From Lutibaculum baratangense AMV1 (GTDB lineage Bacteria; Pseudomonadota; Alphaproteobacteria; Rhizobiales; Tepidamorphaceae), in NCBI RefSeq assembly GCF_000496075.1, contig NZ_AWXZ01000017.1, positions 62,001 through 126,000 of the forward strand: 64,000 nt of DNA. The letters are read 5' to 3'. The translations under genes were made by a program, and so were the position numbers. Every line of letters begins with the position of its first letter. Position 1 is the stretch's first letter. Positions 1 to 64,000 of the stretch are shown here, piece after piece. The notes beneath the pieces were generated by a model. It was not told the DNA's origin, did no database searches, and saw only the letters and a list, made by a program, of their open reading frames with translations.

Positions 1-530
1 TCCTGGACGCCTCCCGGGGAATCGGCGGAAGCGACCCACACGAGGCGCTCCTCCCACAGGGTCTCATCCCCCGGCTCGAGACGATCCGTGAATGCCTGCA
101 GGAGAGCCAGGTCGAAGCGACCCTCGCGCAGCCCCTGCGCGAGCAGCTTGCTCGTGTCGACGCGGCACCGCACGTCGACCTGGGGATAGAGCCGCCGGTA
201 CTGGCCTAGGACGCCCGCCAGATCCCCGCTGACGATCGCTTCTGTGAGGCCGAGTTCCACGACGCCGCTATAGGCGCCGCGTTGGAGGCTCTGCACCGCC
301 TCGTCGTGGAGGGCGACGATGCGCTCCGCATAGCCGGCGAGGTCCGCACCCGCCCCCGTCAGCGACAGGGGACCATGGCCACGGAGCACGAGCGTCTGCC
401 CGATCGCCACCTCGAGCCGCCTCAACCTGTGGCTGACCGCCGGTTGCGTGAGATGCAGCCGGGCCGCGGCGGCGGCGAAACCACCCGCGTCGCGCAGCGT
501 GATCAAGGCCCTCAGTGACTCCACGTCCAA
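1..530 (-). CDS. LysR-family transcriptional regulator (C-terminus beyond window)
   Basis: The minus strand encodes a LysR N-terminal winged helix-turn-helix (SLRALITLRDAGGFAAAAARLHL, then TQPAVSHRLRRLE), followed by the start of an effector domain (GVVELGLTEAIVSGDL). The gene runs off the left edge, so about 176 residues are visible. I chose the TTG at 530 because it gives the usual few residues before the helix and follows an AGGAG at 543-547. An in-frame ATG at 584 would add 18 residues and overlap a palindrome. It is divergent from the hydrolase at 660, which is the classic layout for a LysR regulator and its target. Effector unknown. Confidence 0.85.
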   Translation of the reverse strand, partial: MDVESLRALITLRDAGGFAAAAARLHLTQPAVSHRLRRLEVAIGQTLVLRGHGPLSLTGAGADLAGYAERIVALHDEAVQSLQRGAYSGVVELGLTEAIVSGDLAGVLGQYRRLYPQVDVRCRVDTSKLLAQGLREGRFDLALLQAFTDRLEPGDETLWEERLVWVASADSPGGVQ

Positions 531-569
531 CCGCAGGGGTTTCTCCTGATGCTCGTCATCGACGCGAAC

Positions 570-615
570 ATGACAGTTCGTCATGCAACACGGGCAGATT
601 GTCATTTGATGTCAT
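570..615. promoter_or_regulatory. Candidate LysR operator region
   Basis: The interval between the divergent LysR and hydrolase genes holds a perfect inverted repeat ATGAC-AGTTC-GTCAT at 570-584, which fits the LysR T-N11-A form (T571, A583). Two further GTCAT copies start at 601 and 611. The 580-to-601 distance is 21 bp, about two helical turns, as expected for recognition and activation half-sites. Assignment is by pattern only. Confidence 0.45.
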
Positions 616-659
616 GTCGGGCGCGGGAGCACAATCCCTCAATAGCCAAGGAGGTGGTG

Positions 660-1508
660 ATGAGAACTCTCGTACCTGAAGACGCTCTGATAGGCCGTCA
701 GCGCATCGCGCACGGGGTTCACGGAAGCGGCCACCCGCTCGTGCTGATCCACGGCACGCCGTCCTTCTCCTACGCCTGGCGCAAGGTCTTGCCGAAGCTG
801 ACCGGAGCGGGCTTTCGCCCGTATCTCTTCGACCTGCTGGGCTACGGACACTCCGAGCGGCCGCTCGATCCCCTGGTGGACACATCGGTCTCGGCCCAGG
901 TGCCCATTCTCCTCGAGCTTCTGGACCATTGGGGGCTCGAGCGCGTCGACATCGTGGGCACCGATATCGGCGGCGCGATCGCCATGCGGCTCGGCGTGTT
1001 CCACCCGGAACGCGTGCGCAGCCTGACGATCATCGACACGGTCAGCTACGACAGCTGGCCCTCGCCGCGGACGCGCCGGCAGATCGCCGATGGCCTCGAT
1101 GCGATCCGGGAGGCGCCGGAGGATCGCCACCGGGTGCACTTCGCGGAATGGCTGCGAACGGCCGTCCGGGAGGGGGAGACGATGCCGGAGGCAACGCTCG
1201 AGGCCTATCTCGCGATGATCTCGGGGCCGATCGGCCAGGCGAGCCTCGTGCAGCACCAGATGCGCCACTACGACGCTCGTCACACGATGGAGATCGTCGG
1301 CCGCCTCCACGAGCTGGGGGCGATGCCGGTCCAGTTCATATGGGGCGCCGACGACGCCTGGCAGCATGTCGACTATGGCAGGCGGCTGAACGCCGACGTC
1401 CCCGGCTCGGTGCTGCACGTACTCGAGGACTGCGGCCATTTCGCCCTCGAGGATCAGCCGGAGCGGATCGCGGAGCTGATCGAGGGCTTCTTGCCCCGCG
1501 AGTCCTGA
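660..1508 (+). CDS. Alpha/beta hydrolase with Asp nucleophile (epoxide hydrolase/haloalkane dehalogenase-like)
   Basis: This 282-residue cytoplasmic alpha/beta hydrolase carries the HGTP oxyanion motif at residues 31-34. Its nucleophile elbow is GTDIGG with Asp102. A likely acid lies at Asp231 or Asp232 (IWGADD), and the catalytic His is His260 (DCGHF). An Asp nucleophile with an HGxP motif is the signature of the epoxide hydrolase and haloalkane/fluoroacetate dehalogenase branch rather than of Ser esterases. The ATG at 660 is preceded by a strong AGGAGGTG; an in-frame ATG at 549 lacks a site and overlaps the putative operator. It is probably controlled by the divergent LysR gene. Substrate not predictable. 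Confidence 0.85.
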   Translation: MRTLVPEDALIGRQRIAHGVHGSGHPLVLIHGTPSFSYAWRKVLPKLTGAGFRPYLFDLLGYGHSERPLDPLVDTSVSAQVPILLELLDHWGLERVDIVGTDIGGAIAMRLGVFHPERVRSLTIIDTVSYDSWPSPRTRRQIADGLDAIREAPEDRHRVHFAEWLRTAVREGETMPEATLEAYLAMISGPIGQASLVQHQMRHYDARHTMEIVGRLHELGAMPVQFIWGADDAWQHVDYGRRLNADVPGSVLHVLEDCGHFALEDQPERIAELIEGFLPRES

Positions 1509-1530
1509 GGCCTCGGGAGAGAGGCTCCCT

Positions 1531-1565
1531 CAAAGAAATCGGGCCCGGAGTCGCCTCCGGGCCCG
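1531..1565 (-). terminator. Rho-independent terminator of pnp
   Basis: An 11-bp perfect stem (1540-1550 with 1555-1565) has a 4-nt loop. Read on the minus strand it is followed by ATTTCTTT. It lies 40 bases past the pnp stop and also ends the convergent hydrolase transcript region. Confidence 0.75.
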
Positions 1566-1604
1566 GAATTCGCGCGACCAGGCGCGGGCGTCAGCGGCGA
1601 GCGA

Positions 1605-3734
1605 TCACTCGGCCGCTTCCTCGCCCGGCTTGACCTCCTCGCCGGTCTCCTGGTTCACGACCTTCATCGAGAGGCGGACCTTGCCGCGCTCGTCGAAGCC
1701 CATGAGCTTGACGTAGACCTCGTCGCCTTCCTTGACGACGTCCGTCGTCTTCTGCGGCCGGCCGGTGGAGAGCTGCGAGATGTGCACGAGGCCGTCGCGG
1801 GCGCCGAAGAAGTTCACGAAGGCGCCGAAATCGACCGTCTTCACGACCTTGCCGCGGTAGATCTCGCCGATCTCGGGCTCCGCCACGATCGACTTGATCC
1901 AGTCGAGCGCCGCCTTGATCGCCTTGCCGTCCGCCGACGCGACCTTGATCGTGCCGTCGTCCTCGACATTGATCTTCGCACCGGTCTTCTCGACGATCTC
2001 GCGGATCACCTTGCCGCCCGAGCCGATCACATCGCGGATCTTGTCGACGGGGATCGTGATGACCTCGATGCGCGGCGCGAACTCGCCGAGCTCGGCGCGG
2101 GCGCCCGAGATGCCCTTGGCCATCTCGCCGAGGATGTGCATGCGGCCGCCCTGAGCCTGGCTCAGGGCCAGCTTCATGATCTCCTCGGTGATACCGGCGA
2201 CCTTGATGTCCATCTGCAGCGAGGTGATGCCGTTCTTCGTGCCGGCCACCTTGAAGTCCATGTCGCCCAGATGGTCCTCGTCGCCGAGGATGTCGGAGAG
2301 GACCGCGAACTTGCCGTCCTCCTCGAGGATCAGGCCCATCGCGATGCCCGCGACCGACTCCTTCAGCGGCACGCCGGCATCCATCAGCGCCAGCGACGTC
2401 CCGCAGACGGTCGCCATCGAGGAGGAGCCGTTCGACTCCGTCACCTCGGAGACGACGCGCAGCGTGTACGGGAACTCCGTCGCCGCCGGAAGCATCGGCC
2501 GGATCGCCCGCCAGGCGAGCTTGCCGTGGCCGATCTCGCGGCGGCCGGGAGTGCCCATGCGGCCGGCCTCACCCACCGAGTAGGGCGGGAAGTTGTAGTG
2601 GAGCAGGAAGCGCTCCTTGTACGTCCCCGTCAGCGCGTCGACATACTGCTCGTCCTCGCCGGTGCCGAGCGTGGCGACGACGAGCGCCTGGGTCTCGCCG
2701 CGCGTGAAGAGCGCCGAGCCGTGGGTGCGGGGCAGGAAGCCGACCTGCGACTCGATCGCGCGGACGGTCGAGAGGTCGCGGCCGTCGATCCGGCGACCGG
2801 TCTCGATGATCGAGCCGCGGACGACCTTCTTCTCGACCTTCTTGAACGCGCCGGAGACGAGCTGGGGGTCCTCGCCGGACCCATCCTCGGGGCAGAGCGC
2901 CTCGATGACCTTCTTCTTGGCGGCCGCCACGGCCTCCTGGCGCTCGGTCTTCTGGGCGATCCCGTAGGCCGCCTTCAGCTCCTCGGTCGCGAGCTCGGCC
3001 ACCTTCTTCTCGACCGCCTCGGTGTCGGGCAGCTTCAGCTCGCGCGGCTCCTTGGCGCAGCGCTCGGCCAGGCGGATGATCGCGTCGATCACCGGCTGGA
3101 AGCCCTTGTGGCCGGCCATGACGGCGCCGAGCATGACGTCCTCGGACAGCTCGTGGGCCTCGGACTCCACCATCATCACGGCGTCTTCGGTGCCGGCGAC
3201 GATCAGGTCGAGCTTGGATTCCGGCAGCGAGTCGACTTCCGGGTTGATGACGTACTCGCCCTCGATATAGCCGACGCGCGCGGCGCCGATCGGCCCCTGG
3301 AACGGAATGCCGGAAATCGTCAGCGCGGCGGAGACGGCGACCATGGCGACGATGTCGGGATCGTTCTCGAGGTCGTGCGACAGGACCGTCGCGATGACCT
3401 GCGTCTCGGACTTGAAGCCGTCGACGAAAAGCGGGCGGATCGGGCGATCGATCAGGCGCGAAGTGAGGGTCTCCTTCTCGCTCGGCCGCCCCTCACGCTT
3501 GAAGAAGCCGCCGGGGATCTTGCCCGCAGCATAGGTCTTCTCCTGGTAGTGGACCGTCAGGGGAAAGAAATCGAGGCCGGGCTTGGGCTCCGGTGCGGCC
3601 ACCACGGTGGCCAGAACCGTGGTGTCGCCGTACTGGGCGACGACGGAGCCGTTCGCCTGGCGGGCGATCTTGCCGGTCTCGAGCACGAGCGGGCGCCCGG
3701 CCCACTCGATCTCTTCTCTGTGAATCTTGAACAT
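1605..3734 (-). CDS. pnp: Polyribonucleotide nucleotidyltransferase (PNPase)
   Basis: This 709-residue 3'-5' phosphorolytic exoribonuclease is an mRNA decay and degradosome enzyme. The order is two RNase PH-like domains separated by a helical domain, then a KH domain with the IGSGGK loop (about residues 555-615), and a C-terminal S1 domain ([20 protein letters not shown]). The acidic tail [10 protein letters not shown] is usual for alphaproteobacteria. The start is the ATG at 3734, giving [11 protein letters not shown]; a frame extension to 3764 has no support. It lies downstream of rpsO, as in most bacteria, with structured leader RNA between them. Confidence 0.98.
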
Positions 3735-3787
3735 TGCTAGCCCTTCATATGGCTTGAGGAGCACCAGCCATGGGCAAGATGGCGGGG

Positions 3788-3808
3788 TTCTCCGGCGGGC
3801 GCGGAGAA
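3788..3808 (-). other. pnp leader hairpin
   Basis: TTCTCCG (3788-3794) pairs with CGGAGAA (3802-3808) around a 7-nt loop, inside the rpsO-pnp intergenic RNA about 55 bases upstream of the pnp start. In E. coli this leader is an RNase III processing site used for PNPase autoregulation; that role is inferred here. Confidence 0.4.
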
Positions 3809-3855
3809 ACCGGCTATCCTCCCCATGGCGTGGCAGGTCTCCTTCTCAAAGTTTC

Positions 3856-3880
3856 GGCGCGGTCGACTTTCGACCGCGCC
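3856..3880 (-). terminator. Strong stem-loop after rpsO (terminator or RNA-processing site)
   Basis: GGCGCGGTCG (3856-3865) and CGACCGCGCC (3871-3880) form a perfect 10-bp stem with a 5-nt loop, 14 bases past the rpsO stop. On the minus strand it is followed by GAAACTTTGAG, a poor T-run. Partial termination or processing between rpsO and pnp is therefore more likely than full termination. Confidence 0.55.
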
Positions 3881-3893
3881 GGAGGAGTTCACG

Positions 3894-4163
3894 TCAGCGG
3901 CGGATGCCGAGACGCTGGATGAGGTCGCGGTAGCGGCCCTCATCGTGCTTCTTGATGTAGTCGAGCAGGCGACGGCGCTGGCTGACCATCTTGAGAAGCC
4001 CGCGCCGGGAATGGTTGTCCTTGGCGTGGGACTTGAAGTGCTCGGTCAGGTTCGTGATCCTCTCGGTGAGGATCGCGACCTGCACGTCCGCGGACCCGGT
4101 GTCGCCGTTTCCGCGGGCGAATTCCTTGATCAGTTCCTGCTTGCGCTCGGGAGTGACCGACAT
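3894..4163 (-). CDS. rpsO: 30S ribosomal protein S15
   Basis: The 89-residue S15 protein binds the central domain of 16S rRNA early in 30S assembly. The full family pattern is present, beginning [12 protein letters not shown] and ending QRLGIRR, at the usual length. The ATG at 4163 has GGAGA 8 bases upstream, so an earlier in-frame ATG at 4178 is not used. It follows truB and precedes pnp. Confidence 0.98.
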
Positions 4164-4196
4164 CGATGGGATCTCCAAAGATTGAAAGCCCGGGGG

Positions 4197-5120
4197 TTAC
4201 CCAGGCAGGTTGAACACGCGCTTTGGGTGCAGTTCGCCCCGTTCGGCCTCGGCGAGGGCTACGAGCCTTTCGCCTGACGTCGCATAGACGAGACCTTCGA
4301 GAACGGGCGCATCCCGCCCGCGCAGCAGCACCGACTGCCCGTTTCGCAGCCGTGCCGCATCCGATGCCGTCACGGCCAGCGCCGGGATGTCGTCCAGCGC
4401 GGTCTCGACGGGTCGGAGGGAAGCGGCCAGGTCCTCCTGGCCGCCGGCACTATGGCGCAACTCCTCGAGCCGCGCCAGAGAAATCATGTCGCTTTCGGCA
4501 AAAGGACCGACCCTCAGCCGTCTCAACGCGACGACGTGCCCGCGACAGCCGAGCTTGCGGCCGAGGTCGCGGGCGATGGCCCTTACGTAGGTGCCCTTGC
4601 CGCATTCGCAATGGAACTCGGTGACCCCGTCGGCGGTCGGCCCGGTGCGCTCGAGCGTGAGGATCTCGACCTGGCGCGAGCGCAGATCGAGCACCTCGCC
4701 TTCGCGGGCGAGATCGTAGGCGCGCGCGCCGTCCACCTTCACCGCGGAAAACTGCGGCGGCACCTGGTCGACGATGCCGATGAAATCCGGCAGCTCACGG
4801 TCGATCTCGTCGTCGGTCGGCCGGAGCTCGGAGGTCGCGGTGATCTCGCCTTCCGTGTCGTCGGTCGAGGTCTCCTCGCCCCACTTCACGGCGAAGCGAT
4901 AGGCCTTCTCCCCGTCGACCACGTAGGGAACGGTCTTCGTCGCCTCGCCGAACGCGATCGGCAGGCAGCCGGACGCGAGGGGGTCGAGCGTTCCGGCGTG
5001 CCCCGCCTTGCGGGTGCCGAACAGCCGCCGCGCGCGCGACACCGCTTCCGTGGAGGTCAATCCGGCCGGCTTGTCGAGCACGAGCCAGCCATGCACCGTC
5101 GCCTTCTCGCGCCGTCCCAT
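4197..5120 (-). CDS. truB: tRNA pseudouridine-55 synthase
   Basis: This 307-residue TruB converts U55 of the tRNA T-loop to pseudouridine. The catalytic Asp sits in GTLDPLASG, after HGWLVLDKPAGLTS. KAGHAGTLD and the later GTYVRAIARDLG motifs are complete. It starts 10 bases after rbfA, in the infB-rbfA-truB-rpsO-pnp series. Confidence 0.97.
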   Translation of the reverse strand: MGRREKATVHGWLVLDKPAGLTSTEAVSRARRLFGTRKAGHAGTLDPLASGCLPIAFGEATKTVPYVVDGEKAYRFAVKWGEETSTDDTEGEITATSELRPTDDEIDRELPDFIGIVDQVPPQFSAVKVDGARAYDLAREGEVLDLRSRQVEILTLERTGPTADGVTEFHCECGKGTYVRAIARDLGRKLGCRGHVVALRRLRVGPFAESDMISLARLEELRHSAGGQEDLAASLRPVETALDDIPALAVTASDAARLRNGQSVLLRGRDAPVLEGLVYATSGERLVALAEAERGELHPKRVFNLPG

Positions 5121-5130
5121 GATGCGCCGT

Positions 5131-5538
5131 TCAATCTCCGTCTTGATCGAGATCGCGCGCGACCTTGGGCGAGCGCAACAGGTCGTCGATGTGCTGCGCC
5201 TCCTCGAAGCTCGGATCGAGCTCGAAGCGCAGGTCCGGCATGTACTTCACCTCGACCTTCTTCGCGAGGAGGCCGCGAAGGTAGGCCCGGTGACGGATCA
5301 GCGCCTGCACGACGGCCTCCTGGTCGCTGCCCCCGAGGGGCATCACGTAGGCGGTCGCGTGCTTGAGATCGGGACTCATGCGGACTTCGGGGACCGTGAC
5401 GGGATGCGTCTCGAGCACAGGATCGGGGATGTCGCCCCGCTGCAGGATCTCGGAGAGCGCGTGCCGCACCAACTCGCCGACGCGCAGCTGACGCTGGCTC
5501 GGGCCGCCGCCGGCCCGGCTCGGGCTGCGTGCTGCCAT
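5131..5538 (-). CDS. rbfA: 30S ribosome-binding factor A
   Basis: This 135-residue KH-type 16S rRNA maturation factor is needed for cold growth in other bacteria. Recognisable stretches are [36 protein letters not shown], and [19 protein letters not shown] near the C-terminus. It has a short basic N-terminal extension, common in alphaproteobacteria. It lies downstream of infB. Confidence 0.97.
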
Positions 5539-5562
5539 GTCTCAATTACCTCGGAATATGGC

Positions 5563-5589
5563 GGCTCCGGACGTCGTGCGCCCGGAGCC
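5563..5589 (-). other. infB-rbfA intercistronic stem-loop
   Basis: GGCTCCGG (5563-5570) and CCGGAGCC (5582-5589) form an 8-bp stem with an 11-nt loop between infB and rbfA. No T-run follows on the minus strand, so processing or mRNA stabilisation is more likely than termination. Confidence 0.4.
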
Positions 5590-5595
5590 TCGTCA

Positions 5596-8502
5596 CTATA
5601 GCGTGCGCTGGACTTCTTCGACCGTGTAGCACTCGATCACGTCGCCAGGCCGCATGTCCTGGTACGACTCGAACGCCATGCCGCACTCCTGGCCGGCATT
5701 GACCTCGCGCACCTCGTCCTTGAAGCGCTTGAGCGTCGAGAGCTTGCCCTCGTGAACCACGACGTTGTCGCGGATCAGGCGGACATGGGCGCCGCGCTGG
5801 ACGACGCCGTCGGTCACGCGGCAACCGGCGACCTTGCCGACCTTGGAGATATTGAACACCTCCAGGATCTCGGCATTGCCGAGCATCGTCTCGCGGAGCG
5901 TCGGCGACAGCATGCCGGAGAGGGCCGCCTTCACGTCGTCCACGAGGTCGTAGATGACGTTGTAGTAGCGGATCTCGATGCCCTCGCGCTCGGCCGCCTC
6001 GCGGGCCTGCCGGTTGGCGCGGACGTTGAAGCCGACGATGATGCAGTCGGACGCCTGGGCGAGCGCCACGTCGGACTCGGTGATGCCGCCGACACCCTGG
6101 AGGACGACGCGTGCGGCGACCTCCTCGTTGCCGAGCGCCTCGAGCGCGCCGGTGATCGCTTCCGCGGAGCCCTGCACGTCGGCCTTCACGACGAGCGGGA
6201 ACTCCTTCGTGCCGGCCTCCTTGATCTGGCTCATCATCTGCTCGAGCGTCGTGCGCGACCCGGCCCCACGGGCCTGCAGCCGCTCGCGCCGCTTGCGCTG
6301 ACGATAGTCCGCGATCTCGCGGGCGCGGGCCTCGCTGTCGACGACGGCGAGAAGATCGCCGGCTTCCGGCGTTCCGTTGAGACCCAGCACCTCGACGGGC
6401 GTCGAGGGGCCGGCTTCCTTCACGTTCTCGCCCTTGTCGTTGATCAGCGCGCGAACCTTGCCCCACTCGGCGCCTGCGACGACGATGTCGCCGACCCGCA
6501 GGGTGCCGCGCTGGACGAGCACGGTGCCGACCGGGCCGCGGCCCTTGTCGAGCTGCGCCTCCACGAGCACGCCCTCGGCGGAGCGGTTCGGGTTCGCCTT
6601 CAGCTCGAGAACCTCGGACTGCAGCTGGATCGCCTCGAGAAGCTCGTCGAGGCCGATATGCTTCAGCGCGGAGACCTGGACCTCCTGCGTGTCGCCGCCC
6701 ATCGCCTCCGTCACGACCTCGTAGCGCAGGAGGTCGTTGCGGACGCGGTTGGGATCGGCATCCGGCTTGTCGATCTTGTTGACGGCCACGATCATCGGGA
6801 CGCCCGCCGCGCGGGCGTGGTTGATCGCCTCGATCGTCTGCGGCATCACGCCGTCATCGGCCGCCACGACCAGGATCACGATGTCCGTGACCTTGGCGCC
6901 GCGGGCGCGCATCGAGGTGAAGGCCGCGTGGCCCGGCGTGTCGATGAAGGTGATCGTCTCGCCGTTCGGCGCCTGCGCCTGATAGGCGCCGATGTGCTGG
7001 GTGATGCCGCCGGCCTCGCCCTGCACGACCTTCGCCTTGCGGATGGCGTCGAGCAGCGACGTCTTGCCGTGGTCGACGTGGCCCATGACGGTGACGACCG
7101 GCGCGCGCGGCTTCAGATCCTCATCGCGGTCGGCCTGGCCCACGAGCCCCTCCTCCACGTCGGATTCCGAGACGCGCTTCGGGGTGTGGCCCATCTCGGC
7201 GACGATCAGCTCGGCGGTGTCGGCGTCGATGACGTCGTTGATCTTCATCATCTGCCCCTGCTGCATGAGGAGCTTGATGACGTCGACCGCCCGCTCGGCC
7301 ATACGGTTCGCGAGCTCCTGGATCGTGATCGTATCCGGGATCGTGACCTCGCGCGTGACCTTCTCCTGAGGCCCGCTCTGGACGCCGCGGCGGTCGCGCT
7401 CGCGGCGGCGCTTCATGGAGGCGAGGCTGCGGCCGCGCGCGTCGTCTCCGCTCAGGGCGTTCGACACGGTCAGCTTGCCCCGGCGACGGTCATCGCCGCG
7501 ACGTGCGGGCTTCGCCTCGGCGGCGCCGCGGCGCTTCCCGCGCTCCTCCTCGTCGGTGGCCGCCGCGCCGCGCGGCGTCGTGCGGGCCGCGAGGGCGCCC
7601 TTCGCCGGCGCCTCGTCGGCAGCCGCCGGCGCCGCGGCGGCCGGAGCCTCGCGGCTCAGGCGCTTCTGCGCGGTCTCCTCGGAACGCTTGCGGGAGGCTT
7701 CCTCGGCCTGACGGCGGGCTTCCTCCTCCTGGCGGCGGCGCTCGGCCTCCTCACGCTCGCGGGCGAGGCGAACCTCCTCCTCGGCGCGACGCTTCGCGTC
7801 GATCTCCGCCTGGCGACGCTCCTCGACCTCGCGGACACGGGCCTCAGCGAGCGCCCTGGTGCGCGCGTCCTTCTCCTCGTCGCTCAGCGACTTCAGGACG
7901 ACGCCACCGCGTCCGCCCGGCTGCTGGCCGCCACGGCCGCCACGGCGCGGCTGTTCCTGCCGGCGCGGCTGCTGCTGACGATCTCCCTGGCGCATCACGC
8001 GCTCGGGCGCCTGCGGCGCCACGCGGGACGAGGCCTGCGGCTGCGAGACGGTCGGCTGCGCGGGCCGCGCGGCGGCGGCCGGGGCCTCAGGCTTCGGCTG
8101 GGGCGCGGCTGCCGGCTCCTCCGCGGGCTCGGCCTCGACCTCGGGCGCCGCCACGGGCGCCTCGGCCACGGGCTCCGCAGCCTTCGCCTCCGGCTCGGCC
8201 GCGGCGCTGGGGGCCTCGGCGGGCGCCGGTGCCGGCGCCTCCGCCTCGACCTGCGGTGCGGGCTGCGGCGCGGCCTTCGCGGGCTCTGCCGGCTCCTCCG
8301 CCACGGGCTCGGGCTGCGGCTGGGCCGCCTCGCCCGGAGACATCAGCGTGCGCCGCTTCTTCTTCTCCACGACGACGGACTTCGAGCGTCCGCGCGGGAA
8401 GTTCTGCTTCACCGTGCCGGACTCCACAGTCCGGCGCAGGCTCAGCGTCTTGCGCGATCCCAGGCTCAGAGTCTTGTCTTCGGGCTCTTTGGTATCCGTC
8501 AT
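5596..8502 (-). CDS. infB: Translation initiation factor IF-2
   Basis: This 968-residue GTPase brings initiator fMet-tRNA to the 30S subunit. It has an alphaproteobacterial N-terminus ([13 protein letters not shown]), then a long low-complexity Ala/Pro/Glu region and an Arg/Glu-rich coiled-coil-like stretch to about residue 380. The G-domain follows, with GHVDHGKT near residue 475, DTPGHAAF and NKID, then domains II-IV. The ATG at 8502 overlaps the ylxR stop (ATGA), so translation is coupled. The repetitive N-terminal part explains the biased base composition at 7400-8350. Confidence 0.98.
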
Positions 8503-9170
8503 TCCGTCCGTCCTGCGACATCGCGCGCGACGCCGCGCTCTTCTGTGTAATTCTCGAACAGGCGGGTGCGCGCCACGACCGCCTCGCTGCCCGGGCTCGC
8601 TTCGAGGGCAGCATGTATCACATTCCCTCGACCGAAGGCCAAACTCATTTCCCGCGCGGTAAACGAGCGCGAGACGAAAGGTGTGGTCCCGCCGCTATGG
8701 GCGGCCTGATCGAGCTTCCTGATCCCGTCCGCGGCCGCTCCCGCCGCATGAAGGAGGAGCACCGCCCGCCCCTTCCGGAGTAGCGCCTCGCAGTCGGCGA
8801 AGCCCACAGCAAGCCGCCCCGCGCGCCTCTCCAGCCCGAGCGCCCCCAGAGCGGCGCCAGCCAGCCGGTCCCGGACCTGGTCGTCGAGATCCGCGGGCGG
8901 AACCGACCTGGCCTTGAACGCTCTTGCAAAATGGTTCTTTCGCGCGGCGATTGCAACCGACTCCGCGCGCGCCTCCACCCAGGCACCCCGTCCGGGCAGG
9001 CGCCGCTTGAGATCGAAGACGACGGCTCCGTCCGGCGCGCGGACGAAACGCAGCAGGCCGTCCGCCGGACGGCTCTCCCGCGTCACGATGCAGCGCCTGA
9101 ACGGACCGCGGTCCGTCGGGCCCTCGTCGGTTTCGACGGCGTCTTCGATGTCGGTCTCGGATTGCGTCAC
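8499..9170 (-). CDS. YlxR-type RNA-binding protein (DUF448 with L7Ae-like C-terminal domain)
   Basis: The 223-residue product has an N-terminal YlxR/DUF448 fold (RCIVTRE, later GRGAWVEA) and a C-terminal Ala-rich region resembling the L7Ae/L30e-like domain seen in alphaproteobacterial versions. The start is a GTG at 9170 sharing GTGA with the nusA stop. The stop shares ATGA with infB. Both neighbours are thus translationally coupled, as expected for the conserved nusA-ylxR-infB operon. It probably binds nucleic acid; the exact role is unknown. Confidence 0.9.
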
Positions 9171-10789
9171 GCTTCTCCCGCTTCGTCCACGTCGTCCGCT
9201 TCTTCCTCGTCCTGCGCGGCGGCCGCTGCGAGCTCCTCCTCCGTCACCCATCCCGCCTTCAGGCGGGCGGCCATGACGATGGCCTCCGCCTCGTCGCGCG
9301 ACAGGTCGAAGCCCTCGAGGAAGCCCGGCTCCCGCTTCGTCTCGCCGTTCACGCGCTCGGTCCACCCGGTCAGGTCGTCGGTGGCGCAACCCGCCAGGTC
9401 CTCGAGCGTCTTGACGTCGTTCTCGCCGAGCGTGACGAGCATCGCCGTCGACAGGCCCGGGACGTCCTTCAACTCGTCGGCGACGCCGAGCTCCTTGCGC
9501 TTGGCGTCGAGCTCGGCCTCGAGATGCTCGAGATATTCGCGCGCCCGCGTCTGGATCTCCTCGGCCGTCTCCTCGTCGAAGCCCTCGATCGCCGAGACCT
9601 CCCCGAGGGGCACGTAGGCCACCTCCTCCATCGAGGAGAAGCCTTCCGACACGAGGAGCTGGGCCACGACCTCGTCGACGTCGAGGCCTTCCATGAACAT
9701 CTCCGTGCGCTCGGCGAACTCCTTCTGCCGCCGCTCCGACTCCTCCTGCTCCGTCAGGATGTCGATGTCCCAGCCGGTGAGCTGCGAGGCGAGGCGCACG
9801 TTCTGGCCGCGCCGGCCGATGGCGAGCGACAGCTGGTCGTCCGGCACCACGACCTCGATGCGGTTCGCGTCCTCGTCGAGCACGACCTTCACCACCTCGG
9901 CGGGCTGCAGCGCGTTCACGATGAAGCTCGCGGCGTCCGGCGACCACGGGATGATGTCGATCTTCTCGCCCTGGAGCTCGTTGACGACCGCCTGGACGCG
10001 GCTGCCGCGCATGCCGACGCAGGCGCCGACTGGGTCGATCGAGGAATCCTTCGAGATGACGGCGATCTTCGCGCGCGACCCCGGATCGCGGGCGACCGAC
10101 TTGATCTCGATGATCCCGTCATAGATCTCCGGCACCTCCTGGGCGAAGAGCTTCGCCATGAACTGCGGATGCGTGCGCGACAGGAAGATCTGCGGCCCCC
10201 GCTGCTCGGAGCGCACGTCGTAGACATAGGCGCGCACGCGGTCGCCGGGGCGGTAGGTCTCGCGCGGCACGAGCTCGTCGCGGCGGATGATCGCCTCGCC
10301 GCGGCCGAGATCGGTGATCACGTTGCCGTACTCGACACGCTTGACGACGCCGTTCACGACGTCGCCGATGCGGTCCTTGAATTCCTCGTACTGGCGCTGG
10401 CGCTCGGCGTCGCGCACCTTCTGCACGATGACCTGCTTGGCCGACTGGGCGGCGATGCGGCCGAAGTCGAGCGGGGGCAGCGGCTCGGAGATGAAGTCGC
10501 CGATCTCGGCGGCCGGGTTGCGCTCCTGCGCCTCCTCGAGCGAGATCTCGGTGACCGGGTTCTCGACCGCCTCCACCGTCTCGCGCAGCCTGTAGAGCCG
10601 GATCTCGCCCGACTTCGGGTTGATCTCCGCCTTCACGTTCGTCTCGCTGCCGTAGCGCGAGCGCGCGGCCTTCTGGATCGCGTCCTCCATGGCCGCGATC
10701 ACGATCTGCCGGTCGATCACCTTCTCGCGGGCCACCGCGTCGGCGATCTGCAGAAGCTCGAGCCTGTTGGCGCTGACAGCCGTTGCCAT
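9167..10789 (-). CDS. nusA: Transcription termination/antitermination factor NusA
   Basis: The 540-residue NusA contains an N-terminal RNA-polymerase-binding domain, an S1 domain ([19 protein letters not shown]), two KH domains ([27 protein letters not shown], then [14 protein letters not shown]) and C-terminal acidic helix-hairpin-helix repeats. Residues near the C-terminus are very acidic. It lies four bases after rimP and overlaps ylxR. Confidence 0.98.
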
Positions 10790-10793
10790 ACGT

Positions 10794-11387
10794 CTAAGCC
10801 TTCCCGTTCTCCGCCCCGTTCTCGGGCGCGTTTTTCTCGCGGGCCTTGCCCGCGCGGAGTGAATCCTCGACGAGCGCGTCTGTCAGCACCAGCCGCGCCT
10901 CGGACATGTCCTCGATCAGCAGAATCGCCACGGGCGGCTCCGAGCCCGACGGCAGGATCAGCGCGACCGCGCCGCCCTCGATGCCCCGGACGTGCCCGCG
11001 GAAGCGCTTGCGCCCCTCGACCGCCACCGCCATCTCGACCTTCGCCTCGTGTCCCGCCCAGCGCTCGAAATCCGACGCGCGCACCAGCGGGCGGTCGATC
11101 CCCGGCGAGGAGACCTCGAGATTGTAGGCCCCCTTGACGGGGTCCTCCACGTCGAGCGCGGGCGAGAGCGCCCGGCTCAGCTTCTCGCAGTCATCCACCG
11201 TGAAGGTGCCGTCCGGCCGCTCGGCCATGATCTGCACGGTGCAGCCCTCGCGGCCGCTGATCGTCACGCGCACCAGACGGAAGCCCAGATCCTCGGCCAC
11301 GGGCTCCGCGATGGCGGCGACGCGCGCGGCGAGGCCCGTCTCCGTCACGAGCCGCGGTTCGTCCTGGTCGAGGTCCTGAATCATCAA
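10794..11387 (-). CDS. rimP: Ribosome maturation factor RimP
   Basis: The 197-residue RimP acts in 30S subunit maturation. Typical segments are [36 protein letters not shown] and [14 protein letters not shown]. It has an Asn/Ala/Glu-rich tail. It is the first gene of rimP-nusA-ylxR-infB; the start is ATG 11387 or the adjacent ATG 11384. A terminator just upstream (11444-11471) separates it from trmB, so its promoter should lie within 11388-11443. Confidence 0.95.
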
Positions 11388-11443
11388 CTAGCCTCTTGCC
11401 GGCATCCTGTGGCGCGCCCAAGGCGGCCGCGACCGCTGGCACA

Positions 11444-11471
11444 AACAAAAAAGAGCGGGCCCGGCAGGCCC
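11444..11471 (-). terminator. Rho-independent terminator between trmB and rimP
   Basis: GGGCC (11457-11461) pairs with GGCCC (11467-11471) around a 5-nt loop. On the minus strand it is followed by GCTCTTTTTTGTTTG. It ends transcription from the trmB side about 100 bases past the trmB stop. Confidence 0.7.
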
Positions 11472-11567
11472 ACCCCCCACGATCGATCCGAGAGAGTACC
11501 CGAACCGACGATGACGGTTCGGATGCCACGTATATACGCGCTTCACCCCGAACGGCGCAAGAGGCGG

Positions 11568-12260
11568 CTACCCCCGGCGGAAGGTCAGGTAGGCCGGAAT
11601 CCGCCCCGCCGCCCCGGCCTTCGCCTCGTAGCGGGTGCCCGGCCAGCCCTCCCACGGCTCGCGCCAGTCCGACGGCCGCTCGGCCGTCCACTCGAGTTCC
11701 GGCACCCGGGCGACACGCCTGAGCGTCCAGTCGGCGTAGTCGGGGATGTCCGTCGCAAAGCGCAGCTCGCCGCCGGGCTTCAGGACGCGCGCCATGTGCG
11801 GCGCGGTGTCCTCGTTCAGGAGGCGCCGCTTGCGGTGCCGCGTCTTCGGCCAGGGGTCGGGGTAGAGCATCCAGATCCGGTCGATCGACGCGTCCGGCAG
11901 CCCGGCCAGCAGCAGCCTCGCGTCGCCGTCGGAGACGCGGACATTGTCGAGTTCCCCCTCCTCGACGGCGACCAGGAGCTTGGCGACGCCGTTCACGAAG
12001 GGTTCGCAGCCGATGAAGCCGACGTGGCGCTCCGTCCGGGCCCGGTGGGCGAGATGCTCGCCGCCGCCGAAGCCGATCTCGAGATGGACCTCGCTCACGG
12101 CCCGCGGAAAGAGGTCTGCGAGATCCCCGGGCAGCCGGTCCGGCTCGACGCGAAGCCGCGGCAGCAGGTGGTCGATGAGATCCTGCTGCCTCTGGCGGAG
12201 CGGGTGGCCCTTGCGGCGTCCGTAGAAGCGCTGGCGCTGTTCGGTCTGGTCTGAGCTCAC
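11568..12260 (-). CDS. trmB: tRNA (guanine-N7-)-methyltransferase
   Basis: The 230-residue SAM-dependent enzyme makes m7G46 in tRNA. The TrmB pattern is clear: LEIGFGGGEHL for SAM binding, IGCEPFVNGVAKLL, then MLYPDPWPKTRHRKRR, and the C-terminal LEWTAERPSDWREPWEGWPGTRYEAKA. It lies 16 bases after metK, which makes its methyl donor, and is probably cotranscribed. Confidence 0.97.
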   Translation of the reverse strand: MSSDQTEQRQRFYGRRKGHPLRQRQQDLIDHLLPRLRVEPDRLPGDLADLFPRAVSEVHLEIGFGGGEHLAHRARTERHVGFIGCEPFVNGVAKLLVAVEEGELDNVRVSDGDARLLLAGLPDASIDRIWMLYPDPWPKTRHRKRRLLNEDTAPHMARVLKPGGELRFATDIPDYADWTLRRVARVPELEWTAERPSDWREPWEGWPGTRYEAKAGAAGRIPAYLTFRRG

Positions 12261-12276
12261 GGGCGCCGTGCTTGTC

Positions 12277-13446
12277 TCACCCGAAGACCCGCTTCAGCTC
12301 GTCGACGAGGTCGGTGCGCTCCCAGGAGAAGCCGCCGTCGGGCTCCGGCGCCCGCCCGAAATGGCCGTAGGCGGCCGTGCGGGCGTAGATCGGGCGGTTC
12401 AGGTGGAGATGCTCGCGGATCCCCCGAGGCGACAGGTTCACCATGTCGTAGAGGACCTTCTCGAGCTTCGCCGCGTCGACCCGGTCGGTGTCGTGGCAGT
12501 CGACGTAGAGCGAGAGGGGCTTCGAGACGCCGATCGCGTAGGAGACCTGGATCGTGCACTTGTCGGCGAGGCCGGCGGCGACGACGTTCTTCGCGAGGTA
12601 GCGGCAGGCATAGGCGGCCGAGCGGTCGACCTTCGTGGGGTCCTTGCCCGAGAACGCGCCGCCGCCGTGCGGCGACGAGCCACCATAGGTGTCGACGATG
12701 ATCTTCCGCCCGGTCAGGCCGCAGTCGCTGTCGGGGCCGCCGATGACGAAGCGACCGGTCGGGTTGACGTAGAACTCCGCCTCATCGCACATCCACCCTT
12801 CGGGCAGGACATCGAGGACGTAGGGCCGCACGATCTCGCGCACCTCGTCCGTCGAGAGATCGGCGCTGTGCTGCGTCGACACCACGATCGAGGTCGCGCA
12901 GACCGGCTTGCCTTTCTCGTAGCGAAGCGTCACCTGGCTCTTGGAGTCGGGCTCGAGGCCCGGCTGGGCGCCCGAATGGCGCGCCTCCGCCAGCGCCTTC
13001 AGGATGTTGTGCGAGTAGTAGATCGGCGCCGGCATCAGGTCCGGCGTCTCGGTGCAGGCATAGCCGAACATGATGCCCTGGTCGCCCGCACCCTCGTCCT
13101 TGTTGCCCGACGCGTCGACGCCCATCGCGATGTCGGCCGACTGCTGGTGGACGAGAACGTCGACCTTCGCCTTCTCCCAGTGGAAGCCTTCCTGCTCGTA
13201 CCCGATCTCCCTCACCACGCGGCGCGCGACGTGCTCGATGTGGTCGGCATCGATCGAGGCGGGGCCCCTCACCTCGCCGGCGATCACGATGCGGTTCGTC
13301 GTGGCCAGCGTCTCCACGCCGCAACGGGCATCCGGCTGCGCGGCCAGGAACGTGTCGACCACGGCGTCGGAGATCTTGTCGCACACCTTGTCGGGATGGC
13401 CCTCCGACACGGACTCGCTCGTAAAGAGGTAGGAGGCTCTGGCCAC
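12277..13446 (-). CDS. metK: S-adenosylmethionine synthetase
   Basis: The 389-residue enzyme forms SAM from methionine and ATP. It begins [21 protein letters not shown] and contains GEQG-equivalent [11 protein letters not shown] and [19 protein letters not shown]. The start is a GTG at 13446 with GAAGGAAA just upstream; the open frame continues to 13578 but that part is not MetK-like. The leader between xre and metK (13447-13574) shows no recognisable SAM riboswitch. Confidence 0.97.
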
Positions 13447-13574
13447 GACCGTTTCCTTCACGGATATAAAGAAAAGCGAATGTCTTTCTATCGCTCTTCT
13501 GACAGCGCGCGCGGAGACCGTCAAGCGGTATGACCGCCGTCTTCGGGGGTAGGTCGAGAAGGGGTCCGGGGGCG

Positions 13575-14009
13575 TCACCCGCTCTTCGCGGCGAGGCTCT
13601 CCACGAGGTCGATGATGCGACGCCTCACGCGCGGGTCCTCGATCGCCATGAAGGCCTTCATAAGCTGCAAGCCTTCGCGGCTGCCGATGAAGTCGGAGAC
13701 GTAGGTGTCGCCGTCCGCCTCCGCGAGACCCGCGGGGCTCGGTTGGCCTGTCTCTGCCATTTCACCGTAGAAGAACGAGACCGGCACGCCGAGCACCTGG
13801 GCGGCCTCCCACAGCTTGCTCGCGCTGATGCGGTTGGTGCCCTTCTCGTATTTCTGGACCTGCTGGAAGGTGATGCCGAGATGCTCGGCCAGCTTCTCCT
13901 GGCTGATGCCCATCAGCATGCGACGCAGGCGCACCCGACCCCCGACATGGATGTCGATGGGGTTCGGAGCCTTCTGCGGCGTTTCGGAGTCGGCGTTCCT
14001 CTGAGGCAT
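13575..14009 (-). CDS. XRE-family regulator (PhrR/PraR-like)
   Basis: The 144-residue cytoplasmic regulator has a Cro/CI helix-turn-helix at about residues 23-80 ([42 protein letters not shown]) and a short C-terminal helical region ([12 protein letters not shown]). Genes of this type sit between lnt and metK in many Rhizobiales. The sequence resembles the stress and surface-phase regulators PhrR/PraR; that link is from memory of the family. It may control its neighbours or distant biofilm genes. Confidence 0.8.
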
Positions 14010-14080
14010 CCCCGGGAGACCCTAACGGCATGCAATGGCTTCTACATATACTATTTTCCGTGAGACGCAGCCCCAAAGGA

Positions 14081-14095
14081 GCCGCTTCGAGCGGC
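14081..14095 (-). terminator. Short hairpin after lnt
   Basis: GCCGCT (14081-14086) and AGCGGC (14090-14095) form a 6-bp stem with a 3-nt loop. On the minus strand they are followed by TCCTTTGGGG. It lies just past the lnt stop; a weak terminator at best. Confidence 0.35.
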
Positions 14096-14099
14096 GATC

Positions 14100-15716
14100 T
14101 CAGCGCCGCCGTGCGACGGCGCCCGCGGCTGCCACCAGGAGACAGAAAGCCATGAGGCCGAGGAACGGCATCTCGCGGTAGCGTGCGTAGAGCGTCGGCG
14201 GGGCCGCGGCTGGCAGGCCCGCGTCGATGACGCCCTTCTCGCCGAGGCCCAGCCGTCTCACGACCCTCCCCTTCGCGTCGATGACGGCCGAGATGCCGGT
14301 ATTCGCCGCTCGCACGACCGGCAGCCCTTCCTCGACCGCCCGCACGCGCGCCTGCCGCAGGTGCTGCCACGGGCCCGGGCTGTCGCCGAACCAGGCATCG
14401 TTCGTGACGTTCAGGATCCACGCGGGTCGGGGCAGGTCGGGCCCGACGAGCCTGCCCGGAAAGATGATCTCGTAGCAGATGAGCGGCAGGAAGGGCGGTG
14501 CCGACCCGCTCGTCAGGAGATCACGCACCTCGCCGGCTTCGAACCCGCCGATCACCTGCGTCAGCTGCCGCAGACCGACCGACTCCAGCGTCGACTGCCA
14601 GGGGAGAAACTCGCCGAACGGGACGAGCTTCACCTTGTCGTAGACGTCCTCCACCTCGCCGCGGTCGTCGATCACGAAGATCGAGTTGTAGACGCGGTAG
14701 CCATAGGGGCGGGTGTCGTCGGGCTCGACCCGCTGCAGGCCGCTGACGAGCGAGGTGCCGGCGGGCAGCATCGCCGCGATCGCCGGCAGCGCCACGGTCT
14801 CGAAGTCGAACACGAAGGGGATGGCCGATTCGGGCCAGATCACGAGGTCGGCGTCCCCCGCCCCCATCGCGTCGGGCGAGGCGCTGCGGTCGGACAGCTC
14901 CAGATATTCGGCGAGGATCGCGGAGCGGTTCTCCGCGAGCCATTTCTGTCCCTGCGGGATCGACGGCTGGACGATCCTGAGGCGGACCGCCGGGTCCGGC
15001 CCGACCTCCCCCTCGCGCAGATGCCAGTGGCCGAAGCCGAAGATCCCGGGGATGAGGATCACGGCGAGCGCGCTCGGGAGAGCGCGGGCGAAGCCTTCGC
15101 CGGAACCGCTGAGAGCGGCCGGCGCGGCAAATAGGACGCAGGCGAGGACGGCGAGACCGTAGGTGCCGACGGCGGACGCCGCCTGCATGCTCGCCTCCGT
15201 GGCGGCGAGCGCGTAGCCGAACCCGTTCCAGGGAAACCCGGTCAGCACCGTGCCGCGGACGAACTCGGCACCGGCCATTCCGAAGGCGAAGGCGAAGACC
15301 CGCGCGGGCCCGCGCGACCAGAGGAGCCGCGCCACCGCCGCGCCCAGGCCGGTGAAGAGCGCAAGGCCGGCGGGCAGAAGCAGCATCGCGAAGGGGATCA
15401 TCCAGGCGAAGGTCTCCGCCTCGACGAGGAAGGCGGAGCCGATCCACCACAGGCCGGCGAGGAAATAGCCGAACCCGAAGGCCCAGCCGGTGAGCGCGGC
15501 CGGAAGAAGCGACTTCAGCCGGCGCGCCCGCCCTGCCGCGACCGTGCCGTCCATGAGCCAGACGAGCGCCGGGAACGTTATGAACAGGATCGGGAAGACG
15601 TCGTATGGCGCCATCGCCAGCGCGGACGCCGCGCCGAGGAGGAAGGCCACGAGCAGCCGGCGCCATCCCCACAGAAGCGCGAGCCGTCCGGCGAGGCTGT
15701 CGACGAAATCGCTCAT
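14100..15716 (-). CDS. lnt: Apolipoprotein N-acyltransferase
   Basis: This 538-residue inner-membrane enzyme adds the third acyl chain to outer-membrane lipoproteins. It has about six to seven hydrophobic segments in the first 230 residues, then a periplasmic nitrilase-like domain with the Glu-Lys-Cys triad: IWPES near 294, KLVPFGEF near 361 and LICYEIIFP near 413. A last membrane helix ([18 protein letters not shown]) ends the protein. It follows corC, as commonly found. Confidence 0.97.
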
Positions 15717-15862
15717 CCGCGAGACGCTCGCCCGTTCCGGGGCGCGTCAGCTCCGATAGCCACTGCTCTGTCAGCCCCCGAATCGACCGCTTCCGCCGCC
15801 TTCATACGCCGTCTGGCCGCGGCCGGTCGAGCCGATCCGAAGCCACGGCCGGACAAAGGCAC

Positions 15863-16900
15863 CTATGCGGCATCGGAGCGTTCGGAGCGCATCGTCGCCT
15901 GCGGCCTCGTCTGCTCGGGCGGCTGGCGGCGATGGATGCGCACCCGCTTGATGCGCCGGGGATCGGCGTCGAGGATCTCGAACTCGAAGCCGCCCTCGAA
16001 CGGGACGAGCTCGCCGCGCACCGGCACGTGGCCGGCACGGTTGAACACGAGGCCCGCCAGAGTGTCGACTTCCTCCACGAGGTCGCCGAGCTCGAGCTCG
16101 TCTCCGAACAGGGCAGAGACTTCCTCGATCGGTGCGCGCGCGTCGGCGATGAACCCGCCGTCTCCGGTCGGCTCGATCATCGGCGCCGATTCCTCGTCGT
16201 GCTCGTCCTCGATGTCTCCGACGATCTCCTCGACGAGGTCCTCGATCGTCACGAGCCCGTCCGTGCCGCCATATTCGTCGACGACGATCGCCATGTGCGC
16301 GCGGGTGGCCTGCATCTTCACGAGGAGGTCTCCGGCCGGCATGGACGGCGGAACGTAGAGCACCTGCCGGATGAGCCCGGTGCGGTTCAGCGGCGTGGTG
16401 AAGTCCACCTTCTCGAAGTGGATGCCGCCCGCCTTCAGCTGCGGCTGGCTCGCGACGTCGGCATCCGTGACGAGCGCCTGGTTCATCACGTAGCCCATCA
16501 CGTCCTTGACGTGGACCATGCCGGCGGGGTCGTCGAGCCCTTCGCGGTAGACCGGCATGCGCGAATGGCCGGCCTCGCGGAACTCCTGGAGAAGCTCGCC
16601 TATGGGGGCATCGGCCTCCACGGCGTCGATGTCGGCCCTCGGCACCATCACGTCCTCGACGCGCAGGTCGCGCAGGCTGAGGACGTTGCGGAGCATCGAG
16701 CGCTCCTTCGGAGACAGCACGCTCGCAAGCTGCCTCGCGTCGGCATCGAGGACGTCCTCGAGATCGTCGCGCAGGGAGCCGCTCGTGCGGCCGGCGAACA
16801 GTTCCTTCAGGCGGGCGAAGAAGCCGTGCTGGAGGTTTGACTGGTCGCCGGCGGCGCTACTCGAGGGTTCTTCGGTGTTACTTCGGCTTTCTTCTGACAT
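15863..16900 (-). CDS. CorC/TlyC-type CBS-domain protein
   Basis: The 345-residue soluble protein has two CBS domains ([54 protein letters not shown]) and a C-terminal CorC/HlyC transporter-associated domain. No membrane helices are present, so it is the short CorC form, proposed to modulate divalent-cation transport. It lies six bases after ybeY and before lnt, the classical ybeY-corC-lnt order. Confidence 0.9.
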
Positions 16901-16906
16901 GTCGGC

Positions 16907-17410
16907 TCAGTTTCGGGTGGAACTCGCGAAGGCGGCGCCCGCCTCGGTTTCGGCATAGGGATCGGGAACGCCCATCTCCGCGAGGATCGCGACCTCGAGC
17001 GCCTCCATGCGCTCGGCCTCGTCATCCTCGATGTGGTCGTGCCCCAGAACGTGCAGTATGCCGTGGGCGACGAGATGTATGAAGTGGTGTTCCGGCTTCT
17101 TGTTCTGCTCGGCCGCCTCCCGCCACAGCGTCTCCCGCGCCAGGATCACGTCTCCCAGATGGTGGTCCTCACCGCCGACGCCAATGCCGGCGGCCGGAAA
17201 GGACAGCACGTTCGTCGGCCTGTCCTTGCCGCGGAAGCGGGAATTCAGATCGCGCAGCGTCGCGTCGTCGGCGAGCGCCACGGTCACCACGCCGTCGGCC
17301 CGCTCGTGGGCGGCGACGGCTGCCGGCAGACCCGCGAGGAGCGCCTCGGCGTCGAATTGCGACCAGTCGCCGGCCTGCTCCACGAGCTCGATCTCGAGCG
17401 GCGTGCTCAT
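16907..17410 (-). CDS. ybeY: Endoribonuclease YbeY (rRNA maturation)
   Basis: The 167-residue zinc-dependent RNase is involved in 16S rRNA 3' maturation and ribosome quality control. The metal site HLVAHGILHVLGHDH carries the three His ligands of the family. NSRFRGKDRPTNVLSFP is the other conserved block. ATG 17410 shares ATGA with the phoH stop, so the two are coupled. Confidence 0.96.
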   Translation of the reverse strand: MSTPLEIELVEQAGDWSQFDAEALLAGLPAAVAAHERADGVVTVALADDATLRDLNSRFRGKDRPTNVLSFPAAGIGVGGEDHHLGDVILARETLWREAAEQNKKPEHHFIHLVAHGILHVLGHDHIEDDEAERMEALEVAILAEMGVPDPYAETEAGAAFASSTRN

Positions 17411-18446
17411 GCGCCGCCCCTGCGTGCGCCCTGCGCCGCCTCGGCCTTCTCGTAGGCCCGCACGATGCGCTGGACGAGGGCGTTGCGCACCACGTCCTGC
17501 TCCATGAAGGCGATATGCGCGACGCCCTCCACGGAGGCGAGGAGGTCGATCGCCTCCCGGAGGCCCGACTTCTGTCCGGGCGGCAGGTCGACCTGGCTGG
17601 GGTCGCCGGTGATGATCATCTTCGAGCCCTCGCCCAGGCGGGTGAGGAACATCTTCATCTGCATGGTGGTGCAGTTCTGCGCCTCGTCGAGGATCACGGC
17701 CGCGTTCGACAGGGTCCGGCCGCGCATGAAGGCGAGCGGCGCGATCTCGATGACCCGGTTCTGCACGCCCCGCTCGACCCGGTCTGTCGGCATCATGTCG
17801 TAGAGCGCGTCGTAGAGCGGACGTAGATATGGATCGACCTTCTCCCGCATGTCCCCCGGCAGGAAGCCGAGGCGCTCGCCGGCCTCGACGGCCGGCCGCG
17901 ACAGGATGATCCGGTCGACCATGCCCTTTTCGAGCAGCGAGGCCGCGTAGGCCACCGCGAGATAGGTCTTGCCGGTGCCGGCGGGGCCCGCGGCGAAGAC
18001 GAGGTCGTTCTCGTTGAGCGCGCGGAGATAGCGGTCCTGGGTGACGGTCCTGGCCGTCACGGTCTTCTTGCGCGTGCCGATCTGCGCCAGAGAGGAGAGC
18101 CCCGGCAGCACGGCCTGCTGCTCGCTGACGGCCGTCGCGACCCGGATCGCCCCGTCGACGTCGCCGGGCCCGATATCCTCGCCGCGCAGCAGGCGCTGGT
18201 AGAGGCCCTCGAGCACCTCGGCGGCCGTCGCACATGCGTCCCGGTCGCCGCGCAGGCTCACATAGTTGCCGCGCGCCGTCGCCTCGATGCCGAGCCGCTG
18301 CTCGATCAGCGCGAGATGCTGATCGTACTGGCCGTAGAGATCGCTCGCCAGCCGGTTGTCCTCGAATCCGACCACGCGCTCGCTCGTCCGAGCCGGATCG
18401 TCCTGCCGCCGGCCGGCGCGGGGCCGGCTGGACTGGGGCGTTTCGT

Positions 18447-18450
<4 letters not shown>
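17407..18450 (-). CDS. PhoH-family ATPase
   Basis: The 347-residue PhoH-like protein has a Walker [10 protein letters not shown], a Walker [10 protein letters not shown], and [10 protein letters not shown]. It belongs to the P-loop helicase-like PhoH family, often coupled to YbeY in RNA metabolism; biochemical role uncertain. It overlaps miaB upstream and ybeY downstream by ATGA, so the three form a tight translational unit. Confidence 0.93.
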
Positions 18451-19841
<1,391 letters not shown>

Positions 19842-19962
19842 CAGCTGGTGAAACAATCGCTTTGCGTGGCGGCGCCCACCCTTCCAGGGCACCGATGTCA
19901 TCGTCGAAGCCCGCGCCCTCCATTCCGTAGGGCTCGCCCGGGCCTCCTCGCTCCTTTCCTCT

Positions 19963-20787
19963 TTACCGGTTTTGCCGCCTTTCGGAAAGGGGAGCCAGCA
20001 GACCCTCGCCCGCGTGCAGGGCACGCATCGCGGCCGCGCGCACCGTCTCCTCGGCGAGCCGCGCCACCTCCTTGCGGCCGCGGCCTTCCTTCAGGGGGAT
20101 CGGCTCGCCGAACACGACGACCGCGTCGAGCGGGCCCGTCCGCAGCAGTTCGAGCACATGGGGTGCGAGATCCTTGTCGCCGTGCCAGGCGACGAGCGGG
20201 CGGTGCTGCCGGCCCATCGCCACCCCGTTCACCCGCGTGTAGGCGATCGACACCGGCTGCACGAGAAGAGGCCTCTCGTCTTCGGCCCGCCCGTCCGGCA
20301 CGGCACCGAACAGAGCCGTCTTGAACGCGAGCACCCTGTTCCCGTCATTCGACGTGCCCTCCGCGAACAGCACCATGACGTCGCCGTCCGAGAGGCGGCC
20401 GGCGATCTCCTCGCGCGTTCCGCCGGTCGCGCTCCTGCGCTGGCGATCGACGAAGACCGTGCGCTGGAGACGCGCGAGCGTCTTGACGACCGGCCAGGTT
20501 CCGACCTCGCTCTTGGCGACGAAGGACAGAGGGCCGATCGCGCTCAGGAGCGGGATGTCGAACCAGGAGACGTGGTTCGCGACGAGCAGGAGCGGCCGGC
20601 CGGGCGCCGGACGGCCGACGATCGTCAGCCTGGTGCCGAGAAGGCGCAGGAGGATCCGGTGATAGAGGACCGGGATTCGGCGCGCCGCAGGGCGGCTGAC
20701 CCGGAGGGCCGCCCACTGCACGGGCAGGCCGACGAGCGTGACGGCAGCGAGTGCGCCAAGTATCCAGACGGCCCTCACCCTGCCCAT
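19963..20787 (-). CDS. plsC: 1-acyl-sn-glycerol-3-phosphate acyltransferase
   Basis: The 274-residue membrane-bound enzyme acylates lysophosphatidic acid. It has an N-terminal hydrophobic helix ([17 protein letters not shown]), the catalytic HX4D ([11 protein letters not shown]), [15 protein letters not shown] and FGEPI motifs. It lies between rimI and miaB. In many Rhizobiales a fur/mur gene separates rimI from plsC; here only 42 bases do. Confidence 0.92.
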
Positions 20788-20829
20788 GGAAACGTCACGC
20801 CCCGATGCCCGAGGAGGCTCTATCGCACG

Positions 20830-21297
20830 TCACGCGGCGGAAGTCGAAGCCTGGAGGTCGAGGCGCATGAGGATCGCGTCGGCGCCGTTGCTCGAGCGGT
20901 AGTAGTTCTTGCGGCGGCCGACGGAGACGAAGCCCAATCCGCGATAGAGGGCCCGCGCCCCCGCGTTGCCCTCGTCGACCTCGAGGAAGACCACCTCCGC
21001 GCCGCGCGACCGCACTTGGGAGAGACCGTGGCGCAGGAGCGCGCTCGCCAGCCCCTCGCGACGCCGAGCCGGCGCGACGGCGACCGTGTAGATCTCCGCC
21101 TCGCCCGGAAGCGCCCGGATGAGAAGCAGGGCGTCGAGGCCGCTCCCGTTCCGGCGAAAGCCGTGGCCGAAGAGCGTCGGGCTCTTCAGGAGCTCGCGGA
21201 AGGACTCCGCCGACCACGGCGCCGCCATCGTCTCCGCGTGCAGCCGCGACGCACATTCGGCATCGGCGGCGGAAAGGGTGACGCGCTCGCCGATCAT
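20830..21297 (-). CDS. rimI: Ribosomal-protein-alanine N-acetyltransferase-like GNAT
   Basis: The 155-residue GNAT acetyltransferase carries the acetyl-CoA loop VAPARRREGLASALL and the C-terminal EVDEGNAGARALYRGLGFVSVGRRKNYY pattern of RimI. Start ATG 21297 shares ATGA with the tsaB stop. The tsaB-rimI pairing supports the RimI call, although the substrate may differ from ribosomal protein S18. Confidence 0.9.
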   Translation of the reverse strand: MIGERVTLSAADAECASRLHAETMAAPWSAESFRELLKSPTLFGHGFRRNGSGLDALLLIRALPGEAEIYTVAVAPARRREGLASALLRHGLSQVRSRGAEVVFLEVDEGNAGARALYRGLGFVSVGRRKNYYRSSNGADAILMRLDLQASTSAA

Positions 21298-21971
21298 CGC
21301 CTCGCCAGCACCTTTGCGCCCTGTGGCTTCGCGTCCGGCGCCCGCAGGTAGAGCGGCCGCGCGGGCAGCCCGCCGGGCTCGGCCGCCGCCGCGACGCTGC
21401 CTGCCGAAGGCGCCGCCTGGAGACCGATGATCTCGAGTCCCCGTCCGGCCTTCCCCGCGGCCGAGCACAGAAGCTCCGCGCCCGAGCCGTAGACCTGCCG
21501 CACGTCGGGATCGAGCGCCGCCACCGCCTCGTCGACGCGCACGATGCGCGGCTCGCCCGTCTCGATGCCCGAGGCGGAGAAGTCCTGCAGGTAGATCTCC
21601 TCGCGACGCGCGTCGATCGCCACCGCGAAGGGACGCGTCGCCACGCCATCCTCGAGTGCCGTCAGTGCCAGGCAGCGGAGCGTCGTCACGCCGACGGCAG
21701 GTGCACCCGTCGCGAGCGCGAAGCCGCGGACGGCGGAGACACCGACGCGCACGCCGGTGAAGCTGCCGGGCCCGACGGTCGCGGCGAAGAGGTCGATCTC
21801 GGCAAGACCGAATCCGGACGCATCGAGGCAGCGCTCGACCATCGGCATCAACGCTTCCGCGTGGCCGACCGGCATCGATTGGCTTTCTGATGAGAGGAGC
21901 CGTCCCGCCGCGCGATCGAGAACCGCGACCGAGCAGGCGGGCAGGCTCGTGTCTACTGCGAGGACGCGCAT
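21294..21971 (-). CDS. tsaB: tRNA threonylcarbamoyladenosine biosynthesis protein TsaB
   Basis: The 225-residue non-catalytic ASKHA-fold partner of TsaD is needed for t6A37 in tRNA. It begins MRVLAVDTSLPACSVAVLD and contains ATVGPGSFTGVRVGVSAVRGFALA, the diagnostic TsaB segment. A nifU terminator ends two bases upstream of its ATG, so it either reads through or uses a promoter inside that hairpin region. Confidence 0.95.
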   Translation of the reverse strand: MRVLAVDTSLPACSVAVLDRAAGRLLSSESQSMPVGHAEALMPMVERCLDASGFGLAEIDLFAATVGPGSFTGVRVGVSAVRGFALATGAPAVGVTTLRCLALTALEDGVATRPFAVAIDARREEIYLQDFSASGIETGEPRIVRVDEAVAALDPDVRQVYGSGAELLCSAAGKAGRGLEIIGLQAAPSAGSVAAAAEPGGLPARPLYLRAPDAKPQGAKVLARR

Positions 21972-21972
21972 G

Positions 21973-21999
21973 AAAAAGGCCCCGCCGGACGCTCCGGCG
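21973..21999 (-). terminator. Terminator between nifU and tsaB
   Basis: CGCCGG (21983-21988) pairs with CCGGCG (21994-21999) around a 5-nt loop. On the minus strand they are followed by GGGGCCTTTTT, which directly abuts the tsaB ATG at 21971. Confidence 0.6.
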
Positions 22000-22044
22000 A
22001 GCCTCCCGTTGAGAAACCGCCCCTGACCGGGAACCGGCGGCCGA

Positions 22045-22599
22045 TCAGATCGGCCGCACCTCCTGAACGTCCGGCACGAAGTGGCGGAGCAGGTTCTCGA
22101 TCCCGTGCTTGAGCGTGGCCGTGGAGCTCGGGCAGCCGGAGCAGGCGCCCTTCATGTGCAGGAACACGATGCCCGAGCGATAGCCCTGGAACGTGATGTC
22201 GCCGCCATCGGACGCCACGGCCGGACGCACGCGCGTGTCGATCAGTTCCTTGATCGTCGCCACCGTCTCGGCATCGGCCTCGTCGAAATCCTCGACGTCG
22301 GCCGCTCCCTCGCCGCCGTCCACGAGCAGCGGCTGGCCGGAGAGATAGTGCTCCATGATCGCGCCGAGAATCGCCGGCTTGAGGTGCTGCCACTCCCCGT
22401 CCGCCTTCGTCACGGCGACGAAGTCGGCGCCGAAGAAGACGCCGGTCACGCCGGGCACCTCGAACAGGCGCTCGGCGAGAGGAGAGGCCGACGCGTCCTC
22501 GCGGCTGCGCAGGTCCATGGGCTCACCCGGAAGCACCGGGCGGCCGGGAATGAACTTCAGGGTCGCCGGATTCGGCGTCGCCTCGGTCTGGATGAACAT
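22045..22599 (-). CDS. Nfu-type iron-sulfur cluster scaffold protein
   Basis: The 184-residue protein has an N-terminal Nfu domain (MFIQTEATPNPATLKFIPGR) and a C-terminal NifU-like domain with the cluster-binding CxxC (GACSGCPSS). It acts in Fe-S cluster delivery in the cytoplasm, like mitochondrial NFU1. It is adjacent to usp, as in Rhizobiales. A promoter candidate lies at 22686-22714. Confidence 0.95.
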   Translation of the reverse strand: MFIQTEATPNPATLKFIPGRPVLPGEPMDLRSREDASASPLAERLFEVPGVTGVFFGADFVAVTKADGEWQHLKPAILGAIMEHYLSGQPLLVDGGEGAADVEDFDEADAETVATIKELIDTRVRPAVASDGGDITFQGYRSGIVFLHMKGACSGCPSSTATLKHGIENLLRHFVPDVQEVRPI

Positions 22600-22685
22600 C
22601 GCTGTCTTTCCTGTCTCTCAAAAGACATCCTACAGCAAAAGGATGCCGGCCGCAGCGTCGAATGCACCGCGATTAGAATGATTCC

Positions 22686-22714
22686 ATAGATGGCGATCCC
22701 GACGTCGAGGTCAA
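22686..22714 (-). promoter_or_regulatory. Candidate housekeeping promoter for nfu
   Basis: On the minus strand TTGACC (22709-22714), 17 bases, then ATCTAT (22686-22691). Spacing and -35 fit the alphaproteobacterial housekeeping consensus. It lies about 87 bases before the nfu ATG and after the usp stop. Confidence 0.45.
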
Positions 22715-22732
22715 GCGGCAGGTCGCCGTGCC

Positions 22733-23218
22733 TCAGGAAACGCCGTCGATCTCCTCGTCCGACATCGAGCCCGGCACGATCGTGATCGGGATCGGGAAGG
22801 TCGTCGCGGTGCGCGAGGCGATCGACGAGACGAGCGGCCCGGGCCCCTCCTTGCCGGTCCCCGCGGCGAGCACCATGATCGCGATATCCTCGTCCTCCTC
22901 GATGACGCGGAGGATCTCTTCGGAGCGCTTGCCCTCGCAGATCACGAACTCGGGCTCGGTGCCGGTCCATTTCCGCATCTTCTCGGCGAACTCGCCGAGC
23001 ACCCGCCGCGCCTCGTCCTGAGCTTCGGCCCGCATGACGGCCTCGACGCCGAGCCAGTGCTGGAAGTCGCCCGGCTCGATCACGTAGAGCATCACCACGA
23101 TGCCGTTCGTGTGGAGCGCGCGCCGGGCGGCGAAGTAGACGGCGCGCTCGCATTCCGCCGTGTCGTCGATGATCACCAGGAACTTGCGCCGGTGGCCCGG
23201 CTGTGCGCTGCGTCGCAA
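22733..23218 (-). CDS. Universal stress protein family protein
   Basis: The 161-residue single-domain UspA-fold protein has KFLVIIDDTAECERAVYFAARRA at the N-terminus and VLAAGTGKEGPGPLVSSIASR near the end. That end segment partly matches the GxxGxxxG ATP-binding loop. The start is a TTG at 23218 with GGCGAGA six bases upstream; no better in-frame start exists. It follows trpS by 26 bases. The specific stress is unknown. Confidence 0.85.
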   Translation of the reverse strand: MRRSAQPGHRRKFLVIIDDTAECERAVYFAARRALHTNGIVVMLYVIEPGDFQHWLGVEAVMRAEAQDEARRVLGEFAEKMRKWTGTEPEFVICEGKRSEEILRVIEEDEDIAIMVLAAGTGKEGPGPLVSSIASRTATTFPIPITIVPGSMSDEEIDGVS

Positions 23219-23244
23219 TGTGATCTCGCCCCGCGTGATGTCGC

Positions 23245-24315
23245 CTACGACACGTTACCGAAGAGCGCCCGCTCGTCCACCGTCGATCGCACGAAACCCA
23301 CGACGTCCTTCACATCGTCCAGGATCGGGCGTGCGATGGCCCGGGCGCGCTCCGCGCCGTCGGCGAGGATGGCGTCGATCTGGTCGGGCTCGGCCGTCAG
23401 GCGCCGCATCTCGGCCGTGATCGGCGAGAGCTTTTCCACCGACAGGTCGGCGAGCGCCTGCTTGAAGCGCGAGAACGGCCCCGCGAACTCGGCGAGAACC
23501 GCCTGCTCGTCCGTGTCGGCAAGGCCGGCATAGATGCCGACGAGATTCGCAGCCTCCGGCCGCCCCTCGAGCCCGGCGACCTCGCCCGGCAGCGGCTCGG
23601 GGTCGGTCTTCGCCTTCCGGATCTTGAGGGAGATCGTGTCGGCGTCGTCCATCAGGTTGATGCGCGAATAGTCGGACGGGTCGGACTTCGACATCTTCTT
23701 CTGCCCGTCGCGCAGGCTCATCACGCGCTTCGCCGGCCCCGCGATCAGCGGCTCGGTGAGCGGGAAGAACTGCTCGCCGTGGCCGAGCTCCGCGATGCGT
23801 TCGGCATAGTCCATGTTGAACTTCTGCGCGATGTCGCGCGCGAGCTCGAGATGCTGCTTCTGGTCCTCGCCCACCGGCACGTGCGTCGCCTTGTAGGCGA
23901 GCACGTCGGCCGCCATCAGGTTCGGATAGGCGAACAGGCCGACCGAGGCGTTCTCCTTGTGCTTGCCCGCCTTCTCCTTGAACTGCGTCATGCGGTTGAG
24001 CCAGCCCATTCGGGCGACGCAGTTGAACACCCAAGCGAGCTCGGCGTGCTCCGCGACCTGGCTCTGGTTGAAGACGATATGGGCGCGCGGATCGATGCCG
24101 GCGGCGATGAAGGCCGCGGTCACCTCGCGCGTCGCGCGCGACAGGTCCTTGGGCTCCTGCCAGACGGTGATCGCGTGCAGGTCGACGACGCAGTAGATGC
24201 ACTCGTAGTGGTTCTGCAGCTCGACGAAGCGCTTGATCGCGCCGAGATAGTTGCCGAGATGCAGGTTCCCCGTCGGCTGCACGCCAGAGAACACGCGCTG
24301 GTGAAAGCCCGTCAT
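23245..24315 (-). CDS. trpS: Tryptophanyl-tRNA synthetase
   Basis: The 356-residue class I synthetase charges tRNA-Trp. The HIGH-like motif is [10 protein letters not shown] and the KMSKS motif is [19 protein letters not shown] near the N-terminus is diagnostic. It lies 48 bases after murJ in the mutS-glnD-murJ-trpS series. Confidence 0.97.
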
Positions 24316-24363
24316 GAAACCCGTTACCTCGCCTCCAGAAAGCCGGCGCGTTATGGCCGATCG

Positions 24364-25941
24364 TCACTGCGCTTTCAAGTTTTCCGGGCGTCCCCGCCGA
24401 ACGGCGCCCATGATCTCGCGCCGGTCGAGCACGCCGAGCATCACGGCCAGCCCGCCATAGACGAAGAGCCCGGTGCCCACGAGCAGGACGAGGAGGATCG
24501 CCTTGTCCCCGGCCATGCCGGCGAGCGCCGGCTCCGCCAAGACCCGCACACCCACGAGCGCCGCGCCCATGACCGCGCTCGCGACGACGAGCCGCGCGAC
24601 TCGGGAGCCGAGGCGGTCGTCGAAGGCGAGGCCGCCGCGACGCCTGAGCACGATGGCGAGGAGGGCCGCGTTGACCCATCCCCCGACGGAGGTCGCGATG
24701 GCGATGCCGACATGGGCGAGGAAGGGAAAGAGCGCCAGGCTCAGAACGATGTTGATGGCGGCGTTGACGCCCGCGAACCACATCGGCGTCCTCGTGTCCT
24801 CGCGTGCGAAGAAGCCCGGCTGGAATACCTTGATCATGACGAAGGCGGGGAGGCCGAGGCCGAAGGCCGCGAGCGCACCGGCGGTCGCGGCGGCGTCCGC
24901 CTCCGTGAAGGCACCGCGCGCGAAGAGCCCCGAGATGATGGGCCCCGGCACGGCCGCCAGCGCCACGGCCGCCGGCACGGTCAGCGCCAGCGCGAATTCG
25001 AGCGCCCGGTTCTGCTGGTGCATCGCGGCCCCGTCCTCGCCCGCGCGGAGACGGCGGGCGAGCTCGGGTAGGAGCACGACGCCGATCGCCACGCCGACGA
25101 GGCCGAGCGGTAGCTGGTAGATGCGGTCGGCATAGTAGAGATAGGAGACGGCCTGCGGCGCCATCGACGCGATCATCGTGCCGATGACGATGTTGATCTG
25201 GGTGATGCCGCCCGCGAGAACGCCCGGCACGGCGAGCGCGACGAGGCGCTTCACGCCGGGCGTCAGGCGCGGTCGGACGAGGGCGGGCGCCATGCCGGCC
25301 CTCCGGGCCGCGAAGATCAGCATCAGAAGCTGCGCGATGCCACCGAAGAACACGGCCCAGGACAGCCAGACGCCCGCTGTCGGGGTCTCGGCATGTCCCG
25401 ACCACACGATGAGCAGGAGCGCCCCGATGAAGACGACGTTGAGGAGCGTCGGGGCGAACGCGGCCACCGCGAAGCGGCCGAGAGCGTTGAGGAGCCCCGA
25501 GAACAGTGCGACCAGCGACACGAACAAGAGGTAGGGGAAGCAGATCCGCGTCAGCTGGACAGCGAGGTCGAACTTCTCCGGATCGCTCGCGAAGCCCGGG
25601 GCGAGCACGTACATGACCAGTGGCATGGCCAGTTCCGCCACGATCGTCAGCACGAGGAGCGTCAGCGTCAGTGCCGCCAGCGCCTGCTGGGCGAAGCTCC
25701 TGGCCGCCTCCTGCCCCTGCCCCTCGAGCTCGCGCGCGAAGAGCGGCACGAAGGCGGAGTTGAAGGCGCCCTCGGCGAAGATACGCCGGAACAGGTTCGG
25801 CAGGCGGAAGGCGACGAAGAAGGCGTCGGCCACCGGTCCGGCGCCGAGCGCGGCCGCCATCAGCATGTCGCGGCCGAAGCCGAGGATGCGGCTCGAGCCG
25901 GTTCCGCCGCCGACGAGCAGGAAGTTGCGAATCAGGGACAT
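24364..25941 (-). CDS. murJ: Lipid II flippase MurJ
   Basis: The 525-residue MOP-superfamily integral membrane protein has about 14 hydrophobic segments. It begins RNFLLVGGGTGSSRILGFGRDMLMA and contains RRIFAEGAFNSAFVPLFARE, the diagnostic MurJ/MviN block. It flips lipid II for peptidoglycan synthesis. Confidence 0.95.
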   Translation of the reverse strand: MSLIRNFLLVGGGTGSSRILGFGRDMLMAAALGAGPVADAFFVAFRLPNLFRRIFAEGAFNSAFVPLFARELEGQGQEAARSFAQQALAALTLTLLVLTIVAELAMPLVMYVLAPGFASDPEKFDLAVQLTRICFPYLLFVSLVALFSGLLNALGRFAVAAFAPTLLNVVFIGALLLIVWSGHAETPTAGVWLSWAVFFGGIAQLLMLIFAARRAGMAPALVRPRLTPGVKRLVALAVPGVLAGGITQINIVIGTMIASMAPQAVSYLYYADRIYQLPLGLVGVAIGVVLLPELARRLRAGEDGAAMHQQNRALEFALALTVPAAVALAAVPGPIISGLFARGAFTEADAAATAGALAAFGLGLPAFVMIKVFQPGFFAREDTRTPMWFAGVNAAINIVLSLALFPFLAHVGIAIATSVGGWVNAALLAIVLRRRGGLAFDDRLGSRVARLVVASAVMGAALVGVRVLAEPALAGMAGDKAILLVLLVGTGLFVYGGLAVMLGVLDRREIMGAVRRGRPENLKAQ

Positions 25942-26010
25942 GGGCGAGGCTTTCCGCCGGATGGGAGCGGCATCGTTATCCGGCCTTCGACCACCGCGCC
26001 AGCGGCGGCA

Positions 26011-28782
26011 TCATGCGGCGAGACCCGCTTCCTTGCCGCCGAAAGCGGCCAGCAGGTTGCGCTTGATCGCGTTCTGCCGGCTCTGATTGACGATCTTGTG
26101 GTTCATGAGATCGGTCACGTAGAAGACGTCGACCGCCCTCTCGCCGAAGGTCGCGATATGCGCCGAGGCGATGTTGAGGTTGAGCCGGGCGAGGACGTCG
26201 GTCAGGTCGAAGAGGAGCCCGGGCCTGTCGAGGCCGGAGACCTCGATCACCGTGAAGCGGTCCGACCAGCTGTTGTTGACGTGCACGTCCGGCTCGACGG
26301 AGAAGGCGCGCATGCGCCGCTGCTTCGGCGAGGGCGGGCGCCGCTTCACCATGTCGCGCAGCATCGCCTCGCCCGTGAGGGCCTTCTCGATCGTCTTGCC
26401 GATGCGCTCCGCGCGCCGCCGCTCGTCCTCGGGCTCGGGCAGTTCGCGCGACACGAAGATCGTGTCGAGCGCGTAGCCGTCGCTCGTCGTGAAGATCTGC
26501 GCGTCGACGATGTTGGCGTCCGACGCCGCGCACGCGCCCGCGAGGATCGACAGGAGGCGCGGGTGGTCGGGGGCGAAGACAGTGATCTCCGTGATGTCGG
26601 TGAAGCTGTCCGTCTTCACCTTCGTCGCGAGCCGCACGCCCTTCTCGTGCACCTCCTGCAGGAAGCGGGCGTGCTCCACCTGGCGATCGAGATCGGTGCG
26701 CAGCCAGTAGGCCTCGTAGTGGCGCTCGGCGAGGCGCGCGAAGGTCTCGTCATCCCAGTCCGACAGCTCGGCGCGCAGAAGCTCCCTCGCGTGCGCGATC
26801 CGCAAGGGGCGGTGCGACTGGCTGTGGCCGCCGGCGAGCACCGGCTCCGTCTCGTGGTAGAGCGTTCGCAGGAGCTGGCCCTTCCAGCCGTTCCACACGC
26901 CGGGGCCCACGGCCCGGATGTCGCAGACCGTGAGGATCAGTAGGAGCTTCAGGCGCTCGAGGCTCTGGACCGTGGCGGCGAAGTCGCCGATCGTCTTGCG
27001 GTCCGCGAGATCGCGGGACTGCGCCACCATCGACATGTCGAGATGGTGCTCGACGAGCCAGGCGACCGTCTCGACGTCGGCGGCGGAGAAGCCGAGCCGC
27101 CGCGCCACGCGCCGCGCGGCCTTCGCGCCGGCGATCGAATGGTCCTCCGGACGTCCCTTCGCGATGTCGTGCAGGAAGAGCGCGAGATAGAGCACCTCCC
27201 GGTTCGAGATCGTGTGAACGATCTCGTTCGCCAGCGGGTGGTTGTCGGCGCACCTTCCCTGCTCGATGTCGGCCAGGATCCCGATCGAGCGCAGCAGGTG
27301 CTCGTCCACCGTGTAGTGGTGGTACATGTTGAACTGCACCAGCGAGACGATGCGGCCGAAATCGCGGATGAAGCGGCCGAGCACGCCCGCCTCGTTCATC
27401 CGCCGCAGCACGATCTCGGGGTCGTTCTTGGAGGTGAGGATGCGCATGAAGAGGCGGTTCGCCTCGGGATCCTCGCGCAGCCGCTGGTCGATGAGCGACA
27501 GCGACCGTCGGGTGAGCTTCAGCGCATCAGGGTGGAACGACAGGTTGTACCTGTCGGCGATGTGGAACATCCGGATGAGGTTCACCGGATCCCGCTCGAA
27601 GGCGCCCTCGTCGACGACGTTGATGCGGCTCGCCTCGACGACGAAGTCGTCGGCACCCGCGATGTCGCCCTGCTTGCGCGGCCGCAGGCGCTCCATGAAG
27701 CGCGACAGCGGATGCGCCTTCTTCACGTGCTGCACCTCGAGTGCCGCACAGAAGATGCGCGTGAGGTCGCCGACATCCTTCGCCACCAGGAAATAGTGCT
27801 TCATGAAGCGCTCGACGTCGCGCTGGCCGGGATGCGGCATGTAGCTCAGGCGCTGGGCCATCTCGCGCTGCACGTCGAAGCTGAGGCGGTCCTCGAGCCG
27901 GCCCGTCATGAAGTGCAGGTGGCAGCGGACCGCCCAGAGGAAATCCTCGCATTTGCGGAAGAGCCGGTACTCGTCGCGCTCGAACACGCCGGCCTTGACG
28001 AGCTCCGCGCCCGTCTTCACGCGGTAGAAGTACTTGCCGATCCAGAACAGGGTCTGGAGGTCTCTCAGCCCGCCCTTCCCCTCCTTCACGTTCGGCTCGA
28101 CGACGTAGCGCGACTCCCCGCCGCGCAGGTGGCGCGTATCCCGCTCGGCGAGCTTGGCCTCGATGAACTCCGGGCCGGTGCCCTTGACGACCTCCTGGTC
28201 GAACCGCCGCTCGAGCTCGGCGAAGAGCTTCTCCTCGCCGCAGATGAACCGGGCGTCGAGGATGGCGGTGCGGATCGTCAGGTCCTCGCGTGCGAGCCGC
28301 AGGCAGTCGTCGGTCGTGCGGACGGCGTGGCCGACCTTCGTCTCCATGTCCCAGAGGAAGTAGAGAAGGTGCTCGACGACGCTCTCGCCCCACGCCGTCT
28401 TCTTGTAGGGCATGAGGAAGAGGAGGTCGACGTCGGATGCCGGGGCCATGGTGCCGCGGCCGTAGCCCCCCACCGCGGCGACGCAGAGCCTCTCGCCCGA
28501 CGACGGATTGTCGACCGGCTGGAGAACCTCCACCGCGAACCGGAACAACGCCTGCACGATCACGTCCTGGAGGTGGGACAGGCGCTCGGCGCAGTCGAGC
28601 CCCCGCCCGTCGGCCAGCAGGCGCTCTTCCGCCAGCCGGCGTTCTTCGGCCTTCACCCTCTTGAGCAGCGACAGGGCCTCCGGCCGGTAGGAGGCCTTGC
28701 CGCGGGTGTCGTAGAGGCCCTTCAGCTCCCCGAGCAGGCCGTCGACCGTCGGGAGGCCCTCGGCAATCTTCTTCGGCGTCAC
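26011..28782 (-). CDS. glnD: PII uridylyltransferase/uridylyl-removing enzyme
   Basis: The 923-residue bifunctional nitrogen sensor modifies PII proteins according to glutamine. The nucleotidyltransferase motif [20 protein letters not shown] lies near residue 115, the HD domain [15 protein letters not shown] in the middle, and two ACT domains at the C-terminus ([35 protein letters not shown]). ATG 28782 shares ATGA with the mutS stop. Confidence 0.97.
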
Positions 28783-31505
28783 GTTTCCTCCGCCAACCGC
28801 TTGAGCTCGTAAAGCGCGGCGAGAGCATCCCGCGGCGTCATGTCGTCGGGCGCGAGATCCCTCATGCGCAGCCGCAGCGCGTCGTCCTTCGCCGCCGGCG
28901 CCGGCTTCGCCTCGCGCGCCAGATGCACGGCGAATAGCGGCAGATCGGAGACGAGCCCGGCGGCGCCGGACTTGCGTTCCGTGTCCTCCAGCCGCTCGAG
29001 CACCTCCTTCGCGCGGCTGAGAACGGCTTCAGGCAGGCCCGCGAGCCGCGCGACCTGCACACCGTAGGAGCGGTCGGCGGTGCCCGAGACGACCTCGTGC
29101 AGGAACACGACGTCGCCCTGCCACTCCTTCACCCGAAGCGTCGCGTTGAACACGCGCGGCAGCGTCTCGGCGAGCGCCGTCAGCTCGTGGAAGTGGGTCG
29201 CAAAGAGCGAGCGACAGCGATTCACCTCGTGCAGGTGCTCGATGGCAGCCCAGGCGATGGACAGCCCGTCGAAGGTCGCCGTCCCCCGCCCGATCTCGTC
29301 GAGGATGACGAGCGATCTCGGCCCCGCCTGGTTCAGGATCGCCGCCGTCTCGACCATTTCGACCATGAAGGTCGAGCGCCCGCGCGCCAGATCGTCGGCC
29401 GCACCGACGCGGCTGAACAGCCGATCGACGATGCCGATCCGCGCCCGTCTCGCCGGAACGAAGGAGCCGGCCTGCGCAAGAAGCGCGATCAGCGCGTTCT
29501 GCCGGAGGAAGGTCGACTTGCCACCCATGTTCGGGCCGGTGATGACGAGAAGACGCCCTGCATCCTGACCGTCGGCCGGACCGAGCACGCAGTCATTCGC
29601 GACGAACGGGCCCGACCGTTCGGCCTCGAGCGCCTGCTCGACGACCGGATGCCGGCCGCCCTCGATGTCGAAGGCGATGCCGTCCTGAACCTCCGGCCTC
29701 ACGAAATCCCGCTCTGCCGCGATCTCCGCGAGGGAACAGAGGACGTCGAGCTCGCCGAGCGCCTCTCCGGCCGCGTCGAGCCTCTCGCCCTCCTCGGCGA
29801 TCGCGTGGCACAGCGTGTCGAATATCTCGTTCTCGAGCGCCATGGCGCGATCGGCAGCGCTGGCGATGCGGCCCTCGAGGTCGGCGAGCTCGTTCGTGGA
29901 GAAGCGGATCTGGTTCGCGAGCGACTGGCGGTGGAAGAACTCCCCCGACAGAGGCTCCGCGCGCATCTTCGCCTCGTGCTGCGCCGTCACCTCGACGAAG
30001 TAGCCGAGCACGTTGTTGTGCTTCACCTTGAGCGACCTGACGCCTGTCCGGTCCTGGTAGGTCGCCTGGAGGCCTGCGACGACCTGGCGGCTCTCGTCGC
30101 GAAGGGCACGCGCCTCGTCGAGCTCGGGCCGGTAGCCGTCGGCGATGAAGTTGCCGTCGCGCCGGTTGAGCGGGGGTCGCTCGACCAGCGCCGTGGCGAG
30201 GGCGCCCCGCAGCTCATCGCTCAACGCGCCGAGGCGCGCGCTGATCTCTTCCAGCGCGGCTGGCAGTCCGCCGACCGCGAGGATCGTCGCCAGCTCGCCG
30301 GCCGCCACGACGCCGTCGCGGACGCAGGCGAGGTCGCGCGGGCCGCCGCGCATCAGGGCGAGCCGCGCCCGCGATCGCGCGAGATCGGGCGCCGCCTTCA
30401 GCGCCTCGCGGAGCGAGGCACGCATCTCGCGCGCCTCGACGAGATGCCCGACCGCGTCGAGCCGGCGGGTGATCTCCTTCAGGTCCGTCAAGGGCGCGGA
30501 CAGGCGCTTCGCGAGCTCGCGCGCGCCGGCGGAGGTGACGGTGCGGTCGAGCGCCCAGAGAAGGCTCCCCTTGCGTTCCCCGGACAGGGTCTGCGTCAGC
30601 TCGAGATTGGCCCGTGTCGCGGGGTCGATCGAGACGACCGCGCCGCTCGGCTCGGGCCGCGGCGGGCGAAGCGGCGGGCGCCCTCCCTTCTGGGTCCGGT
30701 CGACATAGGCGACGAGGGCGCCGGCCGCAGCGACGTCGGCTCGCGACAGGTCGCCGAAGCCGTCGAGGCTCGCCACGGCGAAGAAGGAGAGAAGCCTGCG
30801 TTCGGCGGCCGTGGAATCGAACATCGCCGAGGGGAGCGGCGTCACCGACGTCTTCGCCTCGCGCAGGGCCTGGCGGTACTCCGGCGAATCGTAGAGCGCG
30901 TCCGAGACCAGGAGTTCCCCCGGCGCGACGCGGGCGAGCGCGGCGGGCAGCTCGCCGGCCGTGACGGCCATCAGGCGGAATTCGCCGGTCGAGATGTCCG
31001 CCCAGGCGAGCGCCAGCTCGTCTCCGCCAGCGCCCTTCACCCGACCGAGCGCGGCCAGGAAGTTGTTGCGGCTCGAATCGAGAAGCCGCTCCTCCGTCAG
31101 CGTGCCGGGGGTCACGAGGCGCACGACGTCGCGCTGCACGACGGACTTCGAGCCGCGCTTCCTGGCCTCCGAGGGATCCTCGAGCTGCTCGCACACGGCG
31201 ACGCGGAACCCGCCGGCGATCAGGCGCTGCAGATAGTCGTCGGCCGTGTGGAGCGGCACGCCGCACATCGGGATGTCGCGGCCCAGATGCTTGCCCCGGA
31301 CCGTCAGCGTGATGCCGAGGGCCCGGCTCGCCGCCTCCGCGTCCTCGAAGAAGAGCTCGTAGAAGTCGCCCATACGGTAGAAGAGCAGGCAGTCTGGATT
31401 GGCCGCCTTGATCTCCAGGTACTGCCGCATCATCGGGGTGACGCGCGGATCGTCCAGCACGTCTGCGTCGTCCGCCCGGGGCTCTTCGAGGGTCATGGCA
31501 TTCAT
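28779..31505 (-). CDS. mutS: DNA mismatch repair protein MutS
   Basis: The 908-residue MutS recognises mismatches. The N-terminal mismatch-binding motif is [17 protein letters not shown]. The ATPase has [27 protein letters not shown] and FATHFHELT. The start is ATG 31505, or in-frame ATG 31496. Its stop overlaps the glnD start, linking repair and nitrogen genes in one transcript, as is usual in Rhizobiales. Confidence 0.98.
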
Positions 31506-31538
31506 GGGCTCAGACGCTAGCAGATCGCGCAGGCGCTT

Positions 31539-32741
31539 TCACGGGCGCGGCCCGAGGAGCTCCCGATATATCCCCAGCGTCTCGGCCACCATCCTCTCGA
31601 GCGAGAACAGCGACAGGACATGCGCCCGGCCCCGCGCGCCCATCGCCCGCGCCGCCTCCGGCTCGAGGTCGAGCGCCTGGTTCAGCGCCTGGGCGAGCCC
31701 GAGGGCGTTGGACGGTGGCACGCGCCATCCCGTTCGCGCCTCCTCCGTAGCCTCCGGAGGCGCCAGAACCGTCTCGCGCACCGCGCCGATGTCGGAAACG
31801 ACGACCGGCTTTCCCATCGCCTGAGCCTCGGCGGCCGAGCGGCCGAAGGCTTCGGGCTCCGTCGACGGCGTGGTCACCACGTCGGCCGCCGCGAGGGCCG
31901 CCGGCACGTCCTCGACATGCCCGACGATACGGACCCGGTGGCCGAGGCCCGCCTTCAGCATCCGGTCGACGAGTCGGTCCCGGTAGCCGGTGCGGCCCTG
32001 CTCGTCGCCGGCGAGCACGACGTCGAAATCCATCCGGCCCGCCGCCGCGAGGTTGCCTGCAGCGTCGATCAACACCTCCTGGCCCTTCCACGACGTCAGC
32101 CTGGCAGGCAGAAGGACGACCTTCCGGTCCGCGGCGACCCCCCAGGCGCGACGCATCGCGGCGACGCGTTCCGGCGCGACGGCGGCGGGGTCGAACCGTG
32201 AGAGGTCGGTGCCGCGATAGACGACGCGCGTCCTTCCCTCCGCCTGGGGGTGCCGCTTCAGGATCAGCGCCTGGGTGAACCCCGAGTTGGCGATGACGAC
32301 GTCGCCGCGCGCCATCACACCGTTGTAGAAATTCTTGAGCCGGCCGACGCTGCGATAGGCGCCGTGATAGGTCGTGACGAACGGCACGCCGGTCCGCCGC
32401 GCCGCGATCAGCCCGCTCCACGCCGGCGCCCGGCTGCGCGCGTGGACGAGGTCGACGCCCTCTCGCCGGATCAACCGCGAAAGCGCGCCCGCATTGGCCA
32501 GGATCCTCGCCGGGTTCTTCGTCGCTGCGGGGAAGGCGATGTGGGTGCCGCCCGCCGCCTCGAGCTCCGGCACGAGCCTCCCGCCCGTCGTCGCCACGAG
32601 CGCCCGCGCCCCCGCCTTCACCAATGCGGCGGCGATGTCGACGGTGGTGCGCTCGGCGCCGCCCGCCTCGAGGTCGGGCACGATCTGCAGCACGGTGCGG
32701 CCGGCAAGGACCGGCGGGTTCTCCGACGGCGCCCGCGTCAT
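31539..32741 (-). CDS. Glycosyltransferase family 4
   Basis: The 400-residue GT-B fold protein begins RTVLQIVPDLEAGGAERTTVDIAAAL, the donor/acceptor glycine loop of GT4 enzymes. It contains HARSRAPAW and the EPEAFGRSAAEAQAMGKPVV nucleotide-sugar motif. It probably acts in LPS core or polysaccharide assembly at the inner-membrane face; sugar specificity cannot be predicted. Start ATG 32741 shares ATGA with the upstream small membrane-protein gene. Confidence 0.88.
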   Translation of the reverse strand: MTRAPSENPPVLAGRTVLQIVPDLEAGGAERTTVDIAAALVKAGARALVATTGGRLVPELEAAGGTHIAFPAATKNPARILANAGALSRLIRREGVDLVHARSRAPAWSGLIAARRTGVPFVTTYHGAYRSVGRLKNFYNGVMARGDVVIANSGFTQALILKRHPQAEGRTRVVYRGTDLSRFDPAAVAPERVAAMRRAWGVAADRKVVLLPARLTSWKGQEVLIDAAGNLAAAGRMDFDVVLAGDEQGRTGYRDRLVDRMLKAGLGHRVRIVGHVEDVPAALAAADVVTTPSTEPEAFGRSAAEAQAMGKPVVVSDIGAVRETVLAPPEATEEARTGWRVPPSNALGLAQALNQALDLEPEAARAMGARGRAHVLSLFSLERMVAETLGIYRELLGPRP

Positions 32742-33121
32742 GATCCGCGTACGGCTCCCGGTCGGATCGCGCGCCAGGCCGCCATCGCCATGGCGATTGC
32801 GAGGACGGCGGCGAGCGGGCTCAAGGCGAGAAACAAGACGGGCCCGAAATCCGGCACGAGCCAGGCGATCGTGAGCCCGCAGGCGGCCGCGCCGAGCGCG
32901 CCGGTGACGACGTTCGCGATGAGGAAGTACATGCCGTCCTCGGTGTAGAGCGCGACCGTCCAGGCGACGACGTTGCCGATGCACATGGACAGGATGATGG
33001 TGACGAGGTCCAAGCTGGGAATATCCGGGCCCGAGGGATTGCGCCCGCGATTGATAGCACGAAACGGAGCGATGAGGGGCGGCGCCCTTTTGTCCGTTGC
33101 CCCCGGAACGTCCCTTCGCAC
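32738..33121 (-). CDS. Small membrane protein coupled to the glycosyltransferase
   Basis: The product has up to 127 residues and three hydrophobic segments: IILSMCIGNVVAWTVAL, YFLIANVVTGALGAAACGLTIAW and VLFLALSPLAAVLAIAMAMAA. The start is uncertain: the GTG at 33121 gives a hydrophilic 40-residue leader, and a TTG at 33013 would remove it. I do not recognise the family. ATGA overlap with the glycosyltransferase suggests a joint role, for example in polymer export, but this is inference. Confidence 0.6.
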   Translation of the reverse strand: MRRDVPGATDKRAPPLIAPFRAINRGRNPSGPDIPSLDLVTIILSMCIGNVVAWTVALYTEDGMYFLIANVVTGALGAAACGLTIAWLVPDFGPVLFLALSPLAAVLAIAMAMAAWRAIRPGAVRGS

Positions 33122-33187
33122 TTGCCCCCGTGCAGGCCCCCTGTCAGGTTCGCGACGCCTTCACGAAGAGCCGAGAGGAGGGACCAG

Positions 33188-33976
33188 ATGGCCGAAGCCG
33201 AATATCACGAGATCCCGCTCGGGGAGGGGGAGAACGCCCGCCGCATCGCCCTGAAGCTGCGTCGCGGCAAAGGGCCGACACTGGTCTGGCTCGGCGGCTT
33301 CCGCTCGGACATGGCCGGCACGAAGGCGACGCGGCTCGACCAGTGGGCCGAGGCGCATGGGCGCGCCTGCCTCCTCTTCGACTATTCCGGCCACGGCCAG
33401 TCGAGCGGCCGGTTCGAGGATGGCACGATCGGCACCTGGCTTCATGATGCGGCCGAGGCTGTGGCGCAGTGCGCGGGGCAGTCGCCCCTGCTCGTCGGAT
33501 CGTCGATGGGAGGTTGGATCGCGAGCCTGCTCGCGCTTCGCATGAAGGTCGAGGGTCATCCGCCGCACGGGCTTGTGCTGATCGCGCCGGCGCTCGACTT
33601 CACGGAGCGGCTGATGTGGGACCTGTTCTCCGAGGAGCAGAAGCGCGAGATCATGGAGACCGGCCAGTGGATGCGTCCGTCGGAGTATGATGGGCCCTAC
33701 CCGATCACGCGGAAGCTCATAGAGGAGGGGCGCCGCCACCTGCTTCTCGATCGCGACCTGATCGAGTTCGGCTGTCCTGTCCACATCCTCCAGGGCCGCC
33801 TCGACGAGGACGTCCCGCTCGACCACACGCTCGACATCGTCACGAGGCTCGCCTGCGACGACGTGACGGTCAGCATCGTCCACGACGGCGATCACCGCCT
33901 GTCGCGCGAGCAGGACATCGCGCTGCTGCTCGAGAGCGTCGAGACCATGATCCGCGGAGATCACATGCCGGCGTGA
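33188..33976 (+). CDS. Alpha/beta hydrolase (Ser nucleophile)
   Basis: The 262-residue hydrolase has a canonical elbow GSSMGGW. LLFDYSGHGQSSG precedes it. The likely acid is Asp in LQGRLDEDVP and the His is in HDGDHRLS. It resembles the ABHD10/palmitoyl-thioesterase-like group often found in alphaproteobacteria. The ATG at 33188 has AGGAGGG six bases upstream; the frame extends to 33122 without support. It is divergent from the glycosyltransferase pair. Confidence 0.88.
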   Translation: MAEAEYHEIPLGEGENARRIALKLRRGKGPTLVWLGGFRSDMAGTKATRLDQWAEAHGRACLLFDYSGHGQSSGRFEDGTIGTWLHDAAEAVAQCAGQSPLLVGSSMGGWIASLLALRMKVEGHPPHGLVLIAPALDFTERLMWDLFSEEQKREIMETGQWMRPSEYDGPYPITRKLIEEGRRHLLLDRDLIEFGCPVHILQGRLDEDVPLDHTLDIVTRLACDDVTVSIVHDGDHRLSREQDIALLLESVETMIRGDHMPA

Positions 33977-34060
33977 GGCGGCACCCACCGCCCGGCCCAC
34001 GCTCTCTGGCGCACGCATGAGTTGTGCTACCCTTGCGTCATGCTAAGGGGAGGGCCGGCG

Positions 34061-35176
34061 ATGGCCGAGATCAGGATCACCAACTGCCACATCCACACTT
34101 TCACGGCGGAGCATGCGCCGCGGTACTATCCGGCCTGGCCGGTCGTGATCTTCCGGTGGTGGCCGTGGCTCCTTCGCGTGGTCCGCTTCCTCTTCTGGTT
34201 CTCGCCCTGGCAGGGCGTCTACCAGCGGCTCGTCCGGCTCGAAGCCTTCCACGACACCGGGCGGCGCACGCATCAGGAGGAGATCTTCCGGGAGGTCCGG
34301 CGCCACTACCCCCGCGACACGCGCTTCGTCGTTCTGCCGGTCGACATGACGCCGATCGGGCACGGCCCGGTGAACCGCGACATCGTCGCGCAGCACGACG
34401 AGCTTCACCGCCTCGCCGGGCACTACCGAGACAGCATCATCCCTTTCGGGACCGTCCATCCCGACACGCCGGGCTCGGCGGCCGAGTTCCGTCGCTGCGT
34501 CGAGGAGCTCGGCTTCCGTGGGCTGAAGCTCTACCCGAAGATGGGCTTCAGGCCCGACCATCCCGTGCTGATGAGCGAGGTCTATCCGCTCTGCGTCGAC
34601 CGCAACCTGCCGGTCATCACCCACTGCTCGCGCGGCGGCGTCCGCCGCAAGGGGTGGAGCCAGGAGGAGGCCGACCGGGTGACGGCTCCGGAGGCCTACC
34701 TCCCGGTGATGGAGGCCTTCCCGACCTTGCGCATCTGCCTCGCCCATTTCGGCGGCGACCGCGACTGGCGCGCCTATCTAGACGAAGGGTTCGACCCGGA
34801 TCGGCCGGAGGAGAAAGAGAGAAACTGGGTCTCGAGGATCGAGACGATGATCCGCGGCGAAGGTTGGCCGAACCTCTGGACCGACATCTCCTACACGCTG
34901 TTCAACTTCCAGGAATACGCGCCGCTCCTGCGCCTCTTCCTCAAGGAGAAGGACAGCCGGCTGTGCCAGCGCGTGCTCTTCGGCTCCGACTTCTACATGA
35001 CGCGCCAGGAGCGACTTTCGGAGAAGGCCGTCTCGATCCTCCTGCGGGACACGCTGGGCGAGGACCTCTTCCGGCAGATCGCCGAAACGAACCCCCATGA
35101 GTTCCTGACGGGGGATGGGGCGTCCGGCGAGCTCGTCGCTGTGGCCGCCTCACCCTCGGCTCTCCCGGGGACCTAG
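34061..35176 (+). CDS. Amidohydrolase-superfamily metal-dependent hydrolase
   Basis: The 371-residue TIM-barrel protein begins IRITNCHIHTF, giving the HxH metal pair. Further ligand candidates are HCSRGGVRRKG, CLAHFGGD and FGSDFYM, as in Amidohydro_2 (ACMSD/uronate-isomerase-like) enzymes. A Trp-rich hydrophobic stretch near residues 20-50 (WPVVIFRWWPWLLRVVRFLFWF) is unusual and may be a membrane anchor inserted after the first strand. The ATG at 34061 follows AGGGGAGGG. Its TAG shares bases with the convergent gene's stop. Confidence 0.8.
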   Translation: MAEIRITNCHIHTFTAEHAPRYYPAWPVVIFRWWPWLLRVVRFLFWFSPWQGVYQRLVRLEAFHDTGRRTHQEEIFREVRRHYPRDTRFVVLPVDMTPIGHGPVNRDIVAQHDELHRLAGHYRDSIIPFGTVHPDTPGSAAEFRRCVEELGFRGLKLYPKMGFRPDHPVLMSEVYPLCVDRNLPVITHCSRGGVRRKGWSQEEADRVTAPEAYLPVMEAFPTLRICLAHFGGDRDWRAYLDEGFDPDRPEEKERNWVSRIETMIRGEGWPNLWTDISYTLFNFQEYAPLLRLFLKEKDSRLCQRVLFGSDFYMTRQERLSEKAVSILLRDTLGEDLFRQIAETNPHEFLTGDGASGELVAVAASPSALPGT

Positions 35177-36054
35177 GCCCCCTCGCCCGCGGCCGCGAGC
35201 GCCGTCAGCCCCTCGCGGTAGGTCGGATATCTCAGCTCCACGCCGAGCTCCTCCTTGATGCGGCGGTTCGAGACGCGCTTCGACGAGGCGTAGAAGCTGC
35301 GGGCCATGGGCGACAGCTCGGCCGTCTCGAAGGGGACCTCCGGCGGCGGCTCGACGCCGAGGAGACCGGCGGCGAACGTCACGACGTCCTGCGGCGGCAT
35401 CGGCAGGTCGTCGGCGAGGTTGTAGACGCGGCCCTGCGCGGGCCTCGCCATCGAGGCGGCCACCGCCGACGCGATGTCATCGACATGGATGCGGTTGAAG
35501 ACCTGGCCGGGCTTCACGAGCCGCTTCGCCGTGCCCTCCTTCAACTGCCTCAGCTGGTTGCGGCCGGGCCCGTAGATGCCGGCGATGCGGAAGACCGCCG
35601 TCGGCACGCCGATCGCGCGGCCGAGGGCGAGCCACTGCGCCTCCGCCTCGACCCGACGCTTCGTGCGCGCGTTCGGCGGCTCGGGGCTCGTCTCCTCGTC
35701 GATCCACGCCCCGCCCGCATCGCCGTAGACGCCGATTGTCGAGAGGTAGCCGATCCAGCGCAGCGTCTCCGCCTGCGCGGCGATCGCGTCGCGGTGCGTG
35801 AGGAGCACCGGGTCACCCTCCTCGCCGGGCGAAATCGAGGTCAGGAGGTGCGACGCGCCTGCCATGGCCTCGGCCGCGACGGCAGACCCGTCACGCCCGC
35901 CGTCGAAGACCACGGCCTCCACGCCCTCATCCTTGAGCGCCGCGGCCTTCTCCTCCGAGCGAACAGTGCCGCCGACCCGCCATCCCCCCGCCAGCAGCCT
36001 GCGGGCGAGCGTCGTCGCGGAATATCCAAGGCCGAAGACGAACAGCCTGTTCAT
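35173..36054 (-). CDS. NAD(P)-dependent epimerase/SDR protein (YeeZ-like)
   Basis: The 293-residue extended SDR-like protein has the atypical nucleotide loop [15 protein letters not shown], then [22 protein letters not shown] and [14 protein letters not shown]. The usual catalytic YxxxK is not evident after the STIGVYGD strand (RTKRRVEAE occurs instead), so it may be an atypical reductase or binding protein. ATG 36054 shares ATGA with the queG stop. Its own stop overlaps the convergent amidohydrolase stop as CTAG. Confidence 0.82.
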
Positions 36055-37217
36055 GCCGCTGGGGCTCCGTCCGCCAATGCCATTCTCCACTCCTCCAGCA
36101 CGTCCGCGTCGGTCTCGCCGCCCATCCTTAAGCCCGCCAGCGCGCGCAGTTCGTCGCCCGGCATCAGCCGCGAGAGTGCCCAGACCGCCGCACCTCGCAC
36201 GAGCGGGCTCTCGTCGTCCAGCCGCCGGCGCGCCGTCCGGACCAGCGCCTCGTCGCCGGAGTTGCCGATCGAGATCAGGACGTTGCGCAGGAAGCGCTTC
36301 ACGCCGATCCGCTTGATCGGCGACTTCGTGAAGAGCGCCCGGAAGGAGGCATCGTCCAGCTCGGCGAGGTCCTCGAGGTCCGGCATGTTCAACGTGTCGC
36401 GCGCCGCGAGCTTCGCCTCCCGGCCCTCTTTCGCGAACTTGTTCCACGGGCAGACCGCCAGGCAGTCGTCGCAGCCATAGATGCGGTTGCCGACCGCCTC
36501 GCGGAACTCGCGCGGGATCGGGCCCGAATGCTCGATCGTGAGATACGAGATGCAGCGCCTGGCGTCGAGCTGATAGGGCACGGGAAAAGCGTCTGTCGGG
36601 CAGGCGTCGAGGCAGGCGCGGCACGAGCCGCAATGGTCGGACTCCGGCGCGTCGGGCTCGAGCTCGGCATTGGTGAAGATCGCGCCGAGGAAGAGCCAGT
36701 TGCCGTAGGTGCGCGACAGGAGATTGGTGTGCTTGCCCTGCCAGCCGAGGCCCGCGGCGGCGGCGAGCGGCTTCTCCATCACGGGGGCGGTGTCGACGAA
36801 CACCTTCACGTCGGCTCCGGCCGTCTCGGCGAAGCGGCGGGCCACCGACTTCAGCCTCTTCTTGATGAGGTCGTGATAGTCGTCGCCGCGGGCATAGACG
36901 GAGATGTATCCCTTCGCGCGTTCCGCGAGTTGCGGCAGCGGATCGCCCTCGGGCCCGTAGTTGAGGCCGAGCATCGCGACCGACCGAGCATCGCCCCACA
37001 GGGCGGAAGGCTGCCGCCGCCGATCCGCCGTGCGGGCCATCCATTCCATCTCGCCGTGCCGACCTTCGCGGAGGAAGTGGTCGAGCCGCGCCGCCGTCTC
37101 CGGCACCGCGTCGGGGCGCATGACCCGGACGAGGTCGAAGCCTTCCGCCAGCGCGTCCTCGATCAGGCGCGCCTTGAGAGCGTCTCGGTCGATCGTCTCA
37201 GAAGTCGAGGTCGGCAT
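36051..37217 (-). CDS. queG: Epoxyqueuosine reductase
   Basis: The 388-residue cobalamin-dependent Fe-S enzyme makes queuosine in tRNA from epoxyqueuosine. Two 4Fe-4S sites are seen: [16 protein letters not shown] and [11 protein letters not shown]. The C-terminus holds HEAT-like repeats ([13 protein letters not shown]). Its first 20 bases overlap the 3' end of the GST gene upstream. Confidence 0.96.
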
Positions 37218-37893
37218 ACGTCCTGGACGGCGTCATTCCGGGGATGCTGTCGGCGAGTATGGGCCGGAATGATGGCCGGGACTTGATGCGGGCATACCAG
37301 TGGCGGGCCCACTCGTAGTCGTCCCACGGCACGTCGCCGAGATAGTCGATGCACGAGAGGTGCGCCGCCGCCGCGAGGTCGGCATGGGTCAGCTGGTCAC
37401 CGGCGAGCCAGTTGCGACGCTCGGCGAGCTTGGAGATGTAGTGCAGATGGAAGCGAAGGTTCTCCCGGCCGGTCCGGATCGCACCGGCACTCGGCGGACC
37501 GCCGCCGTGCTCGACGCGCATGAACCGCTTGTAGATCCGCTCCTTCAGCAGGAGCGCCGAGACATCGGCATGAAACTTCAGATCGAACCAGTCGAGCAGC
37601 CGGCGCACCTCGGCGCGGCCATAGGGGTCGTCGGGCATCAGCCGCCGTGCGCCCGGGTCCGCGCCCGCCGTCTCGTTGATGAACTCGATCACCGCCCGCG
37701 CGCCGCAGATCGGGCGGGCCGCGTCACGGTCGATCAGCACCGGCAGGCTGCCGGCCGGGTTGACGATCAGGAACTCCTTGCGCTTCTCCCAGAGACGCTC
37801 CTCGACGAGCTTGGCCTCCAACCCGTACTCGGCGAGCGCGATTCGCGCCGCGCGCGAGAAGGGACAGAAGGCGTGGTGATAGAGCGTCAGCAT
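37198..37893 (-). CDS. Glutathione S-transferase family protein
   Basis: The 231-residue GST has a thioredoxin-like N-terminus with a possible Cys/Ser active site ([22 protein letters not shown]), SLPVLID with the cis-Pro, then a helical C-terminal domain ([19 protein letters not shown]). The CPFS motif is reminiscent of Omega/Beta-like classes. The ATG at 37893 is set by homology but lacks a ribosome site; an in-frame GTG at 37938 is possible. It overlaps queG by 20 bases. Confidence 0.88.
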
Positions 37894-38204
37894 GGGGGGC
37901 AAAGTCGGTCCAAAAAAGCGAGGCCGCCACTCGATCACGAACCGCGCCGCCCGACGGGGAAGCCGGATCGCACGGCCCGACTCCCTCCGAACGCCGGCAG
38001 GGCCGCCGGCGTTGCGGCCGTGCCATAAGATCTCGTGGCGGTGAACAAGCGGTTAGCGAGGCAGCCTGCTTCGCGTCGCCAGCACCAGACCCTGGCGCCT
38101 AGATCAGCCTCTGGGTCGAATTGTGGCGAAGAGCGGTCAATGGCCGGGCCTTGTGCGGAAGCGCGCCCAGTGATGCAGCCGGAGCACTGCCCGCCCGGCC
38201 GACC
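37894..38204. other. Intergenic region with one strong palindrome
   Basis: These 311 bases lie between the GST gene and the NDUFA9-like gene and carry no convincing coding frame. The only structure seen is a perfect 9-bp stem, AACGCCGGC (37990-37998) with GCCGGCGTT (38005-38013), loop 6. It has no T-run on either strand. It may include the GST promoter and the 3' end of the upstream transcript. Confidence 0.4.
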
Positions 38205-39197
38205 TCAGGGCTGAAGTCTCGGCGTGTCGACGTTGTTCGTGAACTGCCCGGCGCGGCGGAAGCGCTGCAGGTAGGTCGGCAGGATCGCCTCCATGCCGAC
38301 CGGGTCGATGCCGAGAGCCTCGATGGTGCGGCCTTCCTCGATCGCCGCCTGCGACACGACGTTGTCGTGCCTGAGCTGGATCACCTGGTCCGTCGTGAGG
38401 AGGCGGCCCGGCAGGGCGCCGAGGACGCCCGCCAGCCTGTCGGCGGCGCCGAACGGCACGTTGAGGAGCACCCGCTTGCGGCCGATCACGTGGAGCATCA
38501 GCTCCATGAGCTGCCGGAAGGTGCGGATCTCGGGCCCGCCCAGTTCGTACGTACATCCGGGCGTCGCCTTGCCGTCGACCGCGCGGGCCACCGCCTCGCC
38601 CACATCGCCGACGAAGACGGGCTGGAAACGCGTCTGGCCGCCACCGATCAGCGGCAGGAACGGCGACATGCGGGCCATCGCCGCGAAGCGGTTGAAGAAC
38701 TGGTCTTCCTGACCGAACATGATCGAAGGGCGGAGGATGACCGCGCCGGGCACGGCGTCGCGAATGGCGGCCTCGCCGGCGGCCTTCGTGCGGGCGTAGT
38801 GCGATTCGGACTGCTCGTCGGCACCGATGGCGGAAACGGCCGTCAGCCTGGTGATACCTTCCTCGGCCGCGGCCCGCGCGATCAGACCTGCCCCTTCGGC
38901 ATGAACCTTGGAGAAGCTCTGCCGGCCGCCCTCGGCGAGTATGCCGACGAGATTCACGACGGCGTCGGAGCCTTGCACCGCGCGCCTGACCGAATCCTCG
39001 AAGCGCAGGTTCGTCTGTATCGCCTGGATCTGGCCGACGCTGCCATAAGGCTTCATGAAACCTGCCAGCTCCGGCCGGCGGACCGCCACCCGAACCCGGT
39101 AGCCGCGCACAGCCAGCGCCCGCACGACGTAGCGCCCGATGAAGCCGGAGCCTCCGAACACCGTCACGAGCTCGTAGCGCATGTTTCGCCCCGCCAT
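38205..39197 (-). CDS. NDUFA9-like NAD(P)-binding protein (atypical SDR)
   Basis: The 330-residue atypical SDR begins YELVTVFGGSGFIGRYVVRALA. It then has DAVVNLVGILAEGG, AVSAIGAD and HYARTKAAGE. This pattern matches the complex I NDUFA9-subunit family of alphaproteobacteria, which acts as a quinone-biosynthesis or complex I assembly-related protein. Start ATG 39197 follows GAGAAGG; ATG 39182 is a close alternative. Confidence 0.88.
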   Translation of the reverse strand: MAGRNMRYELVTVFGGSGFIGRYVVRALAVRGYRVRVAVRRPELAGFMKPYGSVGQIQAIQTNLRFEDSVRRAVQGSDAVVNLVGILAEGGRQSFSKVHAEGAGLIARAAAEEGITRLTAVSAIGADEQSESHYARTKAAGEAAIRDAVPGAVILRPSIMFGQEDQFFNRFAAMARMSPFLPLIGGGQTRFQPVFVGDVGEAVARAVDGKATPGCTYELGGPEIRTFRQLMELMLHVIGRKRVLLNVPFGAADRLAGVLGALPGRLLTTDQVIQLRHDNVVSQAAIEEGRTIEALGIDPVGMEAILPTYLQRFRRAGQFTNNVDTPRLQP

Positions 39198-39285
39198 GGC
39201 GGCCCTTCTCCCAAGATCTTGCCGGTCGTGCCCTCCATAACGAAGCCCGATGGGCCTGTACAGGTTCACCGCCGTCGCAACGCCA

Positions 39286-39314
39286 TTGACAAGCCGCGGA
39301 CGGGCCAATAACTG
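39286..39314 (+). promoter_or_regulatory. Promoter of tRNA-Leu
   Basis: TTGACA (39286-39291), a 17-base spacer, and TAACTG (39309-39314) place the transcription start about six bases before the mature tRNA 5' end at 39327. Confidence 0.75.
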
Positions 39315-39326
39315 TCTCGCGCACTT

Positions 39327-39413
39327 GCCCAGGTGGCGGAATTGGTAGACGCGCTAGCTTCAGGTGCTAGTGCCCGAAAGGGCGTGGAAGTTCGAGTCTT
39401 CTCCTGGGCACCA
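39327..39413 (+). tRNA. tRNA-Leu (anticodon CAG)
   Basis: The 87-base cloverleaf has the acceptor GCCCAGG (39327-39333) paired with CCTGGGC (39403-39409). The anticodon stem CTAGC/GCTAG encloses TTCAGGT with anticodon CAG. A long variable arm (TGCCCGAAAGGGCG) is present, as expected for tRNA-Leu. Discriminator A and CCA are encoded. It reads CUG, a frequent Leu codon in this GC-rich genome. Confidence 0.97.
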
Positions 39414-39650
39414 TCGAACATGATGGTCATCTCGCACCGGCCTCCCCCGCTTCGGGGTCGAGCCTCCGGCACTCTCTGTCGAATCTCCGGTTCAGTTGCC
39501 GTAGCCGAACGTGGCTGTTAAACACTGCCGCCGAAGGCTCGGCCATCAATCTATACTGCGACAGGCGCGGACCGGGTCCCCGGGGCTCGGACCGCTGTTG
39601 ATGCCGAGGCAGCGCCGGGCCCACGTCATGACAAGCGGAGGTCCCGTCCA

Positions 39651-40265
39651 TTGACCATCACCCTGCACCGCGGCGACCTTCCGGCCGATCTCGACCTCGG
39701 TCCGGTCGTCGCCGTCGACACCGAGACGCTGGGCCTGAGCCTCGTGCGCGACAAGCTGTGCCTCGTGCAGCTGTCCGCGGGTGACGGAACGGCGCATCTG
39801 GTGCAGGTCGACCGCGGCACCTACGACGCTCCGAACCTGAAGCGCCTCTTCGCCGACCAGGGCGTGACGAAGATCTTCCACTACGGCCGCTTCGACATCG
39901 CGATGATCGCCCGGCATCTCGGCGTGATCGCGCAGCCCTGCTACTGCACGAAGATCGCCTCGCGGCTGACGCGAACCTACACGGATCGCCACGGGCTGCG
40001 CGACCTCGTGCGGGACATGCTCGAGATCGAGATCTCGAAGCAGCAGCAGAGCTCGGACTGGGGGGCGGACACCCTGACCGACGCGCAACTGTCGTACGCC
40101 GCCAGCGATGTTCTTCATCTCCATGCCCTCAGGGCGAGGCTCGACGCGCTGCTCGTGCGCGAGGCCCGGATGGACCTCGCCGAGGCATGCTTCCGTTTCC
40201 TTCCCGCTCGCGCGTTGCTCGACCTCGCGGGGTGGGACGAGGAAGATCTGTTCGCACATTCTTGA
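39651..40265 (+). CDS. Ribonuclease D-type 3'-5' exonuclease
   Basis: The 204-residue DEDD-type exonuclease has DTETLGL, FHYGRFDIAM and YAASDVLHL, giving the four acidic metal ligands and the Tyr of the DEDDy class. It lacks the HRDC domains of E. coli RNase D and matches the short alphaproteobacterial form. The start is TTG 39651 with GGAGG upstream. It heads the rnd-lptC-lptA-lptB-rpoN block. Confidence 0.92.
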   Translation: MTITLHRGDLPADLDLGPVVAVDTETLGLSLVRDKLCLVQLSAGDGTAHLVQVDRGTYDAPNLKRLFADQGVTKIFHYGRFDIAMIARHLGVIAQPCYCTKIASRLTRTYTDRHGLRDLVRDMLEIEISKQQQSSDWGADTLTDAQLSYAASDVLHLHALRARLDALLVREARMDLAEACFRFLPARALLDLAGWDEEDLFAHS

Positions 40266-40325
40266 CGGCTCCGGCGCTAGGATTGGCGCCGTTTTTCGAT
40301 CAAATTCTTCGGACTACGTGCGCCG

Positions 40326-41039
40326 ATGACCAGACAGGACAACGACAGGGTGGAGAGCATCGCAACCAGCTCCGGCATGCGGGACGTCCCGCATGACACG
40401 GCTGCCGTGCGCCACTCGACGTGGCAGCGCGCGCAGCGGCACTCGAGGCGGGTCCGGCGCCTGCGCGTCGTTCTTCCGGTCCTCGGCCTCCTCCTCGCAC
40501 TGGGCCTGTTCGTTTCCTTCCAGTCGATCCCGTCGCCGATCGGCGACGTCGAGCTGAGCTCGATCGGCGTGGAGGGCGACACGGTCACGATGGAGGCGCC
40601 GAAGCTCACGGGCTACGGCGAGGAAGGGCTCAACTACGCGGTGAGCGCCGACAGGGCACAGCAGAATCTCTCCAGCCCGAACGTCGTTCGCCTCCAGGGG
40701 ATCGACGGCCGCCTGGACGAGGAGGGAGGTCGCTGGACCGCGCTGCGCGCCGCGGAGGGCACGCTCGACACGGACGCCGAGACGCTGCGGCTCGACAATT
40801 CGATTGAGCTCACGACGAATGACGGCAAGCGGGCGACGCTGCAGTCCGCCGACATCGACTTCTCCCGCCGGACCGTCTCGAGCGAGGAGCCGGTCGAGCT
40901 CGAAATGGACGTGGGTCGCGTCGCAGCCGGATCAATCGAGGTCAGCGAGGGCGGCAAACGCATCGTCCTGCGCGGCAACGTCAAGGTCGACATGCGCATG
41001 AACGGGAGCTTGGAAAATGCCTTGGGCACACCTGAGTAA
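40326..41039 (+). CDS. lptC: LPS export protein LptC
   Basis: The 237-residue protein has a single N-terminal membrane helix (LRVVLPVLGLLLALGLFVSF, about residues 45-64) after a basic cytoplasmic stretch. A periplasmic beta-jellyroll domain follows (MEAPKLTGYGEEGLNYAVSA). It bridges the LptB2FG complex to LptA. Its 3' end overlaps lptA by 23 bases. Confidence 0.92.
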   Translation: MTRQDNDRVESIATSSGMRDVPHDTAAVRHSTWQRAQRHSRRVRRLRVVLPVLGLLLALGLFVSFQSIPSPIGDVELSSIGVEGDTVTMEAPKLTGYGEEGLNYAVSADRAQQNLSSPNVVRLQGIDGRLDEEGGRWTALRAAEGTLDTDAETLRLDNSIELTTNDGKRATLQSADIDFSRRTVSSEEPVELEMDVGRVAAGSIEVSEGGKRIVLRGNVKVDMRMNGSLENALGTPE

Positions 41040-41613
41040 AGCGGCCGCCCGCCTGGCTGCCGCGGCGGGCCTCGCTCTCGCGATTGCCGCACCGGCCTCG
41101 GCCCAGAACGACGGCAATCCGCTACAATCTTCCGACAGGCCGGTGCAGATCGAGGCCGACATGCTCGAGGTGCTCGACGACCAGAGCATGGCCGTCTTCA
41201 CCGGCAACGTCGTCGCGAAGCAGGACGGCACCACGCTGCAGACAGCCAGCTTGAAGGTGTTCTACGCCGGCGGCTCTGTCATGCAGCAGGCGGCCGCCCA
41301 GTCCGAGAACAACAATGGCGGCGGCGGTGGTGACGGGCAGAGGATCACGCGGCTCGAGGCCGAAGGCAAGGTCGTGGTCACGACGCGCGAGCAGAGGGCG
41401 ACGGGCGACAGGGCCATCTTCCAGATGGACACCAACACGGTGACGCTGACCGGCGACGTCGTCCTGTCCCAGGGCCAGAACGTGCTGAACGGCACGGAGC
41501 TCGTGGTCAACCTTGATACCGGGCGCTCGCGGCTCGTATCCAACAGGTCTGGAGGGGCCGGCCGCGTCAGGGGCGTCTTCCAGCCGAGCGGCCGGGCGCC
41601 CGCAGGCCAGTAG
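41017..41613 (+). CDS. lptA: LPS transport periplasmic protein LptA
   Basis: The 198-residue OstA/LptA-family protein has a signal peptide (AAARLAAAAGLALAIAAPASAQ). The beta-jellyroll repeat region begins RPVQIEADMLEVLDDQSMAVFTGNVVAKQDG. A Gly/Asn-rich insertion (NNNGGGGGDG) occurs in the middle. It carries LPS across the periplasm. It overlaps lptC and is followed by lptB. Confidence 0.93.
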   Translation: MPWAHLSKAAARLAAAAGLALAIAAPASAQNDGNPLQSSDRPVQIEADMLEVLDDQSMAVFTGNVVAKQDGTTLQTASLKVFYAGGSVMQQAAAQSENNNGGGGGDGQRITRLEAEGKVVVTTREQRATGDRAIFQMDTNTVTLTGDVVLSQGQNVLNGTELVVNLDTGRSRLVSNRSGGAGRVRGVFQPSGRAPAGQ

Positions 41614-41646
41614 GTACAGGCGCGAAGGACAGCGTCGCCGGGAGGA

Positions 41647-42531
41647 ATGGAACGCGTGAGCCGTCATTCGCGCCTCGAGAGGCGCCGGGGAGAGCCCCAG
41701 CACGGTGAGCCGGTCGACGTCGCCGCCGGATCCCAGGACGTTCCGTGGGACCAGTACGCGGCCGAGGCGGGAGCCGACGAAGCCCTCCTGAGCGCGGGCA
41801 CGAGCCACGAGAGCTGGCTCGAGGTCGCGGACATCCGCAAGTCGTTCAACCGGCGCCCCGTGGTCAAGGGCGTCAGCCTCTCCGTGAAGCGGGGGGAGGT
41901 GGTGGGTCTGCTCGGACCGAACGGCGCCGGCAAGACCACGGTCTTCTACATGGTCACCGGCCTCATCCGCCCCGATGCCGGGAGGATCGCCTTCGAGGGA
42001 AACGACATCACGCGCCTGCCCATGTATCGGCGGGCGCGCCTCGGCATCGGCTATCTCCCGCAGGAGGCCTCGATCTTCCGCGGGCTGACGGCGGAGGAGA
42101 ACATCCGCGCCGTTCTGGAGATCATCGAGCCGGACCGCAAGGTGCGCGAGAAGGAGCTCGAGGAGCTGCTCGAGGAGTTCGACATCGCGCGCCTGCGCCA
42201 TCAGCCGGCCATCGCGCTGTCGGGGGGCGAGCGGCGGCGGGTGGAGATCGCGCGGGCCCTGGCCTCTCGGCCGGTCTTCATGCTGCTCGACGAACCCTTC
42301 GCCGGCATCGATCCGATCGCGGTGGGCGACATCCGGATGCTCGTCCGCCACCTGTCGCGGCGCGGGATCGGCGTCCTCATCACCGACCACAACGTGCGCG
42401 AAACGCTGAGCCTGATCGACCGGGCCTACATCATCCACGACGGCCGCCTCCTGATGGAAGGATCGCCTCAGGAGGTCGTGGCGAATGTGGATGTCCGCCG
42501 CTACTATCTCGGCGACGAGTTTCGCCTTTAG
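41647..42531 (+). CDS. lptB: LPS export ABC transporter ATPase LptB
   Basis: The 294-residue ABC ATPase powers LPS extraction. Walker A is GPNGAGKTT, the signature is LSGGERRR, and Walker B is [12 protein letters not shown]. It has about 55 extra N-terminal residues, acidic and polar, before the usual [10 protein letters not shown] start. An internal start is possible but no better ribosome site was seen. lptF and lptG are not in the window. Confidence 0.95.
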
Positions 42532-42549
42532 AATCAAGGTCGGCGGTTG

Positions 42550-44052
42550 ATGGCACTTGCGCCAAAGCTTCAGCTGCGCCAGTCGCAGTCGCTGGTGATG
42601 ACGCCGCAGCTGATGCAGGCGATCAAGCTCCTGCAGCTGTCGAGCCTCGACCTGGCGAGCTACGTGGAAGGCGAGCTGGAGCGAAACCCGCTCCTGAAGG
42701 AGGCCGAGGCGGAGCCGGCCGTTCCGGGCGATGACACGGGCGAGACCGCAGCCCCCGAGGCCGCCGTGATGGATCTCGTGGCGGCCTCGAAGGACGCGGC
42801 CCTGCCGGCGGTCGCGGCCGATCTCGACGGCGACACCTCGAACGTCTACGACGCCACCGACGCGTGGGCGACGGCGTCTGTCTCGCAGGGTCCGGGACCG
42901 GCTTCTCGTGGCGAGGGACGCCAGTTCGACGGCGACGAGAACCTTCTCGAGACGACGGTGGCCGAGCGCGGCTCGCTCCAGGACCACCTCAAGGCCCAGC
43001 TGTCTCTCGTGCACTGCTCGGAGCGCGAGCGGGTGATCGCGCGCCATCTCGTCGACCTCCTCGACGAGTGCGGCTACTTCAGGGAGGATGTCGGCGAGGT
43101 CGCCGACCGGCTCGGCGCGCCGGAGGAGGACGTCCTGGACGCGCTCGAGATCGTCCACACCCTCGAGCCAACGGGGATCGGGGCCCGCGACCTGGCGGAG
43201 TGCCTGGGCCTTCAGCTCCGCGAGCTCGACCGGCTCGACCCGGCGATGCAGAGCCTCCTCGACAATCTCGACCTGCTGGCGCGACGGGACCTCGCGCGCC
43301 TGAGGCGTGTCTGCGGGGTCGACGAGGAGGACCTGGCCGAGATGCTCGCGGAGCTCCGCCGCCTCGATCCCAAGCCCGGGGCGGGATTTGCGTCCGACCT
43401 GATACAGACCGCGATCGCCGACGTCGTCGTCCGCCCGAACCCCGACGGCAGCTGGCACGTCGAGCTCAATCCCGAGACGATGCCGCGCGTGCTGGTCGAT
43501 CGCAACTACCACGCGCGCGTCTCGGGTGGGCCGCGGAGCGATCGCGACAAGACGTACATCACCGAGTGCCTGCAGCAGGCGAACTGGCTGGTGCGAAGCC
43601 TCGAACAGCGCTCGCGCACGATCCTCAAGGTGGCGAGCGAGATCGTCCGGCAGCAGGACGCCTTCCTGTCGCGGGGCGTGAGGCATCTGAAGCCGCTGAC
43701 GCTGCGAATGGTCGCGGAGGCGGTCGAGCTGCACGAATCGACGGTCAGCCGCGTGACGGCCCACAAGTACCTCGCGACGCCCCGGGGCCTCTTCGAGTTC
43801 AAGTACTTCTTCACGTCCTCGATCGCCGCGACGGAGGGCGGAGAGGCTCACTCGGCCGAGGCCGTGCGCGACCGCATCCGCGAGCTGATCGCGGCCGAAG
43901 CCCCGCAGAACATCCTGTCGGACGACACGATCGTGAAGATGCTGCGAGATTCGGGAGTCGACATCGCGCGCCGGACGGTGGCGAAATACAGGGAGTCGCT
44001 CCGGATTCCGTCGTCTGTCCAGCGCAGGAGGGAGAAGCAGGCGGGCCTTTGA
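42550..44052 (+). CDS. rpoN: RNA polymerase sigma-54 factor
   Basis: The 500-residue sigma-54 has the Gln-rich activator-interacting region I (LAPKLQLRQSQSLVMTPQLMQAIKLLQLS), an acidic variable region, the core-binding region, a helix-turn-helix (MVAEAVELHESTVSRVTAHKYLATPRG) and the RpoN box ARRTVAKYRE. ATG 42550 directly follows a TTG at 42547. The location after lptB and before hpf/ptsN is conserved. Confidence 0.98.
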   Translation: MALAPKLQLRQSQSLVMTPQLMQAIKLLQLSSLDLASYVEGELERNPLLKEAEAEPAVPGDDTGETAAPEAAVMDLVAASKDAALPAVAADLDGDTSNVYDATDAWATASVSQGPGPASRGEGRQFDGDENLLETTVAERGSLQDHLKAQLSLVHCSERERVIARHLVDLLDECGYFREDVGEVADRLGAPEEDVLDALEIVHTLEPTGIGARDLAECLGLQLRELDRLDPAMQSLLDNLDLLARRDLARLRRVCGVDEEDLAEMLAELRRLDPKPGAGFASDLIQTAIADVVVRPNPDGSWHVELNPETMPRVLVDRNYHARVSGGPRSDRDKTYITECLQQANWLVRSLEQRSRTILKVASEIVRQQDAFLSRGVRHLKPLTLRMVAEAVELHESTVSRVTAHKYLATPRGLFEFKYFFTSSIAATEGGEAHSAEAVRDRIRELIAAEAPQNILSDDTIVKMLRDSGVDIARRTVAKYRESLRIPSSVQRRREKQAGL

Positions 44053-44072
44053 ACGAGGCGGCGGAGAGACGA

Positions 44073-44101
44073 TTGACTTGCCCAGGGAGGCTACGTAGGT
44101 T
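44073..44101 (+). promoter_or_regulatory. Candidate housekeeping promoter for hpf
   Basis: TTGACT (44073-44078), a 17-base spacer, and TAGGTT (44096-44101) lie just past the rpoN stop. They would give hpf-ptsN a promoter separate from the lpt-rpoN transcript, with a leader of roughly 110 bases. Confidence 0.5.
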
Positions 44102-44215
44102 CCGCCGCACTGTTGAGCCTGATGCCGGGAGGCACGCCCCGGCGGAGGGATCCGGTTCGGCAGCCGGGACGTTGAGCCTTTTTCGGTTCAGGATTGGTGC
44201 ACTCGGCGGAAAGAC

Positions 44216-44812
44216 ATGCAGCTTCGCGTTACGGGAAAGAACATCGACGTCGGCGACGCCCTTCGGGATCAGGTGCGCGACCGCCTCGATTCCGCGCTCG
44301 GCAAGTATTTCGACGGCGGCGCCTCGGTGAACGTCACCGTCGAGCGCGAGCGCAGCGGCTTCAAGACCGACTGCCGCGTTCACCTCGACTCCGGGATGGA
44401 TCTGCAGAGCACGGGCCAGGCCGGCGACGCCTATCAGAGCTTCGACCAGGCCGCGGTGAAGCTCGAGAAGCGGCTCCGCCGCTACAATCGCCGGCTGAAG
44501 GACCACCACAAGGAATTCAACGGCGCCGAGGCCGTCCAGGCGGCGAGCTATGTGATCGCCTCGGGCGACGAGGAGACCGAGGAGGACGAGACGCCCCTCG
44601 AGGACAATCCCGTCGTCATCGCGGAGAGCCAGACGGCCATCCGCTCGATGACTGTGGGTATGGCCGTGATGTCTCTCGATCTCAGCGACGCGCCGGTCTG
44701 CGTGTTCCACAACGTGGCGAGCGGCCGGCTGAACATCGTCTACCGTCGATCCGACGGCCATGTCGGTTGGATCGATCCGCCCCACGGCAGCGAACAGGGG
44801 GCACGCGGCTGA
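44216..44812 (+). CDS. hpf: Long-form ribosome hibernation promoting factor
   Basis: The 198-residue protein has an N-terminal S30AE domain (MQLRVTGKNIDVGDALRDQVRDRL, residues 1-105). A flexible acidic linker follows (DEETEEDETPLED). The C-terminal dimerisation domain (AIRSMTVGMAVMSLDLSDAPVCVFHNVASGRLNIVYRRSDGHVGWI) marks the long form. It makes 100S ribosome dimers on starvation. Confidence 0.96.
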   Translation: MQLRVTGKNIDVGDALRDQVRDRLDSALGKYFDGGASVNVTVERERSGFKTDCRVHLDSGMDLQSTGQAGDAYQSFDQAAVKLEKRLRRYNRRLKDHHKEFNGAEAVQAASYVIASGDEETEEDETPLEDNPVVIAESQTAIRSMTVGMAVMSLDLSDAPVCVFHNVASGRLNIVYRRSDGHVGWIDPPHGSEQGARG

Positions 44813-44814
44813 AG

Positions 44815-44841
44815 GCTCCTGCGTCGACGACGCAGGCGAGC
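44815..44841 (+). other. hpf-ptsN intercistronic stem-loop
   Basis: CCTGCGT and ACGCAGG pair around CGACG; flanking GCTC and GAGC can extend the stem with a small bulge. The hairpin ends 23 bases before the ptsN ATG, with no T-run. It may stabilise hpf mRNA or damp ptsN expression. Confidence 0.4.
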
Positions 44842-44864
44842 TTCGGGGGCGTGGCGCACGAGGT

Positions 44865-45329
44865 ATGGATGTAGGCGAACTCATCCGGCAGGACGCCGTC
44901 ATCGCCTCGCTGAAGGCGAATTCGAAGAAGCAGGTGATTCAGGAGATCGCCGAGCGTGCGGGTCCGCTGTTGGGCCTGCCGTCACGCGACATTTTCGATC
45001 ATCTGCTTCAGAGGGAGCGGCTGGGCTCGACGGGCATAGGTCACGGCGTGGCCATTCCTCACGCCAAGCTGCCGACGATCGAGAAGCTGTTCGGCCTGTT
45101 CGCCCGACTCGAGAAACCGATCAATTTCGAGGCGATCGACGACGAGCCGGTCGATCTCGTCTTCGTGCTTCTCGCGCCCGAGGCGGCCGGCGCCGACCAT
45201 CTGAAGGCGCTGGCACGGATCGCCCGGCTGATGCGGGAACCGGGGCTTGCGGCCAAGCTGCGCAGCGCCCGCGACGCCGGCGCCGTCTATACCATCCTCA
45301 GCCAGGCAGCCGAACCCAACGCCGCCTGA
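44865..45329 (+). CDS. ptsN: Nitrogen-related PTS protein EIIA-Ntr
   Basis: The 154-residue EIIA domain has phospho-acceptor His66 in GHGVAIPHAKL. It is part of the nitrogen phosphotransferase chain that regulates potassium, carbon and nitrogen metabolism. The rpoN-hpf-ptsN order is conserved in proteobacteria. Start ATG 44865 follows CGAGGT closely; the open frame extends upstream into hpf without homology. Confidence 0.95.
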   Translation: MDVGELIRQDAVIASLKANSKKQVIQEIAERAGPLLGLPSRDIFDHLLQRERLGSTGIGHGVAIPHAKLPTIEKLFGLFARLEKPINFEAIDDEPVDLVFVLLAPEAAGADHLKALARIARLMREPGLAAKLRSARDAGAVYTILSQAAEPNAA

Positions 45330-45356
45330 CCGCGTCTTGAGCGCCGGGCAGGAAGC

Positions 45357-45626
45357 TCAGTGAACGCTGAGCATATCGAGTTCCTGCTGCCGCGCCCCAG
45401 CCAGGGCTGATTCCCGGCTGTCCGTCAGCATGATCGGCGTCCCGTCCGCCGCATGCAGCGCGAACAGGCGGATACCCGGCGCCATTTCCGGGGCCTGAGG
45501 AAAGAGCTCCTTCAGGTTGTCGGACATGATCGGCTTCAGATACGCGATCTCGCTGTCCCCCAGTCGGGCCAGGTCTTCCTGCGAGATCGCGTGCGCCTCG
45601 TCTTCGAACAGGACGTGATCGATCAT
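45357..45626 (-). CDS. DUF1150-family protein
   Basis: The 89-residue protein has HAISQEDLARLGDSEIAYLKPI and RLFALHAADGTPIMLTDSRESALAGA, characteristic of DUF1150, which is regularly found beside small heat-shock genes in alphaproteobacteria. An AGGAG seven bases before ATG 45626 sets that start. ATG 45632 and a GTG at 45641, which overlaps the hsp20 stop as GTGA, are too close to it. Function unknown. Confidence 0.85.
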   Translation of the reverse strand: MIDHVLFEDEAHAISQEDLARLGDSEIAYLKPIMSDNLKELFPQAPEMAPGIRLFALHAADGTPIMLTDSRESALAGARQQELDMLSVH

Positions 45627-45637
45627 TCTCATACTCC

Positions 45638-46087
45638 TCACTGACTGCTGCCGGCCACAGAGGTCGGCGTCGTGATGTCGATCCGCTTCACGATGCGCTG
45701 CGGCTCCGGGCGGACGAGGTCCACGACAAGCAGGCCGTTGTTGAGGCTCGCCTGGTCCACCTCCATGCCCTCCGCAAGGACGAAGCTGCGCTGGAACTGC
45801 CGCGCGGCGATGCCGCGATGCAGGAACTCCCGCTCGCCCTCTTCCTCCGCCTGCCGGCCGCGAATGGTGAGCTGGTTGTCTTCGAGGGTCACTTCGAGTT
45901 CGCTCGAGGAAAACCCCGCCACCGCGAGCGTGATGCGCAGGCGGTCGGACTCGCCCTCGCCGCGAATACGCTCGATATTGTAGGGCGGGTAGCCGTCGCC
46001 GGCATTGCGCACGGCGCGGTCGAGAAGCCGCTCGAGGCCATCGAAGCCGACGAGGAACGGGCTGTTGAAGCTTGGGACGCGGGACAC
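45638..46087 (-). CDS. Small heat-shock protein (Hsp20/IbpA type)
   Basis: The 149-residue alpha-crystallin chaperone begins VSRVPSFNSPFLVGFDGLERLLDR and has YPPYNIERI, the alpha-crystallin domain, a GLLVVDL block and a final Ile-x-Ile-like motif (KRIDITTP). The start is GTG 46087, chosen by homology and because AAGGA lies 10 bases upstream. The leader folds as a ROSE-like thermometer, and a sigma-32-type promoter lies at 46193-46221. The stop overlaps the upstream edge of the DUF1150 gene. Confidence 0.94.
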   Translation of the reverse strand: MSRVPSFNSPFLVGFDGLERLLDRAVRNAGDGYPPYNIERIRGEGESDRLRITLAVAGFSSSELEVTLEDNQLTIRGRQAEEEGEREFLHRGIAARQFQRSFVLAEGMEVDQASLNNGLLVVDLVRPEPQRIVKRIDITTPTSVAGSSQ

Positions 46088-46093
46088 CGGATC

Positions 46094-46121
46094 AAGATCC
46101 TTCTCTTCTGAAAGCGACCTT
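46094..46121 (-). promoter_or_regulatory. ROSE-like RNA thermometer hairpin in the hsp20 leader
   Basis: On the minus strand a 12-nt arm (AAGGTCGCTTTC) folds over an AGAA loop onto GAGAAGGATCTT. The ROSE signature UYGCU is present as UCGCU, facing the ribosome site AGGA. The G in UCGCU must bulge or form G-G, as in known ROSE elements. Hiding the ribosome site at low temperature is inferred from that family. Confidence 0.65.
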
Positions 46122-46192
46122 GGACGCGGGCCCGTCGCGGCGCCCGCACGCTGAGTTCGTTGCCGGTGCACATGGCCGCCGGCTTGGCTGTG

Positions 46193-46221
46193 ATATGGTG
46201 CTCGGGAGGGGTGCGATCAAG
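46193..46221 (-). promoter_or_regulatory. Sigma-32 (RpoH)-type promoter of hsp20
   Basis: On the minus strand CTTGAT (46216-46221), 17 bases, then CCATAT (46193-46198). This matches alphaproteobacterial RpoH promoters (CTTGAA and CCANAT-like). The predicted leader of about 100 bases includes the thermometer hairpin. Confidence 0.6.
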
Positions 46222-46403
46222 CGAGGCATAAGGCGCCGCACATCTTCCACTCCCCGGGTCGCGGGCGGAAGAACGCACCTAGCCAGGCGCCTCGACGATG
46301 GTAGAATTGCCGCTGTCCCGGGCGGGCAGAGGGAAGAGCCAGCCGATGGCGCCCTTGTGATTGCCCGCCCCGAGAGGACATGTCTCGAGAAGGTCCAAAC
46401 CAA

Positions 46404-46622
46404 ATGTGGCTCACCAGAGTCGCGCTCGTCGCAGGTGCGGTCGTCGCACTGGCTTCCGCCGCCCATGCCGACACGATCACCGGCCGCGTGGTCGAGTGGA
46501 GGCCCGCCGCCAAGATGCTCGTCATGGAAGACAGGACGCGCATCTATGTCGATCCGAAGCTCATCCCGTCGGATCCGACCAACAAGCGCGTCGTCATCAC
46601 CTATGCGGCTCCGAAGGCATAG
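46404..46622 (+). CDS. Small secreted DUF1344-like protein, possibly frameshifted at the C-terminus
   Basis: The 72-residue product has a signal peptide (MWLTRVALVAGAVVALASAAHA) followed by a short beta-rich domain (DTITGRVVEWRPAAKMLVMEDRTRIYVDP), similar in plan to DUF1344 periplasmic proteins. ATG 46404 has AGAAGG 10 bases upstream. The frame ends ITYAAPKA at 46622. In the next frame the DNA continues as SEGIAKILDVKILR to a stop at 46654, which looks like the expected last strand, so one base may be missing near 46605-46610. Upstream, 46088-46403 contains only the divergent promoter region and the thermometer. Confidence 0.6.
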   Translation: MWLTRVALVAGAVVALASAAHADTITGRVVEWRPAAKMLVMEDRTRIYVDPKLIPSDPTNKRVVITYAAPKA

Positions 46623-46738
46623 CCAAGATCCTCGACGTCAAGATCTTGAGGTAAGGCGCCGGCGCCTCGCGGCCGCAAAGAGGTCCACCCTGCCAGGTGG
46701 CCCCCATTGCTCCAGGCGATGTCGCTCCTCACGGAAAC

Positions 46739-47962
46739 TCACCTCGATATGCGGATGTCCTGGAACGACGCCGTCATCTGCTGGAACGCCGCCGCGAGCT
46801 CCTGACTGTTGCTGGCGTCGAAGTAGTTGGAATCGCTGCTGGCGCAGCCTTGCAGGACATTCTTGATGTTATTGTCGTCGACCTCGAAGGCGACGGTGAA
46901 TATCTCGATATTCTGTCGCTTGACGTTTTCGCAGATCTTCTTCACGTATTCGTCTGATTTATTGATCGACTCCTTGCCGCTGCAACCGGACCCCGGCATA
47001 TGATAAGGGAAATTGTCGGTCGTCATCGTGTTCGCGCCGTCGCTGAGCAGGACCAGCACCTTCCGGGGATCCCGGTTCGCCGCGTCGTAGGCAGCTCCTT
47101 CGCCGAACGGCGCCCCCGGCGACAGGACCCGCCAGCCCCAGGCCAATCCCGCCGGGATATAGGTGCAGCTGTCGGCGCTCATCGACGAGATCGCGCTCGT
47201 CACTTCCGAGAACCGGTCGCTGAGCGGGGAGATGCTCTTGCCGCACTTCGGGACGTCGAGGGCGGGGATCTTCTTCGTCGCGTAGTTGTCGTCGGTGATG
47301 TTGAGCGCGTCGCCTCGCGATCCCACGCAGCCCTTCCATGTGGACTTGCTTGCGATGAGCGAGGTGTCGAGCCAGCTCGCGTTCACCATCGCTGGTCCGA
47401 CATTCACGTACTCGGCGAAGGGCACGAGGGCGAACTTGGCCTTGAGATCCTTGTTGGAGGAGACGTCGTCCACGAGTTTCGTCGCGACGTCCTTCAACGA
47501 GGCGAGCTTCTGCCCTCGCATGGACCCCGTGTTGTCGAGCACGAGGGCGACCTCGAGCGACCCTTTCGAGCCGCGCATCACCTCGGAGGCAACGCTGATG
47601 TCCATCTCGCGGATTCCGACGACATTCGTCAGCGTGGTTTCGACGGACCCGTCGATGACCACACGAACGGCGTTGTCGGCGGTGAAGGCGATGTCGACGC
47701 GCTTCATCTGCGAGCGCAGCTGCGGCGGCACGTTCGCGTCGATGTAGTTCTGTGCCGCGGCCTTCACGGCCGCCAGGTCTTCCGAGTTCTCGCGGGCACC
47801 GGCGAGAGCCGCGGCGTCGGCGACCTCCTGGAGATGCGAATGCGCCGACGAGGCGCGGGAATAGTCGATCGCCGCGCCCACGCCGACCACCAACGGGATG
47901 AAGGCGAGCCCGAAGATGAGGGCCACCGCCCCGCTTCTGTCATGTAAGAACCGGCTGAACAT
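46739..47962 (-). CDS. TadE/TadG-like pilus-assembly protein with vWA domain
   Basis: The 407-residue protein has an N-terminal TadE/TadG membrane helix (RSGAVALIFGLAFIPLVVGVGAAIDYSRA). A von Willebrand A domain follows with the metal site DNTGSMRG near residue 143, and a later VLLSDGANTMT. Several Cys residues occur in the exported part. Such proteins are linked to Flp/Tad pili, but no other tad gene is in the window, so it is an orphan here. Confidence 0.85.
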   Translation of the reverse strand: MFSRFLHDRSGAVALIFGLAFIPLVVGVGAAIDYSRASSAHSHLQEVADAAALAGARENSEDLAAVKAAAQNYIDANVPPQLRSQMKRVDIAFTADNAVRVVIDGSVETTLTNVVGIREMDISVASEVMRGSKGSLEVALVLDNTGSMRGQKLASLKDVATKLVDDVSSNKDLKAKFALVPFAEYVNVGPAMVNASWLDTSLIASKSTWKGCVGSRGDALNITDDNYATKKIPALDVPKCGKSISPLSDRFSEVTSAISSMSADSCTYIPAGLAWGWRVLSPGAPFGEGAAYDAANRDPRKVLVLLSDGANTMTTDNFPYHMPGSGCSGKESINKSDEYVKKICENVKRQNIEIFTVAFEVDDNNIKNVLQGCASSDSNYFDASNSQELAAAFQQMTASFQDIRISR

Positions 47963-48057
47963 CCAAGCCCCTCCTGTCGAGAGCGGGGCGAGGATGCACA
48001 GAAAAAACCTTCAAATCCCTTGCTTCGATTGCCGAAACTCGGGGGCACCTCCGGAGG

Positions 48058-48447
48058 TCAGGCCGTCCGCTGCAGCTCGAAGCTCGCTCCGCTCGACTGG
48101 GTGCAGGACAGGCGCGCCTGCCCCTGGAAGCTGCAAGTCGCCGAGCGCCGCTCATTGGAGGAGGTCGACAGCCAGTCGAGCTGCGCCCTGCCGCCCGACA
48201 TCGTGTACGAGCCGTTCGCCAGCACCGCACCCGTCTGCGCATCGACCGACTGGAACGAGCCGCCGCGGAAGTTTGCGACGAAGATGCCGTCGGCCGAGGC
48301 CCACCGCCCGTCCATCGGCGAGGGAGCGGGCGCTGCCGCGGGCGCGCGACCCGGCGCCATGGCCATCTCCTGGCCGCCGCCCTGGCAGGCTGCAAGGCCG
48401 GTGGCGAGGGTGACGAGTGCTGCGAGCGTGCTGATCTGTTTCTTCAT
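48058..48447 (-). CDS. Omp10-like outer-membrane lipoprotein
   Basis: The 129-residue lipoprotein has a signal peptide ending in a lipobox (LATGLAAC), a Gly/Ala/Pro linker, then the domain GRWASADGIFVANFRGGSFQSVDAQTGAVLANGSY. Its C-terminus is ATCSFQGQARLSCTQSSGASFEL, with a Cys pair. The pattern closely follows Brucella Omp10. Start ATG 48447, giving MKKQIS, is the natural signal start; an in-frame extension to 48480 is not needed. Confidence 0.8.
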   Translation of the reverse strand: MKKQISTLAALVTLATGLAACQGGGQEMAMAPGRAPAAAPAPSPMDGRWASADGIFVANFRGGSFQSVDAQTGAVLANGSYTMSGGRAQLDWLSTSSNERRSATCSFQGQARLSCTQSSGASFELQRTA

Positions 48448-48548
48448 GGGTTGCCTCCGAAAACAACGGAACTCTGCCATTGTGCGGCGGTTCCAAACTT
48501 ACACCATGCCACTGGCGCGGGACGCGGGGAATCGGCTGGCCGTGGCTA

Positions 48549-49853
48549 TCACACCACAACCGGTTGGGCCATGAAGCCGCTCGGCCCGAACACTCTCTGA
48601 TACCGGGCCAGCGCCTCGGCCTCGCCGCTCGCCTTCGAGGGATTGTCCGAAAGCTTCACGGCCGGGCGGCCGTTGGCCTCGGTCACCTTGCAGACGATCG
48701 AGATCGGATCGAGCCCCTGCAACGGCTCCGGCATGCACCCGCGGAAATCGGCGGTGAGGTGCGTCCCCCAGCCGAAGCTCGTGTTCACCCGCCCGCGGAA
48801 GTGGCGGTGGATCTCCTCGATGCTGTCGACGTCCATCCCGTCGGAGAAGATCAGGAGCTTGTTCGCCGGATCCTGGCCCTGGCTCTGCCACCACCTGAGG
48901 ATCTCCTCGCCGATCGGAATGGGAGGCGCCGAATCGGGCCTGAAGCCCGTCCATCGCGACAGCCAGTCCGGCGCGTGGCGCAGGAAGGTCCGCGTGCCGT
49001 AGGTGTCGGGCAGGACGACGAGAAGGTTCCCGCTGTAGAGCTTCTCCCAGTCCTGCAGCACCCGGTACGGCGCCTCGAACAGCTCCTCGTCCGTCTCCGC
49101 CAGCGCCGCGACCACCATCGGTAGCTCGTGGCCGTTCGTGCCGATCGCCTCGAGATCGTTCTCCATGGCGAGAAGCACGTTGCTCGACCCGATGAAGGAC
49201 TGGCCCAAGCCCTCCTTGAGCGCCTCGATGCACCAGCGCTGCCACAGGAAGCCGTGGCGGCGCCGCGTGCCGAAGTCGGCGAGCCTCAAGCCGTCGAGCT
49301 TGCGCAGACGCTCCACCTTGTTCCAGAGCTTCGCCTTCGCGTTCGCGTAGAGCACGTCGAGCGCGAACCGCCCCATCCCCTTCAGCGCGGCGCGCGAGCG
49401 GAGCTCGCTGACGATCGCGAGCGCGGGGATCTCCCACATCGTCGTCTGCAGCCACGGTCCGTGGAAGTGCAGTTCGTACTGCCCCTCCACACGCCGCAGC
49501 TCGTATTCCGGCAGCTGGAAGCGGCCGAGCCATTCGAGGAACTCGGGCTGGAAGATCTGAGACCGGCCATAGAACGTGTTGCCGGCGAGCCAGATCATCT
49601 CCTTCTTCGTCAGCTTCAGCGTCCGGGCATGGTCGAGCTGCTCGCGAAGCTCGCCCTCGTCGATCACATCGGCGATGGCGACATGCCGCGACCTGTTGAT
49701 CAGCGAGAACCTCACCTCGACGTCGGGATAGAGGCTCCAGATCATCTGGAGCATCAGGAGCTTGTAGAAGTCCGTGTCGAGAAGGCTTCGGACGATCGGG
49801 TCGAGCTTCCAGTTGTGGTCGTAGACACGCCTCGCAATATCGATCGTCGGCAT
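48549..49853 (-). CDS. pncB: Nicotinate phosphoribosyltransferase
   Basis: The 434-residue enzyme forms nicotinate mononucleotide in NAD salvage. It contains [17 protein letters not shown], the active-site region [24 protein letters not shown], and [18 protein letters not shown] for the phosphoribosyl site. ATG 49853 has GAAGGG just upstream, so the open frame to 49901 is not used. Confidence 0.96.
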
Positions 49854-50167
49854 GGCGCCCTTCGTTTCCCCGTGAGCACGTCGCTCCCGCCAGCGTTTCA
49901 ATCGCTGCCGGCCGCGAGCGTCACCGAAATGACCACAAAACAGGCGGGAGCGGTACCGTGGAATCGGGCATCCCGCAAACGGCTTCTGCTGCGGCAGGGC
50001 AACTCGCCGCTGCCGCGCAGGAACGGGACCGGCGGCCGCGCGTCTCCATGAACGGGCGCGCGCCTTGGCCGTCGGCCGCCGCGCGCATACCCATCCCGGC
50101 GTCGGGGCGGTCAGCCGTCACGGCTCGGGGCGCCTCCCGTGGGGAGGATGATGGAAATCGGGATCGT
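49854..50167. other. Non-coding stretch upstream of pncB and the DUF2269 remnant
   Basis: These 314 bases lie between the divergent pncB start and the recognisable DUF2269 tail. A long open frame from a GTG at 49958 runs through it in frame with the tail, but the encoded stretch (Ala/Arg/Pro-rich) has no membrane helices or homology. It probably holds the pncB promoter and eroded DNA. Confidence 0.4.
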
Positions 50168-50323
50168 CGGCGCGACCTCGCCCGCGAGGCCGCCCGGGCC
50201 GGGCAGCCCCTGCCGGCCGAGTACCACCGCCTGTTCCGCTGGTGGTTCATCCTCGGCTGGCCCGCCTTCGCCGCGATGCTGGTCGTGTTCCACCTGATGA
50301 TCCAGAAGCCGCAGCTGTGGTGA
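50168..50323 (+). pseudogene. C-terminal remnant of a DUF2269 membrane protein
   Basis: The last 51 codons encode RRDLAREAARAGQPLPAEYH, then RLFRWWFILGWPAFAAMLVVFHLMIQKP. This is the conserved final segment of DUF2269 integral membrane proteins, which normally have about 150 residues and three more membrane helices upstream. No frame in the preceding 300 bases supplies those helices. I read it as a decayed gene; a single-helix small protein is the alternative. Confidence 0.6.
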
Positions 50324-50353
50324 CGCCGGGGTGAAGACAGGCGCGCTCACCTC

Positions 50354-50373
50354 CTGTATACAGTGCGTAGACA
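50354..50373. promoter_or_regulatory. Candidate GntR operator upstream of the HAD gene
   Basis: A perfect palindrome CTGTATACAG (50354-50363) is followed 11 bases on by the degenerate copy CGTAGACA (50366-50373). It lies 21-41 bases before the HAD start codon and matches the arrangement at 51891-51910. Confidence 0.6.
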
Positions 50374-50394
50374 GCATAGCGGGGAGACGCGACC

Positions 50395-51117
50395 ATGCGC
50401 CTGAGCGACTTCAAGGCCCTCACCTTCGACTGTTACGGCACGCTGATCGACTGGGAGACCGGCATCTTCACCGGGCTGCAGCCGCTCCTCGCCAAGGTCG
50501 GCCGCGAGCTCTCCCGCGACGAGGTCCTGGAGGCGCACGCCTTCCATGAATCCTCGACCCAGGCGCAGACACCGGCGAAGCGCTATCCCGATCTCCTCGC
50601 CGTCGTCTACAAGCGTCTGGCCGAGGAGTGGGGGGTTCCGGTCAGCTGGGGCGAGGCCGAGGCCTACGGCGCCTCCGTCTCGGCATGGCCTGCCTTCCCC
50701 GACACGGCGGAGGCCCTGCGGTATCTGAAGCAGCACTTCAAGCTCGTGATCCTGTCGAATGTCGACAACAGGAGCTTCTGGGCGAGCCAGCAGAAGCTCG
50801 GCGTCGAGTTCGACGCGATCTACACCGCCGAGGACGCCGGCTCCTACAAGCCGAGCGACCGCAATTTCGAGTACATGCTGAAGAACCTCGCGCGGGTGGG
50901 GATCGCCAAGGGCGACATTCTGCACACCGCCGAGAGCCTGTTCCACGACCACGTGCCGGCCACCCGCCACGGCCTCGCCAGGTGCTGGATCTACCGCCGC
51001 CACGACAAGGAAGGCTTCGGCGCCACGATGAACCCGGGCGACATGCCAAAGGTCGACTTCCGCTTCACCTCGATGGCCGAGCTCGCCGAGGCCCACCGGA
51101 AGGAAGTCGGCGCCTGA
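50395..51117 (+). CDS. HAD-superfamily type II haloacid dehalogenase-like hydrolase
   Basis: The 240-residue HAD enzyme has nucleophile Asp12 in [10 protein letters not shown], the motif II Ser in [10 protein letters not shown], the Lys in [12 protein letters not shown], and [13 protein letters not shown] for motif IV. The pattern is that of L-2-haloacid dehalogenases, but type II HAD proteins also include phosphatases. A shared operator ties it to the adjacent GntR regulon. It is convergent with gntR. Confidence 0.87.
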
Positions 51118-51132
51118 GCCTTTCCGGCCGGA

Positions 51133-51843
51133 TCACGCTCTCAGGGATATTCCCTGCGTCAGCCTGGTCGACATCAGCGTGTCGACCAGCCGGTTGCGGA
51201 AGAGATCCACGTGTCCGCCGGCGGCGCGCTCCGCCGCATCCGCGTCGCCCTGGCAGATCGCGTCGAACATCGCCCGGTGGTCGCGCATCGTCTTCTGAAG
51301 GTGGCTCTCGAGCCGCTCGTCGGCCTGAGAGGTCTCGCTGAAGCAGAGGCCCGCGAGCCGCAGCGTCTCCGCGAGCACATGCGCATAGCCGCTGCACAGC
51401 CGGGCGCTGTGGGCGGCGTGGCCGATCGCCAGGTGGAAGTCGTGGTTCGCCTCGTTCGTGCGGCCGCTGTCGAAGGCTGCAGCGCCCGCCTCGAACTCCA
51501 GAAGGTGCACCTCGATCGCCTGAATGTCGTCCTTCGTGCGCCGGATCGCGGCGAGCCGGGTGACCGCGCGCTGCAGGACGTCGAGGCCCTCGAAATAATC
51601 CCTGAGGTCGCCGAGATCGAGCATCGCCACGCGCGCGCCGCGGCCACGCTGCATCGACACGAGCCCCTCCGAGGAGAGCCGGATCAGCGCCTCGCGCACC
51701 GGCGTGCGCGAGACGCCGAACTGGCGTGACAGGCTGCCCTCGTCGAGTTCGCTGCCGGGCGCGAACTCGAGCCGCAATATGCCGCGGCGCAGCGCCTCGT
51801 AGATCCCTTCCGGAGCCGCCGCCTCCGCGCCGCCACCTGCCAT
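51133..51843 (-). CDS. FCD-type GntR transcriptional regulator
   Basis: The 236-residue regulator has an N-terminal GntR winged helix (IYEALRRGILRLEFAPGSELDEGSLSRQFGVSRTPVREALIRLSSEGL). An all-helical FCD effector domain follows, with metal-ligand candidates Asp and His in NHDFHLAIG and further His residues. ATG 51843 has GAGGAGG six bases upstream; earlier ATGs at 51876 and 51870 do not. It is divergent from hyuA, and the operator between them predicts autoregulation. Confidence 0.9.
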   Translation of the reverse strand: MAGGGAEAAAPEGIYEALRRGILRLEFAPGSELDEGSLSRQFGVSRTPVREALIRLSSEGLVSMQRGRGARVAMLDLGDLRDYFEGLDVLQRAVTRLAAIRRTKDDIQAIEVHLLEFEAGAAAFDSGRTNEANHDFHLAIGHAAHSARLCSGYAHVLAETLRLAGLCFSETSQADERLESHLQKTMRDHRAMFDAICQGDADAAERAAGGHVDLFRNRLVDTLMSTRLTQGISLRA

Positions 51844-51890
51844 CCCGGATCCTCCTCTGACGGCTCCCATCAGCACTCGCTCTTGATCTT

Positions 51891-51910
51891 ATGTATACAT
51901 GCTGCATACA
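51891..51910. promoter_or_regulatory. Candidate GntR operator between gntR and hyuA
   Basis: A perfect palindrome ATGTATACAT (51891-51900) is followed 11 bases on by TGCATACA (51903-51910). On the plus strand it overlaps a possible promoter (TTGATC at 51883, CATACA at 51905), so binding would repress hyuA. It is 48 bases from the gntR start. Confidence 0.65.
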
Positions 51911-51952
51911 CTCACTGCCGCACACATGGAAGCTTAACCCGGCTGGAGGCTC

Positions 51953-54016
51953 ATGGACACGACCGACTGGCTCATCGGCGTCGACGTCGGCGGCACGTTC
52001 ACCGATCTCTATGCCTTCGAGCGGACGAGCGGCGCACTAGCCCTGCACAAGCGGCCGAGCACGCCGGACAATCCGGCCGAGGCCATTCTCTCCGGCCTGC
52101 GGGAGCTCGCGGAGAAGGCAGGCTTCGAGGCCGGCACGGTCGGCGTCCTCGCCCACGGCACCACGGTCGCGACGAACGCGCTCATCCAGCGGACGGGGGC
52201 GAAGGTCGCCGTCCTGACGACGAAGAACTTTCGCGATCTCCTGGAAATCGGTCGTCAGGTGCGCCCGCGCCTCTACGACCTCAAGGCCGACCACCCCCAT
52301 CCTCTTGCGCAAAGACAAGACCGGCTGGAGATCGACGAACGCATCGGTGCCGCGGGCGAGGTCGTCACCCCGCTTGACGAAGGTTCCGTCGACGCGGCGT
52401 TGAAGGCGTTGCGCGACGGCGGCGCGAAGGCCTGCGCGGTCTGCTTCCTGTTCTCCTACCTCAATCCCGAGCACGAGCGGGCCGTCGGCCGCCGGCTCGC
52501 CGAGGAGATGCCGGAGCTCTCCGTCTCGCTGTCGTCGGACGTGCAGCCGGAGTTTCGCGAGTACGAGCGCTTCTCCACGACGCTCCTCAACGCGTATCTG
52601 CAGCCGCTCCTCAACCGCTACATGCGGCACCTGAAGTCCGAGCTCGAGACGCTCGCGCCGCGCGCCAGGATCGGCATCAACCAGTCGAGCGGCGGCCTGA
52701 TGTCGCCCGAGCGGGCGCGCGAGTTTCCCGTTCGCACCGCCCTCTCGGGCCCGGCCGCAGGGGCTATGGGCGCCGTCCACTCCGCGCGCAAGTCGGGCCG
52801 GCCGAACGTCATCACCCTCGACATGGGCGGCACGAGCGCCGACGTCACCCTGATCCGCGACCACGAGGTGTCGACGGCGTTCGACCGCGAGGTGGCGGGC
52901 TTTCCGGTCCGCCTGCCGATGGTCGACATCCACACGGTGGGCGCCGGCGGCGGCTCGATCGCCTGGTTCGACCGCGACGGGCTCATGAAGGTCGGCCCCA
53001 AGAGCGCCGGCGCCGTCCCAGGCCCGGCCTGTTACGGCCACGGCGGCGCCGAGCCGACCGTCACCGACGCGAATGTCGTGCTGGGGCGCCTGTCCGGGCG
53101 CGGCCTCCTCGGCGGCGCGATGGCGCTCGACACGCAGGCCTCGCACGCCGTCATGAAGCCGGTCGCGGAGCGGCTCGGCTTCACAGCGGAGAAAACGGCT
53201 CAGGGTCTCCTCGACATCGTGACGGCGAACATGGTGCGGGCGATCCGCGCCATCTCCGTCGAGCGCGGCCATGACCCACGCGACTTCGTGCTCATGCCGT
53301 TCGGCGGCGCGGGGCCACTTCACGCCTATGGCTGCGCGAAGGCGCTCGGCATCCGCGAGATCCTGGTGCCCCACTCGCCGGGCATCCTCTGCGCCGAAGG
53401 GCTTCTGGTCGCCGACCTGTCGGAGAACCTCGTCCGCAGCCAGCGCTTTCCGGCCATTCCCGAGAACCACGAGGCGGCGCAGCGCCTCGTCGACGAGATG
53501 GTCGGAGAGGCGGGAGACTGGTGGCGACGCGAGGAGATCGCCGAAGAGCGCCGATCGCTGAAGCTCGTCGTCGAGATGCGCTACCAGAGCCAGAATTACG
53601 AGCTGCAGGTGGCCGTGCCCGTCGAAGGCCTGTCGGCGCGACTGCCGGCGATGGAGCGGCTGACGGAGCTCTTCTTCGAGGCGCACGACCGTGCCTACGG
53701 TTTCCACAATCCCGACGATCCCGTCGACGTCGTCGCCGTCCGGCTGACCGCCATCGGGCGATTGCCGACACCGGGTGCGCCGACGCCCGGGCCTCGCGCG
53801 ACGACGACGCCGGAGCCCGTCGAGCGCCGGAACGTGTGGTTCGCGGACGAGGCGCCGCACTACACACCTGTCTACGAGCGCGATACGCTCTCCCCCGGCG
53901 CCGTGATCGAGGGACCGGCGGTGATCGACCAGTTCGACGCCACCACCCTCGTCTTTCCCGGCGACGTCGCGCGGGTCGACGACGCGCTCAACCTGATGAT
54001 CGAGGTCGAGACATGA
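51953..54016 (+). CDS. Hydantoinase/oxoprolinase subunit A
   Basis: The 687-residue ASKHA-fold ATPase subunit begins IGVDVGGTFTDLYAF. It contains AHGTTVATNALIQR, SSDVQPEFREYERFSTTLLNAYL, GGLMSPERAREFPVRTALSGPAAG and TLDMGGTSADVTLI, all diagnostic of HyuA/AcxA-type proteins. With subunit B it should hydrolyse or carboxylate a small cyclic amide or ketone using ATP; the exact substrate is not predictable. It is first in the operon and overlaps hyuB by ATGA. Confidence 0.92.
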   Translation: MDTTDWLIGVDVGGTFTDLYAFERTSGALALHKRPSTPDNPAEAILSGLRELAEKAGFEAGTVGVLAHGTTVATNALIQRTGAKVAVLTTKNFRDLLEIGRQVRPRLYDLKADHPHPLAQRQDRLEIDERIGAAGEVVTPLDEGSVDAALKALRDGGAKACAVCFLFSYLNPEHERAVGRRLAEEMPELSVSLSSDVQPEFREYERFSTTLLNAYLQPLLNRYMRHLKSELETLAPRARIGINQSSGGLMSPERAREFPVRTALSGPAAGAMGAVHSARKSGRPNVITLDMGGTSADVTLIRDHEVSTAFDREVAGFPVRLPMVDIHTVGAGGGSIAWFDRDGLMKVGPKSAGAVPGPACYGHGGAEPTVTDANVVLGRLSGRGLLGGAMALDTQASHAVMKPVAERLGFTAEKTAQGLLDIVTANMVRAIRAISVERGHDPRDFVLMPFGGAGPLHAYGCAKALGIREILVPHSPGILCAEGLLVADLSENLVRSQRFPAIPENHEAAQRLVDEMVGEAGDWWRREEIAEERRSLKLVVEMRYQSQNYELQVAVPVEGLSARLPAMERLTELFFEAHDRAYGFHNPDDPVDVVAVRLTAIGRLPTPGAPTPGPRATTTPEPVERRNVWFADEAPHYTPVYERDTLSPGAVIEGPAVIDQFDATTLVFPGDVARVDDALNLMIEVET

Positions 54017-55728
54017 CGACATCCACGACGATCGACCCGATCACGCTCGAGGTGATGGCGAGCGCCATGCGCTCCGTCGTCGACGAGACCTTCATCGCGC
54101 TGATGAAGAGCGCCTATTCGACGAACATCAAGGAGCGGCACGACCACTCGACGGCGATCTGCGACCGCGACGGGCGCCTGATCGTGCAGGCGGAGATGTC
54201 GCTGCCGATCCACATCGCCTCGATGACCGGCCTCATGACGTCAGTCCTGTCCAAGGTGAAGCTCGAGGAGATCGAGGAAGGCGACATCTTCGTCGCGAAC
54301 GATCCCCACGTCGCCGGCGGCACGCACCTGCCCGACATCAATTTCGCAGCGCCCGTCTTCGTCGACGGCGAGATCCTCTGCTTCGTCTGCAACATCGCCC
54401 ACCACGCCGATATCGGCGGCATGGTGCCGGGCTCGATGGCGGGCGGCATGTCGGAGATCTACCAGGAGGGCCTGCGCATCCCCGTCGTGCGGCTGTTCCG
54501 GCGGGGCGAACTGCAGCGCGACCTCTTCGACATCCTGCTGCTGAACGCGCGGATCCCGGAGGAGCGGCGGGGTGACTACTACGCGCAGATCGCCTCGGCG
54601 CAGCTCGGCGTGCGGCGCGTGAAGGAGATCGCCGGGCGCTACTCCGCCGCGACGATCCGCAGGGCCTTCGACGATCTCGTCACCCGCACGAGGGCGCGCA
54701 TGCGCCTTGCGATCTCGGAGATCCCCGACGGTACCTACACGTTCGAGGACGTGATGGACGACGACGGCCTGGGGACGGAGAACATTCCGATCCGCCTGAA
54801 GGTCGAGGTGACCGGCGACCGCGCCGTCTTCGACTGGCGTGGCTCGGCGCCGCAGGTGCGCGGCAACATCAACGTGCCGGTCAACGCGACACAGGCCGCG
54901 GTCGCCTACTCGCTGAAGGCGCTTCTCGATCCCGACATCCCGAACAACCAGGGCGTGATCGACTGCTGCGAGCTCCTGACCGAGCCCGGCACGATCGTCG
55001 ACTGCCGGGCGCCCGCCCCGGTCGCGGCGCGCGCCAACACCTCGCAGCGGCTGATCGACATCATCATCGGCGCGCTCGCGCCCGCCCTGCCGCACGCGGC
55101 GGTCGGCGCCTCGAACGGCGCGAACACGACCGCCGTCTTTTCGGGCACCGATCCGCGCAACGGCAAGCCCTATCTCTACCTCGAGACGCTCGGCGGCGGC
55201 TTCGGCGGCCGAAACGATCGCGACGGCAAGGACGGGGTGCAGGTGCACATCACGAACACCTCGAACCTGCCGATCGAGGCGATCGAGACGGAATACCCGC
55301 TGCGGGTCGTCGGCTACGAGATCATCGAGGATTCGGGCGGCGCAGGCACCTTCCGCGGCGGCGCGGGCCTGCGGCGCATCGTGCAGCCGGTCGGCCATCG
55401 CTGCACCTTCAACGGCGCCGGCGAGCGCTTCACGAACGCACCCTGGGGCGTGTTCGGCGGCGGCCGGGGCCGGCCGGGCCGCTTCGTCCTCAGGAGCGAC
55501 GGCGAGGAGACGCGCCTGCCGGTGAAGCCTTCCGGCATCGAGATCGGGCCGGACGATCAGGTCGTCGTGGAGACGCCCGGCTCCGGAGGCTATGGTGATC
55601 CCCACGGGCGCGAAGCGGAGGCGGTCGCCGACGATCTCGCGTCGGGCAAGTACAGCGCGGACTTCGCGAGGAAGCACTACCCGCAGGCATCGACCGGCGC
55701 GACAGACCCCGCCGCGGCGGCGGAATAA
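54013..55728 (+). CDS. Hydantoinase/oxoprolinase subunit B
   Basis: The 571-residue HyuB-family protein begins IDPITLEVMASAMRSVVDETFIALMKSAYS. It has KERHDHSTAICDRDGRLIVQAEMSLPIH and FVANDPHVAGGTHLPDINFAAPVF, the expected metal-site region. The C-terminus has GGGFGGRNDRDGKDGVQVH and ETPGSGGYGDP. It forms a complex with subunit A. Confidence 0.92.
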   Translation: MTTSTTIDPITLEVMASAMRSVVDETFIALMKSAYSTNIKERHDHSTAICDRDGRLIVQAEMSLPIHIASMTGLMTSVLSKVKLEEIEEGDIFVANDPHVAGGTHLPDINFAAPVFVDGEILCFVCNIAHHADIGGMVPGSMAGGMSEIYQEGLRIPVVRLFRRGELQRDLFDILLLNARIPEERRGDYYAQIASAQLGVRRVKEIAGRYSAATIRRAFDDLVTRTRARMRLAISEIPDGTYTFEDVMDDDGLGTENIPIRLKVEVTGDRAVFDWRGSAPQVRGNINVPVNATQAAVAYSLKALLDPDIPNNQGVIDCCELLTEPGTIVDCRAPAPVAARANTSQRLIDIIIGALAPALPHAAVGASNGANTTAVFSGTDPRNGKPYLYLETLGGGFGGRNDRDGKDGVQVHITNTSNLPIEAIETEYPLRVVGYEIIEDSGGAGTFRGGAGLRRIVQPVGHRCTFNGAGERFTNAPWGVFGGGRGRPGRFVLRSDGEETRLPVKPSGIEIGPDDQVVVETPGSGGYGDPHGREAEAVADDLASGKYSADFARKHYPQASTGATDPAAAAE

Positions 55729-55763
55729 GCAAGAACGTACCTACCAGAGCAAGGGAACCACCG

Positions 55764-56759
55764 ATGAAGTCAAAGATCCTATCGACGCTCACGGCGCTCG
55801 GCGTCGTGCTGGCCGCAGGTGGCGCCAGCGCCCAGTCGGTGAACTGGGACCTCGTGAACGAGTACGAGCCGAACTCGGTGCACGCCCAGACGGCCGACAA
55901 GTTCATCGAGGAGCTGTCCGCCCGCTCGAACGGCGAGATCAACGTCACGGCGCATCACGGCGCCTCGCTCGGCTACAAGTCGCTCGACCAGTTCGACGCC
56001 GTCGGCGACGGCGCGGTTCAGGTCGCGAGCTCCTATGTCGGCGCCTGGGCCGGCATCAGCCCGATCTTCCTTCTGCCCTCGCTGCCCTTCCTGGCCCCGA
56101 CCGTCGAGGACACCCGGGCGCTCTACGAGGCGGCGACGCCCTATTACGAGGCCGTGCTCGAGGACAACAACCAGGTCTTCCTCTTCGCGACGCCGTGGCC
56201 GCCCTCCGGCATCTGGGCGAACAAGCCCGTCGACAGCAAGGACGCGCTCTCGGGCCTCAGGATCCGCACCTACGACGCCAACGGCACGGTGACGATGCGC
56301 GAGGCGGGCGCCAACCCGATCCAGCTCTCCTGGGCCGATGTCGTGCCCCAGCTCGCGACGAACGGCATCGACGCCGTCCTCACCTCCGCCGACGGCGGCG
56401 CCGCCGCGCAGCTCTGGGAGCACCAGTCGCACTTCACCGAGGTGAACTACGCGATGCCGCTCCAGATCGTCCACATCAACAGGGACGTCTACGAGGGGCT
56501 GACCGACGAGCAGAAGGAGGCCGTGGAGGCCGCGGCCGATGCGGCCGAGGAGTTCGGTTGGGGCCTGCTGGCGGAGCGCGTGCAGGAGAACTACGCTGAG
56601 ATGGAAGGCCACGGCATGACGGTCGTGACCGACGTGTCGAGCGACTTCATCGACTTCCTCTCGCAGTCCGGCACGAAGGCGATCGACGACTGGAAGTCGA
56701 AGTTCGGCGACGAGGCCGAAACGCTCCTCTCCGACTATGAGAGCCGCCGCAACCAGTGA
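55764..56759 (+). CDS. TRAP transporter substrate-binding protein (DctP family)
   Basis: The 331-residue periplasmic protein has a signal peptide (LTALGVVLAAGGASAQ). Typical DctP features are VHAQTADKFIEELSARSNGEI and SGLRIRTYDANG, whose Arg usually binds the ligand carboxylate. The ligand is therefore probably an organic acid. It follows hyuB by 35 bases and precedes a strong hairpin. Confidence 0.93.
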   Translation: MKSKILSTLTALGVVLAAGGASAQSVNWDLVNEYEPNSVHAQTADKFIEELSARSNGEINVTAHHGASLGYKSLDQFDAVGDGAVQVASSYVGAWAGISPIFLLPSLPFLAPTVEDTRALYEAATPYYEAVLEDNNQVFLFATPWPPSGIWANKPVDSKDALSGLRIRTYDANGTVTMREAGANPIQLSWADVVPQLATNGIDAVLTSADGGAAAQLWEHQSHFTEVNYAMPLQIVHINRDVYEGLTDEQKEAVEAAADAAEEFGWGLLAERVQENYAEMEGHGMTVVTDVSSDFIDFLSQSGTKAIDDWKSKFGDEAETLLSDYESRRNQ

Positions 56760-56770
56760 TCCGTGGATGA

Positions 56771-56798
56771 CGGCGGCCGGCCCGACGGCCGGTCGCCG
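56771..56798 (+). other. dctP-dctQ intercistronic stem-loop
   Basis: A 12-bp stem (56771-56782 with 56787-56798) has one G-U pair and a 4-nt loop, 11 bases after the dctP stop. No T-run follows. Such hairpins often protect binding-protein mRNA so that it exceeds the membrane subunits. Confidence 0.6.
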
Positions 56799-56818
56799 CC
56801 AGCCCTTCCGGAGGTGCG

Positions 56819-57343
56819 ATGCGCGCGTTTCAAACGGCGGTCTACGCCATTTCGCGGATCTCGGCGGTGTGCGCCTGCCTCATCCTCATCGGGATGGTCG
56901 GCCACATTCTCTCCGAGATCGTGTTGAGGACGCTGTTCTCGACATCGACCTACGTGCTTGACGAGTTCGTCGGGTACGGCGTCGCCGCGACGACCTTCCT
57001 CGCGCTCGGATATTCGCTCGAAAACGGAAGCCTCATCCGGGTGAACCTGGTTCTCGGACGGCTTTCGGGCCGTCCCCGGCGAATTCTCGAAGCGCTGAGT
57101 GCGGTCGGCGCACTGTTCATCATCAGCATGCTGATCTGGTTCTTCTGGCTCAGCGTCTCGCGCAACTGGACGCGCGGCCGGGTGTCGAGCTCGATCGCCG
57201 AGGTGCCGATGTGGATTCCCGAGGGGCTCGTGCTCGTGGGGCTCGCCGTGTTCTGGCTGCAGCTCCTCGCCTATCTCCTGCGCCAGGTCGCCGACACGCC
57301 CCCGCCCGTCGCCCCCCACTCAGACGAAGTCCCCCCGGAATAG
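56819..57343 (+). CDS. TRAP transporter small membrane subunit (DctQ family)
   Basis: The 174-residue protein has four hydrophobic segments: ISAVCACLILIGMVGHIL, the segment around DEFVGYGVAATTFLALGYSL, IISMLIWFFWLSVS and LVLVGLAVFWLQLLAYLL. DEFVGYGVAATTFLALGYSLENGSLIRVNL is the diagnostic DctQ stretch. It pairs with the large subunit encoded 10 bases downstream. Confidence 0.92.
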   Translation: MRAFQTAVYAISRISAVCACLILIGMVGHILSEIVLRTLFSTSTYVLDEFVGYGVAATTFLALGYSLENGSLIRVNLVLGRLSGRPRRILEALSAVGALFIISMLIWFFWLSVSRNWTRGRVSSSIAEVPMWIPEGLVLVGLAVFWLQLLAYLLRQVADTPPPVAPHSDEVPPE

Positions 57344-57353
57344 CGGAGAGAAC

Positions 57354-58667
57354 ATGGAAGCCGTCGTCTCCGCCCTCGTCGTCCTTCTCCTCATCCTGTT
57401 CTATCTCGGCCTCGGCGTGTGGGTGTTCGCCGGGCTCTTCCTCGTCTCGGTGACGGGCCTTGCGCTGCTCCTCGACATGCCGCTCCAGCGCATCGGCACG
57501 ATCGCGGCCTCGATCTCCTACCGCTACGCCTCGACATGGGAGCTCGCGGCCATCCCGATGTTCATCTGGATGGGCGAGATCATCTTCCGCACCGACATAT
57601 CGGACCGGCTGTTCCGCGGGCTCGCCCCGTTCGTCGACCGGATCCCGGGGAGGCTCCTGCACACGAACGTCCTCGGCTGCACGCTCTTCGCGGCGGTTTC
57701 CGGCTCGAGCGCGGCGACCGCCGCGACGATCGGCAAGATCACGACGAGCGAGCTCGACCGCCGTGGCTACGACAGGAAGCTCGCGCTCGGTTCGCTCGCC
57801 GGCGCCGGCAGCCTCGGGCTCCTCATCCCGCCGTCGATCGTCATGATCGTCTACGGGATCCTGGCCGAGGTCTCGATCAGCCGGCTCTTCGCCGCGGGCA
57901 TCCTGCCGGGCCTCCTGATCGCCGGGCTCTATTCCGGCTACATCATGATCCGCGCCATCCTGCGCCCCGAACTCGCCCCCTTGAGCGGCGACGAGAGCTC
58001 GGGCTGGGGAGACCGCTTCCGCGCGCTCGGCAACCTCCTGCCGATCATCATCCTGATGGTGCTCGTGCTCGGGTCGATCTATTCGGGCATCGCGACGCCC
58101 TCGGAAGCAGCCGCCGTGGGCGTCTTCGCGGCGCTCGTCATCGCGCTCGCGATGGGCCAGCTGACGCCGAAGCTCTTCATGGAGACGCTCGCCGGCGCGG
58201 TGCGGACGAGCTGCATGGTCTGCATCATCCTCATCTCCGCCGCCTTCCTCGCGACGGCGATGGGCTACCTCCACGTGCCGCGCAACGTCGCGAGCGCGAT
58301 CGCGGCGATGGATCTCTCGCCGATCGGCCTGATCCTCGTCCTGTCACTGTTCTACATCCTGCTGGGGCTCTTCCTCGACGGCATCTCGATCGTCGTGATG
58401 AGCCTGCCGATCACGCTGCCGCTCGCCATGCAGGCCGGCTTCGATCCGATCTGGTTCGGCATCTACCTCGTCATCATGACGGAGATGGGCCAGATCACCC
58501 CGCCCGTGGGCTTCAACCTGTTCGTGCTGCAGGGCCTCACGGGCGACCCGATCGGCCGGGTCGCGGTCGCCTCGCTGCCCTTCTTCTTCCTGATGTGCAT
58601 CGGCGTCCTCATCCTCACGGTCTTTCCCCAGATAGCCCTGGTCCTGCCGACGCTCCTCTACGGCTGA
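57354..58667 (+). CDS. TRAP transporter large membrane subunit (DctM family)
   Basis: The 437-residue permease has about 12 hydrophobic segments. VSGSSAATAATIGKIT and GSLAGAGSLGLLIPPSIVMIVYG are the conserved ion/substrate site stretches of DctM. The C-terminus has TEMGQITPPVGFNLFVLQG. It forms a sodium-coupled importer with DctP and DctQ. Confidence 0.94.
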   Translation: MEAVVSALVVLLLILFYLGLGVWVFAGLFLVSVTGLALLLDMPLQRIGTIAASISYRYASTWELAAIPMFIWMGEIIFRTDISDRLFRGLAPFVDRIPGRLLHTNVLGCTLFAAVSGSSAATAATIGKITTSELDRRGYDRKLALGSLAGAGSLGLLIPPSIVMIVYGILAEVSISRLFAAGILPGLLIAGLYSGYIMIRAILRPELAPLSGDESSGWGDRFRALGNLLPIIILMVLVLGSIYSGIATPSEAAAVGVFAALVIALAMGQLTPKLFMETLAGAVRTSCMVCIILISAAFLATAMGYLHVPRNVASAIAAMDLSPIGLILVLSLFYILLGLFLDGISIVVMSLPITLPLAMQAGFDPIWFGIYLVIMTEMGQITPPVGFNLFVLQGLTGDPIGRVAVASLPFFFLMCIGVLILTVFPQIALVLPTLLYG

Positions 58668-58695
58668 CCCGAACTCCCCCAGGAGAACTCAAGAC

Positions 58696-59214
58696 GTGCC
58701 TCGACATACCTACGACCCCGGCGGCATCGCGGCCGTCATGGCCGAGGCGTCGGCCGAGCCCGGCCAGCCCGACACGCTCTTCCGGGCCGTCGACGACCTC
58801 ACGCGCGAGACGGTGGGCCACATCCTCTTCACCGTGCTCGCGAACCTCCCCAAGAGCGGGGAGGTGGAGCGCATGCACTCGAGCCGCCCCCGCGAGTACC
58901 CGCTCCTCGGGCGCAAGCGGATGGGGCCAACCCCCTGGGGCGACCGGGTGCTGAAGGACGGCAGGACCTGGTTCGGCCGAAACGCCGACGACATTCGCTG
59001 GGCCTTCCCGGACCACGAGCTCATCCTCTCGCTCGGCTGCGAAAGCTGTCTCAACGCGCCGGTGCGCTACGACGGCCGCGTGCTCGGCGTCATCAGCGTG
59101 CTGGGCCCCGAAGGGGCTTACGAGGAGGAGGATCTCGGTCTCCTCGCCCTCCTCACCCCCTACCTCGTTCCGCCTCTTCTCTCCGCCCAGACCACCCCCC
59201 GGAGCATCTCATGA
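58696..59214 (+). CDS. GAF-domain protein
   Basis: The 172-residue soluble protein is essentially one GAF domain, with GRTWFGRNADDIRWAFPDHELILSLGCESCLNAPVRYDGRVLGVISVLGP. A Cys pair (GCESC) lies in the ligand pocket region. It has no output domain, so it is probably a ligand-binding or small catalytic protein for the cluster's substrate. The start is GTG 58696. Its stop overlaps the amidohydrolase ATG. Confidence 0.82.
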   Translation: MPRHTYDPGGIAAVMAEASAEPGQPDTLFRAVDDLTRETVGHILFTVLANLPKSGEVERMHSSRPREYPLLGRKRMGPTPWGDRVLKDGRTWFGRNADDIRWAFPDHELILSLGCESCLNAPVRYDGRVLGVISVLGPEGAYEEEDLGLLALLTPYLVPPLLSAQTTPRSIS

Positions 59215-60434
59215 CGGCCATCCTGTTCGAGAACGCGAACCTCCTCGACGTCGAGGCGGGCGAGATCCTGCCCGACCGGCAGGTTCTGGTGCGCGAGGGA
59301 CGCATTGCGGAGATCTCCGAGGGCCGGATCGCGGGCGGCGAGAGGACGATCGACCTCAGGGGCAAGACGCTGATGCCGGGCCTGATCGACGCCCATGTCC
59401 ACGTCACCGCCATCAGCGCGAACTTCGCCGAGCTCGCCCGCACCTCGCCCTTCTACGTCTCGGCCAAGGCGGGCGAGATCATGAACGGGATGCTCAGGCG
59501 CGGCTTCACGAGCGTGCGCGACGTCGGCGGCGCCGACCACGGCCTCGCCCGCGCGGTGGAGGAAGGGCTCCTGAAGGCGCCGCGGCTCTTCTACTGCGGC
59601 AAGGCGCTGTCGCCCACGGGCGGCCACGGCGACGTGCGGGGACCGGGCGTCGAGGGCTACGAGACGCCCTACGCGCAGCCGGGCCTCGGCTGGATCGTCG
59701 ACGGGGTGCCGGAGGTGCGGCGTGCGGCGCGCGGCGAGATCCGCCGCGGCGCCCACCACATCAAGATCATGGGCGGCGGCGGCATCTCCTCGCCGACCGA
59801 CCGCATCTCGTCCGACCAGTTCTCGGAGGAGGAGATCGCCGCGGTCGTGGAGGAGGCGAACATGGCGAATCTCTACGTCGCCGTGCACGCCTATGCCGCC
59901 CGCTCGATCGAGCGCTGCGTCCGGCTCGGCGTCCGCTCGATCGAGCACGGCAACCTCGCCACCGACGAGACGATACGGCTGATGAAGAAGCACGACGCCT
60001 ATCTCGTGCCGACGCTCGCGATCTTCCGCGCGCTGGTCGAGGAGGGGGTGAAGGCCGGCCTGCCGGAAGAGCTCGTCGGCAAGACCTACGAGGTGCTGGA
60101 CGCCGGCATCAACGCGGTGGAGATGGCCTACAAGGCGGGGGTGCCGATGGCCTACGGCACCGATTTGCTCGGCGTCATGCACCGGCGGCAGCTGACCGAA
60201 TTCTCGCTGCGCAAGGACGTGATTCCGCCGGTCGACCTCGTCCGCGCCGCGACGATCAACGGCGCGAGGCTCCTGCGCCGGGAGACCGAGCTCGGCCTCG
60301 TGTCGGCCGGCTACCTCGCGGACCTGATCGTCGTCGACGGCAACCCGCTCGACGACATCGGCGTCATGGAGGACCCGGAGCGCTCGCCGAAGCTCGTCAT
60401 GAAGGCCGGCGAGGTTCTGGTCGACAACCTCTGA
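59211..60434 (+). CDS. Metal-dependent amidohydrolase (imidazolonepropionase/prolidase-like)
   Basis: The 407-residue amidohydrolase-superfamily enzyme has HVHVTA for the HxH metals and HHIKIMGGGGISSPTDR with the Lys expected to be carbamylated. Further motifs are AVHAYAARSIERCVRLGVRSIEHG and AYGTDLLGV with the catalytic Asp. It matches the Xaa-Pro dipeptidase/imidazolonepropionase-like group. It should cleave the amide released or imported by the hyu-TRAP system. ATGA overlap with the GAF gene. Confidence 0.9.
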   Translation: MTAILFENANLLDVEAGEILPDRQVLVREGRIAEISEGRIAGGERTIDLRGKTLMPGLIDAHVHVTAISANFAELARTSPFYVSAKAGEIMNGMLRRGFTSVRDVGGADHGLARAVEEGLLKAPRLFYCGKALSPTGGHGDVRGPGVEGYETPYAQPGLGWIVDGVPEVRRAARGEIRRGAHHIKIMGGGGISSPTDRISSDQFSEEEIAAVVEEANMANLYVAVHAYAARSIERCVRLGVRSIEHGNLATDETIRLMKKHDAYLVPTLAIFRALVEEGVKAGLPEELVGKTYEVLDAGINAVEMAYKAGVPMAYGTDLLGVMHRRQLTEFSLRKDVIPPVDLVRAATINGARLLRRETELGLVSAGYLADLIVVDGNPLDDIGVMEDPERSPKLVMKAGEVLVDNL

Positions 60435-60438
60435 GGGG

Positions 60439-60813
60439 TCAGAGGCTCTCCTCGACCGGCGAGGAGAGCCCATACTCGCAGGCGACGCCGTTGCCGTTGC
60501 GGTCGTGCCTGTCCCAGTAGCCCGGCTCGCCGCGGAGCGCCGGGGCGAGCCGCACCATGCGCGCGCGTTCGCAGCTCGGCGCCGCGACGATGTGGCGGAC
60601 AGTCACTCCGGGTGGCCAGGGGCTGGAGGCGAAGCCCACGCCCACCGCGACCAGCAATGCCGCGGCGCAGCCGCTCGCGATCAGGAGACGGCGGCGGCGG
60701 CGCTGCCTGGCCCGTCCCTGCAGAACCCGCGCGACGCGGGCGGCCTGTCGCCGGATCCGCTCGGTGTCGGCCTGCGCGCCGGCCGCAATCCCCTCGTGCT
60801 CGATGGATGACAT
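60439..60813 (-). CDS. Single-pass membrane protein with Excalibur domain
   Basis: The 124-residue protein has a basic cytoplasmic region, one membrane helix (LLIASGCAAALLVAVGVGFA), and an exported C-terminal Excalibur calcium-binding domain ending YWDRHDRNGNGVACE. The DxDxDG-like loop appears as DRNGNG. ATG 60813 has AAGGAGAG seven bases upstream. It is convergent with the amidohydrolase. Role unknown, possibly surface or cell-wall linked. Confidence 0.8.
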   Translation of the reverse strand: MSSIEHEGIAAGAQADTERIRRQAARVARVLQGRARQRRRRRLLIASGCAAALLVAVGVGFASSPWPPGVTVRHIVAAPSCERARMVRLAPALRGEPGYWDRHDRNGNGVACEYGLSSPVEESL

Positions 60814-60987
60814 GACACACTCTCCTTCCGAGGAAGAGTGTAGGCTCTGTCGTGCTGAGCTCTGATTGCAGCCTTTCCTCGAATGCGAGAAGGCGCATCA
60901 ATCGAATGTTAGGGAACGGCGGGCAGCGCTCGAAGATGTGTGCCTGCGGCGGCGGAGCCGGCAAACCCGGCCCCGCCAGCCGGTCCG

Positions 60988-61095
60988 TCAGAAGCCGTCG
61001 TCTCCGAGATCGTCGAAGAAGCCGCCCTCGTCCGCCGCCTCTTCCTCGGCGAGGCCTTCATCAGCCGGGGCTGCCTCGGCCTCTCCAGCGAACAT
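60988..61095 (-). CDS. Possible 35-residue acidic peptide downstream of the truncated sigma gene
   Basis: A short frame encodes MFAGEAEAAPADEGLAEEEA then ADEGGFFDDLGDDGF. It overlaps the end of the sigma-factor frame in another phase. The acidic, Phe/Asp-rich end looks like the genuine C-terminal tail of a larger protein rather than random DNA. It may be the debris of a deletion fusing two genes. No clear ribosome site. The other bases in 60814-61060 show no gene. Confidence 0.3.
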   Translation of the reverse strand: MFAGEAEAAPADEGLAEEEAADEGGFFDDLGDDGF

Positions 61096-61390
61096 GCTCC
61101 TGCTCGGGATCGGCATGGGCCGGCGCACCCATCATGGCCCGCTCGTCGCGGGTCGCGCGCGACGCCGCCGCCCGGCGGCCGTCGACGAAGACGTTGTGCA
61201 GGATCGAGAAGAGCCACGTCCTGAGATTGCGGCGCTCGTCGTAACTCGACCGCCTCTCGTAGGCGCGCACCAGCGCGTCGTGGACGAGGTCCTCGGCGTC
61301 CTCGTCGTTCCGCGTCAGGGCGCGCGCGTAGCGCCGCAGGCTCGGCAGCTCGCCCAGGACATCCGGTCGTGGAGGCGTGTCGCGTCTCAT
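61061..61390 (-). pseudogene. ECF sigma factor truncated after region 2
   Basis: The 109-residue frame has a clear sigma-70 region 2 (LRRYARALTRNDEDAEDLVHDALVRAYERR, then RTWLFSILHNVFVDGRR). It then ends with RWRGRGSPG. Full ECF factors need about 60 more residues for region 4, which recognises the -35 element; none of the three minus-strand frames downstream encodes it. The product could still bind core polymerase but not a promoter normally. Start ATG 61390; upstream a weak GGAAT-N17-CGTA resembles a stress promoter. Confidence 0.7.
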
Positions 61391-61454
61391 GCCCCATATA
61401 CGGAACAGACGCGGGATCTATTCCACCCGCCGCTTCATTCGAGAGCCGCGGGCG

Positions 61455-61479
61455 GGAACGCCCGACCTGTCTCCCCGTT
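61455..61479 (+). promoter_or_regulatory. EcfG-type general stress response promoter
   Basis: GGAAC (61455-61459), 16 bases, then CGTT (61476-61479) is a perfect match to the sigma-EcfG/RpoE2 consensus of alphaproteobacteria. It lies about 60 bases before the ATG of the 28-residue peptide. Confidence 0.7.
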
Positions 61480-61536
61480 GTCGAACCGCCGGGCGAAACG
61501 GCAGCCATCCATCATATGGGCAGGGAGAGAGCGGAC

Positions 61537-61623
61537 ATGTTGAAGTTCATCGGTGGAACGGTCGGAGTGATCTTCCTGATCGGGCTCCTGGTCGTCATCG
61601 GCCTGTTGGCGCTGATCTTCTGA
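61537..61623 (+). CDS. 28-residue hydrophobic membrane peptide
   Basis: The peptide MLKFIGGTVGVIFLIGLLVV then IGLLALIF is one membrane-spanning helix with a single Lys near the N-terminus. ATG 61537 is preceded by GGGAGAGAGCGG, a usable ribosome site. The EcfG-type promoter upstream argues that it is a real, stress-induced gene. The longer in-frame reading from 61369 passes through the promoter and is unlikely. Confidence 0.55.
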   Translation: MLKFIGGTVGVIFLIGLLVVIGLLALIF

Positions 61624-61768
61624 GCGGCGGGCGCCTTGGGCGGCCGTCACGCCGCCGGCGCCTGCCCCACTGATCCCTCCCCGCCGGGAGGCGACCACCT
61701 CTCATGTCGGGTCGTGTGCGGCCTGCCGCAACGATGGCGATGAGCGAACGGCTATCGCGGGAGAGGAA

Positions 61769-61844
<76 letters not shown>

Positions 61845-61862
61845 ATCCCTGAGTGAGACGCG

Positions 61863-61891
61863 ATGTAGGATGGCGGGGGGCTCCCTGTCAA
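61863..61891 (-). promoter_or_regulatory. Promoter of tRNA-Ala
   Basis: On the minus strand TTGACA (61886-61891), 17 bases, then CTACAT (61863-61868). The -10 ends 18 bases before the mature tRNA. Strong fit to the alphaproteobacterial housekeeping consensus. Confidence 0.75.
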
Positions 61892-61981
61892 GCGGCAGCG
61901 CGAGGCGGATCGGCTTGCGGGCGGCGCGCAGGAAGGTTAGGAGGTCGTCACGTACCGCCCCTCTGCCGTCGGAACCCTGAA

Positions 61982-62272
61982 ATGCGCGCCCTTCTCGACG
62001 TCATTCTCCTCGCCCTGCAGCTCTACGTCTACATCCTCATCGCGGCGGCGATCTTCTCGTGGCTGATCGCCTTCAACATCGTCAACATGCGCAACCAGTT
62101 CGTCGGCACGATCGGCGAGGCGCTGTGGCGGCTGACGGAGCCGGCGTTGCGCCCCGTCCGGCGGATGCTGCCCAATCTCGGTGGCATCGACATCTCGCCG
62201 ATCATCCTGCTCCTGATCATCTTCTTCATCCAGCGCGTGATCCTTCTCTACGTCTATCCCGCCGTCTACTAG
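61982..62272 (+). CDS. YggT-family membrane protein
   Basis: The 96-residue protein has two hydrophobic segments ([25 protein letters not shown] and [21 protein letters not shown]) around [20 protein letters not shown], the YggT core. Family role unclear (osmotic tolerance or membrane-protein assembly reported). ATG 61982. The DUF167 gene begins nine bases downstream, the usual partner. Confidence 0.9.
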
Positions 62273-62281
62273 AGCCCCCAC

Positions 62282-62611
62282 TTGAGCGGCTGGTGGCGGG
62301 AGACGAAAGACGGCGTGACCATCACGGTGCGGCTGACGCCCAGGGGCGGCGCCGACCGGATCGACGGGCTGCGTCCGGTCGAGGGGGGAACGGCGCTCGC
62401 GGCGCGGGTGCGCGCGGCGCCGGAAAAGGGGCTGGCGAACCAGGCGCTCGAAGAGCTGATCGCCGGGCTGCTGGGGGTCTCGAAGACGGACGTGACGGTG
62501 GCCGCCGGCCGGACGTCGCGGCTGAAGACGGTTCAGGTGGCCCGCCCGCCGGGCGTGCTGAAAGACAGGCTAGACGCCATAACGAGAGAAGAAGAGGGAG
62601 ACGAGGCATGA
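62282..62611 (+). CDS. DUF167 (YggU)-family protein
   Basis: The 109-residue cytoplasmic protein has VTIRVT-like [42 protein letters not shown] and [16 protein letters not shown], the whole DUF167 pattern. The start is TTG 62282. Its stop overlaps the folD ATG as ATGA. Function unknown. Confidence 0.9.
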
Positions 62612-63495
62612 CGGCAAGCGTGATCGACGGCAAGGCCACGGCGGCGACAATCCGCCAGGAGGTGGCCCGCGCGGTCGAGAGGCTGAAGGCGGAGGCGGGG
62701 CTGACGCCGGGCCTCGCCGTGGTGCTGGTGGGAGAGGATCCCGCGAGCTCGATCTATGTCCGCAACAAGAACAAACAGACCGTCGAGGCCGGCATGGCCT
62801 CCTTCGAGCACAAGCTCGACGAAGGGACGAGCGAGGCCGACCTCCTCGCCCTGATCGACCGGCTGAACGCAGACCCCGCCGTGAACGGCATCCTCGTCCA
62901 GCTGCCGCTGCCGAAGCAGATCGATTCCGCGAAGGTGCTGGCGGCGATCGATCCGGCGAAGGACGTCGACGGCTTCCACGTCGTCAACGCGGGGCGGCTG
63001 GCGACGGGGCAGGACGCGCTCGTGCCGTGCACGCCGCTCGGCTGCGTGATCCTCGCCAAGCAGACACTCGGCGACCTGTCCGGCCTCGAGGCCGTCGTCG
63101 TCGGCCGCTCGAACATCGTCGGCAAGCCGGTGGCGCAGCTTCTCCTGCAGGAGAACTGCACCGTCACGATCGCCCATTCCCGGACGAAGGACCTGGCCGC
63201 GACCTGCCGGCGCGCCGACATCCTGATCGCCGCCGTCGGCCGGCCCGAGATGATCAAGGGCGACTGGGTGAAGCCCGGCGCGACCGTCATCGACGTCGGC
63301 ATCAACCGGATCGAGGGCGAGGGCGGCAAGGGCAAGATCGTCGGCGACGTCGCCTATGACGAGGCGGCCGCCGTGGCCGGCCACATCACGCCCGTTCCGG
63401 GCGGCGTCGGGCCGATGACGATCGCCTGCCTGTTGCGCAACACGGTGACGGCCGCCGCCCGCCAGAACGGCCTTAGCTCGCCCTTCGCGGGCTGA
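62608..63495 (+). CDS. folD: Methylenetetrahydrofolate dehydrogenase/cyclohydrolase
   Basis: The 295-residue bifunctional one-carbon enzyme has [16 protein letters not shown] with the catalytic Tyr and Lys, [31 protein letters not shown] and [17 protein letters not shown]. It provides formyl and methylene groups of tetrahydrofolate. It is coupled to the DUF167 gene, and a terminator follows. Confidence 0.97.
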
Positions 63496-63504
63496 TCGCA
63501 GGAC

Positions 63505-63526
63505 GGGCGGCCGCCGGCCGCCCTTT
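63505..63526 (+). terminator. Terminator between convergent folD and folC
   Basis: GGGCGGCC (63505-63512) and GGCCGCCC (63516-63523) form an 8-bp stem with a 3-nt loop followed by TTTCT. It could serve folD; the opposite strand has only a GTCCTGC tail. Confidence 0.6.
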
Positions 63527-64000
63527 CTACTCCAGCACCGCTTCCTGCAGCCGCAGGACGTGGCCCGCGAGGTAGAGCGAGCCGCAGATCAGGATTCGGC
63601 AGGGCCCGTCCGACCGCGGCAGGTTCCGGAGCGCCTCCTCGACGCCCGGCTCGATCCGCGTCGTGAGACCGGCGCTCGCGGAGTGCGCGGCGAGCTCTCT
63701 CGGCGGGAATGAGGCCTCGGCGTCGGGGATCGGCACCATGATCGCCTCGCGCGCGAGGCCGGCGAAGGGCGCGAAAAAACCCGTCGGCTCCTTTGAGGTC
63801 AGCATGCCGACGACGAGCACGAGCGGCCGCGGCGATTTCTCCTCGAGCTCGGCCATCGCCGCGGCGAGCGCCTCGCCGGCGGCCGGGTTGTGGCCGCCGT
63901 CGAGCCAGATCTCAGCGCCCGGCGGCGCCGCCTCGGCGATCGGGCCGGCGGTGATCGATTGCAGGCGCGCGGGCCACTCGACATCTCCCAGGCCCTGCGC
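63527..64000 (-). CDS. folC: Folylpolyglutamate synthase/dihydrofolate synthase (N-terminus beyond window)
   Basis: About 157 C-terminal residues are visible. They include AEIWLDGGHNPAAGEALAAAM, the DGAHN-type motif of the Mur-ligase C-terminal domain, then LVLVVGMLTSKEPTGFFAPF and ILICGSLYLAGHVL. This fits FolC, and the convergent folD shares the folate pathway. The N-terminal ATPase part lies past the right edge. Confidence 0.92.
   Translation of the reverse strand, partial: AQGLGDVEWPARLQSITAGPIAEAAPPGAEIWLDGGHNPAAGEALAAAMAELEEKSPRPLVLVVGMLTSKEPTGFFAPFAGLAREAIMVPIPDAEASFPPRELAAHSASAGLTTRIEPGVEEALRNLPRSDGPCRILICGSLYLAGHVLRLQEAVLE

Follow-up and report, generated by a model that had tools for sequence, protein, structure and literature searches.

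A YohP-family membrane peptide gene behind an EcfG-type promoter motif in Lutibaculum baratangense

Genes and features at the locus

In the window, i.e., the whole 64 kb stretch of Lutibaculum baratangense DNA analysed here, an ATG at position 61537 of the forward strand starts a hydrophobic frame, MLKFIGGTVGVIFLIGLLVVIGLLALIF, which ends at 61623. The frame is free-standing and, with 28 codons followed by a stop, has the length of a YohP-family peptide (27–28 residues). A purine-rich putative ribosome-binding site, GGGAGAGAG, was read from the sequence before the ATG (61523–61531). Behind the gene a hairpin is predicted (z −2.12) with no run of T bases following it, and therefore an intrinsic terminator is not claimed. 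Upstream, on the same strand, 61455–61479 exactly matches the EcfG-type promoter motif GGAAC-N16-CGTT, with the −35 element GGAAC at 61455–61459 and the −10 element CGTT at 61476–61479; the distance from the motif to the gene is 82 nt. An earlier note on this DNA had placed an EcfG-type promoter at 61455 in front of a 28-residue membrane peptide. Both parts of this claim stand: the motif is exact and is the sole exact match on either strand of the window, and the hydrophobic ORF behind it is a conserved gene (see below).

A truncated ECF sigma factor gene lies on the reverse strand at 61061–61390 and comprises region 2 only, as it matched solely PF04542 and PF22029, and NF009164 over positions 6–99 of 182. 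Three relatives with 53–57% identity have open frames of 183, 205, and 196 residues, and the sigma ORF aligns only to their first parts (residues 1–99, 28–123, and 20–115); the homology to these longer proteins stops at window positions 61091–61094. A remnant of region 4 was not found, and matches to the later part of the protein in 60400–61500 were short, with E above 1. None of the three relatives, which are the closest to this sigma ORF, has a yohP ORF in the sequence before it (at most 700 bp). From these alignments, the sigma gene looks decayed and its adjacency to yohP incidental. Thus, the sigma gene noted earlier beside the peptide is indeed broken, its region 4 being gone, but the proximity itself looks incidental, with relatives having no yohP ORF nearby. 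Before the truncated gene, between 61390 and 61455 on the reverse strand, GGAAT-N17-CGTATA can be read by eye, and a longer relative (L026) seems alike at the same place; this is possibly an autoregulatory ECF promoter which has outlived the loss of region 4.

On the other side of yohP, ARAGORN predicts a tRNA-Ala (CGC) on the reverse strand (61769–61844), which forms the border between the yohP flank and a conserved block that continues with yggT (from 61982). The tRNA-Ala(CGC)-yggT pair is kept in 7/7 family relatives. The same flank as that of yohP holds, at 60439–60813 on the reverse strand, the gene of a small protein with a hydrophobic segment (judged by eye) and a C-terminal Excalibur calcium-binding domain (PF05901). 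Beyond the tRNA, neither yohP nor the sigma gene nor the Excalibur protein was found in six of the relatives, whose contigs continue for at least about 890 bp, while the contig of the seventh (L124) stops 23 bp past the tRNA. Since yohP and the sigma gene are both missing there in the six relatives, they belong to a tRNA flank which the relatives do not share, and this suggests that the tRNA-Ala(CGC) flank is an insertion hot spot. An island anchored at the tRNA and bounded by a repeat of its end was considered and rejected, as the window contains the tRNA end only once and 60800–61860 no direct repeat.

The peptide is a conserved member of the YohP family

Residues 2–28 matched the Pfam family PF25659 (“Membrane protein YohP”) with 45.7 bits (cut-off 27, E 5.8e-12), and the alignment spans the whole model (1–28 of 28). 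In the genome search, the whole 28-codon frame scored 45.1 bits; E. coli YohP reaches 50.6 bits. Five scrambled window peptides of identical composition gave no YohP match, so the hit is not a matter of mere hydrophobic composition. The NCBIfam model NF011345, which describes the enterobacterial YohP equivalog, gave 17.3 bits and thus stayed under its cut-off of 58. As PF25659 was passed and NF011345 failed, the window peptide belongs to the wider YohP family and not to the enterobacterial equivalog. The micropeptide is therefore not undescribed, as had been proposed, because it falls in a Pfam family whose E. coli member has already been studied (PMC7549839; PMC12719787). We regard it as a further member of this known family, for which the EcfG-type regulatory assignment is apparently unreported.

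Homologous loci were collected by a profile scan of a species-genome collection using the peptide and leaving the promoter unused. This yielded 101 confirmed loci, of which 80 were kept: 43 alphaproteobacterial and 37 gammaproteobacterial, with the class taken from the record title (L035, L065, L068, and L113 being metagenome bins titled as gammaproteobacterial groups). A pooled alphaproteobacterial set of 53 was formed from the 43, ten loci from genome searches, and the window, minus one duplicate (L055, equal to L016), which stays among the 43. The genomes G194 (L014/L022) and G446 (L017/L021) contain yohP twice, and these copies were counted as separate loci. In L073 and L078, the first aligned codon is no start codon and the true start probably lies some codons further upstream; both were kept in the counts.

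In 17 chosen pairings of the window gene with alphaproteobacterial homologs, synonymous differences (pS 0.41–0.71) far exceeded non-synonymous ones (pN 0.03–0.15), and purifying selection acts on the protein sequence of the window peptide. The homolog of Propylenella binzhouense is an identical peptide despite about 18 nucleotide differences; the non-synonymous fraction of 0.05 obtained for this pair is an artefact of path averaging. A stop codon stands at position 29 in 53/53 alphaproteobacterial loci, and 41/53 have a Shine-Dalgarno-like word at most 20 nt from the gene. The two helix glycines of the window peptide, G16 and G22, recur in 53/53 and 52/53 alphaproteobacterial peptides, respectively, and both in 37/37 gammaproteobacterial ones. 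The earlier note had made its reading depend on conservation of the peptide, and conserved as a protein it is.

The distribution of the family is patchy. With the window’s own genome counted in both, PF25659 was found in 2/101 relatives and 8/385 genomes of the class, among 14 control genomes in E. coli alone, and nowhere in the genomes of seven relatives from the same family. Searching 61 genomes for sequences similar to the 28 residues gave matches in 12 at E up to 1; apart from the gene itself, none was better than E 0.08. Among these others, a 59% match in genome G021 ranked first and was the only one upheld by the family model among 101 genomes.

The promoter motif recurs before yohP genes of alphaproteobacteria

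GGAAC-N16/17-CGTT was found within 110 bp before the gene in 17/43 alphaproteobacterial vs. 0/37 gammaproteobacterial loci, with 0.08 expected for the former from the motif density elsewhere in the same loci. Of 360 combinations obtained by permuting the boxes, the real motif came first with its 17 loci, followed by CGGAA with CGTT at 6, and the mean was 0.10. The spacer is equally specific: N16 occurred 13 times and N17 four times, N10–N15 and N18–N22 never, and N23 once. The motif of Sphingomonas melonis ends in GTT (GGAAC-N17-20-GTT; PMC6599016) and flexibility of the −10 box is reported for Sphingopyxis (PMC7083833), so that leaving the first −10 base free is reasonable. In the pooled set including the window, the CGTT form is present in 20 loci, the NGTT form in 33, and GGAAC at roughly 40–110 nt upstream in 36. 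Excluding the window, the numbers are 19/52 (CGTT) and 32/52 (NGTT, 49–104 nt ahead of the gene), compared with 0/37 gammaproteobacterial loci for both forms. The search for homologs behind GGAAC-N16-CGTT in related genomes, which the earlier note had proposed, turned out positive with a spacer of 16 or 17, and the motif recurs in the class and is absent from the gammaproteobacterial loci.

GGAAC also tops all 5-mers by enrichment in the 110 bp before the gene (38/53 loci vs. 5.6 expected), the p-value of about 8e-26 assuming independent loci, which they are not. Paracoccus alone contributes 14 of the 43 loci and has the NGTT form in 14/14, hence locus counts are not independent; outside Paracoccus, 12/29 loci have the NGTT form and 10/29 the CGTT form.

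Three loci, those of Propylenella (L057), Marivita (L080), and Salipiger (L105), have a csbD match whose end lies 8–14 bases ahead of yohP. Here it is csbD that the motif precedes, at 234–243 nt from yohP, with the −10 form CGTT in the first two and GGTT in Salipiger. The upstream protein in Propylenella is a CsbD protein of PF05532. In Sphingopyxis, csbD is a direct target of EcfG and the general stress response (PMC7083833). In the three loci, csbD and yohP probably form an operon behind one EcfG-type promoter. With them, 35/52 loci are tied to an EcfG-type motif. The other 17/52 have no motif at the gene or before csbD and include Rhizobium albus, Pararhizobium, three Azospirillum, Chthonobacter, and Microvirga. 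Locus L021 has a weak csbD match upstream as well, and no motif.

The host genome encodes the general stress switch

The genome of L. baratangense encodes EcfG (regions 2 and 4), NepR, PhyR (sigma-like and receiver domains), and a HWE kinase in one locus (C23:86000–90500). Between nepR-ecfG and phyR, GGAAC-N16/17-CGTT occurs at C23:87912–87937 on the reverse and at 87992–88016 on the forward strand. The motif in the window is the same as the EcfG promoter of Sphingopyxis granuli, GGAAC-N16-CGTT (PMC7083833). Together with the 35/52 homologs tied to the motif, csbD-linked ones included, the presence of PhyR, NepR, and EcfG bears out the earlier reading of a general stress promoter before a micropeptide.

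Among yohP-carrying genomes, NepR was detected at E up to 0.001 in 24/26 alphaproteobacterial vs. 0/6 gammaproteobacterial ones, in a set derived from 34 hand-chosen of the 80 loci and with one of the 24 matches under the family cut-off. Within the alphaproteobacteria, 17/18 genomes with the motif and 7/8 without it have NepR, which consequently does not separate motif-bearing from motif-less loci. The one motif-bearing genome in which NepR gave no match is that of Geminicoccus flavidas.

No report of a link between YohP and EcfG was found in the literature searched, nor was a small membrane protein in the alphaproteobacterial general stress response; most subscription papers lie outside this literature, so that a report elsewhere is possible. 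The name YohP does not occur in the Sphingopyxis granuli paper (PMC7083833), but the unnamed hypothetical targets in this paper and in that on Sphingomonas melonis (PMC6599016) could include YohP.

A proposed role and its alternatives

We consider it likely that 61455–61623 is a one-gene stress unit, i.e., a YohP-family peptide driven by EcfG. From the promoter motif, its recurrence, the family membership, the protein conservation, and the general stress locus, all computed here, we infer the following course of transcription, translation, membrane insertion, dimer formation, and physiological effect. In a stressed cell, EcfG would be freed from NepR through the HWE kinase and PhyR. RNA polymerase carrying EcfG would then start near 61486, and a short leader would precede the 28-residue peptide. 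The latter would insert as a single transmembrane helix and probably pair via the conserved glycine 16, the equivalent of glycine 15 in E. coli YohP. Acting as E. coli YohP does, it would mildly lower the membrane potential, stiffen the membrane, and bring about a protected, metabolically quiet state. An E. coli-like role under EcfG would be the most economical reading, but for the window peptide we put a lowering of the membrane potential at slightly below an even chance, judging by analogy.

In E. coli, the amount of YohP increases in stationary phase and in minimal medium, and cells producing it early show a decreased membrane potential, more cardiolipin, induced (p)ppGpp, and slower growth (PMC12719787). 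Cells without YohP are more sensitive to ciprofloxacin and oxidative stress and have no growth phenotype under YohP-inducing conditions; the same study mentions homologs outside the gammaproteobacteria (PMC12719787). Gly15 is required for dimer formation (PMC7549839). A single helix of 27–28 residues and the core IFLIGLLVVxG are common to the E. coli protein, as read from the MG1655 gene, and the window peptide, glycines 15 and 21 of the former being 16 and 22 of the latter. The genomic place differs, yohP of E. coli lying between mdtQ and dusC.

A variant of the last step, which does not exclude the preceding ones, is that the EcfG promoter and the YohP family are correct but the function differs, e.g., by stabilizing or regulating a partner membrane protein. 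We regard this as a serious possibility, though not the favored one. The E. coli helix has a lysine on each side and no GxxxG (PMC7549839); unlike it, the window peptide has no C-terminal lysine, just 4/53 alphaproteobacterial peptides carry K or R within the last six residues, and 49/53 contain G6-xxx-G10. Due to these differences, orientation and packing may differ from E. coli YohP, and the orientation of the alphaproteobacterial peptides may be reversed. For the window peptide, whose sole lysine is at position 3, the positive-inside rule predicts an N-in topology, contrary to the orientation that predominates in E. coli. Further, the effects described for E. coli came from premature expression of YohP (PMC12719787). 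On the other hand, the core is highly conserved, glycines 16 and 22 are kept almost without exception, and a stress-sigma promoter is common to both systems, which speaks for an E. coli-like function.

A merely coincidental motif in the window, with yohP transcribed from another promoter or silent, is improbable. The exact motif is expected 0.18 times per shuffled window and occurred at least once in 17/100 shuffles, hence the lone site in 64 kb is by itself merely suggestive. With the first −10 base free (GGAAC-N15-18-NGTT), the window holds three matches vs. 2.66 expected, two of which overlap on opposite strands (48468–48494). Matches are scattered over the whole genome as well (115 for GGAAC-N15-18-CGTT vs. 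56 for a reversed-pattern control), and the gene sits by a tRNA in a flank not shared with the family relatives, beside a decayed sigma gene. Against all this stands the position of the motif 82 nt before the gene, in agreement with the 49–104 nt at which GGAAC-N16/17-NGTT precedes its homologs in 32/52 vs. 0/37 loci. Thus, it is the comparative test and not the single site which places the putative promoter beyond chance.

A functional module made up of yohP and the truncated sigma gene, e.g., with the region 2 fragment regulating the peptide, would fit two adjacent, divergent genes with a common intergenic region, but is very unlikely and was rejected, as the three closest sigma relatives have no neighboring yohP ORF and at three other loci the gene ahead of yohP is csbD.

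yohP possibly behind different stress sigma factors

Upstream of the E. coli yohP gene stands CTATACTT, which we take to be a −10 element of the sigma-S type. In Salmonella, YohP is almost absent without rpoS, i.e., it is sigma-S dependent (PMC5437024). Expression under stress or in stationary phase is a trait of E. coli YohP and its Salmonella orthologue, and the gene in the window would share it, though behind an EcfG-type instead of a sigma-S promoter.

In Pseudomonadaceae, GAAC-N18/19-TCNNA, which equals GAACNN-N16/17-TCNNA, precedes yohP in 27/27 loci vs. 0/43 alphaproteobacterial ones. The Pseudomonadaceae species are closely related and the 27 therefore not independent evidence; one of these loci (L082) aligns poorly and may be a chance match. 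The best of 71 permuted controls reached 12/27 with an overlapping permutation, and the next 3. The motif lies about 55 nt before yohP (e.g., L040, L047, L048, L071). It resembles the AlgU consensus GAACTT-N16/17-TCtgA (PMC10651043) but the second TT of the −35 element is mostly replaced by GA or GT. Judged by its motif, yohP of Pseudomonadaceae may belong to the AlgU regulon, and would then stand, like its alphaproteobacterial counterpart, behind an ECF-sigma-like motif, albeit of a different sigma factor.

Sigma-S in Salmonella and the AlgU-like and EcfG-type motifs taken together, YohP seems to be tied, in each host, to that host's own stress sigma factor. Tentatively, YohP could be a transferable stress effector that has come time and again under the control of whichever sigma factor leads the stress response of the host, namely sigma-S in enterobacteria, an ECF factor of the AlgU type in Pseudomonadaceae, and EcfG in alphaproteobacteria, either alone or in a csbD-yohP operon; we think this somewhat less probable than its opposite. 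If true, YohP would be among the few effectors common to unrelated general stress responses, and membrane de-energization a common output of them. YohP also offers an example of one small effector that may be under the control of stress sigma factors unrelated to each other.

Several EcfG-dependent genes of alphaproteobacteria are listed only as hypothetical proteins (PMC6599016). Should one of these targets be a YohP peptide, the mechanism known from E. coli, mild de-energization and metabolic silencing, becomes directly testable as an output of the alphaproteobacterial response, and such a test would need one small gene with an identified promoter. As a minor observation, GGAAC-N17-CGTT also occurs beside ecfG itself (C23:86690–86715, reverse strand), by the gene of a small DUF3309 membrane protein (positions 498–755 of the locus C23:86000–90500, reverse strand), which is another candidate for a stress micropeptide.
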